Source of the DNA: Xanthomarina arctica
GTDB taxonomy: Bacteria > Bacteroidota > Bacteroidia > Flavobacteriales > Flavobacteriaceae
DNA length: 64,000 nt
Assembly: GCF_014638915.1 (NCBI RefSeq)
Contig: NZ_BMFQ01000003.1
Span: forward strand, 248,001 to 312,000
Reading direction: 5' to 3'
Shown here: positions 1 to 64,000 of the stretch, piece after piece
Layout of the letters: each line of letters begins with the position of its first letter
How positions within the stretch are numbered: the stretch's first letter is position 1
The notes under the pieces: generated by a model
What the model was told of the DNA's origin: nothing
The model's database searches: none
What the model saw: only the letters and a program-made list of their open reading frames with translations
Position numbers and translations under genes: made by a program

Positions 1-641
1 TTCTTTTTCAGGACATCTCTACGTCTTTTATTGTATTTTTCAATTTGTTCGCTACGCGTGATACCACTTACCGTCATAACATCCAGTTTTTCTAAATGTT
101 CTTCTGTTTTATTTCCCTTTTCTATAAATTCGATGGCTACATTAGCATCTTCATAAAAGGCTGCCACAGGTAATTTTGTTCTTGTTTTTCCTCTTTTATG
201 CATATCTCCTAACAAATTAGAAAAGGTATGCTTGCGTGATGCTTTTTCACCAAGCAATTGGTCGCAAAGATCTATAATATAGAACTCATCACTATTTTCT
301 CTTTTTTCTTTCGATTTCTCTTTTTTAGAAACGGCCGTTATCGCTTCATTTGGAGTGAAGGTTGCTCCTTCTCTTACCAAATACCAATAGATATTTGTTT
401 CAGTTCGTTGGGCGTGAACAGAAGGGATTGTATCTAGGACATTCTCCTTATCTAAAGCACGTAAAAATTTTCTAAGGGGTAAGCCTTTTTTTTGGTCCTT
501 TGTAAAAACACCTGCTTGTATTAAATCTTGCATGATGTCTTTTGCTGGAATCCAATCTGTATCCGTATGTGTTTTAAAGTAATTTTCTATTACTTTATTT
601 ATTTGAGTAACTCTATCTTCGTTCTTACGACTATTCTCCAT
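1..641 (-). CDS. Hypothetical protein, possible PD-(D/E)xK-like nuclease fold (partial, C-terminus outside window)
   Basis: An open frame runs leftward from the ATG at 641-639 ([10 protein letters not shown]...) to the window edge without a stop, giving 213 residues. The first 100 or so residues look like a winged-helix-type region ([12 protein letters not shown]...[11 protein letters not shown]...IYWYLVREG). A basic linker follows, then a second block with [40 protein letters not shown] and [11 protein letters not shown]. From memory, this second block resembles a family of Bacteroidota hypothetical proteins with a restriction-endonuclease-like core. The IEFIEK strand would supply the E-x-K part of the site; that is inference. 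The gene is transcribed away from the M20 peptidase gene, and the shared upstream region is about 480 bp. The coding reading is secure and the function is not. Confidence 0.7.
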
Positions 642-1118
642 AATGATTGCTTTTTATACTACTTGTATTGACTACAAATATAAAGCCCGCAAGATACCTT
701 AATATTATTACGAAATAAATATACTTCTTGGTTAATTGCTTATTAAAAATAAGCTAATTTCAATTTATAACAAAAGCATTAAAACATCTTACCTATTATG
801 GATTAAGAAGAAAAGAGGTACCATAATTGTCTGAAAGTCGCGCATAGATTAACATGGTTTGATTTTAACTTATATACCAGGGACATTCCATGCTCTTTTT
901 TTTGTCATTTTATAAATAACCTTAATTCACCCTAAATTTCACTCTAATAAAATCTATTGTTTAAAATATCTGTCTTTTAAAATAAAGCATTTATATTAGT
1001 TAGATATTTTAAACAGGAGACGGATGTCATTGTATATATCTATTTTTATGCTTCTTCGCTCCTTCACTCATGTTCTTGAAGCAGAGAATATAATCCATAT
1101 TGTTAATAATTAAGCCTT
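642..1118. other. Intergenic region with an inverted repeat
   Basis: This 477-base AT-rich gap lies between two divergent genes. I see no ORF or RNA gene. Its one distinct structure is a perfect 14-bp inverted repeat (958-971 and 1002-1015) that encloses the recurrent 18-mer described separately at 983-1000. Confidence 0.6.
958..1015 (+). promoter_or_regulatory. Recurrent upstream element, copy A (18-mer inside an inverted repeat)
   Basis: The 18-mer TAAAGCATTTATATTAGT (983-1000) sits between perfect inverted arms TGTTTAAAATATCT (958-971) and AGATATTTTAAACA (1002-1015). Nearly the same 18-mer, also preceded by an ATTAAA/TTTAAT-type dyad, occurs upstream of the genes at 4403 and 21960. All three copies point toward a plus-strand gene 60-130 bp downstream. 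A promoter or operator role is inferred from position. Confidence 0.5.
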
Positions 1119-2546
1119 ATGAAAAAAATAGTACTTTTAATTGTTGGAATACTTGTCATCGTTTTAGTCGTTTTAATCTTCAATACAGTCATGCTCAGCT
1201 CCAAACAAGTGGTAACAGAGCGTCTGGAAAAAGTAGAGCTCCCAAATGATGTTTTTGAGAACCTATCAAAGGGCATACAATACCAAACAATTTCTTATAG
1301 TGAAGAGGCCATTCCTGATTCGACAGCCTTTTTGGGTTTCCATAGGTTTCTTGAAAAAACCTTTCCTTTAACACATGCAAAGCTAAGTCTAGAAAAAATT
1401 AACGACTATAGTTTACTGTATACTTGGAAGGGTTCTGATAGCTCCAAAAAGCCCATTATCTTATTATCGCATCAAGATGTGGTGCCAGTTGACGAACCTA
1501 CTCTAAACGCTTGGGAAGCTGCACCATTTGAGGGTGTTATTTCTGAAACTGATATTATTGGGCGTGGTGCCATGGATGATAAAAGTACTTTAATAGGCTT
1601 ATTAGAAGCTGTAGAATTGCTTCTTGAAGAATCCTTTGTACCTACTCAAACTATCTACCTTGCTTTTGGACATGATGAAGAAGTTGGAGGTGCTAATGGG
1701 GCTGCTGCCATGGCAAAACATTTAAAAGCTCAAGGGGTGCAAGCCCTTATGACACTTGATGAAGGCGGATTTTTAGGCGAAGATTTGATTCCAGGAATTA
1801 AGCAGCCTGTTGCCATGGTTAATCTGGCTGAAAAAGGCTTTGCGTCCTTTCGACTGATTGTACAGACTACTGGAGGGCATAGCTCCGCACCGCCTAGAGA
1901 AAACACCATTGGCATGCTGGCTCAGGCTATTGTTGACCTAGAAAATAATCAGTTGCCATATAAACTTGTAGAACCTATAAATTACCAAGTATCTTATATG
2001 GGTGCCGAATTACCTTTTTTTAAAAAGGTAGCTTTTGCTAATCCGTGGTTGTTTAAAGAACCTATTCTTGAAGCCTTGAATGCGCATACAACCACAGCTC
2101 CTACTATTATTGATGGGGGTATAAAAAACAATGTTATTCCTACCGTGGCAGAGGCCACTATAAATTTTAGAATTCTACCAGGCGAAACTTTAGAGTCTGT
2201 GAAAAAACATATTGAAAGCACTATCTCCGATAAAATAAAGGTAGAACCTGTAGGCTTTTTAACCAATCCGTCGCCTGTTTCTAGTATCGATTCGGAGGGC
2301 TTTAAAATATTAGAAAAGACCATACGAGGCATGTTTCCGAATAGCATTGTCGTTCCTGGTTTATTAGGAGGTGGTACGGATTCCCGTTATTTTTATGAGC
2401 TTTCAGACGATGTGTATCGTTTTTATCCTATTCGTCTGACACCGGAAACGATGACACGTTTTCACGGGATAGACGAAAAGATTAATAAAGAGAATTACCA
2501 GGAAATTATTGCGTTTTCTTACCACCTCATTAAGAATTTTAATTAG
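1119..2546 (+). CDS. M20 family metallopeptidase (PM20D1/carboxypeptidase S-like)
   Basis: A 475-residue zinc peptidase of the M20 family, which hydrolyses N-acyl amino acids or dipeptides. The N-terminus has one hydrophobic segment (residues 4-27, rich in V, I and L), so the enzyme is probably membrane-anchored with its catalytic part outside the cytoplasm. Expected M20 motifs are visible: SHQDVVPV with H118 and D120, GRGAMDDK with the bridging Asp at 153 or 154, GHDEEVGG with the catalytic Glu pair 187-188, LDEGG with D214, and TGGHSS of the lid domain near 254. The length fits the PM20D1-like branch. The ATG follows a long 5' region containing the inverted-repeat element. No partner gene suggests the substrate. 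Confidence 0.9.
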   Translation: MKKIVLLIVGILVIVLVVLIFNTVMLSSKQVVTERLEKVELPNDVFENLSKGIQYQTISYSEEAIPDSTAFLGFHRFLEKTFPLTHAKLSLEKINDYSLLYTWKGSDSSKKPIILLSHQDVVPVDEPTLNAWEAAPFEGVISETDIIGRGAMDDKSTLIGLLEAVELLLEESFVPTQTIYLAFGHDEEVGGANGAAAMAKHLKAQGVQALMTLDEGGFLGEDLIPGIKQPVAMVNLAEKGFASFRLIVQTTGGHSSAPPRENTIGMLAQAIVDLENNQLPYKLVEPINYQVSYMGAELPFFKKVAFANPWLFKEPILEALNAHTTTAPTIIDGGIKNNVIPTVAEATINFRILPGETLESVKKHIESTISDKIKVEPVGFLTNPSPVSSIDSEGFKILEKTIRGMFPNSIVVPGLLGGGTDSRYFYELSDDVYRFYPIRLTPETMTRFHGIDEKINKENYQEIIAFSYHLIKNFN

Positions 2547-2665
2547 GTAGCATTTATGGTTGAATTCCGAAAGAAAAAGTTATAACCAAAAACAAAGCAT
2601 GCTATGAATCGACCAGATTCTCATTTCTGCATAACAAACCCAAATATAACCTGAACACAAAAAGA

Positions 2666-4105
2666 ATGCATAAAGATATTATTATCATTGGAGCCGGGTT
2701 ATCTGGCATTGGAGCTGCTTGTCATCTCTCCCGTAAAAACCCTGATAAGAGCTATGTTATTTTAGAAGCTAGAGAAGACATTGGGGGCACTTGGAGTTTG
2801 TTTAAATACCCAGGGATTCGTTCGGACTCGGACATGTATACTTTTGGTTATTCTTTTAAGAGCTGGGACGCGCAAAAATCTTTTGCTGACGGCCCTTCAA
2901 TTTTAAAATACATAGAAGAAGCTGCAGACGAAAATGGGGTGAGAGATCATATTATCTACGAACAACGTGCGCTTTCATATAACTTCAATACCAAAGAAAA
3001 ACTATGGACGGTTTGCACTAAAAATATGGCCACAGGGGAAGACATGATCTATACCTGCCAATTTCTCTTTGGTTGCAGTGGTTATTATAATTATGCTAAA
3101 GGTTATACCCCAGAATTTAAGGATCAATCACGTTTTGAAGGGGAAATTATTCACCCTCAAAAATGGCCTGAAGAATTAGATGTTTCTAATAAAAAGGTGG
3201 TTGTAATAGGAAGTGGTGCAACTGCTGTTACCATTGTTCCCGAGCTGGCCGAAAAGGGAGCACAAGTTGTTATGTTACAACGCTCTCCAACCTATATTGC
3301 TGCTTTACCCAATAAAGACAAGATAGCCGCTGGGTTAAAACGCGTATTCCCTAAAAATCTAGCTTATAAACTTATCCGATATAAAAACATTTTCTATTCG
3401 ATTGTCTTTTTTAATCTCTGTAAGTTCTATCCCGAACGTATGAAGAATTTTATTATTAAAGGGGCAAAAAAAGGTTTGGGTGACTTTCCGGTGGATCCAC
3501 ATTTTACGCCAAACTACAAGCCATGGGAACAGCGGTTTTGCATTGCTCCAAACGGGGACTTTTTTAAAGCTATTAGAAAAGGAAAGGCAACCGTAGTTAC
3601 AGACCATATCGAGCGTTTTTCAGCTAATGGTATCGTGCTGAAATCTGGAAAAACATTAGAGGCAGATATTATTATTACAGCAACTGGACTTGATTTAGTG
3701 GCCTTAGGTGGGGTTTCCTTTCAAATCGATTCTAAACCATTTGATATCTCTAAATCGTTTGTATATAAAGGACTCATGCTAAGTGATCTGCCCAACTTCT
3801 TTGTGTTTATTGGTTACACCAATGCCTCATGGACCTTGAAAAGTGATCTTACTAGCGAATATATCTCTCGGGTATTAACCTATTTAGATAAACATAACTA
3901 CAAAGCTCTAAAGGCACAAGTTATTGAAACCAATTTAGAACGGTCTCCCCTACTTAACCTGAGCTCTGGATATATTAACAGGGCTGCCAACACGCTCCCT
4001 AGTCAAGGAAACAAAGCACCTTGGCGCATCTACCAGAATTATATTTTAGATTATAAAATGCTTCGAATAGATAAAGTAAAAGATAAGCGGGTGCTGTTTT
4101 CTTAA
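2666..4105 (+). CDS. Flavin-containing monooxygenase, Baeyer-Villiger/EthA-like
   Basis: A 479-residue cytoplasmic FAD/NADPH oxygenase. The FAD Rossmann motif GAGLSG is at residues 9-14, followed by the family sequences GGTWSLFKYPGIRSDSDM (about 40-57) and the Baeyer-Villiger fingerprint FxGxxxHxxxWP (FEGEIIHPQKWP, 157-168). The second Rossmann motif GSGATA (182-187) would bind NADPH. The N-terminal half strongly resembles EthA-type monooxygenases, which insert oxygen next to ketones or oxidise S and N atoms; the substrate cannot be read from sequence. The gene lies about 120 bp after the M20 peptidase on the same strand and may be co-transcribed, although no shared pathway is obvious. Confidence 0.9.
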   Translation: MHKDIIIIGAGLSGIGAACHLSRKNPDKSYVILEAREDIGGTWSLFKYPGIRSDSDMYTFGYSFKSWDAQKSFADGPSILKYIEEAADENGVRDHIIYEQRALSYNFNTKEKLWTVCTKNMATGEDMIYTCQFLFGCSGYYNYAKGYTPEFKDQSRFEGEIIHPQKWPEELDVSNKKVVVIGSGATAVTIVPELAEKGAQVVMLQRSPTYIAALPNKDKIAAGLKRVFPKNLAYKLIRYKNIFYSIVFFNLCKFYPERMKNFIIKGAKKGLGDFPVDPHFTPNYKPWEQRFCIAPNGDFFKAIRKGKATVVTDHIERFSANGIVLKSGKTLEADIIITATGLDLVALGGVSFQIDSKPFDISKSFVYKGLMLSDLPNFFVFIGYTNASWTLKSDLTSEYISRVLTYLDKHNYKALKAQVIETNLERSPLLNLSSGYINRAANTLPSQGNKAPWRIYQNYILDYKMLRIDKVKDKRVLFS

Positions 4106-4310
4106 TATATAAAAACCGCTTTAAAGGAAACCCATAGGTTTTAGAAGTATTTTATTTCAATATGAGATTCACCCTATTCTGATATAAAGCTGAAACACCT
4201 TCTTTATTCTGTTCACTTCCTATTGCTAACTAAAGTAAAAGGACTAAAAGGGGTCTTAATATTCATACTAATGATTAAAAAACATCCTCCTATTTATACG
4301 TCATTTAATT

Positions 4311-4328
4311 TAAAGCTTTTATATTAGT
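4311..4328 (+). promoter_or_regulatory. Recurrent upstream element, copy B
   Basis: TAAAGCTTTTATATTAGT is identical to the 18-mer at 21883-21900 and one base different from the copy at 983-1000. It is preceded by a short ATTAAA/TTTAAT dyad (about 4274-4309) and lies 75 bp before the ATG at 4403. Function is inferred from recurrence and position. Confidence 0.5.
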
Positions 4329-4402
4329 CCTCTGAATTTAACAAGAAAAAACATACACTTGTGTTTATTTCCTTGTTAGCAAATATTAAAAAAATAATAA
4401 AT

Positions 4403-5428
4403 ATGATTAAGTTAAGTAATATCAATACATACACAGAAACCCCTATTCAAATAATTGAGCCTGAGGAAATATTAGAACATGACGTAGAAAGAGACTTTGG
4501 CAAATCAATGTTTTTTGATAATACACTCATCACACGTCATACCAATAGATTTAAGATCTGGGACGTGACAGATATAACCACTATCAAACTAATTTCAACA
4601 ACGCCGTTAAGCTGGGGCGGAGGCCAATTTGAAAAAGAAGGAAATCTTCTCTATTTAGCCTTTGGTGAAGGATTTGGTCTTGATCAAATTTTAGTTTACG
4701 ATATATCCGATTTAAATAACCCCTTCAAAGTAAAGGTTATTGAAGTGCCTGAGTTTATCAAGTTTATTATTGAATCTGGCATTATTTATTTGATTTCAAG
4801 TACAGAGAAAGCAGTCCTTAAAGTGGCTGAAAATCATGAAACAACTAAGATCATTGATTTGTCAAATGAAAATCAAACGATGTTCTTTGATACAGAAACA
4901 AATATTAGTAAAAGCGGGAAGAACATTTTCATTACCTCTAGACATGAAGGTTTTTATGTTTATTCGGAATTAGAGAATAATAAGTATGAATTTATAAGTA
5001 AAGATAAGCCTGCAAATGGCTATTTACCTAATGATATGCAATGGCTCGTAGCTGATCAAGAAATGCTTTTGATAGGAAATGATAACGTTGTACAATATAA
5101 TGTAACAAATCTCAATAAGCTTAAAAGGTATAAAGCTGCAAAAATTAAAACGAAGGAAATCTATGGAGCTTATGCAAAAAGGAATCAAGAACTCCTAGTG
5201 GTTGGAAACACGGGAGCAAACGATAAGTTTGTTGTGGCCGTATTGGCTCAACAGGAAGAAGGTGGCATTACATTATCTCAAAAACCAAAAGTAGAGTGCA
5301 AAATAAAAAAACCTTCTAATGGAAAAATAGTAAAGGGCGATCCTGTTGTAGGGTTCCTATTGAAAGATGATTTTTTGCTAATCATTGGAAGAAACAACGG
5401 TTTTTTTCTCTTTAAAGCAACTGAATAA
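4403..5428 (+). CDS. Beta-propeller-like (LVIVD-type) protein of unknown function
   Basis: 341 residues from the ATG at 4403 (MIKLSNINTYTE...). A GTG at 4361 would add 14 residues, but the ATG follows an A-rich stretch typical of flavobacterial start sites and is preferred. The protein has repeated short strand blocks such as LVYDISDLNNPFKVKVIEVP, KIWDVTDITTIKLISTTPL and YNVTNLNKLKRY, each with the D/N-turn pattern of LVIVD-type or WD-like propellers. There is no signal peptide from this start, so it is probably cytoplasmic. A hairpin terminator follows at 5502-5526. The propeller call rests on repeat pattern only. Confidence 0.65.
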   Translation: MIKLSNINTYTETPIQIIEPEEILEHDVERDFGKSMFFDNTLITRHTNRFKIWDVTDITTIKLISTTPLSWGGGQFEKEGNLLYLAFGEGFGLDQILVYDISDLNNPFKVKVIEVPEFIKFIIESGIIYLISSTEKAVLKVAENHETTKIIDLSNENQTMFFDTETNISKSGKNIFITSRHEGFYVYSELENNKYEFISKDKPANGYLPNDMQWLVADQEMLLIGNDNVVQYNVTNLNKLKRYKAAKIKTKEIYGAYAKRNQELLVVGNTGANDKFVVAVLAQQEEGGITLSQKPKVECKIKKPSNGKIVKGDPVVGFLLKDDFLLIIGRNNGFFLFKATE

Positions 5429-5501
5429 CTTTTGTTGAAAATGGTTATAATTAATTCGGATTTGGTGCAGTACTAAATTCTATGGTGTTTTTATAGCGTC
5501 C

Positions 5502-5526
5502 GCCAAATCTTTTTGATTTGGCTTTT
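5502..5526 (+). terminator. Intrinsic terminator-like hairpin
   Basis: GCCAAATC (5502-5509) and GATTTGGC (5515-5522) form an 8-bp stem with a TTTTT loop, followed by TTTT. It lies 74 bp after the stop of the beta-propeller gene. Confidence 0.5.
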
Positions 5527-5636
5527 AGAGCAAAAAATTAAAAAAAACGCAAAAGTTTTGGCTTTTACTTAATCGAAAAGTTAGCATACTTTTAAACGCT
5601 ACCTTTCAAACACGTAACGTTATAGGCAATTAGAAA

Positions 5637-6332
5637 ATGAAACTCACAACAATAATATTTACATCATTTTTAATATTTAGTTGCATTCAAAACACGAAAA
5701 ACAATAACCAAATGGGAATATTTGATAAGCTTTTTAGAAAAAATGAGCCAACCAAAAAAAAATTAACGAAAACTAACAATCAAGAAATTGAAAAGACAAA
5801 TGATATGTTAGATGAAACAGTATTTTGGAATATTGTTGACTTATCATTTGAGAAAACTAAAAATCAAGATGACCAAGAAAAGTTTTTAGTGAAAGAAATT
5901 GAAAAGCTAACACCTAAACAAATGATTGGTTTTCGATTGAGAACTGATAAGCTTCTATATGACACTTACAATTCTGAAATGTGGTGCGCTGGATATATTA
6001 TGAATGGCGGATGTTCTGACGATGGTTTCGAATATTTCCGAAATTGGATAATATCATTAGGGAAAGAAAAGTACCAAAAAGCTAAAGAAAACCCTGATAG
6101 CTTAATTTCTGAATACAACACAAGTACTGAATTTTATGAGTTCGAGGGGTTCTGGTATGTAGCTTTAACTGCATTTAATAATAAAACAGGAAAAGACTTA
6201 TATGACTTTATAGCTGACGATTTTAAATATAATGAGGGTAACTATCCTAAATTTGAATTCACTTGGAAAGAGGAAGAACCTGAAACAATGAAAGCCATTT
6301 GCCCGAAGCTATTTGATAAGATGTGGAATTAA
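5637..6332 (+). CDS. DUF4240 domain protein, possible lipoprotein
   Basis: A 231-residue protein. The region from about residue 60 (FWNIVDLSFEKT...) through WCAGYIMNGGCSDDGFEYFR and the C-terminal WYVALTAFN...YPKFEFTWKEE block matches what I know of DUF4240, an uncharacterised family often found in accessory or immunity-like loci. From this ATG the N-terminus looks like a lipoprotein signal (hydrophobic stretch ending FLIFSC, Cys16). A second in-frame ATG at 5712 gives MGIFDKLFRK, a common cytoplasmic start in this phylum, so the lipoprotein reading is uncertain. The gene is bracketed by similar short sequences (5616-5631 and 6463-6478), as if it were a cassette. Confidence 0.75.
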   Translation: MKLTTIIFTSFLIFSCIQNTKNNNQMGIFDKLFRKNEPTKKKLTKTNNQEIEKTNDMLDETVFWNIVDLSFEKTKNQDDQEKFLVKEIEKLTPKQMIGFRLRTDKLLYDTYNSEMWCAGYIMNGGCSDDGFEYFRNWIISLGKEKYQKAKENPDSLISEYNTSTEFYEFEGFWYVALTAFNNKTGKDLYDFIADDFKYNEGNYPKFEFTWKEEEPETMKAICPKLFDKMWN

Positions 6333-6591
6333 AAACTGGTGGTAACACCATGTAGAATTAATTGCTTGGTCACTACCGAATTACGAACATTCCTGCGGAA
6401 TATTCAATCTGTGATTTATTTGCTAAATTAGTTGCTTAACCACGATATCAACCATATTCAATCACGTTATAGATAATTTGATGCTTGTAAAAAACAGGAT
6501 TACTTACTAATAATCTTTACATCTTCAAGTTAGGCTCAAAAAATAAAATAAACTGATTTCATGAAAACTAAATAACAACACCTAAAATTGC

Positions 6592-7245
6592 ATGTCCCAA
6601 ATAATAACATCCCGACTAAAAAGATTATTGACCATACTCCTACTCCTTTTAAGTTTTACCACTTTTGCGCAATCGCATGTTAAAAATGATACCCTTATGA
6701 ACAACTTAATGAGCAAGACAAAACTGCAATTGATCGCACAGGCAAACACAATTATAATTTCCAAATATCCCGATTTCACATACGATCCAAAAGCATACGA
6801 GATTACCACTTGGGCTAATAGCAAACAGGTTGTGGTTAAATACAGAAGACTTATTAGGTTTACTCCTTTGGGAAAACAAGAGGGTTTACTAGGAAGCACT
6901 CTAGATTATGATTTTGAAGTTGATTTAACCAAGCAAACCACTTCCTTTGATACTTGGGGCATGGATAACTTTTACATCCCTTCAGCAGAAGAACAAAAAA
7001 AAATAGATTTTGTTATTGAGGCTTTCGGGTTGCCTCACCCACATTTTTACACAAATATTATTGAAGAATCAGAGACGTATCGCATCAACCTAGAAAAAGA
7101 ATCATCATTCGCGTATTATGTTATCGATAAAACAACAGGGCTACAAAATGATGGTGCCATCCACGGCAATTATGAGCCCATGCCTAAAGATCTGTTTGAT
7201 AATGCACCCAAATTCCCCGATCCTTTAGTAGAAATTAATGACTAA
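6592..7245 (+). CDS. Secreted protein of unknown function, paralog 1 of a tandem pair
   Basis: 217 residues with a signal peptide (basic MSQIITSRLKRLL, hydrophobic core, then TFAQS, probably cleaved after Ala). The mature part shares much of its sequence with the next gene: KxxLIAQAxxII.SKYPDFT, YEIT.W.N, VKYRR.I.FTPL, FDTWGxDxFYIP, KIDFVI..FG and a C-terminal DPLVEI. I do not recognise the family. Export to the periplasm or cell surface follows from the signal; the alternating polar/aromatic pattern suggests a beta-rich domain. The gene is followed within 30 bp by its paralog, so the two are probably one transcript. Confidence 0.75.
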   Translation: MSQIITSRLKRLLTILLLLLSFTTFAQSHVKNDTLMNNLMSKTKLQLIAQANTIIISKYPDFTYDPKAYEITTWANSKQVVVKYRRLIRFTPLGKQEGLLGSTLDYDFEVDLTKQTTSFDTWGMDNFYIPSAEEQKKIDFVIEAFGLPHPHFYTNIIEESETYRINLEKESSFAYYVIDKTTGLQNDGAIHGNYEPMPKDLFDNAPKFPDPLVEIND

Positions 7246-7273
7246 ATTAAATATTGTTTTACCACTGAAATCT

Positions 7274-7876
7274 ATGACCAAGTTATTTACTTTACTCTTA
7301 TTCCTTTTAAGTTTTGGCACTTTTTCGCAATCACATACTATGACTAACACAAAACCAAACCACTCGAAAATTGAATTAATAGCACAAGCAGATAGTATTA
7401 TCAATACTAAATACCCTGATTTTACATTTAATCCGCAGGAATATGAAATTACTGTTTGGTTTAACACCGAAATGACCTTGGTTAAGTACCGTCGTATTAT
7501 TAAGTTTACCCCATTAGACAAAAAAGAGGCTCGTTTAAAATATGATATTGAAGTGAACCTAACAACTCAAGCAGTCTCACCTTTTGATACTTGGGGATTG
7601 GACAGTTTTTACATACCTAATAAAGCAGAACAAGCAAAAATAGATTTTGTAATTAAGTCCTTTGGTCGCTCTCGATTTGGTTTTAACAACAGCATTATGG
7701 AAGAAACTGATATGTACCGTATTACAGTAGATAATGATGTGGCTTTCGGGAAATACTTTTTAGACAAAACCACAGGTAAAGAATCAATGGGATCTATAGA
7801 AGGCAGTTATGCTCCTATGCCAGACTTGCCTGGACTTCAGGAACTTGCTGATCCTTTAGTTGAAATTACAGAATAA
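7274..7876 (+). CDS. Secreted protein of unknown function, paralog 2 of a tandem pair
   Basis: 200 residues from the ATG at 7274, where a clear signal peptide begins (MTKLFTLLLFLLSFGTFSQS). An upstream in-frame ATG at 7238 overlaps the previous gene by 8 bp and would put 12 extra residues before the signal, so it is not preferred. The mature protein aligns end to end with the preceding gene product, with conserved KYPDFTFNPQEYEIT, VKYRRIIKFTPL and DTWGLDSFYIP blocks. This is a tandem duplication that has diverged considerably. Function unknown. Confidence 0.75.
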   Translation: MTKLFTLLLFLLSFGTFSQSHTMTNTKPNHSKIELIAQADSIINTKYPDFTFNPQEYEITVWFNTEMTLVKYRRIIKFTPLDKKEARLKYDIEVNLTTQAVSPFDTWGLDSFYIPNKAEQAKIDFVIKSFGRSRFGFNNSIMEETDMYRITVDNDVAFGKYFLDKTTGKESMGSIEGSYAPMPDLPGLQELADPLVEITE

Positions 7877-7906
7877 GAGGTGTTGATTTCATTTTACTTA
7901 TGACAT

Positions 7907-9649
7907 TTATTCAAACTCGCTTTTTAATAAAAAATGAAAGCGTTTTGGTAGTGTTTCTTTTAATTCTGTAGGGCCTTCAATTCTTAAATCTTTCATATCT
8001 ATCATGAGCTCTGGTAAGCTAATTTCAGTTGATGACACTCCAAGAACACGTAAATTGGTTAAAGCGTTTAGGCCTTCGGGGATTTCAGTAATTCCACTAT
8101 ATCTTATATTGAGGTGCGTTAATCCTTTCATTTCTAAAACTTCAAGAGGAAATTTTCTTAAATCATTAGAAGACACAATCAGGACTTTCAGGTGTTTTAA
8201 TTCCTTTATTTCTGGTGGTAACGCTTGCAAGTCATTTCCATCAAGATCAAGTACTTCGAGTTTTTTAAGCTCTAAAAGCGCTTCAGGAAAAATATTTAAT
8301 CTACCTGTGATTTTAAGATATGTTAGGTTAGTAAAACGTGTTATTTCAGGATACCAACCCAAAACTTCTAATTGGGTGGTGCCTTCAATATCCATCAAGT
8401 CAACCTGCAATGATAAAGGAAGACTCTCAAAACGTGCTTCATCAATACCTTCGGGCAGACTGGACTTGTTACATTCTGATGTTGCACAAGGCCGCACCAC
8501 ATAAACACCACCACCCATACGTTGGTAATGTCCAAAATTCTGTAACGATTCAATAAAAACTAAAGCATTATCAATGTGCAATTCCGAAGGTACTTTAAAA
8601 ACACGTACCCCTAGGTTATATACCGAACGGTAATCATACTTCGTTACATCTGGAATTTTAAAATGAATGGTTTGCTTTCCTATTTGATAATCCATATAAG
8701 CAATACCTTCTCCTGTACCAGGTACAAATATGGGAATACCTTTAATTTCTGCAATCCCTTGCCAGCCTGTAGCCGATAATTTTTGATAACTTGCCATTTT
8801 TAAACCATCGTGATTGGCGCCTTTACGAAACACATACGCATTAGGGTCGTTGGTTTCTAAATACATGCTTTTAACTAAAGGTGGCGATTGCGGATATGGA
8901 TTATCTCTTTTATTATCCGCATCATAATGATCAAAAATCAATGAATAGGTATAACTATCTACCCCTGTTTTTTCATCTTCTTTTAATTTCCCGTAGATGT
9001 TAGAGCGCCCAACCGCATCTTGCAAAATATGCCAGTCTTTTTTAATTTTAAAAACGACACCAGCACCAATACTATCATCAAACTTAGTACGCAAATTAAC
9101 ATATTCTATATAATCTGCTTTGGCATATAGTTCGCGAAACGCATCGGCAAATGCTATCCTGTTCATTTTTAGGTCTTGATTGTATATGCCTGTATAGGGT
9201 ATTTTAGTAGTGTCTCCAGATTCTAGCCAATTGATATAAAATTCTGGTGTAAAGAACTTCCCCGAATAGACCGAATAATTAAAATGCGTATCGAAACGTT
9301 GCAGCTCTTGCCCCTTTTTATCCAATAACACGTGGCTTTTCACTTCCACAGGATGTGGGGGCGCATAAGCATCGTAGCGTCTAAAACCAAAAGGCTCTAA
9401 ACGACTACAAACCAAATATTGCTCACGCTCTGGTAAGTAGAGATAGGAAGGCCTATACGCATTTCCGCGCATAACAGCTGCGAGTTGGTATGCTGGTGCT
9501 TCCGTTTGATTGGTTTTATTTGAATGACTATAAATATCGTTTCGAAACAAGTATTTATAGGTTTCTAAATCCTTTAAATCAGATTTTTTAAACACCTGAA
9601 AAGCAGTTAGCATCAATACTATTACCCCGCCTATTATGTAATAAATCAT
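7907..9649 (-). CDS. Membrane-anchored protein with C-terminal leucine-rich repeats
   Basis: 580 residues from the ATG at 9649. An upstream in-frame ATG at 9685 would add 12 residues, but AAGAAATAATAAA directly precedes the chosen start. A single transmembrane segment (about residues 2-17, YYIIGGVIVLMLTAF) anchors the protein. Residues 40-380 form an unrecognised domain rich in Tyr and Asp. From about residue 420 to 560 there are about six LRRs of the LxxLxxLxLxxNxLxxLP type (LTNLTYLKITGRL, LKKLEVLDLDGNDL, LKHLKVLIVSSNDL and others), which normally form protein-binding surfaces. It faces the secreted pair tail to tail. LRR plus unknown domain fits the immunity-like flavour of this island, but that role is conjecture. 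Confidence 0.75.
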   Translation of the reverse strand: MIYYIIGGVIVLMLTAFQVFKKSDLKDLETYKYLFRNDIYSHSNKTNQTEAPAYQLAAVMRGNAYRPSYLYLPEREQYLVCSRLEPFGFRRYDAYAPPHPVEVKSHVLLDKKGQELQRFDTHFNYSVYSGKFFTPEFYINWLESGDTTKIPYTGIYNQDLKMNRIAFADAFRELYAKADYIEYVNLRTKFDDSIGAGVVFKIKKDWHILQDAVGRSNIYGKLKEDEKTGVDSYTYSLIFDHYDADNKRDNPYPQSPPLVKSMYLETNDPNAYVFRKGANHDGLKMASYQKLSATGWQGIAEIKGIPIFVPGTGEGIAYMDYQIGKQTIHFKIPDVTKYDYRSVYNLGVRVFKVPSELHIDNALVFIESLQNFGHYQRMGGGVYVVRPCATSECNKSSLPEGIDEARFESLPLSLQVDLMDIEGTTQLEVLGWYPEITRFTNLTYLKITGRLNIFPEALLELKKLEVLDLDGNDLQALPPEIKELKHLKVLIVSSNDLRKFPLEVLEMKGLTHLNIRYSGITEIPEGLNALTNLRVLGVSSTEISLPELMIDMKDLRIEGPTELKETLPKRFHFLLKSEFE

Positions 9650-9916
9650 TTTATTATTTCTTAAAATTAAGAATATGCTATGCATTCAAAAGTGCTTTAA
9701 ATCCGTACTATTTATAAACGCAAACATACGTAAATATCACTTACACGTTCCTTTTTTTTGTAGTTGACTGGAACAGAGTCATCAACAATAGTCTACCAAA
9801 AATCACAGATTTTTATTGCTCTAATTTTTGCCAAAAAAAGGAGCTTCATTATGGCATTTAATAAAATTTATCTTTTCTTCGTGGGTCTCAAATCTTACTA
9901 ACCAACTTAAAAGAAA

Positions 9917-12079
9917 ATGGAGAACACGAATAAGTATTGGGTATTATATGCCAACAATAGCGTAAAAAACTTATTATCTATAGTAAAAACCCCTGAAAAC
10001 CTCAAATTAAGCGACTGGCTTTCAGGTGAAAAAGTAAATATTCCAGAAGGTGAAAATCTTAAAATAACTAAAGAACATGTTGATGGAGATGCATGGGGTG
10101 ATATCCCTCTTGGAAAAGCACCCTTTTTTTATACTGGTTTCGTTGGTCATTTGAAGGAATTTGGAATCGTTAATATACAATATCAAAGTGTTGATTATGT
10201 AAAAGCTGATGGTGAGGTAAAAGACTTTAAACATTATGCGATTAATATACTTTCGCTTATTTCATGCGTAAAAGGGTATGATATAGAGCACCCACCCATA
10301 GCAGGGCCTGAACAATTTGAAATAGATGCTTCGAAAACAAAAGACTTGCATATATTTCGTTTAGCGGAAAATCCAGAACTCATTATTATAAGTGATGAAC
10401 TAAAAACATTTCTATCAGGAAAAAAACTTCATTGTATAAATATGGTTCCAACAACGGATTATTTAAAATCTGAAAACCTATCAATTGAAGCATTAAAAAA
10501 CACCAAAGAATTAATCAGTTACGTAGAAAAACTAAAGTATAAACGAGAATTTGATGAGGAACTGGTTCTCTCGCTTTTATCCAATGGCGCTGATGTCAAC
10601 TTTTATAATCCAGGAGACTGGACATCTAAGCCCGTCATCGTACTGGCACAAAACATATCAGACGATACAACCCGAAGACAAATGATAACACTCCTATTTA
10701 AATGGGGTGTGGATGTAAATAGAAAATTTCAATATGGCTATCTCATTAAAGAAGCCGCATATGATGGCGATATTGAAGGAGTCAACTTCTATCTAGATCA
10801 GGGTGCTGTTAAAGGTTATGAGGAAGCACTTGAAAATGCGCTAGAAAAAGATCATATTGATATTGTTAAGCTTCTAGTCGAAAAAGGAGCAGATATAAAC
10901 AATCCACCTGCCCTAAGATACTGTTGTGAAGCTTACCGATGTAACCATGAGAAAAATAGTAAAAAAGCGATACCAGGACCTATTCCAGGTATAGAAACTG
11001 CTAAATATCTAATTTCGAAAGGGGCAGACGTTAATAATTCTGAGTCGTTCAGTTCTGCTGTTGTACACGATTTTAAGGAATTAGTAATACTACTTTTTGA
11101 AAAAGGAAAAACCATTTCAGAGACCGAGAGAGGTATGCTATCACGAGCTAAATCTGCAAAAATGATCCACTTGCTTGTTAAATTAGGATATGACCCTCTA
11201 GAATTAAATGAAAAGGATCAATCAACCTATCTAATGGACTCTATATTTTGGGGGGAAAAACAACTATTCAAAGCTTTTTTTAAATATGATATAGACCTGT
11301 ATGCCACAAACACAGATGGTGAAACAGCTTTTCATTATGGAGTAAGAAGTGAAAATAAGAAGATTGTTGCGTATCTACTCTCCATTTATGACTTAGAACG
11401 CGTTAATAAAATATTGCCAGTATTAGGTATTGCAGATAACCCCGCTATTGATGCATTGTTGAAAGAAAAACTAGGAATAGTTACTGTTGAAACAGCAGTA
11501 AGTGGCGATGCATATCCCACAGACTTTAGCAATCCTGAGTTCAAGAACTTGAAGGCACTACAAAGTAAACTGAGTACAGAAATTGCTGCTACAAACCAAG
11601 AACTGTATAAATCTCTTGCCGAAATTGATCGCATCACTTCAAAAGCACTTTTAAACAATCTTTACAAAGAGATGGAGGAGAACCTTGAAAATTGGGCAGC
11701 TATTGAAGTACCCCAGTGCATTGTTTTAGAATATCCGGGAACGGTTACAGATCCTTTTGATGGATCAGCGATGTTCTATGGTTATGAAACGTGTTCAAAA
11801 AGTGAAGAAGAAGTGTATAACCTAGAAAACCCTGTAGATCGTTTGAAGGAAGGGGCATTGGGCAGTGAATACTTTTTTGATGAAATTGACGACTTTTTGG
11901 AAGAGTTCCCTGATCAATCAACGGAGATATGTGATTATTACAAATATCACGCTTTTATACAACTGCATGCTATTTTTGATAAACTTGAAAAGGCAGGTAA
12001 GTTCAAGGTGGACAAACCAACGCTGATTTTCGGAAGAGCGCATGATGAAGATCCTGTGCTTATCTATAAGATTGGTTAA
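9917..12079 (+). CDS. Ankyrin-repeat protein with DUF1629/Imm11-like N-terminus and duplicated C-terminal domain
   Basis: 720 residues, no signal peptide. Residues 1-180 include QFEIDASKTKDLHIFRLAE and LIIISDELKTFLSGKKL, which resemble DUF1629-type immunity domains; this match is from memory and moderate. Residues 215-500 hold ankyrin repeats (LVLSLLSNGADVNFYN, IVKLLVEKGADINNPPAL, AKYLISKGADVNNSES, DGETAFHYGVRSENKKIVAYLL). Residues 540-720 are an unrecognised domain (VPQCIVLEYPGTV, DEIDDFLEEFPDQ, HAFIQLHAIFDKLEK, GRAHDEDPVLIY). That last domain is repeated almost base for base in the gene at 15376-16005, showing a recent duplication or gene conversion. The architecture suggests an intracellular binding protein. 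Confidence 0.8.
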   Translation: MENTNKYWVLYANNSVKNLLSIVKTPENLKLSDWLSGEKVNIPEGENLKITKEHVDGDAWGDIPLGKAPFFYTGFVGHLKEFGIVNIQYQSVDYVKADGEVKDFKHYAINILSLISCVKGYDIEHPPIAGPEQFEIDASKTKDLHIFRLAENPELIIISDELKTFLSGKKLHCINMVPTTDYLKSENLSIEALKNTKELISYVEKLKYKREFDEELVLSLLSNGADVNFYNPGDWTSKPVIVLAQNISDDTTRRQMITLLFKWGVDVNRKFQYGYLIKEAAYDGDIEGVNFYLDQGAVKGYEEALENALEKDHIDIVKLLVEKGADINNPPALRYCCEAYRCNHEKNSKKAIPGPIPGIETAKYLISKGADVNNSESFSSAVVHDFKELVILLFEKGKTISETERGMLSRAKSAKMIHLLVKLGYDPLELNEKDQSTYLMDSIFWGEKQLFKAFFKYDIDLYATNTDGETAFHYGVRSENKKIVAYLLSIYDLERVNKILPVLGIADNPAIDALLKEKLGIVTVETAVSGDAYPTDFSNPEFKNLKALQSKLSTEIAATNQELYKSLAEIDRITSKALLNNLYKEMEENLENWAAIEVPQCIVLEYPGTVTDPFDGSAMFYGYETCSKSEEEVYNLENPVDRLKEGALGSEYFFDEIDDFLEEFPDQSTEICDYYKYHAFIQLHAIFDKLEKAGKFKVDKPTLIFGRAHDEDPVLIYKIG

Positions 12080-12209
12080 ATTTGCAGGCAGAATTGATTG
12101 TATATTTTGGTCATTCTGATAAGTATCTGACAGACAATATATAGTGAGGAGCATTCACTAAAATTATAATGACAACAAACCTGAGTTTCTTAAATAGAAG
12201 ATAATAGAT

Positions 12210-12692
12210 ATGGGATTATTTGATAAAATACGTGGCGAATTCGTTGACATCATCGAATGGTTGGATGATTCGAACGACACTATGGTCTATCGATTTGATC
12301 GATACCAAAACGAAATTAAGAATGGCGCTAAGCTGACTGTTCGAGAAGGGCAAATAGCTGTTTTCATCAACGAAGGACAGATTGCAGACGTGTTTGCACC
12401 AGGGATGCACGAGCTAGCAACGGCAAACCTACCTATCCTCTCTACTTTACAAGGATGGAAACACGGTTTCAACAGTCCGTTCAAAGCGGAGTTTTACTTC
12501 ATCAGCACTAGAAATATTACTGCTCAAAAATGGGGAACTAAGAGCCCTATTACTTTGAGTGATCAACGATTCGGAATGTTAGAAATCCGTGCGTTTGGCA
12601 CCTATGTAATTCGTGTCAACGATGCACCTCTTTTCATCAAAGAGATCGTAGGGACAGATGGTCATTTCACGACTGATGAGATTTATATATAA
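12210..12692 (+). pseudogene. Truncated SPFH-domain protein (YdjI-like), C-terminal part missing
   Basis: 160 residues beginning MGLFDKIRGEFVDIIEWLDD. The blocks LTVREGQIAVFINEGQIADVFAPGMHEL, KAEFYFISTRN, KWGTKSPITLSD and IRAFGTYVIRVNDAPLFIKEIVGTDG match the N-terminal SPFH part of the YdjI/virion-core-like family. Those proteins are normally about twice as long. This one stops abruptly at FTTDEIYI, in the middle of the segment that leads into the second half of the domain, and no continuation is found in the 91 bp before the next gene. It is most simply a 3'-deleted remnant, although a short functional form cannot be excluded. Confidence 0.7.
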
Positions 12693-12784
12693 AACCTCAG
12701 TTAGGTGGAAGACCGTCACCAAAATGGAGAATATTTCAGAATAAAATTCGATAGAACGAGAATAATAAAACAATCAAATTAAAA

Positions 12785-13996
12785 ATGGATAAACAACCAG
12801 TAATGTTCTCGGGTAGAGGTTCGAGACTTGAAGAAGATTTGCTTTCTTTAACTTTAGATGTAACTCATGTCTCTCTAGATGAGTTTTTTGAGCCAAATAT
12901 TGACTTCTTAAAAGATTGTGTCGATATAGAAGAGATTAAGATATATGCACAATCTAAAAGTCATCATAAGCCTTATCACGATGATTTCACTTTAGACATC
13001 TCTGTGATCAGCAATTTTCCGAAGCTAAAAAGCTTGACAATTACTCGCTGCCCTGTACTCGACACGACGCCGTTAGAACAAACGACTCAATTGGAAGAAA
13101 TATTCTTTGCGGGTGTTAATATTGAGAATCTTGACTTTCTCAATGGGTATAGCGACTTAGTCTATCTTTCGATTTATAATAGTCATGTTAATAATATTGA
13201 CGTTTTGGCTAAGTGTAAAAATTTAGAATCTATAACTGTAGCTGAGTCTAAAATCACTTCTATTGAGTCTTTATCTAACCTTACAGAATTAAGAATTCTA
13301 GACCTTTCGAAAAATCAGATCAGTGACTTTTCTCCAATATATGGTTTGACCAAAATGGAACGTCTTGATATTAAGGGAAACATCTCTACGTTATACCACG
13401 AGATCCCTTATGTAGCTCAGTTGGAAAGTAAAGATTTCGTCATAAGAAATTTTACCGATGAGCAATTAGACCATTGGAAACAAATTTTTAGAGGGTGGGC
13501 TGTTGAAGGCAAATTACTCGATGCGGTAGACATCATTGCCAAGCGCCTAGTTGAAATCACCGAAAAAGAGAACGAATTCATTTTTGCTTTTGAATCTGAT
13601 GATATGGATGATCAGCTTCTTAACGTATCATTTTCGAAAGAGACTCTAGATAATCCAAAAGAGATAAACGAGAAAATCCCTGATAGTGCAAGTCAGGTGT
13701 CAAAAATCACCACGGAGATATTTATCTACTTCGATGACTATCCTGAGGCTCTAAAATTTGACTTGAAAGAGGTTAAAGCAAAGGATAACCTATTAACATT
13801 TGCTTCCATTGGTACTCATGGCCATAAAGTATCATGGGATACTAATAGTCCTGTAGGCGACAATGATTTTTCCATAGTTCGAAAAGGTCAAATGAATATG
13901 GAAGCTGTAGAAGCAAACACATTGGGTCAAGTGATCATTGGCGTATTATTCATGAATATTAGTTCAGATGCATACGTAGAAGGGCTTTTAGACTAG
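12785..13996 (+). CDS. Leucine-rich-repeat protein of unknown function
   Basis: 403 residues, no signal peptide. Residues about 70-200 carry internalin-like LRRs (FPKLKSLTITRCP, TTQLEEIFFAGVNIENL, CKNLESITVAESKI, LTELRILDLSKNQISDFSPI, LTKMERLDIKGN). The C-terminal half (215-403) is a separate domain with IIAKRLVEITEKENEF and ends in a conserved-looking GQMNMEAVEANTLGQVIIGVLF region that I do not recognise. It follows the truncated SPFH gene on the same strand. The layout (LRR plus a private domain) repeats in neighbouring genes of the island. Confidence 0.7.
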   Translation: MDKQPVMFSGRGSRLEEDLLSLTLDVTHVSLDEFFEPNIDFLKDCVDIEEIKIYAQSKSHHKPYHDDFTLDISVISNFPKLKSLTITRCPVLDTTPLEQTTQLEEIFFAGVNIENLDFLNGYSDLVYLSIYNSHVNNIDVLAKCKNLESITVAESKITSIESLSNLTELRILDLSKNQISDFSPIYGLTKMERLDIKGNISTLYHEIPYVAQLESKDFVIRNFTDEQLDHWKQIFRGWAVEGKLLDAVDIIAKRLVEITEKENEFIFAFESDDMDDQLLNVSFSKETLDNPKEINEKIPDSASQVSKITTEIFIYFDDYPEALKFDLKEVKAKDNLLTFASIGTHGHKVSWDTNSPVGDNDFSIVRKGQMNMEAVEANTLGQVIIGVLFMNISSDAYVEGLLD

Positions 13997-14077
13997 AAAA
14001 TCCTCAACTAAAATTTCCAAAGCCAGAATCAAATAATATCGAAGGCAGCCTACTCAGTCCTTGTAATTAACGACCCT

Positions 14078-15364
14078 ATGAAAAACATCATTCTATCACT
14101 ATTAATAATCTTATCTATCAGCTGTTCTGATCAAGAAAAAACGGACTTAGAACTATTAGAAAATGACAAAACTGCATTGAAAGAAAAGCTTGATTCTTAC
14201 AAAGTCACTTCCTACAAATTTGCTAAAATTCTAATTAGAGCATCTGCCGAAAAAGATAGCATTTCACCTGAGTTCATGTCCTTTAAATCAGACATGGATA
14301 GGATTTTTAATCAAGTAGCAAAATATGATGTTGAGAATCCAGAGAGCTTAACAATTCTCGATTACATCTCTATCTATCGTGATTATAAAAACATGGAAGG
14401 TTTTATAATGAAAACAGACGAAGATATCTTCCCAACATTAACAGACGCTTTTAATGTTACTTACGGAGATTCTATTAGTAAACAAAAAGAGTACGCTACA
14501 GGAAAGGAGAAAGCATATATTCAAAATATAGAGCATGCCGTATTAAGTGCTATTGTAATATTAAGTAAAGATTTAGGTAAAGAAGTATCTCTTTATGAAT
14601 GTGTAAAAACCAATCCCGAATTACTTCCTGATTCTGAAATTAAAACGTTGTTACAATTCTTCAGAGGGTTTTTGTTTTTTGAAAAAGGCCTTTACTATTT
14701 ATCAGAAGATGAATTAACAAGGAATATAAATTGGTTGAATGAAAATAAGAATATCGATTTAGCATATACCAGATCTATGTTTCAGTGGGGAAATCTTGAC
14801 AATAAAAAAACGCACATCGCATTTCATTCTTTAAATCATCTTTTCAGAGGTTTTGACAGATTGATGATGGAAAGACAGATTGATGAAGAGCGTGCGTTAA
14901 AAGATTTTGAGATTTTTTTAAAAGACAGCAAAGAAATTGGTTTAGACAATGAAATAATTTGGTCTGTAGAAACCTTCTTATATTTAAAAAATGAAGAAAA
15001 TGAAAAAGCTATAGTTTCTTTACAAAAGCTAAAAACGAGTAAACTACTTTCTAAAGACGACAAAGAGCGGATAGATGAATCTATAGTTTATGTGAATAAC
15101 AGAAAACCTGGGGAAGTATTAAATGGGGTTTATGACAAATATTTTTTAAGCGAAATTGCGGTAAAGTACATGTTCTCAGTTTTATCTAAAGTGGATTGGG
15201 AACAAGTAATGAAAGAACAAAACGTGCCTTATACTGAAGAGATGTTTAAATCCATTAACAACACAACAGAATTTCTACAAAACTTAGAGAAATACTCTAG
15301 TGCAGAACAGCTAAAAGAGACTGGAACATCCATCTGGAACAAAACAAAGGGGTTAGTAGAATAA
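14078..15364 (+). CDS. Lipoprotein, alpha-helical, unknown function
   Basis: 428 residues. A lipoprotein signal peptide is clear: MKNIILSLLIILSISC, with the acceptor Cys at residue 16, followed by SDQEKTD. The mature part is almost entirely predicted helix, rich in K, E, D and L, with a heptad-like stretch near residues 24-45 (LLENDKTALKEKLDSYK). The later half has helical-pair features reminiscent of TPR-type folds (FLFFEKGLYYLSEDEL, WSVETFLYLKNEENEKAIVSLQKL), though no consensus repeat is clear. It ends 11 bp before the next gene, so co-transcription is likely. No assigned family. Confidence 0.7.
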   Translation: MKNIILSLLIILSISCSDQEKTDLELLENDKTALKEKLDSYKVTSYKFAKILIRASAEKDSISPEFMSFKSDMDRIFNQVAKYDVENPESLTILDYISIYRDYKNMEGFIMKTDEDIFPTLTDAFNVTYGDSISKQKEYATGKEKAYIQNIEHAVLSAIVILSKDLGKEVSLYECVKTNPELLPDSEIKTLLQFFRGFLFFEKGLYYLSEDELTRNINWLNENKNIDLAYTRSMFQWGNLDNKKTHIAFHSLNHLFRGFDRLMMERQIDEERALKDFEIFLKDSKEIGLDNEIIWSVETFLYLKNEENEKAIVSLQKLKTSKLLSKDDKERIDESIVYVNNRKPGEVLNGVYDKYFLSEIAVKYMFSVLSKVDWEQVMKEQNVPYTEEMFKSINNTTEFLQNLEKYSSAEQLKETGTSIWNKTKGLVE

Positions 15365-15375
15365 TAACTGTAATT

Positions 15376-16005
15376 ATGTTGAGAGATATCATTAAAAAAA
15401 ATGCCAAATACGGTTTGATTGATAAAAAAAATGGCCAAGAGATCATCAATCCTGAGTTCAAGAACTTGAAGGCACTACAAAGTAAACTGAGTATCGAAAT
15501 TACTGCTACAAACCAAGAACTGTATAAATCTCTTGCCGAAATTGATCGCATCACTTCAAAAGCACTTTTAAAAAATCTTTACAAAGAGATGGAGGAAAAC
15601 CTTTCAAATTGGACAGCTATTGAAGTACCCCAGTGCATTGTTTTAGAATATCCGGGAACGGTTACAGATCCTTTTGATGGCGCAGCGATGTTCTATGGTT
15701 ATAAGACGTGTTCAAAAAGTGAAGAAGAAGTTTATAACCTAGAAAACCCTGTAGATCGTTTGAAGGAAGGGGCATTGGGCAGTGAATACTTTTTTGATGA
15801 AATTGACGACTTTTTGGAAGAGTTCCCTGATCAATCAACGGAGATATGTGATTATTACAAATATCACGCTTTTATACAACTGCATGCTATTTTTGATAAA
15901 CTCGAAAAAGCAGGTAAGTTTAATCAATTTAATGCATCAAAACCTATTCTAATATTCGGACGCGCACATGATGAAGATCCTGTCCTTATCTATAAAAAAG
16001 CATAA
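15376..16005 (+). CDS. Stand-alone copy of the duplicated island domain, with WG-repeat-like N-terminus
   Basis: 209 residues. The first 24 (MLRDIIKKNAKYGLIDKKNG) resemble a single WG-type beta repeat (KYGLIDKKNGQEII). From INPEFKNLKALQ onward the protein is nearly identical to residues 540-720 of the ankyrin protein encoded at 9917-12079. Most codons are identical at the DNA level, including third positions, and the differences cluster at the last 20 codons. Function unknown. Because the copies are so alike, the duplication must be recent or the two are being homogenised. The start ATG is 11 bp after the lipoprotein stop. Confidence 0.75.
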   Translation: MLRDIIKKNAKYGLIDKKNGQEIINPEFKNLKALQSKLSIEITATNQELYKSLAEIDRITSKALLKNLYKEMEENLSNWTAIEVPQCIVLEYPGTVTDPFDGAAMFYGYKTCSKSEEEVYNLENPVDRLKEGALGSEYFFDEIDDFLEEFPDQSTEICDYYKYHAFIQLHAIFDKLEKAGKFNQFNASKPILIFGRAHDEDPVLIYKKA

Positions 16006-16043
16006 AGATTTAAGGCTATTTAAAATCTAATAAAAACCAACAA

Positions 16044-17003
16044 ATGCGAGCACATAGAGAATTAGTTTAAGTCATATTAGATGGAAATGCACAAGCTGTT
16101 ATAGGTGTATTTTCATCCAGAGCTTATGGCTGGATAGATAAATGTGTTCCTTTACGACAATCAGAAATAGATGAAGTTGTTGAGTCATTGCAATTACCAG
16201 AGTCAGACTCGGCAGCCATAACGTGCCACACATTAAAAGCTGTTTTAGGTGCTATTGATGAACATAAAGAATACAGCGAAGCGTGGGGTGATGCGGAAGG
16301 CATTAAAGAACGAATTGAGGAGTTATCAAAGTCTATAGAGGTTAATAAAGGTTATGAATGGGTTTACCTATATAAGCTAGCAGGCATTATTGAAGACGGT
16401 AACGAAGCCTTTATTTCAAGCGCTAGAAAAAAGACCACTGACCCACAACAATTGGCGTTTCTCAAAACCTTTGAAGATGCTAAAAGATCACAAAAACCAG
16501 AGATTATCTTAAACACAAAGGATTTCTCATTTATGAGCTCCTTATTAGATGAAGCTATTACACAGGAGTTAGGAATTGATCTTAGATATGGTGCTTCAAA
16601 CTTTAGCACACCCGAGGAGCGCATGGAAGCAGAAAAGAGCTTTGATGCTTTTGAATATTATGTAAGTAACAGGCCATTTCCTATATGCTTTGGTACGCAT
16701 CTTATTAATTATGCCATACAAATGGCTGCGCGTTGGGAAAACAAAGCATTTGCAGATAGGGTGCTTCCATTTATCAGTAAAATAATGCCAAGTTTCAAGA
16801 CTTACACGTCTCTCTCAAGGTTTTACATCACCTACCCAAACAGAGAAAAACATATTGAAAACTTAAAGTTGGCAACAGAGTATGGAGCAAATGATGATGA
16901 TTTTGGTTGGGTGAGTTGGGACGATAACCCTTGGAAGGATGATGAAGAATCAATAAAATCACAACCTAAATCAATATTTGATTATCCGTTGGATGAGGAT
17001 TAA
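16044..17003 (+). pseudogene. Hypothetical gene interrupted by an in-frame stop at codon 9
   Basis: Reading from the ATG at 16044 gives MRAHRELV, then TAA at 16068-16070, then an uninterrupted frame to 17003 (VILDGNAQAVIGVFSSRAYGW...QLPESDSAAITC...IFDYPLDED). The segment after the stop has normal coding character, so the TAA looks like a point change (for example from CAA). A shorter product could start at a TTG at 16188 (271 residues), but no ATG in frame lies between. The encoded protein is acidic and helical (AWGDAEGIKERIEELSKSI) and not recognised. It lies between two intact island genes on the same strand. Confidence 0.65.
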
Positions 17004-17027
17004 ACTATTTATTAAAAAAATATTAGA

Positions 17028-18407
17028 ATGAAACACGAAACAAGAGAGCTCGATAATTATTTTCAAAATATGATTTCTGCTTTAGCAGAAAGTAGCAATA
17101 TGTGGATTATAGAGCATCCTGAAATAGTGGAAAGACTTAATATATGGGATTGGCAATCAGATTTAAAAAAAACAGAAAGAAAGGTTTTAGACCTATACAT
17201 TCAATCAAACTTTAATTTCAACATTGGTACCATAGCTATTAGTTGGGACAGCTACTATAATTTAGGTGCCACTATTTATTTTGCACCTACTAATGAATAC
17301 CAGGAATGGAAAAGTGAAGATTGGTTGGACTTTGATATTGATTTAAGTGATATAATCAATCCTATATTTTTAGGTATAGAAGATTGGTCGACCGAATTAG
17401 GTGATGAATTAGAACTCTTTAGCAACCTGTTTTCAGGAATAATAGCTTATGCATTTATTAATTCCTTTGAAAGTTCAGCTTTTAAAAAACTTAATAAAAC
17501 GGAACAATATATATTACTAAGTGCTACTTGTGAAGATAGCGAATTCTCACTTATTCATAATGCTGAAGAGCCTGAATCATACGATTTATACTTTCCTATC
17601 AATACACCACCTGTAACTGCTTCTGATGGTCATGGCGTCTTATTTGGACAAGCCTATTCTTATGACACAAAACACATTAGTAGCAATCAAACAAGACTTG
17701 GTTTTGTGCCTGATTCCATTGGATCTTTCCAACAGGTAGAAGAATTAGATCTTAGCCACGGGTATTTAAAAAACCTTCCGATAACGATTTTTCTATTACC
17801 AAAATTAATGACTTTAAACTTAAAGGCTAACAAACTAAAAACGATTAATGTTTGGTTAGATAAGCTTTTAAATTTAACCAACTTAGATATATCAAACAAT
17901 CTGCTTACAGAATTACCTAACACGCTTTGCTCTTTATCTAAATTGAAGCAATTACATTTAGAATACAATAAATTGATAACAATACCTAAAGGCATGGAGG
18001 TAATGAAAACCCTTGAATTTCTTAACCTGAATAGCAATACTATAGTAGAGTTACCTAAACTACCTGAGAACCTTACTTGGCTAAATTTATATAACAATCA
18101 ACTAAAAAGTCTTCCTGAATCGTTTAAAAACCTAAAAAATCTTGAAACGTTAGTGCTTTCAAAAAATGCATTTAGTTCTGTTCCTAAAGAAATATTTAAA
18201 CTCACGTCCTTAAAATCTATAGAATTAGGGGATAACATTATTGAAGATTTGCCAGATGAATTATTGTCTATGCCTAACCTAAAACAAATTAGAGTTTTTC
18301 CTAATATATTTTCAATTGAGAAAAGAAAAATACTCCGCGAAAAATATGGTGAAAGGTTATTTGTAGGATATGATACTAGTGAAAGTTCGTTTATGAAGAG
18401 GGTATAA
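17028..18407 (+). CDS. Leucine-rich-repeat protein with unknown N-terminal domain
   Basis: 459 residues, no signal peptide. Residues 1-220 form an acidic domain rich in Trp and Phe (WDWQSDLKKTE, WKSEDWLDFDIDLSDI) that I do not recognise. Residues 235-440 contain about nine regular LRRs of about 23 residues (QQVEELDLSHGYLKNLP, LPKLMTLNLKANKLKTI, LTNLDISNNLLTELP, LKQLHLEYNKLITIP, LETLVLSKNAFSSVP), the bacterial LxxLxLxxNxLxxLP type that builds a curved binding surface. The gene starts 24 bp after the interrupted gene and ends at a strong hairpin (18468-18511), so it closes the plus-strand gene run of the island. Confidence 0.75.
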   Translation: MKHETRELDNYFQNMISALAESSNMWIIEHPEIVERLNIWDWQSDLKKTERKVLDLYIQSNFNFNIGTIAISWDSYYNLGATIYFAPTNEYQEWKSEDWLDFDIDLSDIINPIFLGIEDWSTELGDELELFSNLFSGIIAYAFINSFESSAFKKLNKTEQYILLSATCEDSEFSLIHNAEEPESYDLYFPINTPPVTASDGHGVLFGQAYSYDTKHISSNQTRLGFVPDSIGSFQQVEELDLSHGYLKNLPITIFLLPKLMTLNLKANKLKTINVWLDKLLNLTNLDISNNLLTELPNTLCSLSKLKQLHLEYNKLITIPKGMEVMKTLEFLNLNSNTIVELPKLPENLTWLNLYNNQLKSLPESFKNLKNLETLVLSKNAFSSVPKEIFKLTSLKSIELGDNIIEDLPDELLSMPNLKQIRVFPNIFSIEKRKILREKYGERLFVGYDTSESSFMKRV

Positions 18408-18467
18408 ATTCAAGTTTTCAAAAACATGAACAGTTATTTTATAAATCTATTCCTGTAAAAATAAATG

Positions 18468-18511
18468 GAGTCTTTATTTCTTCTTAATAAACCTAAGATT
18501 AATAAAGACTC
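18468..18511. terminator. Terminator between convergent genes
   Basis: GAGTCTTTATT (18468-18478) and AATAAAGACTC (18501-18511) form a perfect 11-bp stem with a 22-nt loop, followed on the plus strand by ATTTTTT. It sits between the ends of the LRR gene (+) and the gene ending at 18531 (-) and could serve both. Confidence 0.6.
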
Positions 18512-18530
18512 ATTTTTTCTATAACCATTT

Positions 18531-20300
18531 TTATTCATGATTTAAAACACTCATAAATTCTTCATCGTTAAGGTAAGGAGCAAAGTCTGAATCAGCAATA
18601 AACTGTTTTGCTTTTTTCCCAAACATAGAGGCACGTTTTGCTGCCATGATTAGATTGTCTCTATCACCCTTAGCAGCAAAATAGCAAGCTAAATTGTAAA
18701 GTAAAGGGGAGTATCTACAATTATCCATGTTAAAATCCTTTACTAACACCTCCTCTAGCACTTTTTCACCAATGGCGTAATCCTTCGTATGAACACTTAA
18801 TACGATACCCATACTTGCTGCAACATAGTTGTTACTAGATGAATTTAAATATGGCAATAGTTTAACACAGAAGTGATCAAAAGTTTTTAACGCTGGGTCA
18901 TGTTCTTTTTTAACTATACAATCAGCCATTCGCTGTCCTGTATAGGCTGAAATTTGTCCTGCCCAATTTGGATCTTGACCCTGATTCTTAGCTAGTTTTT
19001 CCATAAATTCATTATAGGCTAGCAAATCATCATCAGAGTTATTGATTGTTTTAAAGAGTTTATCTAGCTTTCTTTTAAGGGCTGCATCTACTTTCTTTTG
19101 CTTAAGTTCTTCTAGACAGTTTGCTAATTTGTCCATAGCCAACTGGGTTTCTTCAGATTCATATAAAAAAAGATTCGAGTTTGGATAGCGGGTTTCAGGT
19201 TCAGACTCGGTCATCCATCTAATGATATTTCTGAAATCATCAATAAGTTGGTTTTTGAGTGTTTCGTTATCTGCTGTTAATTGCTCAATAAAGGCATGTG
19301 CTTTTTTTGAATCATTGAGATAAAGTGCAATTATAGCATCCCTATAGTCGTGTACACCACTCTTGGGATCTGTTATTAGCAGATTACAATAGAATGTTAA
19401 CACCTCAAATGAAACTTCTTGGTAGGCTCTGTCACGGATAAGCCTATAACCAAATGAAGATATCTCATCTAATGTTAATTTTAAGGAATGACCTTCAGAC
19501 TTGAGCATTGGTAATTCTAAGAGTGCCTTTTCGTAATTTTCTATTGGACCATCTTGAAGACTATCTACATAATCTTCTTGTAGAAGTCTCTTAATTTTTG
19601 TTTTTTCTAATTTCTTAAGAAACTTATCAAGCTCGGGAACTACTAAACTGGCGTCGTTTCCAAAATTTTCTGGTTCAGAGGTTTCATCGTTCAATTCAAA
19701 AAGTAAGCAAGGACTCCAGTCATGATTGTTTGCAAAAAAGTAAAAAGGTTTTTCAATTTTCAGTTTATTAAACGCATCACTCTGTACAACAGCCGACATG
19801 GCAAGGTGCATGGCGTAGAACATACGTGCTGTAAAAAGGTTGATAAAATCATCTATTAGCGCGTGTTCACCACCTTCACAGTCAATATAGGTAAAGAGTG
19901 GAAAACAAGCATCAGCCACATTAAATCCGCCACAATCACTAAACTCATTTTTACCAAACTGTAAACCACCATCAAAATCATCTCTAACCCGAGCTGTTTT
20001 ATCTGATTTAAAACCTTTAAGATTAGGCAATTTCTTGAAACTGCTGTAACCATAACCTAGCGCATAGGGTGCCTCATCACCATCATAATACCACTCAAAA
20101 CCTGCAGCTTGAATAACAACGGTGTCATTATTCCATCTAAACGATTCTTGTAGGGTGTTAATCATATAATTAACAACATTATCCAGCGGTTGTTGATCGT
20201 AGTATTCCAAAAGAGGTTCTAACTTTTTTGGCACTTTGGTAAAGGCTTTTCTCGCTAATGTCATTCTTGACAAAAGCTCTTTTTTAATGATATTATTCAT
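18531..20300 (-). CDS. Hypothetical protein, large two-part island protein
   Basis: 589 residues, no signal peptide. Residues about 55-200 (VVIQAAGFEWYYDGDEAPYALGYG, DDFDGGLQFGK, GEHALIDDFINLF, KPFYFFANNHDWSPCLLFEL) loosely follow the pattern of the duplicated domain at 11530-12076, where VLEYPGTVTDPFDG, HAFIQLHAIFDKL and GRAHDEDPVLIY occupy matching places. A distant relationship is possible but unproven. The C-terminal 80 residues (YSPLLYNLACYFAAKGDRDNLI...YLNDEEFMSVL) look like a TPR-type helical pair. It is convergent with the LRR gene and transcribed apart from it. Confidence 0.65.
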   Translation of the reverse strand: MNNIIKKELLSRMTLARKAFTKVPKKLEPLLEYYDQQPLDNVVNYMINTLQESFRWNNDTVVIQAAGFEWYYDGDEAPYALGYGYSSFKKLPNLKGFKSDKTARVRDDFDGGLQFGKNEFSDCGGFNVADACFPLFTYIDCEGGEHALIDDFINLFTARMFYAMHLAMSAVVQSDAFNKLKIEKPFYFFANNHDWSPCLLFELNDETSEPENFGNDASLVVPELDKFLKKLEKTKIKRLLQEDYVDSLQDGPIENYEKALLELPMLKSEGHSLKLTLDEISSFGYRLIRDRAYQEVSFEVLTFYCNLLITDPKSGVHDYRDAIIALYLNDSKKAHAFIEQLTADNETLKNQLIDDFRNIIRWMTESEPETRYPNSNLFLYESEETQLAMDKLANCLEELKQKKVDAALKRKLDKLFKTINNSDDDLLAYNEFMEKLAKNQGQDPNWAGQISAYTGQRMADCIVKKEHDPALKTFDHFCVKLLPYLNSSSNNYVAASMGIVLSVHTKDYAIGEKVLEEVLVKDFNMDNCRYSPLLYNLACYFAAKGDRDNLIMAAKRASMFGKKAKQFIADSDFAPYLNDEEFMSVLNHE

Positions 20301-20432
20301 ATTGTAATATGTCTTATGTGATATATTTCTCTATTATTAATTCCTGTTTTGATGGTATTAATTACTCATAAAAAGTACCAATTTAACCAGCGGTTTACTT
20401 ATAATTCAATTTTTAAAACGCCTTTTTAGATG

Positions 20433-21599
20433 CTAATTTTCGCTAATTTCGGCACCGGCATACGTGTGGTTTTTATCTTTATAAACCCAGCTATCTTTCT
20501 CTATAGCTCCAAAAGTTTCCAAATCGACACCTTCCATTTTAACGCCCCAGTGATAGACGTGGTTTTTGTCCCGAGCATATTGGTCGTAGTCATAAAGCGC
20601 AAAGGTTGCTAAATCCACACCGGCAATTTTCTTACCATCATAGTAAACGTTTTGGTCATCTTTTGCATAGGCTTTAGTAGCGCTTTCTAAGACCATGAAA
20701 TGCGTTCTGTTGGCATCTTCCATCAATACGCCTTCGTAAATCACGCTATTGTCAAATAGAAGATAGTCCTTATGTAAAAAGGCTATATTATCTAAAGACT
20801 CATAACTGAATTTTTTGAGTTGGCTTGGATCTCCTCCATCGTTCGTCCTCAAGTAATCGTAGATAAAATGTGCGTCTGCCACGTATCTTTCATTGAGCAT
20901 TTTGAATGTTAGAGGATCTATCTCACAGGGTATGATGTCAAAAGAACTTCTTTTATAAACCCTATGGTTGTCTTTGCAGAAATAATCGTTGATGGGCGTG
21001 AAAGTCTCATAGTGGACGTCTATCATTTTATAGCCATAAAACCAGTTTTCAGCATCGGTTCCCCACTCCCAATCTTCAGATTCTTTGTAGGTTTCAGGAT
21101 CTGCACCTTCAAGAACAAACAATTTTTTATCGGTTTTTAAGGTGCTTTGAATCGAATAAGCCATATTTTCAATAGGGATATATACATGGTCTTTATCAAA
21201 CCCTAATCTATTTGAAGTTCTAAAGGAATGGATATCGACTTCGTCATCAATAATATATTGACAAAAGAAAATATGGTCCTTGTCTTTAGCAAAATCGCTA
21301 GACAAAGGCATAAAAGATTTCACATCTGCATCTAAAGTTTGATTTCCTAATTCGAACCAATTGCCCATGGGACTATATCGAATCTCTTTTCCCGATTTAC
21401 CATAGTAGTAATTATTTGAAATTTCTTTGTTGACTGCTCCGGAAAATGGACTACAGGCTTGCCCAATAAAAGAGGCCATTGCTAACAGGATGAACCCGAC
21501 AGGAGACGCCTTCGATTTGGTTATTTTTTTAATAATTATATTTAGTATCATAACGGCTAGAAATGCAGTTAAGTAAGGGTGGTTATAGAAAAATTGCAT
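20433..21599 (-). CDS. DKNYY-repeat protein, membrane-associated
   Basis: 388 residues. The body contains many copies of the DKNYY-family signature: FAKDKDHIFFCQYI, GFDKDHVYIPI, FCKDNHRVYKRSS, YAKDDQNVYYDGKKI, YARDKNHVYHWGVKMEGV, YKDKNHTYAGAEI. Each is followed by a DxxTF-type segment (DPLTFKMLN, DLATFALYD, DLETFGAIE). The N-terminus has two hydrophobic stretches (residues 9-25 and about 34-50), so the repeats are probably outside the cytoplasm. The family has no known biochemical role. It lies next to the island and is transcribed in the same direction as the 18531-20300 gene, with 132 bp between. Confidence 0.8.
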   Translation of the reverse strand: MQFFYNHPYLTAFLAVMILNIIIKKITKSKASPVGFILLAMASFIGQACSPFSGAVNKEISNNYYYGKSGKEIRYSPMGNWFELGNQTLDADVKSFMPLSSDFAKDKDHIFFCQYIIDDEVDIHSFRTSNRLGFDKDHVYIPIENMAYSIQSTLKTDKKLFVLEGADPETYKESEDWEWGTDAENWFYGYKMIDVHYETFTPINDYFCKDNHRVYKRSSFDIIPCEIDPLTFKMLNERYVADAHFIYDYLRTNDGGDPSQLKKFSYESLDNIAFLHKDYLLFDNSVIYEGVLMEDANRTHFMVLESATKAYAKDDQNVYYDGKKIAGVDLATFALYDYDQYARDKNHVYHWGVKMEGVDLETFGAIEKDSWVYKDKNHTYAGAEISEN

Positions 21600-21959
21600 G
21601 AGGCGAATATAAACAAACTATTCAAATTATAATACCATAAAATGTCTCTAAAAAACAGCCTATTGTAGATTAACAGGTCTAAAAACACTGTTCTTAAAAA
21701 AAAAATTAAACCTATCACATAGAATAAATATTTCGCTTATTTTGGTTTGAACAGGAGCACGTTTATAAAATTCTTTTTTCCTCTTACGGCTAACCGTAAA
21801 ATAACAACTTAGAACTTGCTTAATTTCACTGATAAAATAGTATTAATTAAAATACTTCTTAGCACATTGAGGTATTTTAATTTAAAGCTTTTATATTAGT
21901 ATTTTTGCTAAACTCTGATACATTTTCACTTTTGGTGAACCATTTAAAACAACTAGAAT
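21600..21959. other. Intergenic region with recurrent upstream element
   Basis: A 360-bp AT-rich gap between divergent genes. Its only recognisable content is the inverted repeat plus 18-mer at 21845-21900, annotated separately. No ORF or RNA gene seen. Confidence 0.6.
21845..21900 (+). promoter_or_regulatory. Recurrent upstream element, copy C
   Basis: A perfect inverted repeat AATTAAAATAC (21845-21855) / GTATTTTAATT (21872-21882) is followed directly by TAAAGCTTTTATATTAGT (21883-21900). Right after it comes TATTTTTG (21900-21907), an exact TAnnTTTG -7 box, 53 bp before the ATG at 21960. This is the most promoter-like of the three copies. Confidence 0.55.
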
Positions 21960-23237
21960 ATGAACGAAATTATTTGTCCGAATTGTAAGAAAGCCTTTAA
22001 AGTTGATGAAGCTGGATTTGCAGACATTTTAAAGCAAGTGAGAGATCATCAATTTGAAGAAGAATTGAAGAATCGCCTAGAACTTGCTGAAAACGACAAA
22101 ATAAATGCTGTAAAACTTGCTGAGGCCAATCTTAAAAATTTATTACAAGGACATCTTGTAAAAAAGGACAGGGAAATAAGTGATCTAAAAGCACAAAATG
22201 AACGTTCTCTTGCCGAGCAATTAGCCAAGAAAGAAGCTGAAATTTCTGAAATGAAATCGAAAATTCAAAACGCGGATATCGAACAGAGATTAAAAGTATC
22301 TGAAGCTATTAAGAGCATCGAAAAAGAGCGTGATACCTTAGCAAGTAACTTAAGAGTGAATGAAACTGAAAAGCAGTTATTAGAAAAATCGATTAATGAA
22401 AAGTTTAACGATAAGTTACTAGTAAAGGACGAAACCATCAAGATGAAAGATGATGAGATTGCCCGTTTAAAAGATTTTAAGCAGAAACTTTCTACCAAAA
22501 TGATTGGGGAAACCTTGGAACAACATTGTGAGTCCGAATTCAACAAGCTTCGAGCTACAGCTTTCCAAAACGCATATTTTGAAAAAGATAATGATGCCAG
22601 AGGAGGTAATAAAGGGGATTTTATTTATAGAGAAACGGACGAGGCTGGGAATGAAATTATTTCCATAATGTTCGAAATGAAAAATGAGAACGATGAAACC
22701 GCTACCAAAAAGAAAAATGAAGACTTTTTTGCCAAACTGGATAAAGACCGAATAGAAAAAAAATGTGAATATGCCGTGCTTGTTTCCTTACTGGAAACGG
22801 ACAACGAACTTTATAATACAGGCATTGTTGATGTGTCTTATAAGTTCAAAAAGATGTATGTGGTGAGGCCTCAATTTTTTATTCCTATAATCACTTTGCT
22901 TCGTAATGCCGCTATGAATTCCATGCAATACAAAGCAGAACTTAACTTAATTAGAAATCAGAATGTGGACATTACCAATTTTGAAGAAAAAATAGATGCC
23001 TTTAGAAAAGGGTTTGCTTATAACTATGATTTAGCGAGTAGGAAGTTTAAAACCGCTATTGATGAAATAGACAAAACCATTAGCCATCTTCAAAAAACGA
23101 AGGATGCACTGTTGTCTTCGGAAAACAATTTACGCTTAGCAAATAACAAGGCAGACGATTTAACTATTAAGAAATTAACCCATGGAAACCCAACTATGAA
23201 AGCACAATTTGACTCGCTTTCTGGTTCTGATGAATAA
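21960..23237 (+). CDS. DUF2130 domain protein with zinc ribbon and coiled coil
   Basis: 425 residues. The N-terminus [12 protein letters not shown] is a CxxC zinc-ribbon half. Residues 35-180 form a long coiled coil rich in E, K, L and A. The C-terminal domain ([66 protein letters not shown]) matches DUF2130. Its I-x-F-E-M-K-N segment resembles the (D/E)xK strand of nuclease folds, a reading I infer rather than know. Proteins of this family are widespread and uncharacterised. A recurrent promoter-like element lies directly upstream. Confidence 0.85.
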
Positions 23238-23355
23238 CCCATAATTGGATACATTTTGGAAGCTCATTAGAAAAATCTGCTAATTAATAAGATTCCTGCC
23301 CTAGCATTAATATGCTTTTGCAGAACACCTATTTTAGAGTTAATTAAAGAAAAAC

Positions 23356-23988
23356 ATGTTCGGAATAATAAACTTTGAAGCTTTTTTAATTGCTGGACTG
23401 ATTCTGAATCTGACTCCAGGAGCGGATACCATGTACATTCTTGGCAGAAGTATCTCTCAAGGTAAAAAGGCAGGTGTTTTATCCGCTTTGGGGATATCTA
23501 CTGGAGCCATTTTCCATATCATTTTTGCCACTTTGGGCTTGTCTATTATTCTCGCTAAATCTGCAACCGCTTTCGAAATCGTTAAATATTTGGGAGCGGC
23601 TTATTTGATCTTTTTAGGCTTAAAAAGCATCTTTAAAAAAACGGAAGAATCTTTTGAGTTAAGTACAAAAGAAACCAAAGTCAACTATAAAAAAATTTAT
23701 TTATCTGGCGTCCTTACTAATATATTGAATCCAAAAGTCGCCTTATTTTTTCTAGCTTTTTTACCGCAATTTATTGATCCGAACTATGGGCAAAGTTCCC
23801 TTTCCTTTCTCATATTGGGACTAACTTTTTTATTTACAGGAACTGTCTGGTGTCTGATTTTAGCTTTGTTTGCTTCAAAATTATCAGACAGGATTCGGAA
23901 AAACTATAGAATAAAAAGGGTGTTGGATAAGATTACAGGAGGCATTTTTATTGCGCTTGGCATCAAACTAGCCTTGATGAGAAAATAG
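23356..23988 (+). CDS. LysE/RhtB family amino-acid exporter
   Basis: 210 residues with five or six hydrophobic segments. The family signature near the N-terminus is clear (LILNLTPGADTMYILGRSISQGKKAGVLSALGISTGAIFH), and the conserved second half appears as GVLTNILNPKVALFFLAFLPQF. The length is typical for LysE-type translocators, inner-membrane exporters of amino acids or homoserine lactones. It ends 4 bp from the end of the convergent TonB receptor gene. The exported substrate cannot be told. Confidence 0.93.
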   Translation: MFGIINFEAFLIAGLILNLTPGADTMYILGRSISQGKKAGVLSALGISTGAIFHIIFATLGLSIILAKSATAFEIVKYLGAAYLIFLGLKSIFKKTEESFELSTKETKVNYKKIYLSGVLTNILNPKVALFFLAFLPQFIDPNYGQSSLSFLILGLTFLFTGTVWCLILALFASKLSDRIRKNYRIKRVLDKITGGIFIALGIKLALMRK

Positions 23989-23992
23989 GTTT

Positions 23993-26284
23993 TTAAATAG
24001 CATAGGCCATTTTAAACCCAGCAAACCAATTTCTAGGCATGCCTGGGTAAAAATAACGCGGTTCCGTATTACCAAATCCTACAGCGTTAATTAGAATGGA
24101 GGAAGCATAAGCTGTATTTGTAAAGTTATTAATCCCTGCATTTATTTCAAATGAAAGCTGTTTTGTGATGTTATTGTTATAAGATACTTTGGTGTTAAAT
24201 ACCGTATATTCATCTGAGGTTAATGTATTTGCATCGTCTAGTGGCATCTCTCCCACATATAGAAAATTGGTATAGAACTGAACATTTTTATAACCCAGAT
24301 GTAAGCCACCATTCACTTTGTTATTTGGCACACCCGTGAGTTTGTTTCCAGAATAATCCAGATTTCCATCTACAAAATCTATAAATCTATTATCAGAAAA
24401 CTCAGCATTTACATATGGTGAAAGCAGGAATCCATTGGCAAATATTTCTGTATACGACAAAGATAATTCGATGCCTTTGTGTTGTGTTTTACCTGCATTT
24501 CGACCCACATATTGATCTTCGCCAACACGGTCTGCCACAAGCAGGTTCTCAATATCCAATAAGTAGCCTGCGAGTTGTATCTGTAATTTGTTTTTGAAGA
24601 AAAAGGCTTTGGTACCAACTTCATAATTAATTCCTGTTTCAGGACCTAAATCTGGATTCACGAGTCCTTCGGGCGTTAGAGTTTCTTCGAGAGAAGGATA
24701 ATTAAAGCCGCGACTGATACTTACATACCCTTCAACACTTGGATTGAAACGATATAAGATGTTCATGTTGGGAGCAAAAATAGGGTCGAAATTTCGATCT
24801 GTACTTCTATTCTGTTCGCCCATATTAAAATGGTCTATAAATTGGTAGTTTGTGCTGTTAAAATTCAAACCAAACTGCGCTTCTAACTTATTGGTAAAAG
24901 GTAAGGTGATGGTTGCAAAGACATTTAAGTTATTCCGTTTTTCTTGATTATTGCTCAACAATTCTCCTTCTAAACTGCCATTTCCGTTATTAGTCTCGTA
25001 TAGATTTCCTAAGGTTTTCCAGTGATACTGATCCCTGTAAAGTTCGCCACCAAAGCTCAAATTGGCTACTTTCTTTAAAAATTGAAAGTCTTTTGCAAAG
25101 AGGGTTCTAGCACCATAGCCATTGGTATATTCATCTAAAATATTAAAAGGTCGTGGTTCGTAGTGATCCAAATAGGAGTAAAAAACAGAGGTGGTATTGC
25201 TAAAATCATCCGTAAAACGGTGGGTATAATTTAAGCCTGTTAACAATTGTTTGTTATCTTCATAGCCCTGTGCTTCATTCCAGGTATAGGCTGCTTGAGA
25301 TGGATCTTCTTCAAAAGCCGTTTTACCTATGGAGCTTGATATTTGCGCCACATAAGCGTTATAATTAAACAAAAAACCTATATCGTTTTTATCATTTATG
25401 CGATAATTGGACGTAAGCAATACCGCATTTCGATTGTAGTTACTGTTCTCTCGAAACCCATCGGATTCGAAATGGTCGTAGTTCAAATTAAGAGATACTT
25501 TTTCGTTAGCAGTTGCAACAGACACATTGTTTTTTAACATCCCAAAACTGCCTAAAGTCAGACTACTTTCAAAATAAGTTTCACCTGCTTGGGCTTGTTT
25601 TGAATTAAGTAATAAGGTGCCACCCAAATTGGTACCGTATTGGGTAGCTTTCGGACCTTTAACAATCTCTAAGCTTTCAATATCTTCTGGATTAAAGGCA
25701 TCTATTGCTGTTTCACCTATGCCATTTGTAATAGGAATGCCGTTAAAATAACCTCGAATTTTATTGGTGCCATATAAGGTTCTAGAACCCACACCGCGAA
25801 TAACTATGCGATTGGTATTTATGGCGCCACTTTGGATATAAACTCCTGGGATTTCGTTTATAGCTAAAGTTAAATCTGTAGGACTAAATTCTTTTAATTT
25901 TTGAGATGAAATCTTAGCCGTAGGAATAATCACTTGACTTTCCTTTTGGTAGGTGGAAGATAAAATAATTTCATCTAGGTCTTGGGTATTATCTAAGGCA
26001 ACTAGCCTGATTAGGCTAAAAGCTTTAACCAAAGTAACTGTTTTTACATCATAATTGAAATGCTTTAGTTCAATTATAATAGGAAGCTGATAGACTTCTG
26101 GCAAGGTAAATTCACCTTCTTCATTGGTTTCAGTAATCTTTTTATCGTCTAAAAAAATAGCAACTCCTGAGATAGGAATTTTAGAAATATCTGTAACTAA
26201 ACCACTCGGATTTTGAGCGATTAAAGGGTTTAATATGACGGTTAAAAAAATAACCGTCATTAATTTACATGCTTTAAATATCAT
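23993..26284 (-). CDS. TonB-dependent outer-membrane receptor
   Basis: 763 residues. A signal peptide (about residues 1-23, ending NPLIAQNP) is followed by a carboxypeptidase-D-like regulatory domain (SGLVTDISKIPISGVAIFLDDKKITETNEEGEF). The plug follows (LAINEIPGVYIQSGAINTNRIVIRGVGSRTLYG, ESLEIVKGPKATQYGTNLGG), then a long beta-barrel ending RNWFAGFKMAYAI. There is no SusD partner, which points to an iron-siderophore or cofactor-type receptor rather than a Sus pair. It is 36 bp downstream of the sorbosone-dehydrogenase-like lipoprotein gene on the same strand, so the two are probably co-transcribed. Confidence 0.93.
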   Translation of the reverse strand: MIFKACKLMTVIFLTVILNPLIAQNPSGLVTDISKIPISGVAIFLDDKKITETNEEGEFTLPEVYQLPIIIELKHFNYDVKTVTLVKAFSLIRLVALDNTQDLDEIILSSTYQKESQVIIPTAKISSQKLKEFSPTDLTLAINEIPGVYIQSGAINTNRIVIRGVGSRTLYGTNKIRGYFNGIPITNGIGETAIDAFNPEDIESLEIVKGPKATQYGTNLGGTLLLNSKQAQAGETYFESSLTLGSFGMLKNNVSVATANEKVSLNLNYDHFESDGFRENSNYNRNAVLLTSNYRINDKNDIGFLFNYNAYVAQISSSIGKTAFEEDPSQAAYTWNEAQGYEDNKQLLTGLNYTHRFTDDFSNTTSVFYSYLDHYEPRPFNILDEYTNGYGARTLFAKDFQFLKKVANLSFGGELYRDQYHWKTLGNLYETNNGNGSLEGELLSNNQEKRNNLNVFATITLPFTNKLEAQFGLNFNSTNYQFIDHFNMGEQNRSTDRNFDPIFAPNMNILYRFNPSVEGYVSISRGFNYPSLEETLTPEGLVNPDLGPETGINYEVGTKAFFFKNKLQIQLAGYLLDIENLLVADRVGEDQYVGRNAGKTQHKGIELSLSYTEIFANGFLLSPYVNAEFSDNRFIDFVDGNLDYSGNKLTGVPNNKVNGGLHLGYKNVQFYTNFLYVGEMPLDDANTLTSDEYTVFNTKVSYNNNITKQLSFEINAGINNFTNTAYASSILINAVGFGNTEPRYFYPGMPRNWFAGFKMAYAI

Positions 26285-26320
26285 AACATTTTAGGCATTG
26301 CCTATTAAAAAAACGGGTAG

Positions 26321-27616
26321 CTACTTGTTATAACTTACTTTCCAGATGGTATTTCCTGCATCGTCGTTCACCAGCAAATCCCCTGAAGGGGTAACCGTTA
26401 CTGCAACCGGCCTACCATAAACATCTGTTTCGCTATTTTTAGCAATAAATCCGGTAAGAAAATCTTCTGGTTCTCCAGTTGGTTTTCCATTTTCAAACGG
26501 AATAAAAACAACCCGATACCCTGAAAGTACCGAACGATTCCAAGAGCCGTGTTGGCCAACAAACATACCATTTTTGTACTTAGCAGGAAAACGATTTTTG
26601 TTATAAAAACTAAGACCTAAAGAAGCCGTATGCGGACCAACAGAAACATCTGGCACGAGCGTTTTAGCAACAAGCTCTGGAGCTTTCCCTTTTAATCTCG
26701 GGTCTTCAATCTTTCCATAATAAGCATAAGGCCAACCATAAAAGGCTCCTTCTTTAACACTAGTTACATAATCCGGCACTAGATTATCTCCAAGTTCGTC
26801 GCGTTCGTTTACAACCGTCCAAAGTTCTCCATTGGCAGGATTCCAATCCATACCTACTGGGTTCCTAAGACCACTGGCATAAATTTTTTCATTTTGTCCG
26901 TTTAAATCCACCTCTAAAATATTGGCACGTCTAATTTCTTCGTCCATCCCGTATTCCCCTACATTACTAGAGGAACCTACAGAAATATAAATTTTGTCTT
27001 GGGCTTTGTTGCTAATAATATTACGGGTCCAATGGTGGTTATAACCTCCAGCAGGGAGATTCACTATTTTCTCACCTTCAGAAGGTTTTAACTTCATTTG
27101 GCCTGTTTTATAAGGATACTTATAAAGGCCGTCTGTATTAGCCACATAAAAATAATCACCAATAATCAGCATGCCTAAAGGTTGTTTGAGATCATCGAGA
27201 AAGGTTTCACGAATTTCAAAAGTTCCATCGGCGTTTGAATCTCTTAACAAGGTAATCAGTCCGGCGCTACCTTTTGTGTTTGCTTCACATACAAACATAT
27301 CTCCATTGGGACCAATATAAGTCCATCTCGGATTTTTAAAGCCATCTGCTAATTTAGTAACCGTAAAACCTTCAGGAGCCATTGGCATGGTACCTTCTGG
27401 CCAAGCTACTAGTTTGTTCACATTTACAGTGGATTCTGTAGCGTAAGGTTTGGGTAGAATTAATGGCCCAATGGCTGTTTGAACTGTATCTGCTGGTTTT
27501 TGAGATATCATCTCTTTTTCACCATCAGAAACTTTCATGTCTTTCTCTTCTTTTGTTTTACAAGCAAGGAAAGACATCATGATTAAACTGAGGAATAGGA
27601 GTTTGTTTATTTTCAT
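26321..27616 (-). CDS. PQQ-type sugar dehydrogenase (sorbosone dehydrogenase-like), lipoprotein
   Basis: 431 residues from the ATG at 27616. A longer reading would place 29 residues before an obvious lipoprotein signal (MKINKLLFLSLIMMSFLAC, Cys19). The mature enzyme has the beta-propeller pattern of soluble PQQ glucose/sorbosone dehydrogenases: NPRWTYIGPNGDMFVCEAN, FLDDLKQPLGMLII, GGYNHHWTRNI, IYISVGSSSNVGE, ASGLRNPVGMDWNP, VNERDELGDNLVPDYV, VGPHTASLGLSFY and GQHGSWNRS. The HHWTRN histidines and the NERDELG segment sit where the catalytic base and Ca/PQQ ligands lie. The TonB receptor downstream could import the PQQ cofactor or a sugar; that is a guess from adjacency. Confidence 0.85.
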   Translation of the reverse strand: MKINKLLFLSLIMMSFLACKTKEEKDMKVSDGEKEMISQKPADTVQTAIGPLILPKPYATESTVNVNKLVAWPEGTMPMAPEGFTVTKLADGFKNPRWTYIGPNGDMFVCEANTKGSAGLITLLRDSNADGTFEIRETFLDDLKQPLGMLIIGDYFYVANTDGLYKYPYKTGQMKLKPSEGEKIVNLPAGGYNHHWTRNIISNKAQDKIYISVGSSSNVGEYGMDEEIRRANILEVDLNGQNEKIYASGLRNPVGMDWNPANGELWTVVNERDELGDNLVPDYVTSVKEGAFYGWPYAYYGKIEDPRLKGKAPELVAKTLVPDVSVGPHTASLGLSFYNKNRFPAKYKNGMFVGQHGSWNRSVLSGYRVVFIPFENGKPTGEPEDFLTGFIAKNSETDVYGRPVAVTVTPSGDLLVNDDAGNTIWKVSYNK

Positions 27617-27818
27617 TGTATTTGGTTTTTTATAAAAATAAAGAATTCCATTTGTGTTTATTGACTCAATCGTTAGAATAAATAACTTAAACAGTTTAAG
27701 CATGACGCTGTTGAAGTTTTGTTAGTTTTCAAATCCTTAGCATCAAAAATTAATTGATTTGAGCTAATAAATGAGATGATTCAGAATTATATTTAAAAAT
27801 AATTTAAACATTTTTATT

Positions 27819-28265
27819 ATGAAAACTAGGTATACTATATTAGCCCTTAGCATTTTGGTACTTGGGGTATCTTGTAAAAACGAATCGCCCAATCACAGCA
27901 CAGCAGATACTGAGAACCCAATGAATGAACAGATAACCAAAACGACTAATTATAAAGAAGAAGGCAATTTTGAAGAGGAGGTATATACCCATGAGGCCAT
28001 AACAGATAGTATCAACGAGCATTGGAATCTGGATGATCCCGAAAGACAGCAAGGTTTATATTCCAACTTTGAAATGACAACCAAGCAACAACAAGATTAT
28101 GAAAAGGCTTTACAAGCTTGGCTAGAATCAGATATGGAGAATCCTTACGACAAACTATCGGCTAGTGAACGTATTGATGCAGAAAACATTATTTTAAAAC
28201 CTATTTTAGATGAATCGCAATACACTCGTTATAAGGCGTGGGCAAAGGAGAATGACAAAAGATAG
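27819..28265 (+). CDS. Small lipoprotein of unknown function
   Basis: 148 residues. Lipoprotein signal MKTRYTILALSILVLGVSC (Cys19) followed by a polar linker. The C-terminal 70 residues (NPYDKLSASERIDAENIILKPILDESQYTRYKAWAKEN) look helical. It is divergent from the sorbosone-dehydrogenase-like gene and upstream of the SemiSWEET gene. No known family recognised. Confidence 0.75.
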   Translation: MKTRYTILALSILVLGVSCKNESPNHSTADTENPMNEQITKTTNYKEEGNFEEEVYTHEAITDSINEHWNLDDPERQQGLYSNFEMTTKQQQDYEKALQAWLESDMENPYDKLSASERIDAENIILKPILDESQYTRYKAWAKENDKR

Positions 28266-28359
28266 TGTGTTGTTACACCCTTATCCTTAGTATAGTAGAC
28301 CCGTAAAGGCTTCTCAGCTATTTAGTTATCAAGGATTTCTAATTTTGATTTTATAAACC

Positions 28360-28623
28360 ATGACTTTAGAGGAAATTATAGGTGTTTTTGCTGGTATATT
28401 TACGACCATAGCCGTGTTGCCACAAATTATCAAGGCAGTAAAAACTAAGAAAGTTGAAGATGTGAGTCCGGTTATGTTTGGAATTCTATGCTTAGGCGTG
28501 GGCCTATGGACCGTATATGGCATTTTTAAAATGGATTGGCCCATTATTATAACCAATGGCATTTCTTTTATTTTTAATGGGATTATGTTAGGGATTGTTT
28601 TGAATTCGCAGAGTAAAAACTAG
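28360..28623 (+). CDS. SemiSWEET family sugar transporter (PQ-loop)
   Basis: 87 residues, exactly the size of bacterial SemiSWEETs, which have three transmembrane helices and work as dimers for passive sugar transport across the inner membrane. Helix 1 carries the family PQ motif (IAVLPQIIKAVKTKKVEDVSP, about residues 19-39). Helices 2 and 3 are GILCLGVGLWTVYGIF and IITNGISFIFNGIMLGIV, with the conserved W and N residues. It lies about 90 bp after the small lipoprotein gene. The nearby PQQ-type sugar dehydrogenase makes a sugar-handling context plausible. Confidence 0.9.
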   Translation: MTLEEIIGVFAGIFTTIAVLPQIIKAVKTKKVEDVSPVMFGILCLGVGLWTVYGIFKMDWPIIITNGISFIFNGIMLGIVLNSQSKN

Positions 28624-28654
28624 ACGACCAATACAAGTCAGATTAGAACAACTC

Positions 28655-29587
28655 TTATTTTAAAATCTTAGGCGAAGCTACCGACTTTTTAAATTGCTGA
28701 GGCGTCATTAATTCCATTTTCTTGAATTGTCTATTAAAATAACTCGTGTTATTAAAGCCAGATTTAAAAGCAATATCAGACATTCTAAAATCTTTAGATT
28801 CTTTGATGAGTTTTTTTGAGAATTTGATTTTTTCAGAATTGATATAATCTATAGGAGAAACGCCCAAAGTATTTTTAAACTGCTTATGAAAATGAGACGT
28901 ACTCATGTAGGCTTTTTTAGCCAACACATCCACATTAATATCCTTATCAGTTAAATTATCTTTAATAAATTTAATGACAGTTCCTATTCGAGTATCATTA
29001 AAAATCTGATTGAAATCATTCATAATTAAAGACTTTGCCTTGGTTTGTAGCAGTCTAACAATTAATTCTTGAATCATTAAATCCAATAAAACATCTTTGG
29101 ATTTGTTATTATTAGTGAAGGTGTAAGTTAAACGTTCTATTAAATGATTGACATCTGTATTGTTTATTAAATGAGAGGTTGTTTCGTTTAATTCCCAGGT
29201 ATTATTTTCATTTTCAATGGCTACATGCTGATTAAACTTATCCACCACCTCGTCAATTTTAAAGGTGTCTATCCCCAAAGCCAAACATTGAGTTGGTTGG
29301 TCTTTTGTTGCGATTGGAAAGTCTATAATCATCTCCTTATTGGTTGGCATGACTACAGATTCGCCTGGAAAAAAATCGAAAGCTTCAAAACCATCCAAAT
29401 GCATGATTTTTTTACCGGTAAGCATGCTCGCTATAATAGGAAAACCAAAGGTAAGCGAGACTTTTTCGGCAACGGCATGCGTCTCATAGATATTAAGCTC
29501 AGCATAATCAGCACTATAGGTGGTTCTATTCTCCACTAAAGTGGTAAGTTTTCTAGTATTTCTATGCTCGGTTAATAAAGACTTCAT
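28655..29587 (-). CDS. AraC family transcriptional regulator
   Basis: 310 residues from the ATG at 29587; a TTG two codons upstream is less likely. The N-terminal 190 residues (LNIYETHAVAEKVSLTFGFP...) match the AraC_N-type effector domain. The C-terminal 100 residues hold two helix-turn-helix motifs: INVDVLAKKAYMSTSHFHKQFKNTLGVSPIDYI and MSDIAFKSGFNNTSYFNRQFKKMELMTPQQF. The gene is divergent from the aldehyde dehydrogenase gene, a known arrangement in which the regulator activates the dehydrogenase. Two direct repeats TATGTTC spaced 21 bp in the shared upstream region (29633-29660) are good candidates for its binding site. Confidence 0.9.
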   Translation of the reverse strand: MKSLLTEHRNTRKLTTLVENRTTYSADYAELNIYETHAVAEKVSLTFGFPIIASMLTGKKIMHLDGFEAFDFFPGESVVMPTNKEMIIDFPIATKDQPTQCLALGIDTFKIDEVVDKFNQHVAIENENNTWELNETTSHLINNTDVNHLIERLTYTFTNNNKSKDVLLDLMIQELIVRLLQTKAKSLIMNDFNQIFNDTRIGTVIKFIKDNLTDKDINVDVLAKKAYMSTSHFHKQFKNTLGVSPIDYINSEKIKFSKKLIKESKDFRMSDIAFKSGFNNTSYFNRQFKKMELMTPQQFKKSVASPKILK

Positions 29588-29632
29588 GTTCAATAATACA
29601 AAAAAATGGGATTAATAATAAGATATAATAGA

Positions 29633-29660
29633 TATGTTCTAAAATATAGTAATTATGTTC
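29633..29660 (+). promoter_or_regulatory. Candidate AraC-type operator (direct repeats)
   Basis: TATGTTC occurs at 29633-29639 and again at 29654-29660, on the same strand and 21 bp apart, i.e. two helical turns, the layout expected for AraC half-sites. They lie about 100 bp before the aldehyde dehydrogenase ATG and about 50 bp before the regulator's own ATG. A related CATGTTC is at 29585-29591. Confidence 0.45.
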
Positions 29661-29759
29661 AAGATAATTCGAATATGATAAAATAACTTTATCAAAACTA
29701 AAGATAATCTATTTTTAAGAATAAAAATTTAACTATTTAACAATTAAATAACATTTTAT

Positions 29760-31259
29760 ATGAGTTATTCAAAACCTAAGTTTAAAGAGAAATACGGCAA
29801 TTTTATTAACGGAAAATTTGTTGAACCTATTGGAGGGCAATATTTTGACAATACCTCGCCCATTGATAATAGTTTTATTGCAAAGTATCCTCGCTCACAA
29901 AAAGAAGATGTTGAGATGGCTTTGGATGCTGCCAATGCCGCAAAAGAAGCTTGGGGAAATACCTCAGCAACCGAAAGATCGACCTTATTAAATAAAGTAG
30001 CTGATATTATAGAAGCACATTTAGAAGAATTCGCGCTTATTGAAACCTGCGATAACGGAAAACCCATTCGTGAAACTTTAAATGCAGATATTCCTTTAGC
30101 TGTAGATCATTGGCGCTATTTCGCGGCTTGTATTCGTTCTGAAGAAGGAAGCGCAACCGAGTTAGACCAGAATACCTTATCCATGAATATTAAGGAGCCT
30201 TTAGGTGTTATTGGCCAGATTATTCCGTGGAATTTTCCGTTATTAATGTTATCCTGGAAATTACCTCCAGCTTTAGTAACCGGGAACTGCGTGGTTTTAA
30301 AACCAGCAGAACAAACGCCTTCATCGGCTACCTTTTTAATGGAAAAAATTGCAGATGTGTTTCCTCCTGGCGTGGTAAACATTGTTCATGGGTTTGGACC
30401 AGAAGCAGGAAAACCTTTAGCATCCAGCTCTAAAGTAGATAAAGTTGCTTTTACTGGAGAAACCACTACAGGACAATTAATCATGCAATATGCTTCTAAA
30501 AACCTAAATCCGGTGACTATGGAATTAGGTGGGAAATCGCCTAACGTTTTCTTTAATTCGGTTATGGATGAAGACGATGCTTTTTTAGATAAGGCTATTG
30601 AAGGCGCTGTGTTATTTGCTTTTAACAAAGGTGAAGTTTGTACCTGCCCTTCTAGATTATTAGTACAAGAAGATATTTACGATGCCTTTATGGCACGTGT
30701 TATAGAAAGAACTAATGCCATTATTCAGGACAATCCCTACGATATCAATACCATGGTTGGCGCCCAAGCTTCTAATGACCAGTATGAAAAAATACAATCT
30801 TATTTTAAAATAGGAAAAGATGAAGGAGCCAAAGTATTAACGGGAGGTTCTGCAAATAAGTTAGAAGGTAATCTAGCAAACGGTTTTTATATTCAACCCA
30901 CTATTTTAGAAGGTCATAATAAAATGCGTGTGTTTCAAGAAGAAATTTTCGGACCGGTACTTTGTGTGACTAAATTTAAAGATGAAGCTGAGGCAATAGA
31001 AATTGCCAACGACACCCTTTACGGACTTGGAGCAGGTGTTTGGACGCGAGATGCACACCAATTATACCAAATTCCTAGAGCAATAAAAGCCGGGCGTGTT
31101 TGGGTGAATTGCTACCATGCTTACCCTGCACATGCTCCATTTGGAGGCTATAAAAAATCAGGGTTTGGAAGAGAAAATCATGTGATGATGCTTAATTACT
31201 ACCGTCAGACCAAAAACATGTTAATTTCTTACGATAAAAACAAATTAGGTTTCTTTTAA
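29760..31259 (+). CDS. NAD-dependent aldehyde dehydrogenase (ExaC/acetaldehyde dehydrogenase-like)
   Basis: 499 residues, cytoplasmic, oxidising aldehydes to acids with NAD. Motifs are complete: NFPLLMLSWKLPPALVTGNCVVLKPAEQTP (cofactor region), FTGETTTG, the catalytic Glu in MELGGKSPN (E255), the catalytic Cys in NKGEVCTCPSR (C294), and EEIFGPVL. The sequence type (NFINGKFVEP, HAPFGGYKKSGFGRENH) is that of the ExaC/AldB group. It is divergent from an AraC regulator and followed by a DUF779 gene, the usual partner of this group. A hairpin at 31285-31312 may partly terminate before DUF779. Confidence 0.95.
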   Translation: MSYSKPKFKEKYGNFINGKFVEPIGGQYFDNTSPIDNSFIAKYPRSQKEDVEMALDAANAAKEAWGNTSATERSTLLNKVADIIEAHLEEFALIETCDNGKPIRETLNADIPLAVDHWRYFAACIRSEEGSATELDQNTLSMNIKEPLGVIGQIIPWNFPLLMLSWKLPPALVTGNCVVLKPAEQTPSSATFLMEKIADVFPPGVVNIVHGFGPEAGKPLASSSKVDKVAFTGETTTGQLIMQYASKNLNPVTMELGGKSPNVFFNSVMDEDDAFLDKAIEGAVLFAFNKGEVCTCPSRLLVQEDIYDAFMARVIERTNAIIQDNPYDINTMVGAQASNDQYEKIQSYFKIGKDEGAKVLTGGSANKLEGNLANGFYIQPTILEGHNKMRVFQEEIFGPVLCVTKFKDEAEAIEIANDTLYGLGAGVWTRDAHQLYQIPRAIKAGRVWVNCYHAYPAHAPFGGYKKSGFGRENHVMMLNYYRQTKNMLISYDKNKLGFF

Positions 31260-31284
31260 ATATTATTTATTAATAGCACTAAAG

Positions 31285-31312
31285 GCTGAATTGTTTAAAG
31301 ATTCAGCTTTTT
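31285..31312 (+). terminator. Terminator-like hairpin between aldehyde dehydrogenase and DUF779 genes
   Basis: GCTGAAT (31285-31291) pairs with ATTCAGC (31301-31307), followed by TTTTTT. It may give polar reduction of DUF779 expression relative to the dehydrogenase. Confidence 0.5.
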
Positions 31313-31327
31313 TAATACCTTTAACTT

Positions 31328-31681
31328 ATGGAACGCATAGCAATTACAGAAGAAGCAACAAAAATATTAGAACAATTAAAAACAAAACATGGCGATTTGA
31401 TTTTTCATCAAAGTGGAGGCTGTTGTGATGGCTCTGCTCCTATGCTTTTTGAAAAAGGCGATATGTATTTAGATGAAAGTGACATTCTTTTAGGCACTCT
31501 AAACGGGGTCAATTTCTATATGAATCAAGATCAGTTCGCATATTGGAAACACACCCATCTAACTGTAGATATTACTGAAGGTAGAGGCGCCAGTTTTTCT
31601 TTAGAAATACCTCTGGGTTTGCGATTTTTAATTCACTCCAGACTTTTAACAGAAGAAGAAAATACTGCTTTAAATAAATAA
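31328..31681 (+). CDS. DUF779 domain protein
   Basis: 117 residues. The conserved block HQSGGCCDGSAPMLFEKGDM with paired cysteines, GVNFYMNQDQFAYWKHTHLTVDI and GRGASFSLEIPLGLRFL identify DUF779, a small family almost always encoded beside ExaC-type aldehyde dehydrogenases. The function is unknown; an accessory role for the dehydrogenase is the usual suggestion. It lies 68 bp after the dehydrogenase stop. Confidence 0.92.
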   Translation: MERIAITEEATKILEQLKTKHGDLIFHQSGGCCDGSAPMLFEKGDMYLDESDILLGTLNGVNFYMNQDQFAYWKHTHLTVDITEGRGASFSLEIPLGLRFLIHSRLLTEEENTALNK

Positions 31682-31814
31682 CAGTTCATAGTTTCATCAC
31701 CTATTCGGAAAAATCTACAGAATTCCCAATGCTGAATTTAATTTATTAACTTAGCATTTCACCAACTTAAGGTACTCATATTCAAATGAATTCGCCTTAT
31801 CTAAACCAACCCAC

Positions 31815-32990
31815 ATGAAAACTCTCTTTCTATTTTTGGCAATAGCACTTATTGCTTTCCAATCTTACAGTCAAAAACCAAGAGCTAGAGATTTGGGCGT
31901 GCCCTTTGTTGGCACCCCAGGGAATTTTAATGCCATAACAGATGTTCAAGGCGTGGAAGTGGGTTATAGCACGATCATTTCAGGAAAAGGAGAAAACGTG
32001 GTTGGCAAAGGCCCTATACGAACTGGAGTAACCGCCATTTTCCCTAGAGGAAAAGCGAAAAAATTCAGTCCGGTGTATGCCAACTGGTACAGCCTGAATG
32101 GCAATGGCGAAATGACAGGAACCACATGGGTTACCGAATCAGGTTTTTTAGAAACGCCTATCATGATTACCAATACCAATAGTGTCGGGGTAGTTCGTGA
32201 CGCCGTATTAAAATGGTACGTGGATACCGATTGGTATAGTGGCGAAGATTGGTGGTATACCTATCCTGTAGTAGCCGAAACTTATGATGGTTTTTTAAAT
32301 GACATCTATGGGTTTCATGTAAAGGAAACACATGTTTTAGAAGCTATTAATAATTCAAGTGGCGGACAAATTGCTGAAGGAAATGTTGGTGGAGGTACCG
32401 GGATGATGTGTTTGGGTTATAAAGGAGGTACCGGCACCTCTTCCAGAGTTTTTAAAATAAAAGATTCAACTTATACCGTTGGAGCTATTGTACAATCAAA
32501 TTTTGGAGCCAAAAGAAACTTATCCATTGCAGGTGTACCTGTTGGAATAGCATTAAAAGACACTTTAAATTATGAATATCATGCCCCACCAAAATCTAGA
32601 AGACAAGAAGGAGACGGCTCCATTATTGTGATAATTGCAACAGATGTGCCATTGTTACCTCATCAATTAAAACGCATTGCTCAAAGAATTCCTTTGGGAG
32701 TTGGGATTGTTGGAGGTCGCGGGAGTAATGGCTCTGGAGATATCTTTTTAGCTTTCTCTACGGCAAATGAAAAGGCCTTTAATAGGGATGAAACAATTCG
32801 TGTCCAATCTTTACCTAACGATCAACTGATGCCTGTTTTTGAAGCCACTGTTCAAGCTGTAGAAGAAGCCATTATCAATGCCATGATTGCCGCAGAAACC
32901 ATGGAAGGCATTAATGGAAATAAGGCTTATGCCCTACCTCATGATTTGCTTATTGAAACTTTGAAAAAATATAATCGCATAGAGGATTAG
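31815..32990 (+). CDS. P1 family (S58, DmpA-like) peptidase, secreted
   Basis: 391 residues with a signal peptide (MKTLFLFLAIALIAFQSYSQ). The mature enzyme fits the DmpA/P1 N-terminal-nucleophile aminopeptidase family: RARDLGVPFVGTPGNFNAITDVQGVEVGYST, RTGVTAIFPRG, NGNGEMTGTTWVTESGFLETPIMITNT, AEGNVGGGTGM and GVGIVGGRGSNGSGDIFLAFST. In DmpA the chain self-cleaves before a Ser; the GSNGSGD segment (about residues 300-306) supplies the likely nucleophile. Such enzymes release N-terminal residues from peptides or amides. The gene ends directly at a heptamer tandem repeat. Confidence 0.88.
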   Translation: MKTLFLFLAIALIAFQSYSQKPRARDLGVPFVGTPGNFNAITDVQGVEVGYSTIISGKGENVVGKGPIRTGVTAIFPRGKAKKFSPVYANWYSLNGNGEMTGTTWVTESGFLETPIMITNTNSVGVVRDAVLKWYVDTDWYSGEDWWYTYPVVAETYDGFLNDIYGFHVKETHVLEAINNSSGGQIAEGNVGGGTGMMCLGYKGGTGTSSRVFKIKDSTYTVGAIVQSNFGAKRNLSIAGVPVGIALKDTLNYEYHAPPKSRRQEGDGSIIVIIATDVPLLPHQLKRIAQRIPLGVGIVGGRGSNGSGDIFLAFSTANEKAFNRDETIRVQSLPNDQLMPVFEATVQAVEEAIINAMIAAETMEGINGNKAYALPHDLLIETLKKYNRIED

Positions 32991-33081
32991 TTGGTTGTTG
33001 GTTGTTGGTTGTTGGTTGTTGGTTGTTGGTTGTTAGTTGTTAGTTGTTAGTTGTTAGTTGTTAGTTGTTAGTTGTTAGTTG
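32991..33081. repeat. Heptamer tandem repeat
   Basis: About 13 copies of a 7-bp unit (TTGGTTG, later TTAGTTG), starting at the stop codon of the P1 peptidase gene. The switch from GGTTGTT to AGTTGTT half-way shows two expansion steps. The unit is non-coding and no role is evident. Confidence 0.85.
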
Positions 33082-33305
33082 AATTTAAGTTTTATAATTT
33101 AAATTGGCTACCAAGTGAGTTTTTTGTTTAAGAAAACGTCTTTCCTTAAAAAGTTTGAATTTTGCAAACTATTTATAGTGGTCTATGGTCAAAAAACGAA
33201 TCGTTTTTATCTGAGATATAATTCAATTACCCTATAAACTCGGATTCCTTTAAAATCCATTTGCGTTAAGATTTGAATCTAAACAGTTCAATAAAACAGG
33301 CAAAG

Positions 33306-33333
33306 AGTCTTAATTTAGTATCAAATTAAGACT
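33306..33333 (+). promoter_or_regulatory. Hairpin directly upstream of the ferritin start codon
   Basis: AGTCTTAATTT (33306-33316) and AAATTAAGACT (33323-33333) form a perfect 11-bp stem with loop AGTATC, ending one base before the ATG at 33335. In RNA it would enclose the ribosome-binding region; in DNA it would be an operator-like palindrome. Either could regulate ferritin. The hairpin is visible; the role is inferred. Confidence 0.45.
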
Positions 33334-33334
33334 T

Positions 33335-33886
33335 ATGGATACCAATAGATTATCGAAAAAAATACAGACTGTTTTAAATAGTCAAATGACAAAAGAAGCG
33401 GAAGCCGCACAAATATATTTATCTTACGGATGTTGGGCTGATAGTGAAGGCTTTGGTGGCATAGCCAATTATTTTTTTAGACATTGCCAAGAGGAACGCG
33501 AACACATGATGAAATTTATGCAATATATTCTGGAGCGCGGTGGTACTGTTAAAGTAGAAGCCATAAAAGCACCTCCAGCAAACCCTAAAAATTTACAAGA
33601 TTGTTTTGAGAAAACCTTTAAGCACGAAGTTGAAAATACAACAGCCATTTATAACATAGTCAATCTGGCCCATGAAGAAAAAGACTGGGCAACCTATAAT
33701 TTTGGACAATGGTTTGTTAAAGAACAAATTGAAGAAGAAAAACTAGTTATGGGCTTATTAGATAGATTGAAGATTGCTGGCGGTCCAAAAGCATCGGACG
33801 AATCCTTGTTTGCATTAGACATGCAATTAGGAAAGGAACCAGATTCCGCTACCTTAGCAAGAGATGTTGCTGTTGAAAAACCTTAA
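33335..33886 (+). CDS. Ferritin (FtnA-type iron-storage protein)
   Basis: 183 residues, a typical bacterial non-haem ferritin that stores iron in 24-mer cages with ferroxidase activity. The ferroxidase ligands are in place: the Glu cluster in EAEAAQIYLSYGCWADSEGF (about 21-40), CQEEREHMMKF (51-61, including the E-x-x-H pair), and E residues in EKTFKHEVENTT and FVKEQIEEEKLV. A hairpin abuts the start codon and a 10-bp terminator follows the stop, so the gene is probably a single transcription unit. Confidence 0.95.
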   Translation: MDTNRLSKKIQTVLNSQMTKEAEAAQIYLSYGCWADSEGFGGIANYFFRHCQEEREHMMKFMQYILERGGTVKVEAIKAPPANPKNLQDCFEKTFKHEVENTTAIYNIVNLAHEEKDWATYNFGQWFVKEQIEEEKLVMGLLDRLKIAGGPKASDESLFALDMQLGKEPDSATLARDVAVEKP

Positions 33887-33908
33887 AAATTACGAAGATT
33901 CAAATATG

Positions 33909-33936
33909 AAAAGCAAGCATTCCAGCTTGCTTTTTT
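33909..33936 (+). terminator. Intrinsic terminator of the ferritin gene
   Basis: AAAAGCAAGC (33909-33918), loop ATTCCA, GCTTGCTTTT (33925-33934), continuing as a T run: a 10-bp stem 23 bp after the ferritin stop. Confidence 0.85.
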
Positions 33937-34110
33937 GTATTATTGGAATCCAATAAAAGCTATCGTTTGTGGAATAGTATAAGCGTTAGATAGGATTCGA
34001 TTTTTTTTATAAATTTTCTTATCAAGTAAGCCTATTAACAAGACAACCCATGTTAATATTTATTTAAACGCTGCGCTGGTCCAAAAAATTTTCGTTATAC
34101 TATAGACACA

Positions 34111-34740
34111 ATGAAATTATTTCTATTACTCATTTTATTTATGATCTCAACCAAAGAATACGCACAGATGCAAGTTCCTACTTCCATTGAAAATGAAGCA
34201 AAAACTGCCTTAGCTTTTTATCCAGAACTGAAGAATGTTGCAATCGACATCCGATTTAAGAAAAACATTAAGAAATCGACCATGCAAGCGCAGCCTAAAT
34301 TTAGTAGTCTGTTGAAATCTAAAAAGCATCGCGAATATGTGATCTTGATTAGTGAGAAATTTAAGATTTCGGATAAAGAATTTTCAACCAAAGACATTCC
34401 TTCGGATATTCTAATAGGATGGATTGGTCATGAACTAGGACATATTATGGATTACCAACATAGAAGTAATTTAAATCTAATTTGGTTTGGAGTTAAATAC
34501 CTTCTTTCAGACAACCATATTATTGAAGCTGAACGCGCGGCTGATACTTATGCCGTTTCTAGTGGCATGGAAAGTTACATTTTGAAAACTAAGGATTTTA
34601 TCCTGAATAATTCAGATATCACACCTTCCTACAAACTACGTATAGAGAAATATTATTTATCTCCAGAAGAAATTATGGATATTGTTAACGAACGTGATGG
34701 CGTGGTGCCTGAAGAAGCTGCCTCTACAACTGCGAATTAA
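34111..34740 (+). CDS. Secreted zinc metalloprotease-like protein (HExxH)
   Basis: 209 residues with a short signal peptide (MKLFLLLILFMISTKEYAQ). The zinc motif HELGH is at residues 107-111 (IGWIGHELGHIMDYQHRS), and a downstream acidic site EAERAADTYAV (about 138-148) matches the third ligand of M48-like proteins. The protein is smaller than M48 peptidases and lacks their membrane segments, so it is a soluble exported gluzincin of unknown substrate. Its last 17 bases overlap the end of the convergent GH3 gene. Confidence 0.75.
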   Translation: MKLFLLLILFMISTKEYAQMQVPTSIENEAKTALAFYPELKNVAIDIRFKKNIKKSTMQAQPKFSSLLKSKKHREYVILISEKFKISDKEFSTKDIPSDILIGWIGHELGHIMDYQHRSNLNLIWFGVKYLLSDNHIIEAERAADTYAVSSGMESYILKTKDFILNNSDITPSYKLRIEKYYLSPEEIMDIVNERDGVVPEEAASTTAN

Positions 34741-36250
34741 CAAAATCTTCCCATAGCTGGAATTTTTCTTCGTTCATAACACGCTCCATTTTAACCTGTC
34801 CTCCTTTTTTCTTATTGGAAGCATTCCACTCATAAAAAATAGCTGGGGGAATCAATTTAACGCGAACTCCTTTTAAAGCCTTACTTCTTGCCACTTTATA
34901 ATTTTTATTAGCTTCTTTTAATGAAGCATCTAGCGCATTTGCTACAGCTTCAGGATCTAAAGAATCTTCATTCCCAATATACCAACAATGATAGAATTCA
35001 TCATCTTCGCAACGTTTGGCACAAATGGTATATTCAGGAATTTTTGTATCGAATTTCGCCTCCAATTCCTGCATGGCATCATCCATTTTATTAACGGATA
35101 ACTGCGACCCTACTGTGTTTAGAAAAAACTTGGTACGTCCCGTAATTTTTATTTCAGCGCGTGCCACATCCGTAAATTCAATAGTATCGCCAATTTCATA
35201 GCGCCAAGCCCCACTAACGGTACTGATAATTAAAACATAGTCCTGATGTAATTCTACATCTTTTAAGCTGATAGAAGGTGCGTCTGAAACCAACGAACCA
35301 TCTTCCTTTATATATTCTGGTTTAAAGGGTACAAATTCAAAATAAATGCCGTTATCTGTTACCAATTGCATGGCATCTGTTTCTGGTCTCGCCTGAAAAG
35401 CCATAAACCCTTCAGAAGCCAAATAGGTATCAATAATAGTAATGGGATGCCCCAAGAGTGCATTAAAACTCTTTTCGTAAGGACTAAAAGCCACACCTCC
35501 AGAAGTGAATACTTGAAGGTTTGGCCAAATATCATGAATGTGATTTAGTTTGTGATGTGAAATGACTTTTTGCAACATTAATTCCATCCAAGACGGAATC
35601 CCACTTAGAGCTCCAATATCCCAATTCCTAGCGTTTTCAGCAATGTGTTGCACGCGCTCATCCCAGTCGTCAATCTTGGCAATATCTTCGCCCGGCTTGT
35701 AATACCCTTTAAACCAAAAAGGAATGTTACTAGCCGTAATACCACTAATTTCACCTTCCAAATGGTTGTCCTTTTCTTGTAAATTGGTAGAACTTCCAAG
35801 CATCATGATTTCTTTTTCGAAAAAATCGGCTTCAAAATCAAAATGACTTAAGGCAAATACCTGATTGATTCCAGCCTGCTTAATGGCTTCCACCATATCG
35901 TCCGTTACAGGAATGCGTTTGCTGGTTTTACCTGTGGTTCCAGAGCTAAGGGCAAAATATTTAGGATGCCCCGGCCAAGTGACATTATCTGCTTCTTCCT
36001 GAAACTTATACCACCATTCTTCATGGATTTTATTGTAATCGAAATAAGGGATCTTCTCAGAAAATGCTTTCGCTATATTCTCAGATTCGAGGATGGTTTT
36101 AAAGTTGTAGTAGTTTCCAAATTCAGTGTCTTTTGCTGTGTTAAGCAATTGTTTTAGCACCTCATTTTGGGCTTCAACAGGATTAACCTCTGAACTAAGA
36201 GACTCTTTAATGTCAATGACACCTTTAATAATGTTTCCGAGAATAGCCAT
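34724..36250 (-). CDS. GH3 family protein (GH3 auxin-responsive-like adenylating enzyme)
   Basis: 508 residues. The protein follows the acyl-adenylate GH3 pattern: ATP-binding ALSSGTTGKTSKRIPVT (about residues 103-119), VFTSGGVAFSPYEKSF, TYLASEGFMAFQ, DYVLIISTVSGAWRYEIGDTIEF, KITGRTKFFLNTVGSQLS and a C-terminal AIFYEWNASNKKKGGQVKMER. GH3 enzymes join amino acids to acyl acids in plants; the bacterial homologs, common in Bacteroidota, have unknown substrates. A TAAATTTG -7 box lies just upstream (36276-36283, minus strand). Confidence 0.9.
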   Translation of the reverse strand: MAILGNIIKGVIDIKESLSSEVNPVEAQNEVLKQLLNTAKDTEFGNYYNFKTILESENIAKAFSEKIPYFDYNKIHEEWWYKFQEEADNVTWPGHPKYFALSSGTTGKTSKRIPVTDDMVEAIKQAGINQVFALSHFDFEADFFEKEIMMLGSSTNLQEKDNHLEGEISGITASNIPFWFKGYYKPGEDIAKIDDWDERVQHIAENARNWDIGALSGIPSWMELMLQKVISHHKLNHIHDIWPNLQVFTSGGVAFSPYEKSFNALLGHPITIIDTYLASEGFMAFQARPETDAMQLVTDNGIYFEFVPFKPEYIKEDGSLVSDAPSISLKDVELHQDYVLIISTVSGAWRYEIGDTIEFTDVARAEIKITGRTKFFLNTVGSQLSVNKMDDAMQELEAKFDTKIPEYTICAKRCEDDEFYHCWYIGNEDSLDPEAVANALDASLKEANKNYKVARSKALKGVRVKLIPPAIFYEWNASNKKKGGQVKMERVMNEEKFQLWEDFVNSQL

Positions 36251-36275
36251 ATGATAAATTTACACGTGTGAATAT

Positions 36276-36283
36276 CAAATTTA
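36276..36283 (-). promoter_or_regulatory. -7 box of the GH3 gene
   Basis: On the minus strand the sequence reads TAAATTTG, an exact match to the Bacteroidota TAnnTTTG -7 box, 26 bp before the start codon at 36250. Confidence 0.5.
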
Positions 36284-36398
36284 CAAAATAAATCAATATT
36301 TAAAAAAATCTCTGGTCGTCATAATGATAAGATTTTTATTTGATGAAATATCACGGGAAAATTTCGGGAACAAAAAAATCCAAACAAATTATATCAAA

Positions 36399-36434
36399 AA
36401 AACTGAGCAACGATTTCTCATGGCTCAGTTTTTA
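36399..36434 (-). terminator. Intrinsic terminator of the GEVED-domain gene
   Basis: AACTGAGC (36401-36408) pairs with GCTCAGTT (36423-36430), extended by A/T pairs. Read on the minus strand, the stem is followed by TTTTTTT. It lies 31 bp after the stop of the 36465-37778 gene. Confidence 0.75.
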
Positions 36435-36464
36435 TTACTTATTTAAATTTGTAGTATTCTGTAA

Positions 36465-37778
36465 TTAGTGTTTTATAATTCTAAACGTATGTTGTCCTTC
36501 TTCAGCAAACACCATCACAAAATAAGCACCTGTTTTAAGAGATGATACATCTAATTGTAATTTTGCTTCCTGGGTATTTTTCGCAAAAACTTCTTGTCCT
36601 AAAAGGTTATAAATTTTCACAGCATTGATTACTGATTTGTATGTTACATTTAAAACATCGGTAGTTGGTATTGGGTAAGCAGATAAGCTGTTTACATCAA
36701 ATGTTTCAACACTTAAAGGAGCGAGATTCAAAGTAAAATCTAAAGCTTGACCAAAGCCAGGATAAGGACCCGTTCCATTTGGAAAAAATCCGATGGCACA
36801 TGGGTTAATATCTGCTGGAGAAACTGGATCTTGATATATTTTGGTAATTCGAATACGCGTTGTTCCTAACATAGCATTTGTTGGCACTGTAATATCCATC
36901 ATTACAGAAACACCATCATTTCCTGTCGAGTTGTAAAGGGTTCCTATTTCATAAATTTCACCCGCATCGTCTAAAATATCGTTATGATTCCAATCAATAA
37001 AAGCAACAATATCCGTATCAAAAGGACCGTAGGTATTTCCTGCAACTTCCAGCGTGTAAGTTTCGTCTGGAGAAACATCTACAATCGTGCTTATTTCGTT
37101 TATAGAAATGGAAGTATCATCTGTGTTTGTAATAACTGTTCCTCCAAAATCAACCATGGTAATTTCCTCTGTACTTGTGCCAGTCGCGTCGATAGCACAA
37201 TATGGGCTAGGAAAAGGAAGCGCAACATCTAAAGAAAAATCTAAAGCTTGACCAAAACCTGGATAAGGTCCCGATCCGTTTGGAAAAAATCCGATGGCAC
37301 ATGGGTTAATATCTGCTGGAGAAACTGGATCTTGATATATTTTGGTAATTCGAATGCGCGTTGTTCCTAACATAGCATTTGTTGGCACTGTAATATCCAT
37401 CATTACAGAAACACCATCACTTCCTGTAGAATTAGTAATGGTCCCTATTTCATAAATTTCACCCGCATCGTCTAAAATATCATTATGATTCCAGTCTATA
37501 AAAGCAACAATATCCGTATCAAAAGGGCCGTAGGTATTTCCAGCTACTTCTAGCGCGTAAGTTTCGTCTGGAGAAACATTCACAATCGTGCTTATTTCGT
37601 TTATAGAAATGGAAGTGTCATCTGTGTTAGTGATCACTGTTCCTCCAAAATCAACCATGGTAATTTCTTCTGTACTTGTGCCAGTAGGATCGACAGCACA
37701 GTAAGGGCTAGGAAAAGTTTGAGCATGGACACCATAGGTTAGTAAGGCTAATCCGAATACTAAAGTAGTTTTTTTCAT
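36465..37778 (-). CDS. Secreted GEVED-domain protein with T9SS C-terminal sorting signal
   Basis: 437 residues. Signal peptide MKKTTLVFGLALLTYGVHAQ. Two tandem GEVED-type modules of 167 residues follow (each starting SPYCA and containing EEITMVDFGG, FDTDIVAFIDWNHNDILDDAGEIYEIG, TRIRITKIYQD and NPCAIGFFPNG). They are nearly identical to each other in DNA as well as protein. The C-terminal 80 residues (LSAYPIPTTDVLNV, VKIYNLLGQEV, LDVSSLKTGAYFVMV, HTFRIIKH) are a type-A sorting domain for the type IX secretion system, so the protein is probably surface-attached or released. A calcium-binding role for the DWNHNDILDD loops is possible by analogy. Confidence 0.88.
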   Translation of the reverse strand: MKKTTLVFGLALLTYGVHAQTFPSPYCAVDPTGTSTEEITMVDFGGTVITNTDDTSISINEISTIVNVSPDETYALEVAGNTYGPFDTDIVAFIDWNHNDILDDAGEIYEIGTITNSTGSDGVSVMMDITVPTNAMLGTTRIRITKIYQDPVSPADINPCAIGFFPNGSGPYPGFGQALDFSLDVALPFPSPYCAIDATGTSTEEITMVDFGGTVITNTDDTSISINEISTIVDVSPDETYTLEVAGNTYGPFDTDIVAFIDWNHNDILDDAGEIYEIGTLYNSTGNDGVSVMMDITVPTNAMLGTTRIRITKIYQDPVSPADINPCAIGFFPNGTGPYPGFGQALDFTLNLAPLSVETFDVNSLSAYPIPTTDVLNVTYKSVINAVKIYNLLGQEVFAKNTQEAKLQLDVSSLKTGAYFVMVFAEEGQHTFRIIKH

Positions 37779-37908
37779 GTAGTTAATAAGTTTGATTAGC
37801 CTACAAGTTAAAAAAATAAAGCATGTAAACCTTTAGTAACACTGTTTTTAACAAGATCGGCACTATTTTAATTATCGTTTTGTTTCACTTAATTATGGTC
37901 CAAACGAA

Positions 37909-37938
37909 AAAAGCGCATCTAATTACAGATACGCTTTT
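37909..37938 (-). terminator. Intrinsic terminator of the two-component operon
   Basis: AAAAGCG (37909-37915) pairs with CGCTTTT (37932-37938), with an inner ATCT/AGAT pairing. On the minus strand it is followed by TTTTTT. It is the first strong hairpin after the response-regulator stop. Confidence 0.7.
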
Positions 37939-38038
37939 CATTCTCCCACACTAATTAAAATGAATTAATAGCTTGAGACAAACATAATGCAGTCTTTTTA
38001 AATTTCCTTACTGTTTCCCGTAATGGCCGTAAATAAAT

Positions 38039-38704
38039 TTAAATTAGTCCTAAATCTTTAACTATGGCCACTAAATGAATGGCATTGTTGGCTTTAAATT
38101 GAATACGAAGTTTGTTGAGACGTTTTTCTATGGTACTTAAACTGTTTGGAGAAATATTTTTTTCTTTAAAATTAGCACTAATTTGATCTTGTGAAAAGCC
38201 GTTTGATAGCTCGGCCATTAATAAAATATCATAATCGTCTATTTCTAAATCGGATTTCTTATTTAAAGCTGGAGACACCGCTTCTGAAACATACAAAGTA
38301 TCTTTGTGTACGGCTTTAATGGCTTCAGATAATTCAATAAGACCTCTTCTACCCTTACATACATAGCCTTTTATGTTATAAAGATTGATAAGCCTTCTTA
38401 CTTTTTGAATTCGGTCTTCTATGGAATAAACTATCACTTTCAGGTCTGGAAATTCCTCATGCAAAGCTATAATTAAATCCTCGCCAGATTGGTATGTTTG
38501 ATCGCGATGGTCTTTCTTAAAAGACATGTCCGTTATCAATAAATCGTAAGGACTGCCATCTAAGGCTGCTTTTTTCACCTTTATATAAACATCATCACAA
38601 TACTGTACCGAAACCACATTCTTTATTTTTAGGGTATCTAAAATGGTTAACATTCCTAAATTGATACTCACCAAATCGTCTGAAACTATTACTTTTTTAA
38701 ACAT
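38039..38704 (-). CDS. Response regulator, LuxR-like output
   Basis: 221 residues. The receiver domain has the acidic pair at residues 9-10, the phospho-acceptor Asp at about 59 (LLITDMSF), a Ser in VIVYSIED and a Lys in GYVCKGRRG. The C-terminal segment (FSQDQISANFKEKNISPNSLSTIEKRLNKLRIQFKANNAIHLVAIVKDLGLI) looks like a LuxR-type helix-turn-helix of the flavobacterial variety. The gene starts 1 bp after the stop of the sensor-kinase gene, so the two form an operon and a cognate pair. Confidence 0.85.
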   Translation of the reverse strand: MFKKVIVSDDLVSINLGMLTILDTLKIKNVVSVQYCDDVYIKVKKAALDGSPYDLLITDMSFKKDHRDQTYQSGEDLIIALHEEFPDLKVIVYSIEDRIQKVRRLINLYNIKGYVCKGRRGLIELSEAIKAVHKDTLYVSEAVSPALNKKSDLEIDDYDILLMAELSNGFSQDQISANFKEKNISPNSLSTIEKRLNKLRIQFKANNAIHLVAIVKDLGLI

Positions 38705-38705
38705 A

Positions 38706-40367
38706 TTAAACCGTTATTACCGCATGAAAGCCTTGTTTTAATTCAGATTGAAAGGTAATAGAACCATTTATAGTATGCATACGGTTTTCCGCATTTTGGA
38801 GTCCATTTTGAATTTTTAAATTGCAACCAACCCCATTATCTTTATAGTCTATAAAAATACTATGGCTATTTTGTTTAAAATTTAAAACCACTAAACTGGC
38901 CTGGCTATGCTTTTTCATATTGGTAAGCAATTCCTGTAACACCCGATAGACAGCCACTTTTTTATGGGCTTTAAGAGTTGACCACTCTATTTTTGAAATG
39001 TCTTTGGTTAAAATATTAACCTCGTTATTTTTATAATAAATGATTAAATCTGATAGAATACTTTTAAAGTCTTCTGTCACATTTATTTCTTGATGTTCCC
39101 TAGAAATATCCCTAGTTTTATTATAAACTATTTCCAAATGATCTAATATGAGATGTTTGTCTCCATCATTATGCTGTAGTTTGTTCATAATATGATAGAC
39201 GTCGTTTGCTACTTCGTCATGCACTTTTTTTGAAATCCGAAGTTCCGTATTATAAATTTCTAATTGCTTTTGTTTTTTATGATGATGTTTTTGGAAAAAT
39301 AAAATAACTATTCCAATACCCAAAACTATCAATGCCAGAAATGCGTAGAGATATTTTAAATTCTTTTCTTTTTCAAGCTCTAAAAGTCTTTCGTTGGCAA
39401 GGGCTTCTTGCTTTGCCAAGGCATATTTTTTTGAGGCATATTTTCCTTCTACCAATAAATTAACCGTTTGGATGCTGTCCATCATCCGGTCATACAAAAT
39501 CACATCTGGATCGTCTTTTAAGCTCATTAACAAACTTAAAGCATGTGTCAAATGATTGGGGTTTTCAGATATTTTAGCTAATCTATAAGCTTCTTTGGCA
39601 TAATATGCAGCTTGTATAAGATCTCCTTCTTTTTTATAATATTCAGATAGGTCGTAATAGCTTCCAAGAATATCGGAGTTATTTCCTAAAGCCAAGCGAA
39701 TGTTCAAGGCTTCTTTAAAATCGATCATGGCTTCTTTATCCTGCAATTCCCCTTTTACAATCCCCAAATTATTTAGGGTGCGAGCCATATTAACCGAATC
39801 GTTTAGTGCTTTGCTCTCCTTATATATAGCTTCAAATTCCTGCTGGGCTAATAAAAATTTATGCCGTTTAAGTTGTGCATAGGCAATGTTATTTCGCAAT
39901 ACCAATTGCTGTTGCTGGGTTTCTGCTAGAGCAAGTGCTTTTTGGTAATATATAATGGCATTATCATAATCCTGCATTTCGTTATAAACACGCCCTAAGT
40001 GGTTGTAAATACCTACTCTAGATTCCTTGGAGGTTTGGTTTAAAGGCAATCTTTCTGCTAAAAATAGAGCTTCTATTGCCGTGGTTTCACTGTCGTATAA
40101 AATGCCTAATTTATTTTGAATAATGGCTATTTGTCTCAGACTATAAATAGTGTTTAAAGTATCTTTCTGCTTTATATTTTCATCTTTTTTATTCTGATAA
40201 TAAACAAAGGCCTTTACTAAATCGGCTTTAGAATCTGGTTTAATAATCTTATGATAATAGTATGCCGCGCTATCTACAGGTTTTTGCTGTTCAAAGTTGT
40301 TGAAAGCAAAACCATTAGTAACAAAGGTTATAGAAAGAAATAAAAAGAATTTTAATTGGAAAGTCAT
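38706..40367 (-). CDS. TPR-containing sensor histidine kinase
   Basis: 553 residues from the ATG at 40367, where a signal peptide begins (MTFQLKFFLFLSITFVTNGFAFN); an ATG 20 codons upstream is less likely. The periplasmic part (about 60-300) is built of TPR units such as YNHLGRVYNEMQDYDNAIIYYQKALA and ARTLNNLGIVKGELQDKEAMIDF. A transmembrane helix follows (YLYAFLALIVLGIGIVILFF), then the phospho-acceptor helix KKVHDEVANDVYHIMNKL and an HATPase domain with DNGVGC and a C-terminal G-x-HAVITV. The layout matches the TPR/HisKA_3-type kinases common in Flavobacteriia. Its signal is unknown. Confidence 0.88.
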   Translation of the reverse strand: MTFQLKFFLFLSITFVTNGFAFNNFEQQKPVDSAAYYYHKIIKPDSKADLVKAFVYYQNKKDENIKQKDTLNTIYSLRQIAIIQNKLGILYDSETTAIEALFLAERLPLNQTSKESRVGIYNHLGRVYNEMQDYDNAIIYYQKALALAETQQQQLVLRNNIAYAQLKRHKFLLAQQEFEAIYKESKALNDSVNMARTLNNLGIVKGELQDKEAMIDFKEALNIRLALGNNSDILGSYYDLSEYYKKEGDLIQAAYYAKEAYRLAKISENPNHLTHALSLLMSLKDDPDVILYDRMMDSIQTVNLLVEGKYASKKYALAKQEALANERLLELEKEKNLKYLYAFLALIVLGIGIVILFFQKHHHKKQKQLEIYNTELRISKKVHDEVANDVYHIMNKLQHNDGDKHLILDHLEIVYNKTRDISREHQEINVTEDFKSILSDLIIYYKNNEVNILTKDISKIEWSTLKAHKKVAVYRVLQELLTNMKKHSQASLVVLNFKQNSHSIFIDYKDNGVGCNLKIQNGLQNAENRMHTINGSITFQSELKQGFHAVITV

Positions 40368-40506
40368 TGCTGAAATTTGGTACAACCAAAATACGGATGT
40401 TTTTGGATTAAAAGTGTTATATCTCAAAAGTATCTCACGCTTCTGAACAACTTATGCCATCATTCAAAAAATGTCACCCTATAAATAAATGACCTCAACA
40501 AATTAC

Positions 40507-40649
40507 AAAAAAAAAGAGACCTGCATTTCTGCAAGCCTCCTACAATTAACCAAAAAACATTTGCTATTAATCAATCTGGATATTTTTCAAATCAACCAAT
40601 TCTAAAAACCTATCAAACCTACTTTAAACTTTTACTATTAGTAGTTTGA
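40507..40649 (-). ncRNA. Candidate small RNA, copy 5 (diverged, divergent from lplA)
   Basis: Transcribed leftward from about 40649. A -7 box TACATTTG (40662-40655) and the 17-bp palindrome at 40685-40701 lie upstream. The 5' end can fold as AAAC-TACT/AGTA-GTTT (40626-40647). The segment GATTAATAGCAAA is shared with the tandem copies. The 3' end is a terminator with a 10-bp stem (40516-40525 with 40530-40539), loop GAAA on the RNA strand, and nine or more U. There is no ORF longer than 10 codons. Copy 5 shares promoter, 5' hairpin shape and core motif with copies 1-4, although the body is mostly different, which suggests conserved RNA structure. Confidence 0.65.
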
Positions 40650-40654
40650 TAGTA

Positions 40655-40701
40655 CAAATGTAAATCGATTCCGTTTAATACATGATGACATTCCATGTCA
40701 T
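40655..40701 (-). promoter_or_regulatory. Promoter and palindromic operator of small-RNA copy 5, shared with lplA
   Basis: On the minus strand the -7 box TACATTTG is at 40662-40655. The perfect palindrome ATGACATTCCATGTCAT (7-bp arms, 3-bp centre, 40685-40701) is centred 34.5 bp upstream of the box, i.e. near -41 of the predicted transcript. The same palindrome lies about 48 bp upstream of the predicted lplA transcript start on the plus strand, so one regulator could control both directions. Confidence 0.55.
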
Positions 40702-40726
40702 GAGACATATTTACACACAATTTATT

Positions 40727-40734
40727 TATCTTTG
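40727..40734 (+). promoter_or_regulatory. -7 box of lplA
   Basis: TATCTTTG, an exact TAnnTTTG match followed by CA, 26 bp before the ATG at 40760. It places transcription start near 40741, downstream of an alternative ATG at 40685, and so supports the start at 40760. Confidence 0.6.
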
Positions 40735-40759
40735 CAAGGCTAAAAAACAACTCAGACTC

Positions 40760-41758
40760 ATGATTTTTATAGAAAATGAAGGTATTACCAACCCAAGGCT
40801 CAATCTAGCATTAGAGGAATATGCTCTTAGAAATTTTGATAGCTCCACAAATTATTTGCTGTTTTATATAAATGAACCTTCAATCATTATAGGAAGAAAT
40901 CAAAATACCATTCAGGAAATTAATCAGGATTATGTCGATGCGAATCACATTCATGTGGTTCGAAGAGTTTCCGGTGGTGGTGCTGTTTATCACGATTTAG
41001 GGAACCTTAATTTTAGCTTTATTACTAACCACGATGGAAAAAGCATCAGTAATTTCAAGAAATTTACAGATCCTGTAATTCGTGTTTTAAATAATATGGG
41101 CGTTACTGCCCAATTAAAAGGGAGAAATGATATTCAGGTAGACGATAAAAAAATATCGGGTACAGCTCAATTTTCAACTGGCAGACGCATGATTAGTCAT
41201 GGTACTTTACTTTTTGATACAGATATGAATGAAGTAGTTAAAGCACTTCAAGTAAAAGCAAGCAAAATTGAATCTAAAGGTCATAAATCTGTTCGAAGTC
41301 GGGTAGCTAATATTAGCGAATTTTTAAAAACACCATTAGCCATGGAAGATTTTAAAAAGCAATTACTTACTGGGCTTTATGAAGAAAGTGAGCCTTTTGA
41401 AACCTATAGACTTACGGAAGACGAATGGAAAGCCGTACACCAATTAAAAGCTGAGAAATACGATTTATGGGACTGGAATTTTGGACGTTCTCCAAAATTC
41501 AACATCCAACGTAACAAGCGTTTTGCTATTGGAGAAATAGACATGCGTATTTATGTTGAAAAGGGACATATTTCTGAACTAAAGATTTATGGAGATTTTT
41601 TTGGAGAAAAACCAGTATCAGACATTGAAAAGCTTCTGGAAGGCGTAGCTTACGATAAAGTAAAAATTTCCAAGTCTCTTGAAAACATTTCAATATCGGA
41701 CTATTTTGGTAATATCACAAAACCGGAGTTTCTAGAACTGGTGACTGAATTGGATTAA
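40760..41758 (+). CDS. lplA: Lipoate-protein ligase A
   Basis: 332 residues from the ATG at 40760 (MIFIENEGITNPRLNLALEEY), the usual start of this family. A reading from further upstream would add about 26 residues encoded partly by operator and promoter DNA. The enzyme activates lipoate with ATP and attaches it to lipoyl domains of pyruvate and oxoglutarate dehydrogenases. Motifs: NEPSIIIGRNQN, the lipoate-binding RRVSGGGAVYHDLGNLNFSFI, GRNDIQVDDKKISGTAQ with the catalytic Lys, and the C-terminal accessory domain (YDLWDWNFGRSPKFN). It is flanked by five small-RNA copies and shares an operator-like palindrome with copy 5, which may link lipoate salvage to the same regulator. Confidence 0.93.
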   Translation: MIFIENEGITNPRLNLALEEYALRNFDSSTNYLLFYINEPSIIIGRNQNTIQEINQDYVDANHIHVVRRVSGGGAVYHDLGNLNFSFITNHDGKSISNFKKFTDPVIRVLNNMGVTAQLKGRNDIQVDDKKISGTAQFSTGRRMISHGTLLFDTDMNEVVKALQVKASKIESKGHKSVRSRVANISEFLKTPLAMEDFKKQLLTGLYEESEPFETYRLTEDEWKAVHQLKAEKYDLWDWNFGRSPKFNIQRNKRFAIGEIDMRIYVEKGHISELKIYGDFFGEKPVSDIEKLLEGVAYDKVKISKSLENISISDYFGNITKPEFLELVTELD

Positions 41759-41776
41759 AAGGCATATTTTAAATCA

Positions 41777-41898
41777 TAAAAAAGCCTCACATGTCTGTGA
41801 GGCCCTTTTGCTATCAATCAAAACTAACACTTGTAATTAAATTCTTCTTTTTCACTTATCTTTAAACTGGAGACTAATCCGTTTTTTTCCTGTAATTA
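41777..41898 (-). ncRNA. Candidate small RNA, tandem copy 1
   Basis: About 120 nt, leftward. The -7 box TAAATTTG is at 41911-41904. A 5' stem AAAC-GGA/TCC-(A)-GTTT (41864-41884) is followed by an A-rich stretch, the core GATTGATAGCAAA, and a terminator GCCTCACA-GACA-TGTGAGGC (41784-41803 on the other strand) ending in six or seven U. A short reading frame (GTG, KKKNLITSVSFD, stop; 41855-41814) is kept in all four tandem copies but not in copy 5. The hairpin also lies 25 bp after the lplA stop and has a T run on that side too, so it can end lplA transcription. Confidence 0.7.
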
Positions 41899-41903
41899 TA
41901 GTA

Positions 41904-41948
41904 CAAATTTACAACCACACTTTCGTTTATAATATGACATGCCATGTC
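41904..41948 (-). promoter_or_regulatory. Promoter and palindromic operator, tandem copy 1
   Basis: -7 box TAAATTTG (41911-41904) and palindrome GACATGCCATGTC (41936-41948, 6-bp arms around one base) centred 34.5 bp upstream of the box. This is the class II activator position typical of Crp/Fnr-type proteins; no regulator is identified. Confidence 0.55.
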
Positions 41949-42013
41949 CAACTCTAAAATTCAAAATACAGAACAGCATGAGCATTGGGAAGTCAAATCG
42001 ACATGTTAGGCCA

Positions 42014-42134
42014 TAAAAAAACCTCACATGTCTGTGAGGCCCTTTTGCTATTAACCAAAACTAACACTTTTAATTAAATTCTTCTTTTTCACTTATCTTT
42101 AAACTGGAGACTAATCCGTTTTTTCATATAATTA
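42014..42134 (-). ncRNA. Candidate small RNA, tandem copy 2
   Basis: Same architecture as copy 1: -7 box at 42147-42140, identical 5' hairpin, core GGTTAATAGCAAA, terminator stem at 42022-42039 and a seven-base U run. It differs from copy 1 at scattered positions, including the last codon of the short frame (Gly for Asp). Confidence 0.7.
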
Positions 42135-42139
42135 TAGTA

Positions 42140-42184
42140 CAAATTTACAACCGCACTTTCGTTTATAATATGACATGCCATGTC
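42140..42184 (-). promoter_or_regulatory. Promoter and palindromic operator, tandem copy 2
   Basis: -7 box TAAATTTG (42147-42140) and palindrome GACATGCCATGTC (42172-42184), with the same spacing as copy 1. Confidence 0.55.
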
Positions 42185-42249
42185 CAACTCTAAAATTTTA
42201 AAAACCGACTAGCCTGAGCTTTGAGAAGTAAATTCGACATGTTAAGCCA

Positions 42250-42372
42250 TAAAAAAACCTCACATGTCTGTGAGGCCCTTTTGCTATTAATCAAAACTAA
42301 CACTTTTAATTAAATTCTTCTTTTTCACTTATCTTTAAACTGGAGACTAATCCGTTTTTTATCCTGTAATTA
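42250..42372 (-). ncRNA. Candidate small RNA, tandem copy 3
   Basis: Same architecture: -7 box at 42385-42378, identical 5' hairpin, core GATTAATAGCAAA, terminator stem at 42258-42275 and a seven-base U run. Confidence 0.7.
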
Positions 42373-42377
42373 TAGTA

Positions 42378-42422
42378 CAAATTTACAACCACACTTTCGT
42401 TTATAATATGACATGCCATGTC
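42378..42422 (-). promoter_or_regulatory. Promoter and palindromic operator, tandem copy 3
   Basis: -7 box TAAATTTG (42385-42378) and palindrome GACATGCCATGTC (42410-42422), same spacing as the other copies. Confidence 0.55.
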
Positions 42423-42487
42423 CAACTCTAAAATTCAAAAAACAGACCAGCATGAGCTTTGGGAAGTCAAATCGACATGTTAAGCCA

Positions 42488-42609
42488 TAAAAAAACCTCA
42501 CATGTCTGTGAGGCCCTTTTGCTATTAATCAAAACTAACACTTTTAATTAAATTCTTCTTTTTCACTTATCTTTAAACTGGAGACTAATCCGTTTTTATC
42601 CTGTAATTA
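42488..42609 (-). ncRNA. Candidate small RNA, tandem copy 4
   Basis: Same architecture: -7 box at 42622-42615, identical 5' hairpin, core GATTAATAGCAAA, terminator stem at 42496-42513 and a seven-base U run. It is the outermost copy. Confidence 0.7.
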
Positions 42610-42614
42610 TAGTA

Positions 42615-42659
42615 CAAATTTACAACCGCACTTTCGTTTATAATATGACATGCCGTGTC
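42615..42659 (-). promoter_or_regulatory. Promoter and slightly degenerate operator, tandem copy 4
   Basis: -7 box TAAATTTG (42622-42615). The palindrome reads GACATGCCGTGTC (42647-42659), one mismatch from perfect symmetry, so regulator binding may be weaker at this copy. Confidence 0.5.
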
Positions 42660-42764
42660 CAGCTTGAAAATAGTCAAACGGCACGGCATGTGATTCGTAA
42701 AAAACTGAAGGCTTTAGATATCCAGAAAGAGGCCTAACTAAAATAGCCTGCCTTTTCAAGTACT

Positions 42765-45125
42765 TTAATGAGGAATGTTAAAGCGCAAACCAACACTAAA
42801 AAAGAACTTCAATTTATTGATATCGTTTATATAAGCGACATCAAAATTAACGGGTCCTAGAATTGAGTTATAAGAAAAAGAGGTCCCTCCAGAAAATAAT
42901 AAGCTCGTTTCGGTTGTATTGATCCAATTCCCTTTTGGGGCATAGAAATCTTCTAAATATTCTCCAAAGTCATCGAAACCTACTGAAGCTAAATTAAGAT
43001 ATGGCGTTACATAAATATTTTTTAAAGGATTTATTTGTGCACCCACACTCGCCTTTATAAACTGCGTTACTATTAAATCGGTTGTGTTTAAACCTTGAAA
43101 TGCATACTCATTTTGAACGGGACTAGTCAAGCTACCTCCTAAGGTATATTTGGCGGGTTGCCCAAAATTTAAAAGCGATAAATCGTTAGAATCTACATCG
43201 TCCAAAAGCATGATTCCAGAACTAACACCTCCTATAAGCGTTGTTTTAGTAGTAATTGGCACACGTTTTTCAAACTGAAAGTTCAGTTTGGTAAAACCAC
43301 TGAGCGATCCTGTAATATTATTTTCAGGGTTATCATTATAAGTTGCTTCAATATTGCTACCTAAAGATCTAGAGAGCCTTACGTTTACATAACTTCCCGA
43401 GGTTGCAAAAAACACTTTATTCATGGAATTATGATTAAAATTTAAACCTACTTCAAAATTATTGAATTTGTATTTTCTTAAATCATATACATTTTCCGTA
43501 TAATCTGGATTTGATTTTGGTTTTAATCCCAAATATTCATAGTTTATATAGAAACCTACGTAATTATTCAAAGAATTTAAATTTTTATTTAATTGACCGG
43601 AAACCAGATTGTAAGTATTTTTTAAATCGTCTCCAATACTCCCATACAAATAATAATTTTGAATTGTTTTTTGTCCAAAAGATTCTGCTCGCCACCACCA
43701 ATTTTTTGTTTCCCCAACATTTTGTTGGTACTGCACTCTGTATTTAGGTGCTTCGGCAATATCTAAACCAACTAATAACCTAGAAGAATACCCAAGAATA
43801 TTTCTACCAGTATAATTAACCACCACGCCCACTCCCTCGGTAGTATCGTAGTGAAGAGCACCATTTAACTGATTACGTGCTTTTTCTAAACCATATAAGT
43901 TTAGAATATTGTGACCATCTTCTTCTTTCACACTATAGGTAATCTGATAAAATAATTCAGTTCCCATAGCACGTTCAATGGCATTTGTTAATTCTGTAAT
44001 ATTATAAGTGCTATTGGTCGAGATAGCCATTCTAGCTTGCACAAGACTCAGGTTTTCATTGCTTATCCCGTGATATTGAATTTCTGAAAATAAAATAGCA
44101 TTTTCCATTACTGGTAAGGCATGATCTCGTTGCTTAAATTTTTTCAAGGAATCAGCAAGAACAGCCAACTGATCAATATTGCTTTTTGTTGCAATTTCAC
44201 CTTCCTTCAAAATACCCAGAGCACTTGCAAAATCCTCAGTGGAATAGGTTAAATTCCCTACATGATCTATTAAAATAGTACAAAGAGCTCTATTTTCTGG
44301 ATTCTTAATATTACTGGTTAACATGGACGTTTGAAACAAAATAGAGGGAATATTATTCAATTTCTCTATAGGCTGTAAACCGCCACCAACATCGCTTCCA
44401 ATAATAATATCTGCTCCCATGGCCACAGCTACATCCACCGGAAAATTATCCATAACCCCACCGTCAACTAATAAGGTCTCATTGTATGGAACAGGCTGAA
44501 ACACACTAGGTATAGACATGCTCGCTCTTAAAGCGACTGCCAACGATCCTTGATCCAAAACCACAACCTCTCCTTTAACTAGATCTGTTGCTACCGCACG
44601 AAATGGAATAGATAAATCATCAAAATTGGAAACATTATAAACAGGATATACAGTGGTCGATAAAAACTCTCTTAAATTTTGGTCTTTTAATATGGAAGCT
44701 TTCATTTTAGGTTTTCCTTTAATGACGTCCACGTTCAATAAATACCTACCAAATTCACTCTTTTCTTCAACACCCACATCTCTAAAAGAAACACTTCCTC
44801 CTAAAAGTTCCGTCCATTTAGCGCTTTTGGTAATTTTAGCAATGCTATCGCCAGAATATCCCATGGCATAAAGGCCTCCAACAATACTTCCCATACTCGT
44901 ACCAATAATAAGGTCTGGAACAATACCCAAACTATCTAAAGCTTGAATTACAGGAATATGGGCGATACCTTTAGCGCCACCTCCACTTAAAACCAAAGCA
45001 ACCTTTGGTTTCTTTTCTTGTGAAAACAACTGTGTATTCATTCCAAAAAGGAATAAACAGAACAGGAGACATAACATCTGTTTTTGTTTAAAAACATGAC
45101 ATATTAATAACTTTTTAACTTGCAT
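42765..45125 (-). CDS. Patatin-like phospholipase with C-terminal outer-membrane beta-barrel
   Basis: 786 residues. After a signal region (start at residue 1, or at Met17, MLCLLFCLFLFGMNTQLFSQ) comes a patatin domain. It has the oxyanion motif GGGAKG (48-53), the nucleophile elbow GTSMG (Ser77) and the Asp of DGG (D221, LLVDGGVMDNFPVDVA). A POTRA-like linker and a Bam/Tam-type barrel follow from about residue 400 to the end (NDINKLKFFFSVGLRFNIPH, ending in an alternating strand). This is the type Vd (PlpD-like) layout, in which a lipase is carried to the cell surface by its own barrel. Substrate unknown; phospholipids are likely. Confidence 0.9.
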   Translation of the reverse strand: MQVKKLLICHVFKQKQMLCLLFCLFLFGMNTQLFSQEKKPKVALVLSGGGAKGIAHIPVIQALDSLGIVPDLIIGTSMGSIVGGLYAMGYSGDSIAKITKSAKWTELLGGSVSFRDVGVEEKSEFGRYLLNVDVIKGKPKMKASILKDQNLREFLSTTVYPVYNVSNFDDLSIPFRAVATDLVKGEVVVLDQGSLAVALRASMSIPSVFQPVPYNETLLVDGGVMDNFPVDVAVAMGADIIIGSDVGGGLQPIEKLNNIPSILFQTSMLTSNIKNPENRALCTILIDHVGNLTYSTEDFASALGILKEGEIATKSNIDQLAVLADSLKKFKQRDHALPVMENAILFSEIQYHGISNENLSLVQARMAISTNSTYNITELTNAIERAMGTELFYQITYSVKEEDGHNILNLYGLEKARNQLNGALHYDTTEGVGVVVNYTGRNILGYSSRLLVGLDIAEAPKYRVQYQQNVGETKNWWWRAESFGQKTIQNYYLYGSIGDDLKNTYNLVSGQLNKNLNSLNNYVGFYINYEYLGLKPKSNPDYTENVYDLRKYKFNNFEVGLNFNHNSMNKVFFATSGSYVNVRLSRSLGSNIEATYNDNPENNITGSLSGFTKLNFQFEKRVPITTKTTLIGGVSSGIMLLDDVDSNDLSLLNFGQPAKYTLGGSLTSPVQNEYAFQGLNTTDLIVTQFIKASVGAQINPLKNIYVTPYLNLASVGFDDFGEYLEDFYAPKGNWINTTETSLLFSGGTSFSYNSILGPVNFDVAYINDINKLKFFFSVGLRFNIPH

Positions 45126-45637
45126 CTTAGATTTAAAGTTTTGATGAATAAGGTATTACGGTTTTTTTGTCTAATTCCTTATAAAGTCTAAAGATAAAAT
45201 TAACTATGAAATAAAATACTAGGATTTTTTTTAATTTAAAATAATCTTTGGCGGGTAGTTTGTCTAACAAACATGAAAATTAAATAGGCTATTAAACCAT
45301 AAACAGCACTACGTTGAATGCAATTAACTAAGGTTTCGGTCTTTGATTGATTAAGACTAAAACTGCTTTGATTTAATTAAATTAGATAAATAGAATGTTA
45401 ATTTTCAGATAAATGCATAGCTGTTTAAGAGATTCCAAAAGTCCATTTTAGCATGTCGCTTTTTTTAGCTAATTTGGCTCTTCTTTAGTTTTCCGCATAT
45501 ATTCATTGATAATCAGATTGAAATTATTATTGATTTTTTTATTTTCGTGGTTAAAGAGAGATTAAATATGAAGAATCTATCACCCACTATTTGTGCGTCA
45601 ACATGAAGAAACAAATAAAACTTATTACATATAATAT
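45126..45637. other. Intergenic region, no gene seen
   Basis: 512 bp between divergent genes, strongly AT-rich. I found no ORF of useful length, no convincing hairpin with a U run and no repeat shared with other parts of the window. Confidence 0.6.
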
Positions 45638-46258
45638 ATGATGTCCAATTTACATTACCTTCCCTTGGCACTTACGGTTATGCTTGGTCCACAAATTTTG
45701 GTTCCAATGATATTGATTACAAGAAAAGATCCCGTAAAAAGTTCCTTAGTTTATATTTTAACCCTAAGCACATCTCTTTGTTTCTTCACCTTTCTTTATT
45801 ATTATCTCATATCCACCACACACATGCACACCATGTCTATGCATGGAAAGCCTATTTTTAAATATCTCTTGGTTGGTATTTTCATTTTTCTAATTATAAA
45901 AAATATTATAAATAGGAAAAAACTAACAAAACCACCCAAATGGATGGCGAATATTAACGATGCACCACTTAAAAAAATAGCATTAATTGCATTTCTACTT
46001 ATTGCTATTATGCCGGGAGACATTGCCGTAATCTTTACAGTTGCAGGCTTTTTAAACCTTAAAAACTCAACCTTAACAGAAATAATACCCTTTGTTAGTT
46101 TGGTGACTTTTATTGCCTCTACCCCTTTATTGGTTTATTTTAGTTTTGGCAAAAAAGGAAACCAACTTATGAGCAGTTTAAATAACTGGCTGAATACACA
46201 TGGATATCTCATAAACGTCATGACACTTATGGTATTTATTTATCTTATTCTTTCATAA
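45638..46258 (+). CDS. Membrane protein, GAP/LysE-like family
   Basis: 206 residues with six hydrophobic segments (for example LALTVMLGPQILVPMILIT, SLVYILTLSTSLCFFTFLYYYLI, ALIAFLLIAIMPGDIAVIFTVAGFL, EIIPFVSLVTFIASTPLLVYF). The central LIAIMPGDIAVIF is typical of the GAP (Sap) family, distant relatives of LysE exporters. A His/Met-rich loop (THMHTMSMHGK) follows the second helix and could bind metal. It ends at a strong bidirectional terminator. Confidence 0.7.
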   Translation: MMSNLHYLPLALTVMLGPQILVPMILITRKDPVKSSLVYILTLSTSLCFFTFLYYYLISTTHMHTMSMHGKPIFKYLLVGIFIFLIIKNIINRKKLTKPPKWMANINDAPLKKIALIAFLLIAIMPGDIAVIFTVAGFLNLKNSTLTEIIPFVSLVTFIASTPLLVYFSFGKKGNQLMSSLNNWLNTHGYLINVMTLMVFIYLILS

Positions 46259-46276
46259 AATAAGATATAAACAAAA

Positions 46277-46303
46277 AAAACTGCCTTAATTAGGCAGTTT
46301 TTT
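46277..46303. terminator. Bidirectional terminator
   Basis: AAACTGCC (46278-46285), loop TTAATTA, GGCAGTTT (46293-46300), with A and T runs outside. It lies between the convergent ends of the GAP-like gene and the cyclophilin-FKBP gene and would stop both. Confidence 0.85.
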
Positions 46304-46328
46304 TTATAACTTATTTAAAATGTCATTC

Positions 46329-47261
46329 TTATTTAACATCCATTAATTCCACATCAAAAATCAGAGTAGCATTTGGTGGAATCACTCCTCCAGCACCAGC
46401 ACTTCCATAACCTAAATCGCTAGGAATTACCAATCTCGCTTTATCTCCAACATTTAAAAGTTGGATTCCTTCATCCCAACCAGCAATAACTTGCCCAACT
46501 CCTATTGGAAATTCCAAGGGTTGTTTGCGTTTGTAAGAGGAATCGAATACGGTTCCGTCTGGTAATTGTCCTTTATAATGTACAGAAACGGTATGACCTT
46601 TTTCGGCTTTTTTTCCTGTTCCTTTTTGCAAAATCTGGTAACGTAGACCACTTTTAGTTTCTTCAAAACCAACAGCTAAAGCATCTAATTCAGCTCTTTT
46701 AGCATCTCTTTCTGCAGCAACTCTTTTTTCACGAGACCCTTCAAAAGTTCTAAAAGCTTCAATACCATTAAAAGCTTCCGCTTCAGAACCAACTCTTACA
46801 ATCTCTAAAGTTTCAATTTCATCGCCTTGAGCAATAGCATCGACTACATCCTGACCTGTAACAACGTTTCCAAAAACCGTATGCATGTTATCTAACCAAG
46901 GGGTTTCGATATGTGTAATAAAAAACTGAGAACCATTAGTACCAGGTCCAGCATTTGCCATAGACAAAACACCTGGGCCAGAATGCTTTAATTCTGGATG
47001 AAACTCGTCAGCAAATTTATAACCTGGATTTCCAGATCCTGATCCTTGTGGACAGCCACCTTGAACCATAAAATTTGGAATGACTCTATGAAATTTTAAA
47101 CCATCATAATAAGGTGTTCCTTGAGGTTTCACAGAATTTTCCATGTTCCCTTCTGCTAAAGCAACAAAATTCCCCACTGTTCCTGGTGTTTTTTTGTATT
47201 CTAAAGCTACAAGGATCTCTCCTTTATTCGTATTGAATTTTGCGTATAAACCGTCTTGCAT
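46329..47261 (-). CDS. Dual peptidyl-prolyl isomerase: cyclophilin fused to FKBP
   Basis: 310 residues. Residues 1-160 are a cyclophilin: YYDGLKFHRVIPNFMVQGGCPQG, GPGVLSMANAGPGTNGSQFFIT and LDNMHTVFGNVVTG carry the active-site Arg, Phe, Met, Gln and Trp/His positions. A charged helix (about 165-200) links to an FKBP domain, residues 205-310: VSVHYKGQLPDGTVFDSSYKR, PLEFPIGVGQVIAGWDEGIQLLNVGDKARLVIPSDLGYG and IPPNATLIFDVEL. Such cyclophilin-FKBP fusions are known as dual-family immunophilins and are typical of Flavobacteriaceae. No signal peptide, so cytoplasmic folding is the likely role. A TATCTTTG -7 box lies upstream. Confidence 0.93.
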   Translation of the reverse strand: MQDGLYAKFNTNKGEILVALEYKKTPGTVGNFVALAEGNMENSVKPQGTPYYDGLKFHRVIPNFMVQGGCPQGSGSGNPGYKFADEFHPELKHSGPGVLSMANAGPGTNGSQFFITHIETPWLDNMHTVFGNVVTGQDVVDAIAQGDEIETLEIVRVGSEAEAFNGIEAFRTFEGSREKRVAAERDAKRAELDALAVGFEETKSGLRYQILQKGTGKKAEKGHTVSVHYKGQLPDGTVFDSSYKRKQPLEFPIGVGQVIAGWDEGIQLLNVGDKARLVIPSDLGYGSAGAGGVIPPNATLIFDVELMDVK

Positions 47262-47283
47262 GTTCTATGTTTTAATTGAATGG

Positions 47284-47291
47284 CAAAGATA
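47284..47291 (-). promoter_or_regulatory. -7 box of the cyclophilin-FKBP gene
   Basis: The minus strand reads TATCTTTG, followed by CCAT, 23 bp before the start codon at 47261. It is the same box as at lplA. Confidence 0.55.
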
Positions 47292-47418
47292 AGGAATGAT
47301 TTGAGATTAACGAATAACGATTTTAGATTTTTGAAGTTCTACCTAATGATAGTAAAAATGTTAGTTGCCTGCCTGTCGTTAGACAGGTTGGTTGAAGAAT
47401 ATCATAATTTGTTTACCT

Positions 47419-47510
47419 CCTTACCTCATACCTACTACCTCACACCTACTACCTCACACCTACTACCGCACACCTACTACCTCATACCTACTACCTACCG
47501 TCTACCGACT
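47419..47510. repeat. Imperfect tandem repeat of about 14 bp
   Basis: Five or six imperfect copies of a unit like CTACTACCTCACAC, ending exactly at the stop of recQ. A small inverted repeat CCTGTC/GACAGG precedes it (about 47374-47390). It is non-coding; short frames that read through it only echo the repeat. Confidence 0.75.
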
Positions 47511-49710
47511 AATTAGCCACTTCGCTTATAAACTTAATGCGATACAAACGCAATTCTTCATCGTCATAATCGCCATCAAACTCATCAATAGCTTCATCAA
47601 TTTTATCGGTTTGGGCTTCCATAAAATAATCGTGGATTTCCTCTTGTTGCTCTTCGTCCAGAATATCATTTATCCAATAATTGATATTTAATTTGGTTCC
47701 AGAAAAAACAATGGCTTCCATTTCTTTAATAAAATCCTTCATGGCCATACCTTTTGCAGAAGCAATGTCATCTAAAGGTAATTTCCTGTCAATATTTTGA
47801 ATGATATACAATTTTAAAGACGAATTGGTACCAGTAGATTTCACAATCATATCGTCTGGACGAATAATCTCGTTTTCATCTACATAAGTGGCTATCAATT
47901 TGATGAAATCGGGACCATACTTTTTAGCCTTTCCATCTCCTACCCCATGAACATTACTTAATTCTTCAACCGTTAATGGATATTTTAGAGCCATATCTTC
48001 TAAAGAAGGATCCTGAAAAATCACAAAGGGTGGCACCCCTAACTTTTTAGCATTCTTTTTACGTAAATCCTTTAGCATGCTCATTAAAACTTCATCAGCT
48101 ACTGCTCCTCCTGCTTTAGAAGTGGACACAATACTATCGTCTCCAGAATAGTCAAACACATGATCCTCTGTCATCATAAAAGAGGTGGGATGCTGTATAA
48201 ACTCTTTCCCAGAGGCCGTTATTTTAATCACGCCATAGGTTTCAATATCTTTTTTCATATACCCTGTTACAAGTACTTGCCTTACTAAAGCCATCCAATA
48301 CCCTTTCTCTTTGTGACTTCCTTTTGCGAAAAACGGCAATTCGTCTGTTCTATGAGATTTTATCAAGGCATTGGCTTTACCTACAATCACGTTTACTAAA
48401 TCTTTAGCCTTATATTTTTCGTTGGTAGCTTCAACCGTTTCTAAAACCAGTTTGGCATCTGCCATGGCTTCGGTTTTCTTTTTAGGAAAACGAATATTAT
48501 CATCCATATCGCCACCTTCGCCAGTCTCCGTATCAAAGGCTTCCCCAAAGTAATGTAAGATGAATTTTCTTCTAGAAATAGACGTTTCGGCATAAGCAAC
48601 GACTTCTTGTAATAAAGCTTGACCAATTTCCTGTTCAGCTACCGGTTTACCAGACATAAACTTCTCTAACTTTTCTATGTCTTTATAAGCATAAAAAGCC
48701 AAGCAATGTCCTTCTCCGCCATCTCGTCCAGCGCGACCAGTTTCCTGATAATAGCTTTCAATACTTTTTGGAATGTCGTGATGTATTACAAAACGAACAT
48801 CCGGTTTATCTATTCCCATTCCAAAAGCAATAGTGGCTACAACCACATCTATATCTTCCATCAGGAACATGTCTTGATGTCTCGATCTGGTTTTCGCATC
48901 CAAACCAGCATGGTAAGGCACGGCTTTAATTCCGTTTACCTGAAGGGTTTGCGATAGTTCTTCTACGCGTTTTCTACTCAAACAATAAATAATTCCAGAT
49001 TTACCACTGTTTTGTTTGACAAAACGAATGATGTCTGCATCCACATGTTTGGTTTTCGGACGTACTTCGTAGTATAAATTAGGTCTATTAAAAGACGCTT
49101 TAAAAGTTGTTGCATGAGGAATGGCCAAATTCTTTAAAATATCTTCCTGAACTTTTGGGGTTGCCGTAGCAGTTAAACCTATTATTGGGATATTATCACC
49201 AATACGTTGAATGATATTTTTTAAGTTTCTGTATTCTGGACGAAAATCATGACCCCATTCACTTATACAATGGGCTTCATCTACGGCCATAAAAGAAATT
49301 TTTACAGTGCGTAAAAACTCCACATTTTCTTCTTTTGTAAGAGATTCTGGCGCGACATATAATAGTTTGGTAACACCATCTACAATGTCTTGCTTCACCC
49401 GCTTTATTTCCGTTTTGTTTAAAGACGAATTTAATACATGGGCAATGCCTTCTTCCTTCGAGATACCTCTTATGGCATCCACCTGATTTTTCATTAAAGC
49501 AATTAAAGGAGAAACTATAATGGCTGTACCTTCTTGCATAAGGGCAGGTAGTTGGTAACATAGGGATTTACCGCCACCAGTGGGCATAATAACAAAAGTA
49601 TCGTTTCCAGATAAAATGCTTTTTATAACTGGTTCTTGTAATCCTTTGAACACACTAAAGCCGAAAAAAGTTTTTAAAGCTTGTTGTATGTCGTTTTCAA
49701 TTATCGACAT
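47509..49710 (-). CDS. recQ: ATP-dependent DNA helicase RecQ
   Basis: 733 residues, a 3'-5' helicase for replication and recombination repair. Helicase motifs: Walker A MPTGGGKSLCYQLPAL (Lys48), DEAHCISEWGHDFR (144-157), GLTATATPKV, IIYCLSRKRVEELS, VATIAFGMGIDKPDVRFVIHHDIPKS, and Q-x-x-GRAGRDG. An HRDC domain occupies about 540-615 (FVIFQDPSLEDMALKYPLTVEELSNVHGVGDGKAKKYG), followed by a Bacteroidota-type C-terminal extension. The Cys cluster that binds zinc in E. coli RecQ is missing; the corresponding segment reads YFGEAFDTETGEGGDMDDN. The gene is divergent from kdsD. Confidence 0.95.
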   Translation of the reverse strand: MSIIENDIQQALKTFFGFSVFKGLQEPVIKSILSGNDTFVIMPTGGGKSLCYQLPALMQEGTAIIVSPLIALMKNQVDAIRGISKEEGIAHVLNSSLNKTEIKRVKQDIVDGVTKLLYVAPESLTKEENVEFLRTVKISFMAVDEAHCISEWGHDFRPEYRNLKNIIQRIGDNIPIIGLTATATPKVQEDILKNLAIPHATTFKASFNRPNLYYEVRPKTKHVDADIIRFVKQNSGKSGIIYCLSRKRVEELSQTLQVNGIKAVPYHAGLDAKTRSRHQDMFLMEDIDVVVATIAFGMGIDKPDVRFVIHHDIPKSIESYYQETGRAGRDGGEGHCLAFYAYKDIEKLEKFMSGKPVAEQEIGQALLQEVVAYAETSISRRKFILHYFGEAFDTETGEGGDMDDNIRFPKKKTEAMADAKLVLETVEATNEKYKAKDLVNVIVGKANALIKSHRTDELPFFAKGSHKEKGYWMALVRQVLVTGYMKKDIETYGVIKITASGKEFIQHPTSFMMTEDHVFDYSGDDSIVSTSKAGGAVADEVLMSMLKDLRKKNAKKLGVPPFVIFQDPSLEDMALKYPLTVEELSNVHGVGDGKAKKYGPDFIKLIATYVDENEIIRPDDMIVKSTGTNSSLKLYIIQNIDRKLPLDDIASAKGMAMKDFIKEMEAIVFSGTKLNINYWINDILDEEQQEEIHDYFMEAQTDKIDEAIDEFDGDYDDEELRLYRIKFISEVAN

Positions 49711-49811
49711 GAATCTTTCTAATTTTAATTTACACTTTTTATATCTTCACTAAAATTAAAATGCTATTAATTATAGTAGGGTAATAACAGAACTCACAAA
49801 ATATTTTTCGT

Positions 49812-49819
49812 TAGCTTTG
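49812..49819 (+). promoter_or_regulatory. -7 box of the kdsD operon
   Basis: TAGCTTTG, an exact TAnnTTTG match followed by CA, about 95 bp before the start of kdsD. Confidence 0.5.
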
Positions 49820-49913
49820 CAGCATATTTAAACGTACTAAATCTTTAATGCGTTTGAATAACTTTAAAGATATGAAATTCTTTAAAAGCATCAACCCAAA
49901 AAAATAATAAATT

Positions 49914-50879
49914 TTGAACAACCAGAATTCTATTATAAACACTGCAAAACAAACGATTGAGATGGAAAGCAAAGCCATTTTCAATCTTTCCAGTTATATA
50001 AACGAGGAATTTGCAGCAACTGTCGAGTTAATTTACAACTCCAAAGGCCGTGTTATCATCACTGGAATTGGCAAAAGCGCTATCATTGCCACTAAAATTG
50101 TGGCTACTTTAAATTCAACAGGTACGCCTGCTGTTTTTATGCATGCGGCAGATGCCATCCATGGCGATTTAGGTCTCATCCTTCAAGACGATGTCGTTAT
50201 TTGCATTTCAAAAAGCGGGAACACCCCAGAAATTAAAGTTTTGGTCCCTCTTATAAAGAATGCAAAAAACAAAATGATTGCCATTACCGGTAATAAAGAT
50301 TCTTTTCTTGGAAAACAAGCAGACTATGTATTGAATGCTTATGTAGAAAAGGAAGCTTGTCCACATAACTTAGCACCAACCACTAGCACCACAGCTCAAT
50401 TAGTTATGGGAGATGCTTTGGCTATTTGTTTGTTGGAATTAAGAGGCTTTTCAAGTAAAGATTTTGCCAAATACCATCCTGGTGGTGCTTTGGGTAAAAA
50501 ACTATACTTGCGTGTTAGCGATATGTCTGAAGTCAACCAAAAACCTAGTGTTAGTTTAGAAACTGGTATTAAAGATATTATCATAGAAATTACCGAAAAA
50601 ATGCTTGGAGTTACAGCTGTTGTTGAAGACGGTAAGATTTTAGGGATTATTACGGATGGGGATTTAAGACGTATGTTAAGTAAGACAGACGATTTTAGAA
50701 ACCTGACTGCCAAAGATATTATGAGTGGGAAACCAAAACGCATTGATTCTAATGCTATGGCTGTAGATGCTATGGAGCTTATGGAAAAATACGGGATTTC
50801 TCAATTATTAGTGGAGCATAAAGGGCGTTATGCTGGAGTAGTACATGTTCACGATTTAATTAAAGAAGGCATCTTATAA
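49914..50879 (+). CDS. kdsD: D-arabinose-5-phosphate isomerase (KdsD/KpsF)
   Basis: 321 residues. It interconverts ribulose-5-phosphate and arabinose-5-phosphate, the first step of Kdo synthesis for LPS. The SIS domain (about 35-180) carries GIGKSAIIATKIVATLNSTGTPAVFMHAADAIHGDLG and ISKSGNTPE; two CBS domains follow (about 205-260 and 270-320). The start codon is TTG: a stop lies directly upstream in frame, and the next ATG (residue 17) would cut into the conserved N-terminal helix. It overlaps tatC by one base (TAATG), so translation is coupled. The lptB gene downstream continues the LPS theme. Confidence 0.93.
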   Translation: MNNQNSIINTAKQTIEMESKAIFNLSSYINEEFAATVELIYNSKGRVIITGIGKSAIIATKIVATLNSTGTPAVFMHAADAIHGDLGLILQDDVVICISKSGNTPEIKVLVPLIKNAKNKMIAITGNKDSFLGKQADYVLNAYVEKEACPHNLAPTTSTTAQLVMGDALAICLLELRGFSSKDFAKYHPGGALGKKLYLRVSDMSEVNQKPSVSLETGIKDIIIEITEKMLGVTAVVEDGKILGIITDGDLRRMLSKTDDFRNLTAKDIMSGKPKRIDSNAMAVDAMELMEKYGISQLLVEHKGRYAGVVHVHDLIKEGIL

Positions 50880-51715
50880 TGGCAAAGAAGAATGTGAACG
50901 AAATGTCGTTCCTCGATCACCTAGAGGATTTACGCTGGCATCTAATACGCTCTACCTTTGCAATTTTAATTTGTGGAACTGTAGCGTTTATCTTTTCAGA
51001 TTTTATTTTCAACACCATCATCTTTGGACCAAAGAAAATGGATTTCCCTACTTATAAGTGGCTCTGTAGTATGTCTCAATATATAGGCATCGAAACCACC
51101 TTTTGTTTAGATGAGTTTCCGTTTAGAATTCAAAATAGAACCATGGCTGGGCAGTTTTCAGCACATATCTGGACCTCCATTTTTGCTGGTTTGGTAATAG
51201 CCTTTCCCTATATAATCTTTCAGTTCTGGCAATTTTTAAGTCCCGGATTACATGCTTCAGAACGTAAGCATTCTAGAGGATTTATATTTATCTCTTCCTT
51301 CTTATTCTTTTTAGGCGTTTTATTTGGATACTATATAGTAACCCCTTTATCCATTAACTTTTTAGGAACCTATAGTGTGAGTAGCGAAATATCGAATGAA
51401 ATAGATATTAGCTCTTATATTTCTTTAGTAAGGTCGTCTGCTTTGGCATCTGGTATTATTTTTGAATTGCCAATTATCATCTATTTCTTAACCAAGATAG
51501 GTTTGGTAACCCCTCAAATATTAAAAAAATACCGAAAATTTGCACTGGTCATTGTATTGATAGTTTCAGCTATTATAACCCCGCCAGACATTGCAAGTCA
51601 AATAATTGTAGCTATTCCAATCTTGATTCTTTATCAAGTAAGTATTTATATTTCGAGAATAGTGGTAAGAAATCAAGCGAGAAACGCAAAGAAAAACGAA
51701 AAAAAACATGTCTGA
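50879..51715 (+). CDS. tatC: Sec-independent protein translocase subunit TatC
   Basis: 278 residues with six transmembrane segments. The N-terminal signature MSFLDHLEDLRWHLIRS with the conserved Glu, the AFPYIIFQFWQFLSPGLHASERKHSRGF block and the C-terminal ITPPDIASQI are diagnostic. TatC is the receptor for twin-arginine signal peptides; tatA/B is not in this window. It begins inside the kdsD stop codon and its end overlaps the next gene by 8 bp, so it sits inside an operon. Confidence 0.96.
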   Translation: MAKKNVNEMSFLDHLEDLRWHLIRSTFAILICGTVAFIFSDFIFNTIIFGPKKMDFPTYKWLCSMSQYIGIETTFCLDEFPFRIQNRTMAGQFSAHIWTSIFAGLVIAFPYIIFQFWQFLSPGLHASERKHSRGFIFISSFLFFLGVLFGYYIVTPLSINFLGTYSVSSEISNEIDISSYISLVRSSALASGIIFELPIIIYFLTKIGLVTPQILKKYRKFALVIVLIVSAIITPPDIASQIIVAIPILILYQVSIYISRIVVRNQARNAKKNEKKHV

Positions 51716-52055
51716 TATCGTAAACGAATTCAATGATTATCGTACTAAGATGAACGATAAAATATTGTCTGATAACAATAAAGTTATCAAGCGCATTTTT
51801 AACTTAGACACCAATGCTTTTCAAGAAGGCGCTTTGGACGTAAAGACCAAAGAGCTGTTGGGATTGGTGGCTTCAACCGTATTACGTTGCGACGATTGTA
51901 TCAAATACCATCTAGAAACAAGTCATAAAATAGGTTTGAAAAAAGAAGAAGTTGTAGAAGCTTTAAGCATTGCTACTTTGGTTGGTGGAACGATTGTGAT
52001 TCCTCATTTACGTCGTGCCTACGAGTTCTGGGACGCTTTAGATGAAACACGTTAA
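51708..52055 (+). CDS. Carboxymuconolactone decarboxylase family protein (AhpD-like)
   Basis: 115 residues. The AhpD-type motif RCDDCIKYHLETSHKIG (CxxC-x3-H, about residues 64-80) indicates a small peroxidase-linked disulfide reductase fold, followed by ALSIATLVGGTIVIPHLRRAYEF. The start overlaps tatC by 8 bp. Its placement between tatC and lptB is a familiar flavobacterial order; the reason is unknown. Confidence 0.9.
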   Translation: MSDIVNEFNDYRTKMNDKILSDNNKVIKRIFNLDTNAFQEGALDVKTKELLGLVASTVLRCDDCIKYHLETSHKIGLKKEEVVEALSIATLVGGTIVIPHLRRAYEFWDALDETR

Positions 52056-52129
52056 ACTTTTAATAAATAGACCTACAAAACAAAGACTGTCTGTCTATTT
52101 TACTATTTTAGCACCTATTAGCTAAGCAT

Positions 52130-52870
52130 ATGAAGTTAAAAGCCGAGAATTTAATGAAGTCCTACAACGGACGAAAAGTAGTAAAAGATGTTTCTTTGGA
52201 AGTCAATCAAGGAGAAATCGTAGGTCTTTTAGGACCTAATGGCGCTGGAAAAACCACCTCCTTCTACATGATCGTTGGACTTATTAAACCTAATGGTGGA
52301 AGCATTCATTTAGAAAATACCAATATCACCAATTACCCCATGTACAAGCGTGCTCAAAATGGGATTGGCTATCTGGCCCAAGAAGCTTCTGTTTTTAGAA
52401 AGTTAAGTATTGAGGATAATATTTTAAGCGTGTTACAGCTTACCAAAATGAGTAAGAAAGAACAACACCTTAAAATGGAATCTTTAATTGAAGAGTTTGG
52501 CTTAGAACATATTCGTAAAAGTCGTGGCGATTTATTATCCGGTGGAGAACGAAGACGTACCGAAATTGCTAGAGCTTTAGCAACAGACCCTAGTTTTATC
52601 TTATTAGATGAACCTTTTGCAGGTGTGGATCCTGTGGCTGTTGAAGATATTCAGCGTATTGTTGGACAACTTACCAAGAAAAATATCGGAATTCTTATTA
52701 CAGACCACAACGTTCAAGAAACTCTAGCCATTACGGATAGAACGTATTTAATGTTTGAAGGGAGTATTTTAAAAGCTGGAGAACCAGAAGAGTTAGCTAA
52801 CGACGAGATGGTTCGAAAAGTGTACTTAGGTCAGAACTTTGAGTTGCGTAAGAAGAAGATTAGGGAGTAA
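52130..52870 (+). CDS. lptB: LPS export ABC transporter ATP-binding protein LptB
   Basis: 246 residues, the ATPase that powers LPS extraction from the inner membrane with LptFG. Walker [12 protein letters not shown] (about 34-44), Q-loop [12 protein letters not shown], signature [15 protein letters not shown], Walker [13 protein letters not shown] and H-loop [10 protein letters not shown] are all present, and the Q-E-x-S-V-F-R-K-L segment is typical of LptB. It lies 74 bp after the AhpD-like gene in the same operon. Confidence 0.95.
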
Positions 52871-53441
52871 CTTTTCAAATTCCAAATTCCAAAAAAAACT
52901 AAATTCCAAATTCCTACTACCTAACAGACCTTAGTTAAAACAAGAGTTCTGAATTATGGGTTATGATTATAGTCTGAACCAGAAGTTTTAGGTTCTAAAA
53001 CAAGCATATAAATGATTTCCAACATGCCCTGTGTAACCCTGCCTTTAAGACTGGTCTGCGATTCTCACTGAGCAACTCTGCGTAAAAAAACTTTAGTTTA
53101 ATTAACTTATTTATTCGTAAATCAAAAATCGTTAATCTTCAATCGTCAATCATAAATCGCTAATCGTCCATCTTAATTAAATTCTCTCTGCGATAATTTG
53201 CGAAAATCAGCGGGACACTTTAAAAAAATGCTTTGATTTAATTAACTTATTTAGTCGTAAATCATATATCGTTAATCGCTAATCTTCAATCATATTTTCT
53301 CTGTGTGACTCTGTGATTCTCTCTGAGCGACTCTGTGGAACAACTTTCTTGAATATCGAATCCTGAAGTCGAACCACTGAACACTGCGACTGCCCGCCCG
53401 ACCATAGCTTCAGCGAACCTGCAGGGGCGGGAGACTATAAA
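52871..53441. repeat. Repeat-rich intergenic region
   Basis: No gene. It holds low-complexity duplications: a roughly 45-bp block of ATCGTTAATC-type words occurs twice (about 53105-53165 and 53250-53292), a CTCTGTG-type block occurs near 53295-53345, and a degenerate GC-rich palindromic element lies at 53391-53432 (GCCCGCCCGACCATAGC...GGGGCGGG). Confidence 0.65.
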
Positions 53442-54317
53442 TCACCCTCGAATCATCCCTACTACCCACATCACCAGCTTAAAAACTAAAAGCGCCAAAA
53501 ATCCAACAGCTAATCCTATCAAAAATTCTCTTATCATGCTTGGCCAAGATTCCAAGATATGATGAAAGAAATCAATATTATGGGCAAAAATGCCTCCAGC
53601 AACTAGAAGTAAAGCTATGGTTCCTATTACAGAAAGTGCTTTAATAACCTTCGGTAGTGCCTGAACTAGAAAGTTTCCGAAGAAGTTTAAGACCCCTTTA
53701 CCTTTTCCTAAGCGGATTAAGCGTAAACCAAAGTCGTCCATTCTTACAATTAAAGCTACAATGCCATACACTCCTATGGTAGCTATAATTGCCACAATAG
53801 AAACGACCATTATTTGAAACAGAATGTCCTCTCCTACTACAGTTCCTAATGCGATAATGACTATTTCAACTGAAAGAATAAAATCGGTTATAATGGCTGA
53901 TTTCACTTTCTTTTTCTCTAGTTCTAAAATATCAGATTCCGATAGTTCCTGAGTTTTCAATTCAGTAACGATGGTTTCTTTATGTGGCACAAATATCTCA
54001 TAGATCTTTTCAGCACCTTCAAAAGCCAGATAAACACCTCCTAAAATTAAGACCACGGTGACTCCCCAAGGCAAAAAAGCACTCAATAAAAAAGCAATAG
54101 GTAAAATAATCAGTTTATTTAAAAAAGAGCCTTTGGTAATCGCCCAAAGTACAGGTAACTCTCTAGAAGAGACAAATCCAGATGCTTTTTCTGCATTCAC
54201 AGCCAAGTCATCCCCTAAAATCCCAGCGGTCTTTTTGGTGGTTATTTTACTCATGGCGGCTACATCGTCCATAAGGGCGCCGATATCATCTAATAGTGCA
54301 AAAAATCCTGAGGCCAT
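53442..54317 (-). CDS. DUF808 family inner-membrane protein (YedI-like)
   Basis: 291 residues. The N-terminal signature GFFALLDDIGALMDDVAAMSKITTKKTAGILGDDLAVNAEKASGF is typical of DUF808, followed by about six hydrophobic segments (for example LIILPIAFLLSAFLPWGVTVVLILGGVYLAFEG and VIIALGTVVGEDILFQIMVVSIVAIIATIGVYGIVALIV). The function of the family is unknown. Both flanks are repeat-rich, so it is probably an isolated transcript. Confidence 0.9.
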   Translation of the reverse strand: MASGFFALLDDIGALMDDVAAMSKITTKKTAGILGDDLAVNAEKASGFVSSRELPVLWAITKGSFLNKLIILPIAFLLSAFLPWGVTVVLILGGVYLAFEGAEKIYEIFVPHKETIVTELKTQELSESDILELEKKKVKSAIITDFILSVEIVIIALGTVVGEDILFQIMVVSIVAIIATIGVYGIVALIVRMDDFGLRLIRLGKGKGVLNFFGNFLVQALPKVIKALSVIGTIALLLVAGGIFAHNIDFFHHILESWPSMIREFLIGLAVGFLALLVFKLVMWVVGMIRG

Positions 54318-54429
54318 AACTTATATAAATTCCAATTTTAAAATTCCAAATTCCATGTTCAAACAAAATGCAGATACAAATAATATCATGCAGAGACGCA
54401 AAGTCCCAAAGAGATAATAATTAAACCAG

Positions 54430-54780
54430 TACGCATACTTCTGAAACTGCCTGCCCGACCGTAGCTCTTCGGCCTTCGAAGCCATTTCGGCGTAGGAGAC
54501 TAGCAAACCTGCCTGCCGGCAGGCAGGGGCGGGCGACTGCAACTGCAACTGCGACTGCAACTGCAACTGCACCTGCACCTGCGACTGCGACTGCGACTGC
54601 GACTGCCTGCCCGGCCGTAGCATTTGCAAAGGTGGGCGACTGCAACTGCAACTGCGACTGCGACTGCCTGCCCGGCCGTAGCATTTACAAAGGCGGGCGA
54701 CTGCGACTGCGACTGCAACTGCAACTGCGACTGCGACTGCCTGCCCGGCCGTAGCATTTGCAAAGGCGGGCGACCGAAAA
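54430..54780. repeat. GC-rich palindromic elements embedded in a hexamer array
   Basis: Three copies of a 36-bp element (54605-54640, 54666-54701, 54739-54774; stem GCCTGCC/GGCGGGC) alternate with arrays of CGACTG/CAACTG hexamers. A fourth, longer variant with the perfect 20-bp palindrome CCTGCCTGCCGGCAGGCAGG lies at 54508-54527. GC content is far above the surroundings. Open frames across it only spell the repeat and are not genes. Confidence 0.8.
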
Positions 54781-55533
54781 CTAATTAATCCCACGCTGAT
54801 TCACCAAAGACAACAAAATATAAACCAAAATAATTACTGGAATGGCTGCAAATTGTAAAACAGTTAGTAAAACGATACATAATATGATAAAAATATAACG
54901 GATGGCATTATTTTTAAATCCCCAGTCCTTGAATTTTAAGGCAAATAGTTTAAAAGGCGATACTAACAGATAAGAACTTACTAAGGTTAAAATAACCAGA
55001 AACCAAGAGTTTAAAATAATAGCATTAATTAAATCGTTGTTCTGAAACTCCATGATTAATGGTAAAGAGATAATCAATAAGGTATTTGCAGGAGTTGGCA
55101 GGCCTTTAAAATAAGACTGTTGATCTTCATCTATATTGAATTTCGCCAACCTGTAAGCCGAAGCCATCGTAATAAAAAATCCTATAAAAGCGATGGGCAC
55201 AAATTGAAATTCCTGCCAGTGCATCACACTGTTCCAATCGCTAGAAAAAGATATTAAATCGGAGGAATCACTTGCTAAAACAAGAAGCTTAAACATAATA
55301 ATCCCTGGAACTAGGCCACTAGTAACCATATCGGCCAAAGAGTCTAGTTGAATCCCTAAAGGACTTTGAACATTAAGCTTTCTGGCTAATAGCCCATCAA
55401 AAAAGTCAAAGAAAACACCTAAAGCAACAAAAGCGGCAGCAGCAACAAAATGATTGTTAACAGCAAAAAGCACGGCAATACACCCAGAAAATAAATTTAA
55501 AAGGGTTACGATATTTGGAATCTGTTTTTTCAT
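54781..55533 (-). CDS. pssA: CDP-diacylglycerol-serine O-phosphatidyltransferase
   Basis: 250 residues, about seven transmembrane segments, inner membrane. The CDP-alcohol phosphotransferase motif DG(x2)AR(x8)G(x3)D(x3)D is exact, from DGLLARKLNVQSPLG to IQLDSLAD, at about residues 46-68. The start NIVTLLNLFSGCIAVLFA and the size fit the PssA branch, which makes phosphatidylserine for phosphatidylethanolamine synthesis. The stop codon abuts the palindromic repeat array. Confidence 0.92.
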   Translation of the reverse strand: MKKQIPNIVTLLNLFSGCIAVLFAVNNHFVAAAAFVALGVFFDFFDGLLARKLNVQSPLGIQLDSLADMVTSGLVPGIIMFKLLVLASDSSDLISFSSDWNSVMHWQEFQFVPIAFIGFFITMASAYRLAKFNIDEDQQSYFKGLPTPANTLLIISLPLIMEFQNNDLINAIILNSWFLVILTLVSSYLLVSPFKLFALKFKDWGFKNNAIRYIFIILCIVLLTVLQFAAIPVIILVYILLSLVNQRGIN

Positions 55534-56068
55534 AAAAAAGACTTAGTGCTGTAAAAATAGCAAACTATTTTCGTCTAATACCAAAGGAACTTCAAAATGA
55601 TTGATAATATCTTAGAATTTATTAAAGAACAAAGACCGCTTAGCTGTTAGAATAAAGAACATAGACCGCTTTGCTTTTAGAATATAGACTTCATTGTAAT
55701 TAACTTTAATAAAGAAAATAGACCGCTTCGCTGTAAGAATAGAGAACAAAGACTTAGTGGCGTCCAACTAAAAATTGTTGCTATTTGGAGGAAAGTTATA
55801 CTATCCCTTGTCATAAATTGCTTTAAAACAACTAGCGATGTCTGATTGAGAACAAAGACTAGATTGCAACCAACTAAAAAGGTTGTTAGTTAAAGCAGAG
55901 AACGAAAAAAAACACAAGTATCTCCTTTCGTTAAGGTTATATTAAATGTAGAAATAGAAACATATTTAATCCTTTATTTTGCAGAATATTATGAAAACGC
56001 CAAGATCCATACAATAACTGCTAGCTTTTGAAGTTTAATATGTTAAAAAATATGCATCTTTGCAAACA
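55534..56068. other. Intergenic region with degenerate tandem repeat
   Basis: No gene seen. Between about 55622 and 55760 there are three copies of a unit like ATAGACCGCTTTGCTTTTAG separated by AT-rich spacers, with a fourth partial unit (ACAAAGACTTAGTGG). The rest is AT-rich. The last bases hold CATCTTTGC (56055-56063), close to the -7 consensus, only a few bases before the next ATG. Confidence 0.6.
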
Positions 56069-57151
56069 ATGAATTGCTTTTTGAAAAAAACATTTACCAC
56101 ATTACTTTTACTTCTTTCTGTATCTGTATTCAGTCAAGCCGTTAGAAAATATTCTAACGAGTTTATGAATATTGGTGTGGATGCCGCCGCTTTAGGTATG
56201 AGCAACGCTGTGACAGCACATTCTGCCGATGTTAATTCTGGGTATTGGAATCCTGCTGGGTTGGTACATGTAGAAGATAACCAACTTGCTTTAATGCACT
56301 CCAGTTATTTTGAGAGCATTGCTAACTACGATTATATCGGGTTTGCCATGCCTATTGACGATAGAAGTGCTATTGGAATTTCATTAATCCGATTTGCAGT
56401 CGATGATATTTTAAATACCACCGACCTTATAGACGACGAAGGGAATATCAATTACGATAGAATTAGCCTCTTCTCTACTGCAGATTATGGCGTTACTTTT
56501 TCCTATGCCAGGAAACTCCCTTTAGACGGCTTGAATTATGGTATTAATGCCAAAGTTATCAGACGTGTTATTGGCGACTTTGCCTCCTCTTGGGGTTTTG
56601 GTCTAGATGCCGCCATTCAGTTTCAAACCAGAGATGAATGGAAGTTTGGTATTATGGCCAGAGATATTACAACCACCTTTAATACCTGGAGTATTAATGA
56701 AGAAGCCTATCAAAAAATCCAAGATGCCGTTGAAGGTCAGAATCAAGAACTGCCAGAAACTACTGAAATCACCCTTCCTAAATTACAATTTGGAGTCTCT
56801 AAGAAGTTTATCTTTAGACATGATTATTCTTTGTTAACGGAAGTGGATCTGAACATTCGTTTCGAACAAAACAACGACGTCCTCTCTACTTCTTTTGCCA
56901 GCATTAGTCCAGCTGTAGGTCTAGAATTTGGTTATATAGATATGATTTATCTTAGAACTGGAGTTGGTAACTTTCAAAATGAAATGCTGTTAGATAATAA
57001 CGAACGTGTAAGCTTTCAACCAAGTATGGGCGTTGGCTTTAAATATAAAGGCATTCAAATAGATTATGCATTTACAGATATTGGGGATCAAAGTATCGCC
57101 TTATATTCTAATGTATTTTCATTAAAAATAGATTTTAGTGTTTTCCGTTAA
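56069..57151 (+). CDS. PorV/PorQ family outer-membrane protein
   Basis: 360 residues from the ATG at 56069 (a TTG three codons upstream is unlikely). Signal peptide MNCFLKKTFTTLLLLLSVSVFSQ. The mature barrel protein begins RKYSNEFMNIGVDAAALGMSNAVTAHSADVNSGYWNPAGL, the signature of the UPF0164/PorV-PorQ group related to FadL-type barrels, and ends in a beta-strand with terminal aromatic (FSLKIDFSVFR). Members include type IX secretion components, but this paralog's exact role is not told by sequence. The CATCTTTG box only 6 bp before the ATG suggests a very short or absent leader. It is followed after 9 bp by the DUF4105 gene. Confidence 0.85.
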   Translation: MNCFLKKTFTTLLLLLSVSVFSQAVRKYSNEFMNIGVDAAALGMSNAVTAHSADVNSGYWNPAGLVHVEDNQLALMHSSYFESIANYDYIGFAMPIDDRSAIGISLIRFAVDDILNTTDLIDDEGNINYDRISLFSTADYGVTFSYARKLPLDGLNYGINAKVIRRVIGDFASSWGFGLDAAIQFQTRDEWKFGIMARDITTTFNTWSINEEAYQKIQDAVEGQNQELPETTEITLPKLQFGVSKKFIFRHDYSLLTEVDLNIRFEQNNDVLSTSFASISPAVGLEFGYIDMIYLRTGVGNFQNEMLLDNNERVSFQPSMGVGFKYKGIQIDYAFTDIGDQSIALYSNVFSLKIDFSVFR

Positions 57152-57160
57152 ACCCAAATT

Positions 57161-58339
57161 ATGACTAAACATTACTTCATTTTAATCATAGGGCTTCTAT
57201 TTAGTATTCTAACTTTTTCACAGACGAAAAGACTTTCTGAAGATGCCGAAATTAGCGTCCTAACTATTGGCCAAGGCACCTCCTTAAACGATGCGTTTGG
57301 GCATAGTGCCTACAGAATAAAAGACAAACGCTTTGGTGTGGACATTGTTTATAATTATGGTATTTACGACTTTAACACGCCTAACTTCTACCTGAAATTT
57401 GCTCAAGGGAAATTAAATTATTTAATAGGAAAAAACTATTACGAAGATTTCTACAACAGTTATGTGTACCAAAACAGGACCATTGAAGAACAGACTTTAA
57501 ACCTTTCACAAACAGAAAAACAACAGATTTACGACTATCTGGAAACCAATTACAAACCAGAAAACAGAGCCTATCTTTACGATTTCTTCTTTGATAATTG
57601 CGCCACTAGAATTCAGGATGTTTTAGTAAAAAACCTTCCTTCAGAGGTAGTATTTAACACGCCAAAAGACTTTCAACCTGAAACCTTTAGAACCTTAATT
57701 CACAACCAATTGGACACCAATTCTTGGGGAGCTGTAGGTATCGATCTGGCCCTAGGATCTGTTATAGATAGACCAGCCACGCCAGAAGAGCATATGTTTT
57801 TACCTAAATACATCCATACCTTTTTTGGGGAAGCTAGCTTAGCGAACTCCGATCAAAACTTGGTAAAAGAGAGTAAATTGGTCTATGAAAAAAGAGAAAC
57901 TCCTGTTTCTAAACAGTTTTTATTTAGTCCCTATGTTATCTTTAGTATTCTAGGTCTTATCATTTTGGGTATCACCTATTCCGATTATAAAAAACAGCGC
58001 AGAACTAAGATTCTAGATCTTCTTATATTTTCACTAACAGGTCTTATAGGGGTTCTTATCTTGTTTCTTTGGTTTGCAACAGACCATGAAGCCACCGCAC
58101 AAAACTACAACCTGCTTTGGGCCTTTGCCCTAAACCTATTTGTTATTGGGCAAGTTTCCAAACAAACACCTAAAGTCTGGTTTGTTAAATATTTAAAATT
58201 CTTAATCATTATGTTATGCCTGTTAACCTTCCATTGGGTTGTTGGCATTCAAGTATTTGCTATTGCTTTGTTGCCGTTGCTTTTGCCTTTGGGAGTAAGG
58301 TATGTTTATTTGGTATGGTGGTTTCAGAAGGATGTATGA
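57161..58339 (+). CDS. DUF4105 domain membrane protein
   Basis: 392 residues. Signal or anchor segment MTKHYFILIIGLLFSILTFSQ, then a periplasmic DUF4105 domain with TIGQGTSLNDAFGHSAYRI, VYNYGIYDF and YLYDFFFDNCATRIQDVL (conserved His and Cys that look catalytic). The C-terminal third has four or five transmembrane helices (FLFSPYVIFSILGLIILGITY, LLIFSLTGLIGVLILFLWF, LLWAFALNLFVIGQV, LIIMLCLLTFHWVVGIQVFAIALLPLLLP). Its role is unknown; the His/Cys motifs would allow a papain/NlpC-like activity, which is inference. It is in an operon with the PorV/PorQ-like gene. Confidence 0.88.
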   Translation: MTKHYFILIIGLLFSILTFSQTKRLSEDAEISVLTIGQGTSLNDAFGHSAYRIKDKRFGVDIVYNYGIYDFNTPNFYLKFAQGKLNYLIGKNYYEDFYNSYVYQNRTIEEQTLNLSQTEKQQIYDYLETNYKPENRAYLYDFFFDNCATRIQDVLVKNLPSEVVFNTPKDFQPETFRTLIHNQLDTNSWGAVGIDLALGSVIDRPATPEEHMFLPKYIHTFFGEASLANSDQNLVKESKLVYEKRETPVSKQFLFSPYVIFSILGLIILGITYSDYKKQRRTKILDLLIFSLTGLIGVLILFLWFATDHEATAQNYNLLWAFALNLFVIGQVSKQTPKVWFVKYLKFLIIMLCLLTFHWVVGIQVFAIALLPLLLPLGVRYVYLVWWFQKDV

Positions 58340-58689
58340 TGTTGAGTTGTTTGTTGTAAAGTTGTGGGTTGTGAGTTGTGAGGTGTGAGTAGTGAGGTTC
58401 AAAAAACCCACTTGTACCGAAAAAATAATTTTCGGATAGGTAGGCAAACTCCCCTTTCTTCACCTCCGTTATCACTCCGGTAAATTCATCCCCCTCTTTA
58501 ACTAAAGAGGGGAGCCGTGTAGTTAATATTATTTAAATACATATAATAAAAAATAACAATTAGGGCTCCTCCCTTTAGTTAAAGGGAGGTGTCTAGACTG
58601 ACAGAGGAAGTCTAGACGGAGGGTTTGAAAGTAGCCCCAGTATTATTTGAATTACAACTGAATACTAAATATTGCAAACTACAAACTAA
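58340..58689. repeat. Repeat-rich intergenic region with two hairpin elements
   Basis: No gene. A dispersed 74-bp element lies at 58443-58516 in reverse orientation (TTTAACTAAAGAGGGGAG arm). A related hairpin element is at 58563-58624 with stem CTCCCTTTAGTTAAAGGGAG and two GTCTAGAC palindromes. A TTGTGAGTTGTGAG-type low-complexity tract (about 58345-58395) directly follows the DUF4105 stop. Confidence 0.75.
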
Positions 58690-60081
58690 TCACTGTCCCC
58701 GAAAAAACAACATCGTGCTTAAAGTCTTTACAATAACATTGGCGTCCAAAAAGAAACTACGGTGTTTGATGTAGTATAGATCGTATTGAAGTTTTAAGAG
58801 ACTATCTTCTACTGTAGAGCCATAACGCACTTTTACTTGTGCCCAACCGGTAAGACCAGGTCTAATAATATGTCGGGTTTCATAAAAGGGAATGACTTCT
58901 GAAAGTTCTTTTACAAAATAGGGGCGTTCTGGTCTGGGACCAATTAGGCTCATATCCCCTTTCAAAATATTTATAAACTGAGGGAATTCATCTAATCTAG
59001 AGCCTCTTAAGAATCTACCAAAAGGCGTTACCCGGGCGTCGTTCTTCTGGGCCCAAACAGCCCCGTTTTTTTCGGCATCAACTACCATGGTACGGAATTT
59101 CATGATTGAAAATATCTCAGAGTTTTTACCCACGCGGTCTTGTTTATAAAATAAGGGGCCACGATTACCCAGCAGGTTTCCTAGAAGGATAAATGGCACC
59201 AGAAAAAACCCAAGCGTCACGCCTACAAACGAGAAAAGGATGTCGAAGGTTCTTTGAAAGAATTGATACAGTTTGTTGTGATTGCTTCGGCTAAACGGAA
59301 AATACTTATAAAAGTCTTTCCCAACAAATTGCACAGGCACGCGATAGGTCATGTCTTCAAAAACCTGGGTATATTCCTTAATAGGAAAGCCACGTTCTAA
59401 GAGCAAAATCAATTCGTTATATATTTCGGTAGTAATGGTTTCAGCATTGTAACTGGCCACTACAATTTCAGAGATCTTTTCACTTTTAATAATATCATGA
59501 ATATCGCTACAAGCATATTCAGGGATGCCTTTGTATATAATCTTCCCAGAAAAATTCGCTTCACAATTAATAAAACCGACAATCTTATAATTAGGATCCG
59601 AGCTATTAAAAGCATCTACTATGGCTTCAATATTAGACGTTTCACCTACAATTAAAGCATTCTTATAAAATCTTGGGGAGGTAATAAAGGTAAGATATAT
59701 AAACCTCCAAAGAAATAAGGCAGACAGAATTGCTAAATAAAAATAACCTATTTGCAACCTATTGGCAGGAAGGGAAGGTGTGAAAAATGGCGTCAATAAA
59801 TAAAATAAAACCGTAATAGAAACGGTTAAAACAATATTACTATACACTTTTTCTTTCTCACTCGCTCTTTGAAGATCGTAGAGTTCGAAAACAGTTCCAA
59901 ACACGCTAATATAAAGGACTAACACCAGGAGCCAAGTCCAATTTTCATGGGTTACTGTAAAATAATCGAAATCAAAGACGGAGCTAATAAGATATAACAT
60001 GCCCAGTACCGCTAAAATATCTACAACCCTTAATAGGATCTTACGTTCAGAAATATTAAAATGGATGTCTTGTCTTGGCAT
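58690..60081 (-). CDS. Polyprenyl glycosylphosphotransferase (undecaprenyl-phosphate sugar transferase)
   Basis: 463 residues. Four N-terminal transmembrane helices (about 15-130), a Rossmann-like soluble domain (NALIVGETSNIEAIVDAF), a fifth helix (FDILFSFVGVTLGFFLVPFILLG) and the catalytic C-terminal domain with MKFRTM, GRFLRGSRLDEFPQFINILKGDMSLIGPRPERP and RPGLTGWAQV. Such enzymes start exopolysaccharide or O-antigen repeat units by moving a sugar-phosphate to undecaprenyl phosphate. It is transcribed in the same direction as the glycosyltransferase at the window's right edge, so it is probably the distal gene of a polysaccharide locus. Confidence 0.92.
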   Translation of the reverse strand: MPRQDIHFNISERKILLRVVDILAVLGMLYLISSVFDFDYFTVTHENWTWLLVLVLYISVFGTVFELYDLQRASEKEKVYSNIVLTVSITVLFYLLTPFFTPSLPANRLQIGYFYLAILSALFLWRFIYLTFITSPRFYKNALIVGETSNIEAIVDAFNSSDPNYKIVGFINCEANFSGKIIYKGIPEYACSDIHDIIKSEKISEIVVASYNAETITTEIYNELILLLERGFPIKEYTQVFEDMTYRVPVQFVGKDFYKYFPFSRSNHNKLYQFFQRTFDILFSFVGVTLGFFLVPFILLGNLLGNRGPLFYKQDRVGKNSEIFSIMKFRTMVVDAEKNGAVWAQKNDARVTPFGRFLRGSRLDEFPQFINILKGDMSLIGPRPERPYFVKELSEVIPFYETRHIIRPGLTGWAQVKVRYGSTVEDSLLKLQYDLYYIKHRSFFLDANVIVKTLSTMLFFRGQ

Positions 60082-60614
60082 TTACTTGAATTATTAGGTA
60101 AAGATAACAAGTTGTTAAAATTATGCAAGTTTATTTGGTGTATGGTGTTCGTTGTTCGGTGTATGTTGCTTGGTGTATGGTGTATGGTTTGTGGTGTATG
60201 GTGTATGGTTGTTTTTATTTTATTTATTTATAAGACATGATGAAGTTTTCAATTTAATTAACAGATATTAATATAAAATAACTTCACGGCTCCCCTCTTC
60301 AGTTGAAGAGGGGAATGAATTTACCGAAGTGCAACGGAGGTGAAGAAAGGGGAGTTTGCAAATAGAACAAATTATATTTCATCTAATACAATCCCCTGCC
60401 TGCCTCCCATTCTGTCCGGCATTCGGGCAGGCTCCGTCTAGCCCTCCTACCTAGAGAAATTGCCACCGCGCCAGCTCGCCCGCCTGCCGTTTATTTTATT
60501 CGAAATTCGGGCAAGCCCCTTCGCTAAAATAGTCCACAGCACTATTTCTTTACGCTTGGTCGTCTTTAACTAAAGGGCGGAGCCTAGGCTTGGTCCTTTT
60601 TAATTTTATTTATT

Positions 60615-60890
60615 CAAAACTCCAATACTTTATAGGCAGCCCAACTGTCTTCAGAAATAGTGAGCTACTAGATAATGTTTAAGAGATAGAAACAAACGGG
60701 AGTTGTAAACTAACAACATGGACACTCCCAGAGTTATATTAAGAAAAAGGCGAACGTCACGCAGTGAAATACGAAGTACTCACGAATTCCAATAGGAAAT
60801 AGAATGTATGAGTAATTCCTTAAGATAGTTTTGATTTCCTGCCTGCCGGCAGGCAGGTTTGGTTCTTTTGTATCAAGACAAAAGAATGAA
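60615..60890 (+). repeat. Dispersed element of about 250 bp, copy A
   Basis: Contains TCTTCAGAAATAGTGAGCTA, ACAAACGGGAGTTGTAA, GCGAACGTCACGCAGTGA and CTTTTGTATCAAGACAAAAG (the last a near-palindrome). The same words occur in order at 63170-63345 and, inverted, at 63462-63675. Confidence 0.8.
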
Positions 60891-60976
60891 TATTATTTTT
60901 TTATGATCAGTTTAATACAATGTCCCAACCTACCATAAGATTACTCACGCGTTATTATTTTCAAAATTGGATTTCG

Positions 60977-61102
60977 TGAATGCTTCGCATATGCCACGTC
61001 GCTATGCTCCTCGCAATGACAGCATTTGAATTACACTTAGTTATTAGAAGTAGATATGAATGCTCCGCATGTGCCACGTCGCTGTGCTCCTCGCAATGAC
61101 AG
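60977..61102. repeat. Two direct copies of a 46-bp intergenic repeat
   Basis: The unit at 60977-61022 and that at 61057-61102 differ at only three positions. Both contain GCCACGTCGCTATGCTCCTC or its variant and end CGCAATGACAG. The word resembles the GTCATTGCGAGGAG-type interspersed repeat found between genes in many bacteria; that resemblance is from memory. Confidence 0.8.
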
Positions 61103-61139
61103 TCTGTTTCAGTATTATTCGCATATAGGAAACACAAAA

Positions 61140-61163
61140 AAGACTGCCCTTGCGGACAGTCTT
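61140..61163 (-). terminator. Intrinsic terminator of the 61190-61939 gene
   Basis: AAGACTG (61140-61146) pairs with CAGTCTT (61157-61163), with an inner CC/GG pairing. On the minus strand the stem is followed by TTTTTT. It lies 27 bp past the stop. Confidence 0.8.
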
Positions 61164-61189
61164 CTTTCAAGATCTAAACAGGTTTTAAA

Positions 61190-61939
61190 TTATACAACTT
61201 CTATAATTTGCAGGGCGTTGAATGCGCCATTGTTTAGAGGGTATTGCACTGCATTTACTTGCTGAAAAAAAGCCACTTTTAAGAAGTAAAAGTTCTGTCC
61301 CACTCCAACAGGAACACCAACAGGGGTTAGATTCACTGTAGAAATAGTAGCATCGATAGGCAGGTTTACCAGATTGCTTCCTTGCAAATCTTTAACGCCT
61401 GTGTTAAAATCCAAGTTTAGAAATCCTGAACTTAAAGTGACATGGGTTGCGCCTTCCGGGATGTCCAATTGTTGAATTGGAACTAAATCGTCAATAACCA
61501 CTTCTCCGGTTGCTGGATTTAACACATAAGAGGCCTGTAGGACACTGTCTAAAATGGCTTTTCTATTGAAATTAAATCCTCTTAACCAAGCCATACCCAA
61601 GGTTGTTAAGATGCCGGTTGCTACATTACGCTCTCCACGAGCAGAGATTAGATCTTCATTTTTAACCCTACTCATTACCTGCATTAAGCGAGACGAGACG
61701 CGATTGTCTTTTGCATCGTTCATTAAACTCACAATGCTACGGCGTAACATTTTACCACTTGTGGCGGCATTTGCAAACTCAGCAAGATTTTCACGAGTTC
61801 TTGCATATGCAGGATCGTTCATGATGCGTTCTTTTGAAACACCATTTTTAGTACGGATTTTATATCCGTCTTGATCTTTGTAGAATGTCACTTCACCGAG
61901 TGTTCCTTCTACATTAAATAATGACTTAACTTTTGCCAT
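61190..61939 (-). CDS. Conserved hypothetical protein of Bacteroidota type
   Basis: 249 residues from the ATG at 61939 (MAKVKSLFNVEGTLGEVTFYKDQDGYKIRTKNG). A reading 12 residues longer is possible, but the chosen start follows AGAAATT and matches how related proteins begin as far as I recall. The first half is basic and helical (NDPAYARTRENLAEFANAATSGKMLRRSIVSLMND); the second half is beta-rich (GATHVTLSSGFLNLDF, ATISTVNLTPVGVPVGVGQNFYFLKVAFFQQV). No signal peptide. Not an assigned family to my knowledge. It is isolated inside a repeat-rich region with its own strong terminator. Confidence 0.75.
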   Translation of the reverse strand: MAKVKSLFNVEGTLGEVTFYKDQDGYKIRTKNGVSKERIMNDPAYARTRENLAEFANAATSGKMLRRSIVSLMNDAKDNRVSSRLMQVMSRVKNEDLISARGERNVATGILTTLGMAWLRGFNFNRKAILDSVLQASYVLNPATGEVVIDDLVPIQQLDIPEGATHVTLSSGFLNLDFNTGVKDLQGSNLVNLPIDATISTVNLTPVGVPVGVGQNFYFLKVAFFQQVNAVQYPLNNGAFNALQIIEVV

Positions 61940-62828
61940 AATTTCTAAAATATTTGGATGAACATGTATGCTCATCAGATTAAAAAAAAAGTTTTATTAG
62001 TTGGCTATTCTTTTTTTCCAAAATCTAACATGTTAACCTGTAGGATTTATTAAAGGAATGTTATGAATTGCTTCGTCTAATACCACAAACATAGGACAGG
62101 TTTTTAATAAAAAATCAGATAAACCCATACTATACAGATGATTACCAAACTAATACACATTCTTAGATTTGAAATAACATGTGTTCAGGTACGTACTTCA
62201 TTAGTTCCAAACTGTTCCTATCTGTTCCTAATTGTAGGTGCAAAATAATGGTAGCTTGGTTTTACAACTTCATAGGAAAAGCATAGGAAAGGTATGGGAA
62301 AGGTATTGGAAAGGCATGGGAAAGGGATTGGGGATTGACGATTTTTGATTGTTGATTGTTGATTTTTTCCGCCTCCGAAAATGCAACGGACCTGCCTTAG
62401 TTCTCATTTGGGATAGGCCAACGGGCAGGGATTGGGGATTGGGGATTGGGTGGTTTTCTTAGGTGCTATTTTAAAATTTATAAAACAAATAGGGTTATAT
62501 AGATTTTAAAGCATAGGGTTTCAACAAAATGAATCTAAACTTCATTGTATTTATATATTCCATAAAAATTTAATAGGGAAGTCCTATTTTTTTGTGTCCA
62601 ATTAGCAGCCTTTTATCCTGTAGGGGGTTTCTTTATTTTAATTTTATTAGACCATCATTTTCGTCTAAAAAGAAGCAATAAAAATGACTTTTCTTAAAAG
62701 AAAGTTATAAGGTTATGAAATTGTTTTTTATTTATTAACTTATTGGTTGAAAACTAAATGAGGGCATTTAGTGGGTAATAATTCTAGCTATTCAAATTAG
62801 GAAAACGGCTACTTAGTAAGGTTTAAAC
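61940..62828. other. Intergenic region with low-complexity repeats
   Basis: No gene seen in nearly 0.9 kb. Between about 62270 and 62340 a GGAAAGGTATGGGAAA-type word is repeated five or six times, followed by a GATTGTTGATTGTTGATT tract and GATTGGGGATTGGGGATTGG (about 62432-62452), with a degenerate GC-rich palindrome fragment between. The rest is AT-rich. Confidence 0.65.
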
Positions 62829-63065
62829 ATGGACAGGTTGTTTCTAACAGTTAATGATATAGTTGTACTTAAAGGTGTATGCTATAAGACTGCCTGTAAA
62901 ATTTTAAACAGCATTATTATTAAGTACGATTTACCCAAGGAACGAGAAATAAGTATGAAAGCTTTATGCGAATATTATCGAATTAGTGAAGAGAAAGCGA
63001 ACGCTATCCTAGACAAGAAAAACATTATTCCTACTAAAGCTATCACTATAATGGATTCGGCATAA
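62829..63065 (+). CDS. Small helix-turn-helix-like protein
   Basis: 78 residues. The first 45 residues (LTVNDIVVLKGVCYKTACKILNSI) read like the helix-turn-helix of small excisionase-type or mobile-element regulators in Bacteroidota (T.xDI..l.G...TA.ki). A second short helical block follows (ISMKALCEYYRISEEKANAILD). No integrase or other mobility gene is seen beside it, so it may be a leftover of an element. It lies between two long repeat-rich stretches. Confidence 0.6.
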   Translation: MDRLFLTVNDIVVLKGVCYKTACKILNSIIIKYDLPKEREISMKALCEYYRISEEKANAILDKKNIIPTKAITIMDSA

Positions 63066-63169
63066 TTTTTTAGACTTATTTGCTGGTATGGGTGGTTTTA
63101 ACATGGATGTTATTAAGAGTCATCCTCCCTATTTTTGTTTTCGATATGTTATTGGATAAAATGCTCAAA

Positions 63170-63345
63170 TTTTGTAGAGTGTCCCAACTGTCTTCAGAAA
63201 TAGTGAGCTACTGCATGAAGTTAATAGAGCAATAACAAACGGGAGTTGTAAACCAACTTTATGAACCTTCCAGGTATGTCTTAAGAAAAAAAGTGAACGT
63301 TACGTAGGGAAACGGAGAGAAATACGAAGTATTCACGCCTGCCCG
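63170..63345 (+). repeat. Dispersed element of about 250 bp, copy B (partial)
   Basis: Starts CCCAACTGTCTTCAGAAATA and includes ACAAACGGGAGTTGTAA and a diverged GAACGTTACGTAGGG segment. It ends where a GC-rich palindrome is inserted. Confidence 0.7.
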
Positions 63346-63461
63346 ACCGTAGCTTCTGCGAAGGCGGGAGTTCCATTTTATAATAATAATAATAATAATA
63401 ATAGCGCACGAGTAATCTTTTGGAAGGTTGGGACATTTCCTTAAACTGATTTAAAATAAAC

Positions 63462-63675
63462 TTTTCTCATTCTTTTGTCTTGATACAAAAGAAACAAAAA
63501 ATCAAAACCGTTTTAAGGAAATCACTGCGTGACGTTCGCTTTTTTCTTTATATAAATCTGGAATTTCCATGTTGTTAGATTACAACTCCCGTTTGTTTCT
63601 ATCTTCTAAACATTATCTAGTAGCTCACTATTTCTGAAAACTGTTGGGATGACTAGGAAGTTTTGGAGTTTTAAA
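63462..63675 (-). repeat. Dispersed element of about 250 bp, copy C (inverted)
   Basis: Read on the minus strand it matches copy A: CAGAAATAGTGAGCTACTAG, ACAAACGGGAGTTGTAA, CTAACAACATGGA, GCGAACGTCACGCAGTGA, then CTTTTGTATCAAGACAAAAG. Copy C is closer to copy A than copy B is. Confidence 0.75.
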
Positions 63676-63702
63676 CAAATTACATTAAAAAAAGACTAAG
63701 CT

Positions 63703-63773
63703 GGCTCCCCTCTTTAGTTAAAGAGGGGAATGAATTTACCGAAGTGCAACGGAGGTGAAGAAAGGGGAGTTTG
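63703..63773 (+). repeat. Dispersed element of about 73 bp (third copy)
   Basis: Starts GGCTCCCCTCTTTAGTTAAA, continues GAATGAATTTACCGAAGTGC and ends GGTGAAGAAAGGGGAGTTTG. It is nearly identical to 60287-60359 and to the reverse complement of 58443-58516. The first part forms a CCCCTCTTTAG/AAAGAGGGG hairpin. Confidence 0.8.
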
Positions 63774-63803
63774 AAAACGTTTAGTGACTGTACGAGAAGA
63801 AAA

Positions 63804-64000
63804 TCAAGATAAAACCTCAAACCACTTCTCCTTAACAACCTCCCAATCAAAAGCCTCCACTTTTTTTCTAGCGTTTAAAGTCATAACTTGAGTAGCTTCT
63901 GGATGAGAAATAAGTTGCTTGATGGCTTCCACAAAAACCTCAACATTGTTTGGAGGAACTAAAAGGCCATCTGTTTTATGATCTATTAAATAAGGTAAAC
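63804..64000 (-). CDS. Glycosyltransferase family 4-type protein (partial, N-terminus outside window)
   Basis: The last 64 codons of a minus-strand gene, open at the right edge and ending in TGA at 63806-63804. The residues LPYLIDHKTDGLLVPPNNVE, VFVEAIKQLISHPEATQVM and the closing FDWEVVKEKWFEVLS are the C-terminal end of a GT-B glycosyltransferase of the group 1/GT4 type (D-x-x-x-D-G-L-L-V-P-P-x-N donor-site loop). It is most likely part of the same polysaccharide locus as the sugar transferase at 58690-60081. Confidence 0.85.
   Translation of the reverse strand, partial: LPYLIDHKTDGLLVPPNNVEVFVEAIKQLISHPEATQVMTLNARKKVEAFDWEVVKEKWFEVLS

Follow-up and report, generated by a model that had tools for sequence, protein, structure and literature searches.

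What is encoded by the tandem array that lies between lplA and a patatin gene in Xanthomarina arctica, a member of the Flavobacteriaceae, and does anything control its repeated units together? We addressed this question in the 64,000-nucleotide stretch of DNA that holds the array, hereafter the window, and by comparing the window's genome (G000) with seven other genomes of the genus (G001-G007) and with relatives further afield.

Four tandem units and a diverged fifth

Tandem Repeats Finder places the array at 41775-42661, with a period of 236, 3.7 copies and 94% matches, and an ungapped repeat finder gives spacings of 236-238 between four head-to-tail units on the minus strand (41778-42659), flanked by lplA on one side and the patatin gene on the other (Table 1). 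Read along the minus strand, each unit consists of a 13-bp palindrome, a gap of exactly 24 nt, the -7 box TAAATTTG, a body of 125-127 nt and a terminator. The palindrome, which we call the operator, reads GACATGGCATGTC except in unit 1, where it is GACACGGCATGTC, and its general form is GACAYGGCATGTC. The complete palindrome-24-box pattern is found five times in the window, in the four units and in a fifth, diverged copy, against 0.0002 occurrences expected from base composition; the units and their spacing are thereby shown computationally. A sequence-only reading of the locus had described four units of about 237 bp repeating after lplA, each with a minus-strand palindrome, an exact -7 box, a body of about 120 nt and a terminator, and without a substantial open reading frame. 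All of this held, the longest frame opening with ATG, GTG or TTG within any of the five bodies being 22 codons. The terminator hairpin, given there as 18-20 bp, is corrected to a predicted stem of about 14 bp, flanking A-U pairs included, and the 5' hairpin held only in part, as it is weak. Array units fold mildly better than shuffles (z -1.4 to -2.4). That reading also knew of no described flavobacterial RNA of this kind, and Rfam 15 gave no match at gathering score in the window or in the nine loci searched.

Table 1. Features of the window and of related loci (window positions unless a locus is named)
Feature	Location	Strand	Details
Response regulator (RR)	38039..38704	-	downstream of fifth unit; disfavoured as the operator's regulator
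TPR histidine kinase	38706..40427	-	adjoins response regulator
Fifth, diverged sibling	40507..40699	-	operator 40687-40699; -7 box 40655-40662; RNA body 40507-40654; seed 40563-40574
lplA, lipoate-protein ligase	40682..41758	+	between fifth unit and array
Array unit 4	41778..41948	-	operator 41936-41948; -7 box 41904-41911; RNA body 41778-41903; seed variant TTGATTGATAGC at 41810-41821
Array unit 3	42015..42184	-	operator 42172-42184; -7 box 42140-42147; RNA body 42015-42139; seed variant TTGGTTAATAGC at 42047-42058
Array unit 2	42251..42422	-	operator 42410-42422; -7 box 42378-42385; body 42251-42377; seed 42283-42294
Array unit 1	42489..42659	-	operator 42647-42659; 24-nt spacer; -7 box 42615-42622; RNA body 42489-42614; 12-nt seed TTGATTAATAGC at 42521-42532; terminator at the unit's low end
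Patatin-like protein, Omp85-type C-terminus	42765..45125	-	upstream of array in transcription order
Leader + short ORF of kinase/RR operon	L039:3348-3827, L051:3364-3843	-	
Leader + short ORF of kinase/RR operon	L040:7114-7593, L044:6915-7394, L045:7179-7658, L046:7242-7721, L049:7389-7868	+	
Unrelated TTGATTAATAGC RNA by ECF sigma factor-like gene	L130, L132, L133 (around 1500)		

The units could instead be a recently duplicated repeat, or genes for very short peptides, rather than RNA genes. In favour of this reading, the tandem copies are nearly identical and strong matches to the array are confined to the window's own genome among the eight genus genomes, and three of the four array units contain a closed 13-codon GTG frame (VKKKNLIKSVSF-). 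Against it, promoters and bodies are 97% identical while the spacers between them are 88% identical (mean pairwise identity: four promoters 97.4%, RNA bodies 96.7%, three inter-unit spacers 87.9%); the 13-codon frame is not among the three longest in unit 4 or in the fifth unit, and it shifts between Hanstruepera flava and H. marina, whose copies differ by 2 nt in length, as read from the sequence; and other noncoding units and arrays are likewise preceded by the operator and box. We consider this alternative very unlikely, and the peptide reading was dropped on the frame analysis of the five bodies. It is very likely that the array and the fifth copy are small RNA genes sharing one operator. 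This supports, as the best available reading, the earlier suggestion of sibling-RNA regulation in the sense of shared control; transcription itself is inferred, as there are no transcript data.

Elsewhere in the window, short tandem repeats with a period of 7 bp or multiples of it occur at 32990-33081 (13 copies of GTTAGTT), 47422-47498 and 60136-60214.

The fifth unit adjoins lplA in the window, as do its homologues in G004 and G005, and it folds clearly better than shuffles (z -3.9). The true start of lplA is likely an internal ATG near 40760. Searching the genus with the bare operator-promoter pattern at up to two mismatches proved noisy, giving 41 hits against 33 for a reversed control, so that each hit was assessed from the RNA after it. 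Of the seven other genus genomes, six carry one fifth-type unit each, complete with operator, 24 nt, -7 box, RNA and terminator; in G003 the fifth-type RNA is present (58.7 bits with the covariance model described below) and the operator before it is absent. In an alignment of seven fifth-type RNAs, a hairpin with the 12-nt loop TTGATTAATAGC (RNA UUGAUUAAUAGC) is invariant in all seven, and the terminator is likewise conserved; the conservation of both is shown. Five of 19 pairs differ on both sides in a compensatory manner, all of them in the terminator, a number reached by 3 of 500 shuffles, and no two-sided changes were seen in the loop-presenting stem in this seven-RNA alignment.

A covariance model built from these seven RNAs and searched over 397 genomes of the family separated only G002, G000, G437 and G003 (at least 58.7 bits) from noise, with matches at E <= 0.1 in 329 of the 397. 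Matches of about 35-48 bits were not trusted; array unit 4 itself scores 38.1, and a second copy in G437 (H. flava) is real yet reaches only 41.8 bits, within the noise range.

Recurrence of the operator and a candidate regulator

Outside the window, about 290 kb from the array, lies a helix-turn-helix (HTH) gene of 294 aa that we call REG (G000:C3:583671-584552). A second conserved operator sits between REG and a divergent operon of small ORFs, and REG is divergent beside an operator in all seven REG-bearing genomes of the genus. In the window's genome, seven operator hits were judged to include six convincing sites, five of which precede the sibling RNAs.

An exact scan for the palindrome-24-box pattern across 84,980 species genomes yielded 43 loci, and the REG gene lies within the fetched stretch at 21 of them. 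Six further loci (L295, L299, L308, L313, L323 and L331) are Xanthomarina-type or Hanstruepera RNA loci, and the remaining 16 include extra loci of species already listed and probable chance hits in unrelated phyla. The spacing, scanned from 20 to 28 in 28 chosen sources (the window, 23 of the 43 scan loci, and L107, L117, L289 and L294), is 24 at all 35 sites classed as sRNA promoters. Excluded from this survey were 20 of the 43 loci, including five that hold REG (L298, L306, L319, L327 and L336), at which operators precede protein genes or the sites were unclassed. The result is inflated by the 24-nt search pattern, with which most of the sites were found, but some sites with a spacing of 24 could not have matched that pattern, among them the second copies in H. 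flava and H. marina. The same operator also faces the promoter of REG itself, where the spacing is 20 in eight of ten cases and 21 and 26 in the other two.

The sequence-only reading had held that a lack of matching elements in related genomes would refute it; such elements were searched for and found, and on this count it stands. H. flava and H. marina each carry two operator-driven RNAs directly after a patatin gene, which is also where the array lies in the window, and alignment shows that the window's array is orthologous to the patatin-side copy. The array therefore appears to have grown at an older sRNA locus. On this alignment we dropped homology between the fifth unit and the array as judged by the seed alone, and the array's 12-mer is accordingly positioned differently within the fold. 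Close to REG, further noncoding units with an operator and a terminator are present in Winogradskyella aurantiaca (a pair separated by 452 bp), W. pelagia, W. aurantia, Algibacter onchidii, A. mikhailovii and Tamlana agarivorans, and also in several metagenome bins. Aestuariibaculum sediminum has four operator-driven noncoding units in tandem, at spacings of 180, 180 and 188; every one of them has a long hairpin, yet its U run is weak, and three of the four fail the terminator criterion. Multi-copy or tandem units thus recur in Hanstruepera, Winogradskyella and Aestuariibaculum.

REG and the operator also covary across genomes. REG was detected in 12 of 63 genomes searched, 55 of which were shared with the operator scan and form the basis of the test. 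At up to two mismatches, 10 of the 11 REG-bearing genomes have the operator, as do 5 of the 44 that lack REG (p = 1e-6); if one mismatch at most is allowed, the counts are 8 of 11 and 0 of 44. Since the reversed-control pattern matches 13 of the same 55 genomes, the five hits without REG are at chance level. The genome lists for REG, RR and operator behind these 2x2 tests were compiled by hand, and, with 7 of the 11 REG genomes belonging to one genus, the test is not phylogenetically independent and the p value overstates independence. G003, the genus member whose RNA has no operator, lacks REG. G044 encodes a REG homologue with one stop and had no operator hit in the 55-genome scan; a relaxed scan found one variant operator near its REG, ahead of a protein gene. 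Co-occurrence and linkage are shown, and from them we judge it likely that REG binds the operator GACATNNNATGTC of these units, for which there are no binding data.

The N-terminus of REG is a helix-turn-helix with weak Pfam matches only. We aligned 23 REG proteins from operator-promoter loci and from them obtained a confident AlphaFold2 model of the L336 protein (pLDDT 88.9, pTM 0.86). Residues ~98-290 match GNAT-fold structures (Foldseek best E 8.8e-5), and the best structural match of the model is 6z00_A (Z 13.5, rmsd 3.2 over 150 residues). The C-terminal domain is thus predicted by the model to adopt a GNAT fold; for acyl-CoA binding, acetyltransferase activity or a ligand there are no data.

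The small-ORF operon linked to REG (L225:4-956, minus strand) encodes proteins of about 80, 78 and 157 aa and is conserved in the REG-bearing genus genomes examined; its small proteins gave no Pfam match above cut-off and no NCBIfam match. Two tandem REG paralogues occur at L296:4606-6362, L309:6108-7857 and L319:4831-6575, and L303 holds a partial second REG.

A different regulator is suggested by the genes beside the fifth unit, where the TPR kinase and response regulator might control the RNAs as LuxO controls Qrr in vibrios. This was our initial idea, from the position of the fifth unit, which lies upstream of the kinase gene both in the window and in G002 (Xanthomarina spongicola). The RR has no Pfam match at E <= 0.001, with weak response-regulator matches at E <= 1 and in NCBIfam. 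The operator does not track the RR, however, being found in 12 of 34 genomes with it (defined as at least 140 bits) and 3 of 21 without (p = 0.12). In H. flava, which has operators and two RNAs, the only counterpart of the RR is a distant paralogue (47.8 bits); G001 has a decayed RR and G007 one that is apparently deleted and fused, yet operators persist in both; and G003 retains the RR, yet its RNA has no operator. The idea was dropped on the H. flava genome and the RR-operator co-occurrence, and we regard two-component control as very unlikely.

The kinase/RR operon has features of its own. Its apparent deletion and fusion in G007 and its decay in G001 are seen at L050:8952-9674 and L052:9751-10153, and the RR is full-length in G002, G003, G004 and G005. 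The orthologous operon of other genera follows a similar ~200-nt leader and a short lipoprotein-like ORF of roughly 45-60 codons, with CCGxxG and proline runs near its end. These may possibly represent a signal peptide and a structured leader, which we aligned and did not fold.

The shared 12-mer and its candidate mRNA targets

The complement of the 12-nt seed, GCTATTAATCAA, has 104 sites across the eight genomes of the genus, a count that takes in the copies within the RNA genes themselves; the reversed pattern has six. We examined 90 of the 104, of which 79 are intergenic and 11 coding. When the 79 are read in the GCTATTAATCAA sense, an ATG that opens a frame of 50 codons or more follows within 80 nt in 16 cases, against three in the other sense, and a -7-like box directly precedes the site in 13, again against three. 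Read in the TTGATTAATAGC sense, intergenic sites are followed by a terminator 26 times, against nine in the other sense. In several cases the complement site starts 22-28 nt before the start codon. The enrichment of the complement is shown; pairing is inferred.

Because BLAST grouping merged 38 AT-rich sites into one group, orthologous sets were read by eye, and orthologous 5'-end sites recur in up to eight of eight genus genomes (L186 and its orthologues). At L186:1440-1620, a conserved promoter region combines a TACGTA...TACGTA palindrome with a GCTATTAATCAA leader; it is present in all eight (orthologues L189, L190, L203, L209, L242, L253 and L274); in the window's genome a 33-aa ORF follows the site. 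Near other complement sites of this genome lie a gene for a secreted-looking protein (L224) and an exported-looking 45-aa ORF (L222). The labels 'secreted' and 'lipoprotein-like' and the gene names ECF sigma factor, M3 peptidase and purM are assignments made by eye.

The 12-mer is also found beyond the operator-driven units. TTGATTAATAGC precedes a terminator in a small RNA of unrelated stem, divergent from an ECF sigma factor-like gene, in three genera, and a TTGATTAATAGC RNA lies upstream of an M3 peptidase-like gene in seven of the eight genus genomes. G371 and G383 have the RNA linked to the ECF sigma factor-like gene and lack REG. RNAs with the seed are thus present where REG is not, and the seed is not peculiar to the REG circuit. 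Conversely, some REG-linked RNAs carry TTAATAGC-type seeds and others, in Aestuariibaculum, W. aurantiaca and several metagenome-assembled genomes, carry none. In a sample of 247 genomes of the phylum, only four, all members of the family, have seven or more copies of the 12-mer (G000 16, G210 13, G207 9 and G178 7), with at most five elsewhere; sampled members of genus g155 of the same family, which we take, as a guess, to be Flavobacterium, have 0-5 copies per genome. A text search for the 12-mers returned only unrelated papers in the literature searched.

Within the array, the seed sits in the 3' arm of a predicted hairpin, not in the loop, in three of the four units. The seeds of units 3 and 4 have one change each, both retaining a G-U pair as read from the sequence, and in the Hanstruepera orthologue of the array the loop bears only the seed variant TTGATTGATAG. 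With the seed in a predicted stem arm in three of four units, its accessibility for pairing in the array RNAs is no more than possible.

These observations bear on a further alternative, namely that the RNAs are real and controlled by REG but act as protein-binding decoys or pair elsewhere, the 12-mer being a protein site or having another role. Several REG-linked RNAs without the seed, the partly paired seed of the array in its predicted fold, and the binding of paralogous sRNAs in Bacteroides by an RNA-binding protein (PMC11697453) speak for it. Against it, the complement is strongly enriched in the genus (104 vs 6) and oriented toward 5' ends, and it recurs at orthologous leader regions, one of them in eight of eight genomes (read by eye). 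We think this alternative unlikely, and lean, without pairing data, toward the seed pairing with mRNA 5' ends.

A proposed circuit and known sibling RNAs

We propose that the five units encode sibling regulatory RNAs, each about 120-150 nt long, and that REG would directly activate all five promoters through the shared operator. Activation over repression is inferred. Direct activation appears most likely because the operator lies a fixed 24 nt from the -7 box, with its centre near -43, a position that follows if the box spans -12 to -5, the placement reported for Flavobacterium (PMC9723704). The RNA sequence UUGAUUAAUAGC would pair with GCUAUUAAUCAA sites at mRNA 5' ends, several of which encode secreted-looking proteins, and pairing would most likely lower translation of the targets by hindering initiation, a mode favoured because the site starts shortly before the start codon in the cases given above. 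Repression of targets is inferred, and their stabilisation is a possible alternative by analogy with Rfp18 (below). Multiple copies would yield a fast, high-dose output; the benefit of dosage, also raised by the sequence-only reading, is inferred only. Taken as a whole, the mechanism of REG activating five siblings whose seed pairs with mRNA 5' ends and hinders initiation strikes us as more probable than its negation, by a modest margin.

The logic of such a circuit is known from other sibling sRNAs, although regulator and seed differ, and we do not claim membership in any known family. The sibling sRNAs LhrC1-5 of Listeria monocytogenes, 105-121 nt long, come from one locus with four genes and a second with one; their induction is LisRK-dependent, and their unpaired CU-rich motifs pair with Shine-Dalgarno regions (PMC5880928, PMC8079631). 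The likeness is one of architecture only, with four plus one siblings under one proposed regulator, each with its own promoter and terminator, and bodies here of 125-148 nt. LhrC, however, is under LisRK control and uses CU-rich motifs, whereas we propose a regulator of the HTH-GNAT type and a 12-nt seed of another sequence; in the fifth-type RNA the stretch that is both conserved and unpaired is UUGAUUAAUAGC. The LisR or two-component control that characterises LhrC is not borne out here, as the operator co-occurs with REG and not with the neighbouring RR, again without binding data; any sequence relation to LhrC was tested through Rfam alone.

FopS of Bacteroides thetaiotaomicron comprises 14 paralogous sRNAs with a common seed in their single-stranded 5' part that repress translation of SusC-like transporters; they are associated with the RNA-binding protein RbpB, and an Rfam model has been deposited (PMC11697453). 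The window RNAs resemble them as paralogous Bacteroidota sRNAs with a common seed. The absence of a FopS match in the window rests on an Rfam 15 copy in which the presence of that model is unconfirmed. Rfp18, a conserved sRNA of Flavobacterium psychrophilum and so also from the Flavobacteriaceae, has one stem-loop predicted to pair with metalloprotease and adhesin mRNAs, and its loss lowers two metalloprotease mRNAs (PMC9723704); it is described as one sRNA, and a seed shared with the window RNAs is not excluded. Vibrios have several sibling Qrr sRNAs under one regulator, with sigma-54/LuxO control and Hfq dependence. Our units share with Qrr the several siblings under one regulator and differ in that the adjacent two-component system is disfavoured (the operator does not follow the RR, and H. 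flava is a counter-example).

In the literature searched we found no tandem or paralogous sRNAs in Flavobacteriaceae, no sRNAs of Winogradskyella, Algibacter or Formosa by title, and no description of a REG-sRNA system. To our knowledge, few Bacteroidota other than Bacteroides have had their sRNA regulation charted, and the known regulators of sibling sRNAs come mainly from proteobacteria and Firmicutes; the FopS study makes the same statement about paralogous sRNAs (PMC11697453).

A bolder reading would be that a GNAT-fold HTH regulator, present in several Flavobacteriaceae genera, has sibling noncoding RNAs as its main output and perhaps senses an acyl-CoA or aminoacyl metabolite, the sensed signal being inferred, and that these RNAs belong to a family-specific network in which several unrelated sRNAs share a 12-nt seed that addresses extreme mRNA 5' ends, many of them of mRNAs for surface or secreted proteins. 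As a joint claim, we think it less likely than not.

The set recurs in relatives of several genera and so looks like an unrecognised RNA control circuit of the Flavobacteriaceae. If the proposal is correct, the HTH-GNAT family would gain its first proposed role, and a regulator, its operator, the RNAs, their seed and candidate targets would be named together in a form that can be tested in cultured marine species.
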